From an uncultured Eubacteriales bacterium (GTDB lineage Bacteria > Bacillota > Clostridia > Christensenellales > QALW01): a stretch of 11,917 nt of DNA. Position 1 is the first letter of the stretch, and each line of letters opens with the position of its first letter. The DNA lies in assembly GCA_900552055.1 (NCBI GenBank), contig URYI01000049.1, forward strand, positions 1-11,917, given 5' to 3'. A program made the position numbers and the translations under genes. This document shows, piece by piece, positions 1 through 11,917 of this stretch. The notes beneath the pieces were generated by a model. That model had not been told where the DNA came from and searched no databases. It was given only the letters and a program-made list of their open reading frames with translations.

Positions 1-33
1 GTGGGTTGTCGCTTTCAGCCGTCCGTATTGCAT
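1..33 (-). CDS. Possible start of a further minus-strand gene (partial)
   Basis: An ATG follows directly on the TAA stop of the DUF6320 gene (TAAATG) and the frame stays open for 11 codons to the window edge, reading MQYGRLKATTH. The contact between stop and start would fit translational coupling within the same operon. I see no good Shine-Dalgarno sequence in front of it and 11 codons are too few to recognise a family, so this may be chance. Confidence 0.2.
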   Translation of the reverse strand, partial: MQYGRLKATTH

Positions 34-747
34 TTAAATATGGAGCCGCTTTTTTAATTCCCGCTTTATGCGTATTGTGCGCTTGAGGATAAGCAGGAGT
101 ATAAATACGAATATGCAGGGGACTAAAACAAAAATGCTCCATCCAAGAGATACTGCCGAATATAAATATATATCCACGAATATTTCTATAAGCAGGCAGA
201 GCAGCCCGGCGCAGAAGAATATGGTGGCGGGCAGGGAAAGCCCCCTTATATAATTATACTTAACGCCCAGCACTATTATAAGGGTCATGGAGGCCACTAC
301 GCTGACAATGGGTACGGCTACAGTGGTGAACCAGGGGCGGGAGCCGTCCAGCCTGGAAACCATAAACAGGAAAAAGAGCAGCGCAGCAATGTCCAGTACT
401 ATGCTTTTAATGAGCACGGCCCGCTTAAAGAGCAGGGGAACGGTGACGGCCACCCAGGTGAAAAAAATTGCGCCTATGACATATTGGGACCAGGTTATGC
501 TTTTATCTATAATTATATTGCATACGCAGCATATCGCTGCGGCAAAAACCATAAATACCGAGAGCAGGGCCGCTGCAAACTGTTTGTTTATATTCATGCT
601 TAGCTCTTCTATCCGGTTAGGATAGGGCCGCTGGCGGGGTTCCTTGTCCTCTGGCGGCTGGGCGGGATTAATTACTTCCACTCCGCACAGCGGACATCTC
701 TTTTCGCTTTTTTCCAGCTCTACGCCGCAGTTAACGCAGTATGACAT
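34..747 (-). CDS. DUF6320-type zinc-ribbon membrane protein
   Basis: The protein has 237 residues. Its N-terminus carries a small zinc ribbon with two CxxC pairs (C4, C7, C18, C21), then a charged proline-rich linker to about residue 50, then about six hydrophobic segments (roughly 57-79, 88-107, 111-131, 141-161, 172-192, 202-222) and a short Lys/Arg-rich tail. This matches the DUF6320 family as I know it; its biochemical role is not established. The ATG is preceded by a GAGGAGG-type ribosome binding site. The gene overlaps the end of the upstream acyltransferase-like gene by 17 bases, so the two are almost certainly co-transcribed and translationally coupled. A reasonable inference is that this membrane protein works with the condensation-fold protein on a lipid or other membrane-located acyl substrate, but no substrate can be read from the sequence. 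Confidence 0.8.
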   Translation of the reverse strand: MSYCVNCGVELEKSEKRCPLCGVEVINPAQPPEDKEPRQRPYPNRIEELSMNINKQFAAALLSVFMVFAAAICCVCNIIIDKSITWSQYVIGAIFFTWVAVTVPLLFKRAVLIKSIVLDIAALLFFLFMVSRLDGSRPWFTTVAVPIVSVVASMTLIIVLGVKYNYIRGLSLPATIFFCAGLLCLLIEIFVDIYLYSAVSLGWSIFVLVPCIFVFILLLILKRTIRIKRELKKRLHI

Positions 748-2035
748 CTGTATGTCCCTCCTCAGGATTATTGCTTTCTATTTTGACATGGACGCCGCTT
801 TTAACCAGGAAGGTAAAGAAACGCCTTTCCACTTCAGCGCTTTTTACCGAGCGGGTAAAGGTAATGACGGCGGTTTTGTCGTAGCTCAGCATGGCCGCGG
901 CGGTAGAATTGACCCGGCCCCGGCCCAGCATAAAGGAAACGTCAGTTATATATTTTTTCATTTCTTCTGGGAATTTAATTTCCCCCAGATTGGAGAGAGT
1001 GCCTGAAAAACGGCTTTCTCCCGCCATTTTATATACCATGCCCAGCGCGAATTTTTTTACGAACAGAGGCATGACCCTTACGGCCGGATTGCGTTCGCTT
1101 CCCACATTAGCTGCCATCTGTGCGTTAAGAGCCTTGGCGTTTATTTCATACCGCATAAAGTAATGCACCTGCCGGGTCACTTCTTCAAAGGTGTACTCTC
1201 CCATTCCGGGGTCTATGCCGGGATTGACAAACAGGGAGAAATTGCGCAGGGTGCGGCTGGGATAAAAGCGGCGCATATTTACGGGCACCGAAATTTTGAC
1301 GGGTTTGTACCTGCGCCTGCGCTGAGAGCATTCAATTCCGTATATGGCCCAGATATAGACGGATACCAAATATTCGGTAAGAGAACATTTGTATTTTTTT
1401 GCCAGGGATAGCAGGGCCTCCAGAGGCATATGCGCGGTTATGATATTTAAACAGTCTTCAGGCAGGGGCTCGCCGCCGCTTTGAAAGGCTGCGTCCTCCC
1501 TGCGGCTGCGTTTTCGGTTCAGATTGGCGTATTTCTTATATGCGTCCTCCATCTCTTCCGCCTCAGGAGGGGCGTTTACGTCCAGCACTCCGTCGATTGG
1601 GGGGATTTTGGTATTATATTTAAGCTCCAGGTACTGCGCCACTACCGTTTTGAGGAAAATCATGCCTCCGCTGCCGTCCGAAAGGGAATGGAACACTTCC
1701 AGCGCAATTCTGTTGTTATAATATCTGAGCTTAAATAAAAAGCCGTTATTCAGCGCCGGCCGTATATTTCCGCAGGGATACAGCACATCCTCATATACTA
1801 TGGGCGTTTGGTCGTTCTGCTCAAAATAAAACCAGAACAGTCCCCGCTTGAGCTGAAGGCTGAAGGCGGGCGTGCGTTTTACAGCTCTGGCCGCCGCAAG
1901 CTCCAACAGCTTTTTGTCTATTGGCTCAGTCAGGCTTATGCTTAATCTGTATACGCTTGACCAGCGCGAGGTTCTTATGGAGGGATACAGCTTGGCCGCG
2001 TTATCCAGCCTGTACCATTTAGCGTTTTCAGTCAT
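731..2035 (-). CDS. Condensation-domain / alcohol acetyltransferase-like protein
   Basis: The protein has 434 residues and belongs by appearance to the chloramphenicol-acetyltransferase/condensation-domain fold group, which includes NRPS condensation domains, alcohol acetyltransferases and PapA-type acyltransferases. The key evidence is FHSLSDGSGG, in which H116xxxD120G121 corresponds to the catalytic HxxxDG signature; here only one His precedes the three-residue gap. The WSSVYRLSISL stretch near residue 30 and the N-terminal pattern of paired strands and helices also fit. No signal peptide or convincing membrane segment is visible, so it should be cytosolic or peripheral. It probably moves an acyl group from a CoA or carrier-protein donor to an alcohol or amine; the substrate is unknown. 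The ATG is preceded by AAGAGG at suitable spacing. It is the first gene of a unit with the DUF6320 protein, driven by the candidate promoter upstream. Confidence is high for the fold and low for the reaction. Confidence 0.75.
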   Translation of the reverse strand: MTENAKWYRLDNAAKLYPSIRTSRWSSVYRLSISLTEPIDKKLLELAAARAVKRTPAFSLQLKRGLFWFYFEQNDQTPIVYEDVLYPCGNIRPALNNGFLFKLRYYNNRIALEVFHSLSDGSGGMIFLKTVVAQYLELKYNTKIPPIDGVLDVNAPPEAEEMEDAYKKYANLNRKRSRREDAAFQSGGEPLPEDCLNIITAHMPLEALLSLAKKYKCSLTEYLVSVYIWAIYGIECSQRRRRYKPVKISVPVNMRRFYPSRTLRNFSLFVNPGIDPGMGEYTFEEVTRQVHYFMRYEINAKALNAQMAANVGSERNPAVRVMPLFVKKFALGMVYKMAGESRFSGTLSNLGEIKFPEEMKKYITDVSFMLGRGRVNSTAAAMLSYDKTAVITFTRSVKSAEVERRFFTFLVKSGVHVKIESNNPEEGHTDVILR

Positions 2036-2064
2036 ATTTTCCTCTTAAAATTCTTACTAATCTT

Positions 2065-2093
2065 AATATATATCAACGCGGGCAAATATGCAA
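2065..2093 (-). promoter_or_regulatory. Candidate sigma-A-type promoter for the acyltransferase-like/DUF6320 unit
   Basis: Read on the minus strand there is a TTGCAT -35 box, a 17-base spacer and a TATATT -10 box. Transcription would begin about 20-25 bases before the acyltransferase-like start codon, leaving a short leader that contains the AAGAGG ribosome binding site. The surrounding DNA is AT-rich, so chance matches are possible. Confidence 0.5.
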
Positions 2094-2159
2094 TATAATA
2101 TTTTGTAAACAAAGGACGGAGTCTTAAATATAAGATGATATATTTTTAACACTGCTAAT

Positions 2160-2180
2160 AAAAAAGGGCCGTTTGGGCCC
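2160..2180 (-). terminator. Intrinsic terminator of the AEC transporter gene
   Basis: On the minus strand GGGCC, a five-base loop CAAAC and GGCCC form a compact hairpin followed directly by a run of six T. It lies about 45 bases after the transporter stop codon and before the promoter of the next minus-strand unit, so it separates the two transcription units. Confidence 0.75.
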
Positions 2181-2223
2181 TAAGGAATATTCGTATGGCT
2201 CCCGGCATAAAATGACCGGGGCG

Positions 2224-3168
2224 CTAAAGAAGGGTAAGCAGCAGGGACATAAGAGGGATAGTGATAATGCTAAGCAGGGTAGTTAAGCTTACGGCCATGG
2301 AGCCGTAAACCGAATCTCCGTCATAGCGCTCGGCCATCATGGCTGTATTTGCGCCGCTGGGCATTGCCAGCAGGATAAAGGGTATGGCCATAACCATATC
2401 TGACATGGGAAGGCCGGTAAAACGCACTGCAAGAATTATCAGGAAGGCGACAAGGGGCAGAATTATCAGGCGCATGCCTGAAGCGCATAACAGCCGCCAG
2501 TCGGAGAACAGGCTTTTAAGGGGGCATTCGGCCAGCCGTATGCCTATTACGAACATGGAAAGAGGTGTTACCATATCTGAGAGGAGGGATATTGCGCTGG
2601 CTGCCGGCTGGGGAATTATCTTAACTGCCGAGGTGAGAAACAGTACCAGGCCGAGCAGGGTTGCGACGACTCCCGGCTTTAAAAGGGAGCGCCAGAAGCT
2701 TTTGCCGTTTTTGTCATAGAGGCGCACGCCTACCGGCCAGCTCAGAAGATTGAACCATAGGGTAACGCTTGCGCCCAGCAGCACGGCTAAATCGCCCTGT
2801 TCGCCGTAGATCTGGCGCAGTACCGGATAGCCCATAAAGCCGCAGTTGGAAAAAATCATCATGTATTTTAGTATGGGGCGCTTGGAATCGGGAGCTTTTT
2901 TGAACATGAAGGACGAAATCAGGATGAAACTCATATACATAATTAAGGCCAGAAGAGCAACCTTGAGCATATCGGTAAATATGCCGCTGTCAAATTCGCG
3001 CATATAGGCGTCTATCAGCATTGCGGGCTGCGCGCAGTAAAGCACGATAAGGGAGCAGACTTTGGAGGCCTGGGCATTGACGAAATTTATTTTGCGCAGG
3101 ATGAAGCCGGGCAGTATAAGCAGCAGCATAGTAAGCACGCTGGAAAAAACCGTTGAAAAATCTACCAA
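2224..3168 (-). CDS. AEC-family (auxin efflux carrier-type) transporter
   Basis: The protein has 314 residues, the usual size for bacterial AEC (PF03547-type) permeases. It is hydrophobic throughout with about ten membrane segments in two halves. Typical features are the LLILPGFILRK start, the YCAQPAMLIDAY region in the second helix, the FSNCGFMGYPVL motif in the middle of the first half, and the LAMPSGANTAMMAERY segment near the end. Bacterial members export or exchange small organic acids such as malate or malonate, but substrate cannot be assigned here. The start is TTG: the frame begins TTG-GTA-GAT six bases after a GGAGGTG ribosome binding site, and no better ATG competes. It is transcribed alone, divergently from the plus-strand membrane-protein gene, with its own promoter and a hairpin terminator. 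Confidence 0.88.
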   Translation of the reverse strand: MVDFSTVFSSVLTMLLLILPGFILRKINFVNAQASKVCSLIVLYCAQPAMLIDAYMREFDSGIFTDMLKVALLALIMYMSFILISSFMFKKAPDSKRPILKYMMIFSNCGFMGYPVLRQIYGEQGDLAVLLGASVTLWFNLLSWPVGVRLYDKNGKSFWRSLLKPGVVATLLGLVLFLTSAVKIIPQPAASAISLLSDMVTPLSMFVIGIRLAECPLKSLFSDWRLLCASGMRLIILPLVAFLIILAVRFTGLPMSDMVMAIPFILLAMPSGANTAMMAERYDGDSVYGSMAVSLTTLLSIITIPLMSLLLTLL

Positions 3169-3174
3169 TTAAAG

Positions 3175-3181
3175 CACCTCC
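3175..3181 (-). promoter_or_regulatory. Ribosome binding site that fixes a TTG start
   Basis: On the minus strand GGAGGTG is followed after six bases (CTTTAA) by TTG, the first codon of the AEC transporter. The strength and spacing of this site are the reason for accepting the rare TTG start. Confidence 0.7.
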
Positions 3182-3224
3182 GGAGAATATAACGCGCAGG
3201 GCGGATGAATCCCGCTGCGCAGAA

Positions 3225-3253
3225 ATTATATCATCTAAAAATAAAATACACAA
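3225..3253 (-). promoter_or_regulatory. Candidate sigma-A-type promoter of the AEC transporter gene
   Basis: Reading the minus strand, TTGTGT (-35) is followed by 17 bases and a perfect TATAAT (-10). The start of transcription would fall about 45-50 bases before the TTG start codon. It lies back to back with the plus-strand promoter at 3304-3312, so the region between is a shared divergent control region. Confidence 0.6.
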
Positions 3254-3303
3254 CAAATTAATTAAATTGTCACACTTTTATACTGGTAATCATGCGCTCT
3301 TTT

Positions 3304-3312
3304 TGCTATAAT
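3304..3312 (+). promoter_or_regulatory. Extended -10 promoter for the 3359 gene cluster
   Basis: The sequence TGCTATAAT contains a perfect TATAAT with the TG of an extended -10 element one base before it. The matching -35 position (TGGTAA at 3284-3289, 17-base spacer) is weak, as is common for extended -10 promoters. Transcription would start near 3319, so an ATG at 3326 would lie almost at the 5' end of the message; this supports the later start at 3359. Confidence 0.6.
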
Positions 3313-3358
3313 AATAAAAGAACATTTGCATTTAAACCAACTAAGGAGTTATCAGAGC

Positions 3359-3844
3359 ATGACTGAAATATACAATCAGCAATATATCTCCAAGCTTAAG
3401 AGAAACCGCGCTTATCTGTCGGCGGCTTTTTTTGTGCTGGCCTGTTTGATGGCGGCGGCATATGTGCTTTCCATAGTGCTGCTGAATATCCAGGCCGTAT
3501 CCATAGCTATAGCGGCGGCGGGCGTGCTGGGGCTGGCGGTATTTTATATACTGCTTATCGGTCCGCTTTCGGCTGTATTAAAGGCGGTCAAGGAAGCCCA
3601 GAGCGGCCTTAAGAATGAGGAAAAGATGTATTTTGAGGAATACGGGGAAGAACAGCTTAAAGACGGAGTATATTATGTGGTTATGAAGGTGGAGGCGTCT
3701 GACGAAGAAGGGCGCAGCCAGGAACGGGAACTGCTGGTTCAAAAGGGGCTGGAGCCCGCTCTGGTCCGCGGCGAAGCGTTTATGGCCAATACCTTCCAGC
3801 GCGTACTGCTTGGCTATGAAAAAACAAGCGCTGGAAATCCTTAA
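3359..3844 (+). CDS. Two-helix membrane protein of unknown function
   Basis: I do not recognise this 161-residue protein. A short basic N-terminal tail (about 18 residues) is followed by two hydrophobic segments (roughly 19-42 and 44-70) and a soluble C-terminal part of about 90 residues. That part starts with a charged, probably helical stretch (AVKEAQSGLKNEEKMYFEEY) and ends in a probably beta-rich stretch (VYYVVMKVEASDEEG onward). With both helices close together and a basic N-terminus, both ends are probably cytosolic. The start at 3359 is chosen because AAGGAG lies ten bases upstream; an in-frame ATG at 3326 has no ribosome binding site and sits too near the predicted transcription start. 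It is the first gene of a plus-strand cluster, 30 bases ahead of a universal-stress-protein gene, which suggests a shared stress or envelope role but does not prove one. Confidence 0.75.
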   Translation: MTEIYNQQYISKLKRNRAYLSAAFFVLACLMAAAYVLSIVLLNIQAVSIAIAAAGVLGLAVFYILLIGPLSAVLKAVKEAQSGLKNEEKMYFEEYGEEQLKDGVYYVVMKVEASDEEGRSQERELLVQKGLEPALVRGEAFMANTFQRVLLGYEKTSAGNP

Positions 3845-3845
3845 A

Positions 3846-3877
3846 AGGAGGGGCCTGTTATTCCAGGCTGAAAAATG
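3846..3877 (+). promoter_or_regulatory. Split ribosome binding site: Shine-Dalgarno, hairpin, start codon
   Basis: A strong AGGAGG core ends at 3851, 23 bases before the ATG at 3875, which is too far for normal initiation. Between them lies a hairpin with stem GCCTG/CAGGC (3853-3857 and 3864-3868) and loop TTATTC. Folding it removes 16 bases and leaves an effective spacing of about seven bases. A TGA at 3869-3871 in the same frame excludes an earlier start codon closer to the Shine-Dalgarno sequence. See findings. Confidence 0.5.
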
Positions 3878-4270
3878 AGTATGAGAAAAATAATGGTTTG
3901 CGTTACTGTACAGAAAACCTGCCAGAGGCTTATTCAAATGGGAGCAATGTTAAAGGAGAGGGAAGAGGACGAAATGTTTGTGGTGCATGTAGCGCCCAGG
4001 GATGGCGTTCTGATGAGCGCGTCAAGCGATAATGAGGCGCTGGAGCTGCTCTATAATTCCTCTAAAGAGGCGGGCGCGAGCATGTCTGTGCTTCGTTCGG
4101 ACAATATTCGGGCTACCTTGGAAGAATTTGTTTTACAAAACTCCATAACTCATATTATAATGGGTAGCGCGGGGCCGGGCGCATATAATAAATTTTACGA
4201 ACATCTGCGCCGGAGATTTCCCGACGTTTATATCCTGGCCGACTGTGAGGACGGCCGGGAGGCCGTGTAA
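3875..4270 (+). CDS. Universal stress protein, KdpD-like Usp domain
   Basis: The 131-residue protein is a single small alpha/beta domain. The first strand and the following segment, RKIMVCVTVQKTCQRLI, resemble the Usp domain found in the KdpD sensor kinase and in short free-standing relatives. The third-to-fourth strand region ITHIIMGSAGPGAYNKFYEHLRRRFPDVYIL gives the end of the fold. The nucleotide-binding G-2x-G-9x-G(S/T) motif of ATP-binding Usp proteins is only partly present: GSAG is there but the later G-S/T is not, so ATP binding is doubtful. It lacks the kinase and membrane parts of KdpD. Role is inferred as a small cytosolic stress or ion-status sensor. Two ATG codons are possible (3875 and 3881), giving MSMRK or MRK. 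It lies between the two-helix membrane protein and the ACT-domain gene in a tight same-strand cluster. Confidence 0.75.
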   Translation: MSMRKIMVCVTVQKTCQRLIQMGAMLKEREEDEMFVVHVAPRDGVLMSASSDNEALELLYNSSKEAGASMSVLRSDNIRATLEEFVLQNSITHIIMGSAGPGAYNKFYEHLRRRFPDVYILADCEDGREAV

Positions 4271-4295
4271 AAGCTGAAAGAAGGGGTTTGTTAAA

Positions 4296-4559
4296 ATGCG
4301 GGCTATAATTACAGTAGTGGGAGAAGATAAAGTTGGCATAATAGCCGCCGTGAGCGGCCTGCTTGCCGAGAAAAACGTGAACATCCTGGATATCAGCCAG
4401 ACAATTATGCAGGATATGTTTACTATGATAATGCTGGTGGATACCGGTTCGTGCGCTTGCAGCGAGCTTTCAGAGCAGCTTAGCGGCATAGGAGAGAAAA
4501 TGGGGCTGGATATAAGGCTCCAGCATGAGGATATTTTTAAATCCATGCACAGGATATAG
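4296..4559 (+). CDS. ACT domain protein, UPF0237 family
   Basis: The 87-residue protein is one ACT domain (ACT_6-type) covering nearly the whole length. It starts with a beta strand and the ligand-loop pattern MRAIITVVGEDKVGIIAAVSGLLAEKN, continues NVNILDISQTIMQDMFTMIMLVD, and ends in a second alpha-beta part. The pattern GxDKxGI followed by NINILDISQT is characteristic of the UPF0237 family. ACT domains usually bind amino acids or similar small metabolites and control a partner protein, here most likely the UPF0210 protein encoded next. The partnership is known from conserved gene order; the ligand is unknown. An AAGGGG-type ribosome binding site precedes the ATG by about ten bases. Length is normal for the family. 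Confidence 0.9.
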   Translation: MRAIITVVGEDKVGIIAAVSGLLAEKNVNILDISQTIMQDMFTMIMLVDTGSCACSELSEQLSGIGEKMGLDIRLQHEDIFKSMHRI

Positions 4560-4570
4560 TTTTTCCGGTG

Positions 4571-4600
4571 CGGCCGGGCTGAAAAGGTGCGGCCGTTTTT
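4571..4600 (+). terminator. Terminator-like hairpin between UPF0237 and UPF0210
   Basis: Two copies of the self-complementary hexamer CGGCCG (4571-4576 and 4590-4595) can pair across a 13-base loop and are followed by five T. They are parts of a 10-base direct repeat, GGTGCGGCCG. An alternative small hairpin, CCGG-TGCGG-CCGG (4565-4577), uses the same left arm and would exclude the larger one. It may be a terminator or a partial attenuator that lowers expression of the next gene. Confidence 0.45.
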
Positions 4601-4666
4601 AATGCATTTTATTTTAAACTCACACGCAATTAAAAGCTGAAAGGCTGTAAACTACGGAGCGGGGAA

Positions 4667-6025
4667 ATGTTTGATTTTAAAGAAATTAATGAAACTGTAA
4701 ATATGATTGAGCGCCAGCATCTGGATATACGCACCATAACAATGGGCATATCCTTATTTGACTGCGCGCGGGAGGATATTAATGCCGCCTGCGGGGCCAT
4801 ATATGATAAAATATGCCGCCGGGCGGAGAAATTAGTTGCCACAGGGGAAAGCATTTCAGAAAAATACGGTATTCCCATAGTCAACAAACGCATTTCGGTC
4901 ACTCCTATAGCCATGGTGGCCGCGGCCTGCGGACAAAATGATTATACGCCCTTTGCCGTTGCTTTGGATAAAGCGGCGGCGGCCTGCGGAGTAAACTTTT
5001 TAGGCGGCTTTACGGCGCTTGTGCACAAGGGAGCCTCTGAGGCGGACGCAAAGCTCATAAACAGCATTCCTTCGGCATTGGCCCAGACAGAGAGGGTCTG
5101 CTCCAGCGTCAATGTGGGCAGCACCAAATCAGGCATAAATATGGACGCTGTGGCTAAAATGGGTGAAATAATAAAAGAAACGGCTTTTCTTACGGCGCAA
5201 AATGGCTCTATAGGGTGCGCAAAGCTGGTGGTATTCTGTAACGCGGTAGAGGACAATCCCTTTATGGCGGGCGCGTTTCACGGCGCGGGCGAAGGGGAAT
5301 GCGTTATCAATGTCGGGGTTTCGGGGCCGGGCGTGGTGAAATGCGCGCTGGAAAAGGCTAAGGGCGCATCTTTAGGCGAAGTGGCCGAGATAATAAAGCG
5401 CACTGCCTTTAAAATAACCCGTATGGGGCAGCTGGTAGCTTCTGAAGCGGCAAAAGAATTGGACGCGCAATTCGGCATAGTGGATTTATCTTTGGCGCCT
5501 ACGCCCGAAATAGGGGACAGTGTGGCGCATATCTTAGAAGAAATCGGCCTGACGCAGGTGGGCGGGCCGGGCACTACGGCTGCGCTTGCCCTGCTTAACG
5601 ATGCGGTTAAAAAGGGCGGAGTCATGGCCAGCAGCCGCGTGGGCGGGCTTTCAGGAGCTTTTATTCCCGTATCTGAGGACGCAGGCATGATTGCCGCCGC
5701 GCGCAGCGGAGCGCTGAGTATAGAAAAGCTGGAGGCTATGACCTGCGTTTGCTCGGTGGGCCTGGATATGATAGCTATACCGGGAGATACGCCCGCCTCT
5801 ACCATTTCGGGCATTATTGCGGACGAGGCGGCTATAGGGATGATAAACCAAAAAACCACGGCGGTAAGGATTATTCCAGTGGCCGGCGGCAACGTAGGGG
5901 ATACGGTTTCCTTCGGCGGACTGCTGGGAGAAGCGCCCATTATGCCGGTAAGCGCCTGCTCCTGCCGAACCATGATAGAGCGTGGAGGCATTATTCCGGC
6001 GCCCATACATTCGCTTAAGAACTAA
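4667..6025 (+). CDS. UPF0210 (DUF711, PFL-like) family protein
   Basis: The 452-residue protein is full length for the UPF0210/DUF711 family. It is recognisable from its opening ([20 protein letters not shown], then MGISLFDC), the [19 protein letters not shown] block at about 65-87, the [10 protein letters not shown] segment near 115, and the glycine-rich blocks [10 protein letters not shown] and [16 protein letters not shown]. The C-terminus contains [20 protein letters not shown] and ends in [15 protein letters not shown]. Members have a pyruvate-formate-lyase-like fold, but I see no assigned glycyl-radical site and no proven reaction, so the function remains open. No signal peptide or membrane helix is present; it should be cytosolic. 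GGAGCGGGG lies just ahead of the ATG. The gene follows the UPF0237 ACT-domain gene, as in many Bacillota and archaea, consistent with ligand-dependent control by the ACT partner. Confidence 0.9.
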
Positions 6026-6325
6026 TGCTGAATATTGTATGCTTGATTTTAAAACATGTATTCTTTCCAGAGGGAACCGATTGGCGGAGTTTTATCAAGG
6101 GCAACTTAAGGTTCAACAAGATTCTTGCCTATATCCGAACTGATGGTTCTGGCGGTGCTATGACTATGGCAAAGTTAAAATCGGGTTTCGTCCGAAGCTG
6201 TGAAATGCATGTAATAAATTGAGCGGCAGTGCCACCTGCTATCGACTATGTGGATGAGATGCTTGAGTCGCTGTTCTGGTGATTTGTTAATGATAATTTC
6301 AATGCACAGCGCGAACTGGCCGATG

Positions 6326-6351
6326 GATTCTATAGCAGACATTATAGAATC
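6326..6351. repeat. 9-base perfect inverted repeat
   Basis: GATTCTATA and TATAGAATC face each other across eight bases. There is no T run after it, so it is not a normal terminator. It could be an operator-like site or a remnant, or arise by chance in AT-rich DNA. Confidence 0.5.
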
Positions 6352-6622
6352 AGCGGCAGAGCCTTGGAGTGATAAGTTGAGCAAAAAGTGGAAATCCAGA
6401 AAAAGAAACAAGCAGCCTGAGGCGGACAAGCGGCAATAAAGACGACAATTTTTTCGATTGAGTAATTGCGCGGCGTTTGCATTGTGCAAAAACAGCTGCG
6501 GGGATAAAAGCCATAAAACTGTTTAAGGAGAAATTGCCGCGTGCAAAGTCGGGATGTTATTGTGACGGTTGAATCTCTGCAAAATATAAGAGTATTTAAC
6601 AATTAAAAGTATGGAGAATATA

Positions 6623-6628
6623 TATAAT
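6623..6628 (+). promoter_or_regulatory. Possible -10 element for pepF
   Basis: A perfect TATAAT lies 53 bases before the pepF start codon. No good -35 box is found at 16-18 bases upstream, and the area is AT-rich, so this is weak evidence. Confidence 0.3.
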
Positions 6629-6680
6629 TTAATTTGGAATATTAACATTGAAGAACAAGAGAAACAGGAGGGATATTTTT

Positions 6681-8468
6681 ATGAGCGAGCTTAAGACAAG
6701 AGAAGAGATAGCGCCTCAGTATAAATGGCGGCTGGAGGATTTATTTCCCAGTGAGGAAGCCTGGGAACAGGAATTAAAGCGGCTGGAGGAAATTGTGCCG
6801 GAGGCCGCGCGCTTTAAGGGTAAGCTTAATAATATGGAAAGCGTTTTGGAGATGCTTCGCTTTACTGATGAAATATCCCTTTCTATGGAGCGTTTATTTG
6901 TTTATGCACGTATGAGCAGGGATACAGATAATGCTTGTTCCAAGTATGTATCCTGGGTGGACAGAGTTTCTTCCCTTATGGTTCGGTATGATGAGATTAC
7001 CTCCTATATCCGTCCTGAATTAAATGATATAGACAGCGCGCTGCTGATTGAGTGGTCCCAGAATCCACGCATGAAGGATTATGATTATATGCTTAGGGAA
7101 TTGGTTCGGAGCAAGCCGCATGTGCTTTCAGACGAAGCTGAAAGGATTCTTGCGCTTTCGGGAGAAATAGGGGATTCATATGATACAATTTATACCATGC
7201 TTTCTGACGTGGACCTTAAATTTGCGCCCATAAAGGATGAAAAGGGCGTTGAACAGCCCATGAGCCACGGACGGTACCGTTTATATTTGGAAAGCAGGCA
7301 GAGGGATATCCGCCGCCAGGCTTATGAATCCATGTTTAAAGCGTATATGGAGCAGATTAATACGGTTACCGCTCTTTACGGTTCCAATGTAAAAAAGGAC
7401 GTGTTTTATACCCGCGCCCGTAAATTTCCTTCCTGCCGGGAGCGCGCTTTATTCGGAGGAGATATTCCCGTTTCAGTTTACGACGGCCTTTTGGAGGCAG
7501 TATCGGAAAAGCTCCCGCTGCTGCATAAATATGTTGAGCTGCGCAAAAAGGTGCTGGGACTCAGCGATTTAAAAATGTATGATATGTATGTGCCCATGTT
7601 TGAGGCGTTTGAAGGAGAATACACTTTTGAGGACGCCTGCAATCTGGTCCTGGAGGCCCTTTCGCCTTTGGGAGAAAAATATATTTCGGTACTGAAAAAG
7701 GCCTTTAGCGAGGGCTGGATAGACGTTTATGAAACCAAGGGCAAATCCAGCGGAGCTTATTCCTGGGGAGCGTACGGCACGCATCCTTATATGCTGCTTA
7801 ATTTCCAGGGTAGGTTGGACGACGCTTTTACGCTGGCACATGAAGCGGGGCATTCCATGCATTCGTATTTTTCGGATGAGGCTCAGAGCTATCCTAAAGC
7901 CCAGTATCTGATATTTGTGGCTGAAGTGGCTTCTACTGTCAATGAGGTGCTTATGCTTAAGCATCTTGTAAGCAGGACTGATAATGACAATATGAAAAAA
8001 TATCTGCTTGAATTTTTCCTTGAGCAGTTCAGAACTACAGTTTTCAGGCAGACTATGTTTGCCGAATTTGAGCTTGTGGCGCATGAGCATGCTGAAAAGG
8101 GGGAGAGCCTTACGCGTGAATGGCTCTGCGAGACTTACGGCGGCCTGAATAAAAAGTATTACGGCGAGGCTGTGGAAACAGACGAGCTGATTTCGGCTGA
8201 ATGGGCTCGCATACCTCATTTTTACCGTGCGTTTTATGTTTATCAGTATGCGACGGGTTTCTGCGCGGCGGTAGCTATAGCCTCGCGCATATTAAAAGAA
8301 GGGGAACCGGCGGTAGCGGATTATCTAAAATTCCTTTCCAGCGGCGGAAGCGGTGCGCCTATAGAACTTTTAAAGCTTGCGGGAGTAGATCTTTCGGATA
8401 AAGCTGTGCTGAGGCGCAGCCTTGAAGAATTTGGCAATACCCTTGAGGAGCTTAAGCGCATGCTGTGA
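6681..8468 (+). CDS. pepF: Oligoendopeptidase F (M3B metallopeptidase)
   Basis: The 595-residue protein is full length for PepF, a cytosolic zinc peptidase that cuts oligopeptides of about 7-17 residues. The active site is clear: HEAGH at residues 387-391 provides two zinc-binding histidines and the catalytic Glu388, and Glu415 in AEVASTVNE is the expected third zinc ligand. The long helical N-terminal half (APQYKWRLEDLFPSEEAWE onward) is typical of the family, and the RIPHFYRAFYVYQYATGFCAA block near the end holds the His/Tyr residues expected to stabilise the transition state. No signal peptide is present. I start the gene at ATG 6681 because CAGGAGGG lies nine bases before it; an in-frame TTG at 6648 would add 11 residues but has no ribosome binding site. 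It appears to be a single-gene unit ended by the long palindrome that begins at its stop codon. Confidence 0.95.
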   Translation: MSELKTREEIAPQYKWRLEDLFPSEEAWEQELKRLEEIVPEAARFKGKLNNMESVLEMLRFTDEISLSMERLFVYARMSRDTDNACSKYVSWVDRVSSLMVRYDEITSYIRPELNDIDSALLIEWSQNPRMKDYDYMLRELVRSKPHVLSDEAERILALSGEIGDSYDTIYTMLSDVDLKFAPIKDEKGVEQPMSHGRYRLYLESRQRDIRRQAYESMFKAYMEQINTVTALYGSNVKKDVFYTRARKFPSCRERALFGGDIPVSVYDGLLEAVSEKLPLLHKYVELRKKVLGLSDLKMYDMYVPMFEAFEGEYTFEDACNLVLEALSPLGEKYISVLKKAFSEGWIDVYETKGKSSGAYSWGAYGTHPYMLLNFQGRLDDAFTLAHEAGHSMHSYFSDEAQSYPKAQYLIFVAEVASTVNEVLMLKHLVSRTDNDNMKKYLLEFFLEQFRTTVFRQTMFAEFELVAHEHAEKGESLTREWLCETYGGLNKKYYGEAVETDELISAEWARIPHFYRAFYVYQYATGFCAAVAIASRILKEGEPAVADYLKFLSSGGSGAPIELLKLAGVDLSDKAVLRRSLEEFGNTLEELKRML

Positions 8469-8533
8469 TTCTCAATATAAATAAAACGGCCGTGCCTGAT
8501 ATCAGGCGCGGCCGTTTTATTTATATTGAGAAT
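8468..8533. terminator. 66-base near-perfect palindrome, bidirectional terminator of pepF
   Basis: The sequence reads the same on both strands around the centre GAT|ATC at 8500/8501, with 33-base arms and one imperfect pair (T8493 with G8508, a G-U pair in plus-strand RNA). The GC-rich core holds CGGCCGTGCCTGATATCAGG and its complement, and the outer arms are AT-rich, so each strand shows a GC hairpin followed by TTTTATTTATATT. It begins with the last base of the pepF stop codon. A terminator is the simplest reading; the arm length is unusual. Confidence 0.8.
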
Positions 8534-8600
8534 AGGTTTTAAACTACAAGAACCAATCCCGACAGTTATTTTTTTGCTATATCTGGAGAGGCTGAAGCTT

Positions 8601-8735
8601 ATGATATTATTAACAATGGCGCGGTTTAAGACGGGGCCTGGATGCGGGGCGCTTAAGCAGGCGTTTTTTGCTGCGGTCGGGCTAAGGCTTGGCGCTGACG
8701 GCCTTTTAGGACGCAGCTCTCTGCCTGGGATATGA
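8601..8735 (+). CDS. Small open frame of unknown status (44 codons)
   Basis: The frame starts MILLTMARFKTGPGC and ends GLLGRSSLPGI. GGAG lies 12 bases before the ATG, which is rather far. It matches nothing I recognise, has no signal peptide and no motif apart from a glycine/alanine-rich second half. Its GC content is higher than that of its surroundings. It may be a small protein gene, a decayed gene or chance. Confidence 0.15.
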   Translation: MILLTMARFKTGPGCGALKQAFFAAVGLRLGADGLLGRSSLPGI

Positions 8736-8831
8736 TTTAATTGTTCCATGAATGGCATTATAGACAGAATCATTTTGTGCTGATATTTTATTTAACCAGA
8801 TTGAAAAAGAATTCATATTTTGCGGACTGGC

Positions 8832-8858
8832 ACAGGACAAACTGCAAATACATATGTT
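8832..8858 (+). promoter_or_regulatory. Possible sporulation (sigma-E/sigma-K-type) promoter of sigK
   Basis: CATATGTT at 8851-8858 fits the CATANNNT core of mother-cell sporulation promoters, and an AC dinucleotide 17 bases upstream (8832-8833) fits the short sigma-K-type -35 signal. In Bacillus subtilis sigK is transcribed by sigma-E and sigma-K polymerase, which makes this site plausible, but the match is short and could be accidental. Confidence 0.3.
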
Positions 8859-8919
8859 GTTAAAAGAGCGCTGCTCTGCAATTTTAATAGGCGTGCTGTA
8901 CTGAAAATGGGGGTATTAT

Positions 8920-9645
8920 ATGTTTTGGCTTTTCTCTTTATTTGAGAAATTATATTTTCTCATATCTAATGTTTCTTCTCGTTCCTGTTTTCCTAAGCCC
9001 TTAAAAGCACATGAAGAAAGAGAATATATAGAGGCTTTTCTTAAAGGGGATTTGGATGCGCGGGATAAGCTTATAGAACATAACCTCCGTTTGGTAGCTC
9101 ATATAGTTAAAAAGTATTCGGCCCAGGGGGAGACGGACGACCTTATTTCAATAGGGACAATCGGCCTTATAAAAGCAATTAATACATATAATCCACAAAA
9201 AAGCGCGCATTTGGCTACCTATGCTTCCAGATGCATTGAAAATGAGATATTAATGTACTTAAGAGCGGGCAAAAAGAGAAAAAACGAAACCTCTTTGCAG
9301 GAACCGGTAGGCGTTGACAGAGAAGGAAACGAGATTTCGCTGTTTGATATATTGAAAAGCGACGACAGGAATATTTCGGATACTGTGGAATTGAGCATTA
9401 ATTCTGAGGAATTATACAGAAAAATAAACGATTGCTTGGGCAGCAGGGAACGGCTGGTCATCATTATGAGATATGGTTTGCATGATGAATTGCCTCTTAC
9501 GCAGAAGGAGGTAGCTAAAAGATTGGATATTTCCAGATCATATGTCAGCCGTATAGAAAAAAAGGCTTTAGAAAAGCTGAAAAATTTTATGGAAAGCCAG
9601 CCCATGAAATTCAATTCGGCGGGCAAATATAAAAAGGGCCAATAA
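8920..9645 (+). CDS. sigK: RNA polymerase sporulation sigma factor SigK (pro-sigma-K)
   Basis: The 241-residue protein is full length for pro-sigma-K, the late mother-cell sporulation sigma factor controlling spore coat and maturation genes. Residues 1-16 (MFWLFSLFEKLYFLIS) form a hydrophobic pro-sequence; by comparison with B. subtilis (FLVS followed by the mature start), processing by the membrane protease SpoIVFB would be expected after Ser16. Region 2 spans about 48-115, with LIEHNLRLVAHIVKKY, DDLISIGTIGLIKAI and LATYASRCIENEILMYL. Region 4 spans about 172-222 and contains the helix-turn-helix TQKEVAKRLDISRSYVSRIE. The coding sequence is continuous: the gene is not split by a skin-type recombinase element. 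The ribosome binding site is a modest GGGGGT seven bases before the ATG. It stands alone, followed immediately by a large GC-rich inverted repeat. Confidence 0.95.
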   Translation: MFWLFSLFEKLYFLISNVSSRSCFPKPLKAHEEREYIEAFLKGDLDARDKLIEHNLRLVAHIVKKYSAQGETDDLISIGTIGLIKAINTYNPQKSAHLATYASRCIENEILMYLRAGKKRKNETSLQEPVGVDREGNEISLFDILKSDDRNISDTVELSINSEELYRKINDCLGSRERLVIIMRYGLHDELPLTQKEVAKRLDISRSYVSRIEKKALEKLKNFMESQPMKFNSAGKYKKGQ

Positions 9646-9655
9646 ATAGAATTTT

Positions 9656-9792
9656 TTTGCGGCGTATGGCCTGCTTGCTGGGGGGCGGGGCGTTTGGCGG
9701 GGCGAAGCCCCGCCGGGGCCGCGCGGAGCGCGGCCGGCGGCCTTTCAGGCCGCAAACGCCCCGCCCCCAGCAGGCAGGTCATGCGGCGCAGA
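9656..9792 (+). repeat. 137-base GC-rich cloverleaf-like inverted repeat
   Basis: The outer arms 9656-9696 and 9753-9792 pair over about 39 positions with one bulged G (9680) and one G-G mismatch (9662/9786). The four other imperfect pairs (9657/9791, 9665/9783, 9669/9779, 9675/9773) are all G-U in plus-strand RNA. Inside lie three tight hairpins in a row: GGCGGGGC-GAA-GCCCCGCC (9696-9714), GGCCGCGC-GGA-GCGCGGCC (9717-9735) and GCGGCCT-TTC-AGGCCGC (9737-9753), each with a three-base loop. The element is far more GC-rich than its surroundings and starts 11 bases after the sigK stop. It might be a mobile repeat (REP or MITE-like), a structured RNA or an unusual terminator. No gene can be supported inside it. 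The 171 bases after it, up to the next gene, are AT-rich and contain TGGGGACAGGTCC (9811-9823), but no clear promoter. Confidence 0.85.
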
Positions 9793-9963
9793 CTCTTGTT
9801 TGGTTAAGTATGGGGACAGGTCCTGCTTGTTTTGATTTTATGCGGGTGCCAGCATTTCAATGATAAAAATAACTAAAAATAATATTCGGCTTGTGAATGA
9901 TTTTAACTGTTTGCTTCGTATTATATATGAAATCAAGAATTTATAAAACGGAGGTAATGGAAA

Positions 9964-10578
9964 ATGAAAAAAATTTTAATTGGGGGATTGATTTTTATAT
10001 TGTCTGCTGCTGTTACAATAAGCGCTCTGGCGTTTGGCGGACAAGCTCCGGACGTTTTGCCCAGCGAAGGTGGTAAGGCCTTAAACCAATATCTTGCCTG
10101 CGGGGACGATTGTAAATATGGAAACTTTATTGATGCTGATAACGACGGTATATGTGACAACAGAGAGGAAAGGCGGGATTGCTGGCAGAACGGCTCCTGC
10201 CAAGCTGGGAATTTCTCGGATACAGATAATGATGGCATATGTGATAATAAGGAGGGAAAGCGAAAGTGTGAACAGAATGGTTCATGCCAAGCCAATTTTA
10301 CAGATGCAGATAACAATGGTATATGCGACAACAGAGAGGAAAGGCAGGATTGCTGGCAGAATGGCTCCTGCCAAGCGGGAAATTTCACGGATGCGGATAA
10401 TGATGGCATATGCGATAACTGCGGACATAAGCAAGGAGGACTGCAAACGCGGCTGCGGCAGGAATCAAGTGATTTTATAGATGACGATAATGATGGAGTG
10501 TGCGATAATAAAGAAAATAACTGCGGAAACTGCAGCAGGCAAAATTGCGGGAGCCGCGGTCAAAACAAACGGGGTTAA
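9964..10578 (+). CDS. Secreted cysteine-rich protein with five Asp-rich (DxDNDGxCD) repeats
   Basis: The 204-residue precursor begins with a clear signal peptide (MKKILIGGLIFILSAAVTIS, cleavage likely after ALA near residue 23). Five repeats of the core F-x-D-x-D-N-[DN]-G-[IV]-C-D-N start at about residues 55, 84, 112, 141 and 171, with a period of 28-30 residues. The first three repeats also share a C-x-Q-N-G-S-C-Q-A tail. The DxDxDG pattern is that of calcium-binding loops such as those in EF-hands, dockerins and thrombospondin type 3 repeats, so calcium or another divalent cation is a plausible ligand. The mature part has about 17 cysteines, which suggests disulfides or metal binding. The C-terminus is short, basic and rich in Cys/Asn, without an anchor motif. 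A GGAGGT ribosome binding site precedes the ATG. It stands two bases ahead of an ECF sigma gene, so it is probably the sensed partner, target or output of that regulator. Confidence 0.85.
   Translation: MKKILIGGLIFILSAAVTISALAFGGQAPDVLPSEGGKALNQYLACGDDCKYGNFIDADNDGICDNREERRDCWQNGSCQAGNFSDTDNDGICDNKEGKRKCEQNGSCQANFTDADNNGICDNREERQDCWQNGSCQAGNFTDADNDGICDNCGHKQGGLQTRLRQESSDFIDDDNDGVCDNKENNCGNCSRQNCGSRGQNKRG
10126..10521 (+). repeat. Tandem coding repeats, period 84-90 bases
   Basis: Repeat starts lie at 10126, 10213, 10297, 10384 and 10474. Units one and three are nearly identical at DNA level over the GATAAC...TGCCAAGC part, while four and five have diverged after the DNDGxCDN core. The pattern points to recent duplication within the gene, with units one to three as the most recently amplified or homogenised block. 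Confidence 0.85.
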
Positions 10579-10580
10579 TA

Positions 10581-11051
10581 ATGCGCAGCGAGCAAGAAGT
10601 AGATATTGCCATTGAACGGTATTCGGATACAGTTCGCAGGCTCTGCCTGGTACATTTAAAAAACTATGCCGATACCGAAGATGTGTTTCAGACGGTATTT
10701 TTTAAGTATGCTGTCAGTACTGTTATATTTGAAAGTCAGGAGCATGAAAAAGCCTGGTTCATTCGGGTTACTCTTAATGCCTGCCGGGATTTGCTGAAAA
10801 GCTTTTTCCGCAGGCATACTGTGCCGTTGGAAGGGATAATTGAACCGGCGGTATTGCAGCAGGATAATAGAGATGTCTTGGAAGCTGTGCTTTCTTTGCC
10901 GCCTAAATATAGGGACGTAGTATATCTGCATTATTACGAGGGATATACTGCACCTCAAATAAGTACAATCCTTCATAAAAATGTAAATACAATTTATACT
11001 TTGCTGGCTCGTTCCAAAAAAATACTTAGGGAAAAGCTGGGAGGTGAATAG
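10581..11051 (+). CDS. ECF-type RNA polymerase sigma factor (sigma-70 family)
   Basis: The 156-residue protein has the minimal two-domain ECF layout. Region 2 covers about residues 8-78 with YADTEDVFQTVFFKY as the region 2.2 core and KAWFIRVTLNACRDLLKS following. Region 4 covers about 100-153 with LPPKYRDVVYLHYYEGYTAP, QISTILHKNVNTIYTLLAR and a basic final helix. No extra C-terminal SigI-type domain is present. The start is placed at ATG 10581, two bases after the stop of the repeat-protein gene, with ACGGGG as a weak ribosome binding site, so translation is probably coupled to the upstream gene. A TTG at 10545 would extend the frame back into that gene and is less likely. Four bases separate its stop from the anti-sigma start. 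It should be held inactive at the membrane by the next gene product and released by an envelope signal. Confidence 0.88.
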   Translation: MRSEQEVDIAIERYSDTVRRLCLVHLKNYADTEDVFQTVFFKYAVSTVIFESQEHEKAWFIRVTLNACRDLLKSFFRRHTVPLEGIIEPAVLQQDNRDVLEAVLSLPPKYRDVVYLHYYEGYTAPQISTILHKNVNTIYTLLARSKKILREKLGGE

Positions 11052-11055
11052 TACA

Positions 11056-11808
11056 ATGATAGACAGAATAAGACAGGCTTTTGATGCTGTTCATGCTGAA
11101 GAAAAATTAAAGACAGATACAAAAACCTATATCGCTAGAAAAACGCGGGAATACTCGCCGCATAATAGAACATTGTACCGCCGCTTAGCGGGGTTTGCCG
11201 CGTGCTTACTGCTTCTGCTTTTTTTAGGAGGAGGCTGTTATTTATATTTTGTTCCTACGGCGGCTATAAGCATAGATATTAATCCATCTATAGAATTAGA
11301 GATCAACCGCTTTAATAAAGTTGTTAAGGTTAATGGCTGCAATGACGATGGAAAAGAACTGGCTGCTGAATTGGATATCCGCTTTCTTAATTACAGCCAG
11401 GCCGTAGAAGAAATACTGAATAATCCTGAAATTGTTGATTTGCTGTCACAGGATGAGCTTTTGGCTATAACGGTTGTTTCAGACCAAGAGCAAAGTGAGA
11501 AAATGCTCTCAGAGCTTCAGGTTTATACGGCGGGTAATAAAAATGTATATTGCTGCGCGGCTAATTCGGATGAAGTTGCTGAAGCTCACGAGGTGGGGCT
11601 GTCGTACGGGAAATACAGAGCGTACTTAGAATTGCGTGGGCTGGATGATAATATAACTCCCGAACAGATAAATGATATGAGCATGAGGGAAATTCGGGAA
11701 ATGATCCGGGCTTTATCCGGCGACGGGCAGACAAATGGGAGCGGCGGGCCGGGCAGCGGCGCTGGCCATGGCCATGGAAATGGACAGCAAAATGGGAAAA
11801 ACGACTGA
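11056..11808 (+). CDS. RsgI-like membrane anti-sigma factor
   Basis: The 250-residue protein has a cytosolic, mainly helical N-terminus (about 1-43), one membrane helix (about 46-66) and an extracytoplasmic domain. Just outside the membrane it carries AISIDINPSIELEINRFNKV, which matches the conserved juxtamembrane domain of RsgI-type anti-sigma factors. In RsgI proteins the Asn-Pro bond of this motif is cleaved spontaneously; here that would be N76-P77. The N-terminus does not look like the standard RsgI N-terminal domain, fitting its ECF rather than SigI partner. The C-terminal 30 residues are Gly/Asn/His-rich low complexity (GSGAGHGHGNGQQNGKND). The start is the ATG nine bases after GGGAGGTG; a GTG at 11044 is part of that ribosome binding site. 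As the last gene of the unit it should bind and silence the sigma factor encoded just before it. Confidence 0.82.
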   Translation: MIDRIRQAFDAVHAEEKLKTDTKTYIARKTREYSPHNRTLYRRLAGFAACLLLLLFLGGGCYLYFVPTAAISIDINPSIELEINRFNKVVKVNGCNDDGKELAAELDIRFLNYSQAVEEILNNPEIVDLLSQDELLAITVVSDQEQSEKMLSELQVYTAGNKNVYCCAANSDEVAEAHEVGLSYGKYRAYLELRGLDDNITPEQINDMSMREIREMIRALSGDGQTNGSGGPGSGAGHGHGNGQQNGKND

Positions 11809-11865
11809 ATTTCTTTTAGTCTGCCGACCTTTAAAAAAATATTTAATAAAAAGTATAAAAAGCGC

Positions 11866-11894
11866 TTGACAAGGGGGGATAGATTTGGTATTAT
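11866..11894 (+). promoter_or_regulatory. Near-consensus sigma-A promoter reading out of the window
   Basis: A perfect TTGACA, a 17-base spacer containing GGGGGG, and TATTAT form a strong promoter. Transcription would start around 11901, in GAGCGCTCCGGAGGCAGGG at the window edge. The gene it drives lies outside the window. The strength would suit a stable-RNA or highly expressed gene, but nothing in the last bases identifies it. No terminator for the preceding unit is seen between 11809 and this promoter. Confidence 0.8.
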
Positions 11895-11917
11895 AGACGA
11901 GCGCTCCGGAGGCAGGG

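What the first reader, a model, noticed from the sequence alone, without database searches (positions are those of the whole stretch)
9964..11808. Secreted Asp/Cys-repeat protein, ECF sigma and RsgI-like anti-sigma in one tight unit
Gaps of two and four bases join an exported protein with five DxDNDGxCD repeats, an ECF sigma factor and its membrane anti-sigma. The anti-sigma pairs an RsgI-type juxtamembrane motif with an ECF sigma instead of SigI. The repeat protein is encoded first, so it may be the ligand, a metal-dependent co-sensor, or a regulon member fed back into the unit. A plausible model is that the repeat protein or its metal state controls the anti-sigma ectodomain. The parts are known types; the combination and the role of the repeat protein look undescribed to me, which I cannot check here.
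Basis: partly seen in the sequence, partly recalled or inferred. Interest (0 to 1): 0.75.

Follow-up and report, generated by a model that had tools for sequence, protein, structure and literature searches.

The report
Private sigma switch for secreted protein
Many gut Clostridia carry a three-gene switch in which a dedicated sigma factor, held by a membrane anti-sigma of the self-cleaving kind, seems to turn on little besides its own operon and one secreted aspartate/cysteine repeat protein whose job is unknown.

Summary
In detail: window 9964-11808 encodes a secreted protein with five D-x-D-N-(D/N)-G-x-C-D units, an ECF sigma factor and an RsgI_M (SEAL-type) anti-sigma in one tight unit. It is no oddity of this genome: of the 80 best anti-sigma relatives, 72 have a repeat gene 5' of the sigma gene. 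A bipartite promoter, TGAATGGA-N14-TCGTATTA, precedes the repeat gene in 70 of 71 regions with an invariant spacer (window copy 9894-9923). Four examined genomes lack an intact neighbouring repeat gene; in three the promoter stands before a repeat gene elsewhere. In 50 operon-bearing genomes I found no convincing further target. The repeat protein was detected in 49 of these 50, and at comparable strength in 0 of 80 genomes without the anti-sigma. I read it as an autoregulated 'private' sigma switch whose one recognisable non-regulatory output is the secreted protein. In distant relatives other Cys/His-rich secreted proteins take its place.

The parts
9894..9923 (+). predicted promoter of the unit's own sigma: TGAATGAT (9894-9901), 14-base spacer, TCGTATTA (9916-9923), 40 bases before the ATG
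   Evidence: 70 of 71 upstream regions, spacer 14 in all 70; only match in the window, 2 mismatches
9964..10578 (+). secreted Asp/Cys repeat protein, 204 aa; signal-peptide-like N terminus; units DADNDGICD, DTDNDGICD, DADNNGICD, DADNDGICD, DDDNDGVCD
   Evidence: (no Pfam above cut-off)
10581..11051 (+). ECF sigma factor, 156 aa, regions 2 and 4 only
11056..11808 (+). membrane anti-sigma, 250 aa: N-terminal helical part, one hydrophobic helix (by eye and in the model), RsgI_M/SEAL ectodomain, disordered Gly/His/Asn-rich tail (GTG 11044 is an alternative start)
11281..11286 (+). Asn-Pro codons of the SIDINPS motif, the predicted self-cleavage site
   Evidence: NP in 81 of 81 anti-sigmas of the 80 loci plus window; that cleavage occurs is inferred from RsgI

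Best explanation
The unit is an autoregulated, nearly single-target ('private') sigma switch. SHOWN by sequence: a sigma gene, an RsgI_M anti-sigma with an intact Asn-Pro motif, a secreted DxDGDGxCD repeat protein, and one conserved promoter class (TGAATGGA-N14-TCGTATTA) that in the genomes examined was convincingly found only before the repeat gene, the operon or a paralogous sigma operon, including repeat genes that lie elsewhere. INFERRED: the anti-sigma holds the sigma at the membrane; its ectodomain self-cleaves at Asn-Pro and the halves stay together until a surface cue pulls them apart; the intramembrane protease RseP then frees the sigma, as described for RsgI. The sigma transcribes its own operon, so the cue is turned by positive feedback into a burst of one exported protein, while co-made anti-sigma resets the switch. 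The repeat protein is therefore the output. Its DxDxDG loops suggest Ca2+ or another metal and its cysteines suggest cross-linking; both are guesses.
Against: No expression, cleavage or binding data exist here. A strict pattern misses weaker targets, so 'private' is only as good as the pattern. One region (L007) has no recognisable promoter; in the order of G005, L195, L204 and L212 have only 3-mismatch sites. L032 has only a remnant of the repeat gene, and the paralogous operon L144/L224 has none. Two distant anti-sigmas lack the Asn-Pro (L138 SIDGSAS, L142 NVDVEPA), and that of G127 has an internal stop. The window's own promoter has 2 mismatches to the consensus. The window's genome is not held, so its regulon could not be checked.
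Confidence: 0.72

Rival explanations
1. Closed sensing loop: the secreted repeat protein is both output and input. In its metal-loaded or wall-bound state it binds the anti-sigma ectodomain or its Gly/His-rich tail and either clamps it (negative feedback) or pulls it (activation).
For: Near one-to-one co-occurrence; the window's anti-sigma shows no Pfam domain beyond RsgI_M; no other conserved neighbour (most frequent family of ORFs of at least 110 aa: 10 of the 80 loci plus window). CnrYXH is a precedent for a metal-binding partner controlling an ECF anti-sigma (PMC7689651, passages).
Against: Genome G021 keeps the pair without a detected repeat gene; the paralogue L144 has no secreted partner next to it; related systems use unrelated-looking secreted proteins with the same sigma family and promoter class. 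No binding evidence.
Confidence: 0.17
2. The sigma controls a broad envelope-stress regulon, and the repeat protein is only the most visible, best conserved member.
For: Many ECF sigmas have dozens of targets (established knowledge); a strict pattern undercounts weak sites.
Against: At up to one mismatch the 50 genomes show no convincing site outside the operon, a stand-alone repeat gene or one paralogous sigma operon.
Confidence: 0.1
3. The repeat gene is a passenger that shares the sigma operon's promoter by accident of position.
For: It is usually first behind the autoregulatory promoter.
Against: Stand-alone repeat genes keep the promoter in three genomes; the genes co-occur across orders.
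Confidence: 0.01

Closest known systems
SigI-RsgI systems (B. subtilis; cellulosome Clostridia)
   Same: Membrane anti-sigma with RsgI_M/SEAL ectodomain and Asn-Pro motif, in an operon with its sigma. The autocleavage, RseP and ClpP steps are from the introduction of PMC12203970 (that section read; passages); autoregulation from passages of PMC6056542.
   Different: Partner is an ECF sigma with regions 2 and 4, not SigI; the RsgI N-terminal Pfam domain was not matched; no carbohydrate-sensing C-terminal module but a short low-complexity tail; a secreted repeat protein is encoded first.
C. thermocellum sigma24C-Rsi24C
   Same: Listed among pairs with RsgI-like anti-sigmas (PMC3990059, passages); that sigma24C is ECF-like is recalled, not tested.
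   Different: Rsi24C carries a GH5-like module (same passages); the passages mention no secreted repeat protein.
CnrYXH of Cupriavidus metallidurans
   Same: Three-part ECF unit with an extracytoplasmic metal-binding protein (PMC7689651, passages).
   Different: CnrX is a membrane-anchored sensor and the output is an efflux pump; here metal binding is only suggested by DxDxDG loops and the repeat protein looks like the output.
Thrombospondin type 3-like repeats (TSP3_bac, PF18884)
   Same: Asp-rich DxDxDG loops; best sub-threshold Pfam match. The string DNDGVCD occurs in one listed paper, on a P. aeruginosa OprF fusion (search listing only).
   Different: Below the family cut-off; one Cys per unit, 1-6 units per protein.

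Membership tests
ECF (group 4) sigma factors | sigma-70 regions 2 and 4 only | tested here: met
   Sigma70_r2 and Sigma70_r4_2 above cut-offs, 156 aa; TIGR02937 67.2 bits against 42.9; best PDB relative SigW, E 6e-10
ECF (group 4) sigma factors | cognate membrane anti-sigma encoded next to it | tested here: met
   sigma adjacent to the anti-sigma in 78 of 80 loci; binding itself not tested
RsgI/SEAL anti-sigma | RsgI_M ectodomain fold | tested here: met
RsgI/SEAL anti-sigma | Asn-Pro scissile motif | tested here: met
   SIDINPS in the window; NP in 81 of 81; autocleavage itself not testable here
RsgI (anti-SigI) proper | RsgI N-terminal domain and SigI as partner | tested here: not met
   only RsgI_M found at E 0.01 and the neighbour is an ECF sigma. 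So it is not filed as an RsgI but as an ECF anti-sigma with an RsgI-type ectodomain
TSP3_bac repeat family | match above the Pfam cut-off | tested here: not met
   20.5 bits against 25
CnrYXH-like metal-sensing ECF units | metal binding by the exported partner controls the anti-sigma | not testable with these tools
   structure model of the repeat protein is uninformative (pLDDT 44)

The most novel reading that the evidence does not exclude
A sigma factor family in Clostridia that works as a single-product homeostat: the only recognisable job of the sigma is to control one exported metal-binding-type protein, which in turn sets the tension or occupancy of the SEAL anti-sigma. The exported protein is interchangeable in evolution (DxDGDGxCD, CPNDG..DGTG, His/Cys, CxxC types) while sigma, anti-sigma and promoter class stay.
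Probability: 0.2. Interest if true: 0.85.

Novelty: new variant of a known kind. Interest (0 to 1): 0.62.

Why it matters
It gives a widespread signalling unit of gut Lachnospiraceae, Oscillospiraceae and Erysipelotrichia, for which my open-access searches showed no description, a concrete promoter, a target and a predicted release mechanism. Bacterial SEAL domains are thought to act as force-triggered locks (recalled from the RsgI literature); a version without a recognisable sensor module and with a single visible output is a simple place to ask what pulls the lock.

Tried and rejected
A first promoter pattern guessed from textbook ECF sites gave nothing consistent; k-mer counting then found TGAATGG in 64 and TCGTATT in 62 of 71 regions. 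AlphaFold2 of the repeat protein: pLDDT 44, no use. PDB sequence search with the repeat protein: nothing below E 0.05. Plasmid collection: no DNA match. Search for a fourth conserved gene: the most frequent neighbour family (ORFs of at least 110 aa) occurs in 10 loci of the 80 plus window; 70 of the 81 have 2.5 kb or more downstream. L111 (G003), an exact promoter match, lies antisense to rpmH (name recalled from the reading frame) and was dropped as chance. Of the six other off-operon sites, four lie inside or antisense to long frames, one precedes no frame, and one (L223) points antisense into the 3' end of a gene. Rows dropped: the tree kept 129 of 138 sigma rows after removing short and identical ones; it is the quick tree, the careful search being unfinished. 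My repeat regex fixes D1, G6, C8 and D9, so their 100% is by construction; the aromatic at -1 (92%) and I/V at 7 (98%) are not. The NPS flag used too strict a regex (L139 does have DVNPS); only L138 and L142 were seen by eye to lack Asn-Pro. For the six outgroup sigmas the secreted-ORF script looked only between the nearest promoter-like site and the sigma, and L215 has only 453 bases upstream.

Literature: ten searches of open-access PMC. I saw titles and starts of abstracts; none described this three-gene unit or the motif in Clostridia. Passages were read in PMC12203970 (and one section), PMC6056542, PMC3990059, PMC7406223 (no RsgI in it) and PMC7689651. Most subscription papers, including two key SEAL/RsgI papers (Brogan 2023; Chen 2023), are not held; I saw those only in a reference list. 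I did not search for the 2021 ECF classification paper by name.

Full report
What is there. Window 9964-11808 holds three genes in one direction with gaps of 2 and 4 bases: a 204-aa exported protein with five D-x-D-N-(D/N)-G-x-C-D units, a 156-aa sigma factor, and a 250-aa membrane anti-sigma. Upstream lies the sporulation sigma gene sigK (8920-9645; TIGR02846 313.5 bits, cut-off 298.65). The sigma has regions 2 and 4 only. The anti-sigma has an RsgI_M domain (93.4 bits, cut-off 25.3). The repeat protein passes no Pfam cut-off (TSP3_bac 20.5 bits against 25). The genome of the window is not held.

Conservation of the unit. A scan of the genome collection (84,980 species by its description) with 23 aligned anti-sigmas gave 340 relatives, of which the best 80 were kept: Lachnospiraceae, Oscillospiraceae, Erysipelotrichaceae and Coprobacillaceae among others. 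A homologous sigma gene is adjacent in 78 of 80. A repeat ORF lies within 1600 bases 5' of the anti-sigma in 70 of 80. Of the other ten, L045 (cut at the contig start) and L075 (degenerate unit DVDGSGVCD, promoter kept) also have one; L047, L067, L073 and L079 are unresolved because a contig end or a truncated sigma gene cuts the unit; L032 and L037 keep the promoter but only a short remnant; L053 and L059 have none adjacent.

The promoter. In the 71 regions (70 loci plus window) TGAATGGA and TCGTATTA occur together with at most four mismatches in 70, and the spacer is 14 bases in all 70 although 10-19 were allowed; the median distance to the start codon is 47 bases. Controls with any spacer: 5 of 71 on the reverse strand, mean 12 and maximum 21 in 20 mononucleotide shuffles. 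The miss is L007. The window's copy is TGAATGAT-N14-TCGTATTA at 9894-9923, 40 bases before the ATG, the only match in the window at up to three mismatches (22 of 200 shuffles of the whole window gave one).

The repeat gene follows the promoter, not the operon. In L037 a stand-alone repeat gene about 3 kb past the anti-sigma has its own copy. The genomes of L053 and L059, whose sigma genes have no adjacent repeat gene, each carry a repeat gene on another contig with an exact copy. This argues against a passenger gene and for sigma control. The fourth such genome, G021 (L032), shows no repeat gene.

How many targets. In 50 operon-bearing genomes the exact 14-base pattern has 42 matches in 41 genomes and the reversed-pattern control none. 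One match (L111, G003) is antisense to a ribosomal protein gene and looks like chance. With 16 bases and one mismatch there are 56 matches in 48 of 50 genomes, control 1. Besides operons and stand-alone repeat genes seven sites remain: one is a paralogous sigma operon in G010 (TGAAAGGATT variant), and six lie inside or antisense to coding sequence or before no credible gene. So the recognisable regulon is the operon plus, where separate, the repeat gene. Weaker sites may be missed.

Samples not chosen by the operon. In 295 genomes drawn from the order of G010 (Claveliimonas), 13 have the exact pattern; 8 precede a repeat gene and 5 look like chance, with 5 control matches. The anti-sigma profile finds 18 of the 295 at E 1e-30. 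The 12 with E below 1e-70 all have a repeat gene and a promoter with 0-4 mismatches (G103), and they include all 8; the anti-sigma frame of G127 has an internal stop. Of the six weaker hits, G251 (L138) also has a repeat gene, G222 (L139) and G075 (L140) have other secreted proteins, G209 (L142) shows none next to its sigma, G299 (L141) is cut by the contig start, and G100 (L143) has no homologous sigma next to it. In 295 genomes from the order of G005 (Anaerotruncus), 15 have TGAAWGGAT-N13-TCGTATT, 13 of them before a repeat gene followed by sigma, 2 apparently chance, control 0. A sigma profile finds 23 genomes at E 1.3e-70 or better in the same sample, plus a truncated one in G808. Of these 24, 21 carry DxDxDGxCD proteins and 3 (L199, L201, L205) another repeat type; 21 have a promoter with at most 2 mismatches, while L195, L204 and L212 have only 3-mismatch sites. 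Six more distant ECF genes (L211, L213-L217; 43-50% identity) showed no secreted gene between their nearest promoter-like site and the sigma.

Presence and absence. A profile of the repeat proteins hits 49 of the 50 operon-bearing genomes at E 1e-7 or better; by coordinates the place is the operon or the stand-alone promoter-bearing gene in each of the 49. Two genomes have a second, weak hit elsewhere (G038, G005; E above 1e-4). In 80 genomes without an anti-sigma hit, taken in list order from the 295, three weak hits (E 9e-6 to 1.3e-4) lie inside ORFs of 368-2253 aa and none is comparable.

The exported protein changes while the rest stays. In a class-wide sample of 391 genomes (34 with an anti-sigma hit at E 1e-25, many of them SigI-RsgI-like) and the order samples, eight loci whose sigma is 49-66% identical to the window's keep a TGAA(T/A)GGA-N14-TCGTATTA-type promoter (0-2 mismatches) but have another secreted protein: a CPNDG..DGTG type (L151, L153, L154, L155), a His/Cys type (L139, L156), a CxxC type (L161) or a His-rich type (L140). 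L150 mixes DxDGDGxCD and CPNDGVRPLDGTG. On a quick sigma tree of 129 rows all 106 DxDGDGxCD rows fall on one side (support 80), the other types and the outgroup on the other (long branches, careful search unfinished). In L029 the protein carries a Big_2 domain (39.1 bits, cut-off 22.8), which fits a cell-surface role. Repeat units: aromatic-V-D-A-(D/N)-G-D-G-(I/V)-C-D-N, 1-6 per protein, spacing median 22.

Reading. The best-supported model is a private, autoregulated sigma switch with the exported protein as its output (0.72). That it is also the input (ligand or metal co-sensor) is possible but unshown (0.17): L032/G021 and the paralogue L144 seem to do without it, and the partner type can change. 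What the protein does outside (metal binding, wall or mucus binding) is open.

Known or new. ECF autoregulation, SEAL-type anti-sigmas and Asp-rich repeats are each known. A pair with an RsgI-like anti-sigma outside the numbered SigI-RsgI series, sigma24C-Rsi24C, has been listed (PMC3990059, passages). The listings of ten open-access searches showed no description of this three-gene unit, its promoter or its co-occurrence; they do not cover most subscription journals. I call it a new variant of a known kind.

Noticed in passing
window 9658-9790: Long GC-rich imperfect hairpin (32-nt arms 81% complementary, inner 16-nt arms perfect) between sigK and the unit; perhaps a mobile palindromic element.
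   Followed up: no
window 11866-11894: Strong sigma-A-type promoter match (TTGACA, 17, TATTAT, 11 of 12) at the end of the window, reading into whatever follows the unit.
   Followed up: no
L138, L142: Distant anti-sigmas of the same kind lack the Asn-Pro of the cleavage motif (SIDGSAS, NVDVEPA); they may need a protease for site 1.
   Followed up: partly
L139, L140, L151, L153-L156, L161, L205: Related sigma/anti-sigma units whose first gene encodes other small exported Cys-, His- or CPNDG-type proteins.
   Followed up: partly
L029, L078, L069: Repeat proteins with a single DxDGDGxCD unit joined to another module (Big_2 in L029; L078 looks alike by eye; L069 matches no Pfam family).
   Followed up: partly
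one search hit list (P0061, P0048, P0054, P0041): DxDGDGxCD proteins also occur in Bacteroidales, Ignavibacteria, Theionarchaea and Methanofastidiosia MAGs; many hits carry precomputed Pfam PF27309, which the local Pfam copy did not report for P0020. Their gene context was not examined.
   Followed up: no
window 34-2035, minus strand: DUF6320 protein with a zinc-ribbon-like start overlapping an alcohol acetyltransferase-like protein.
   Followed up: no
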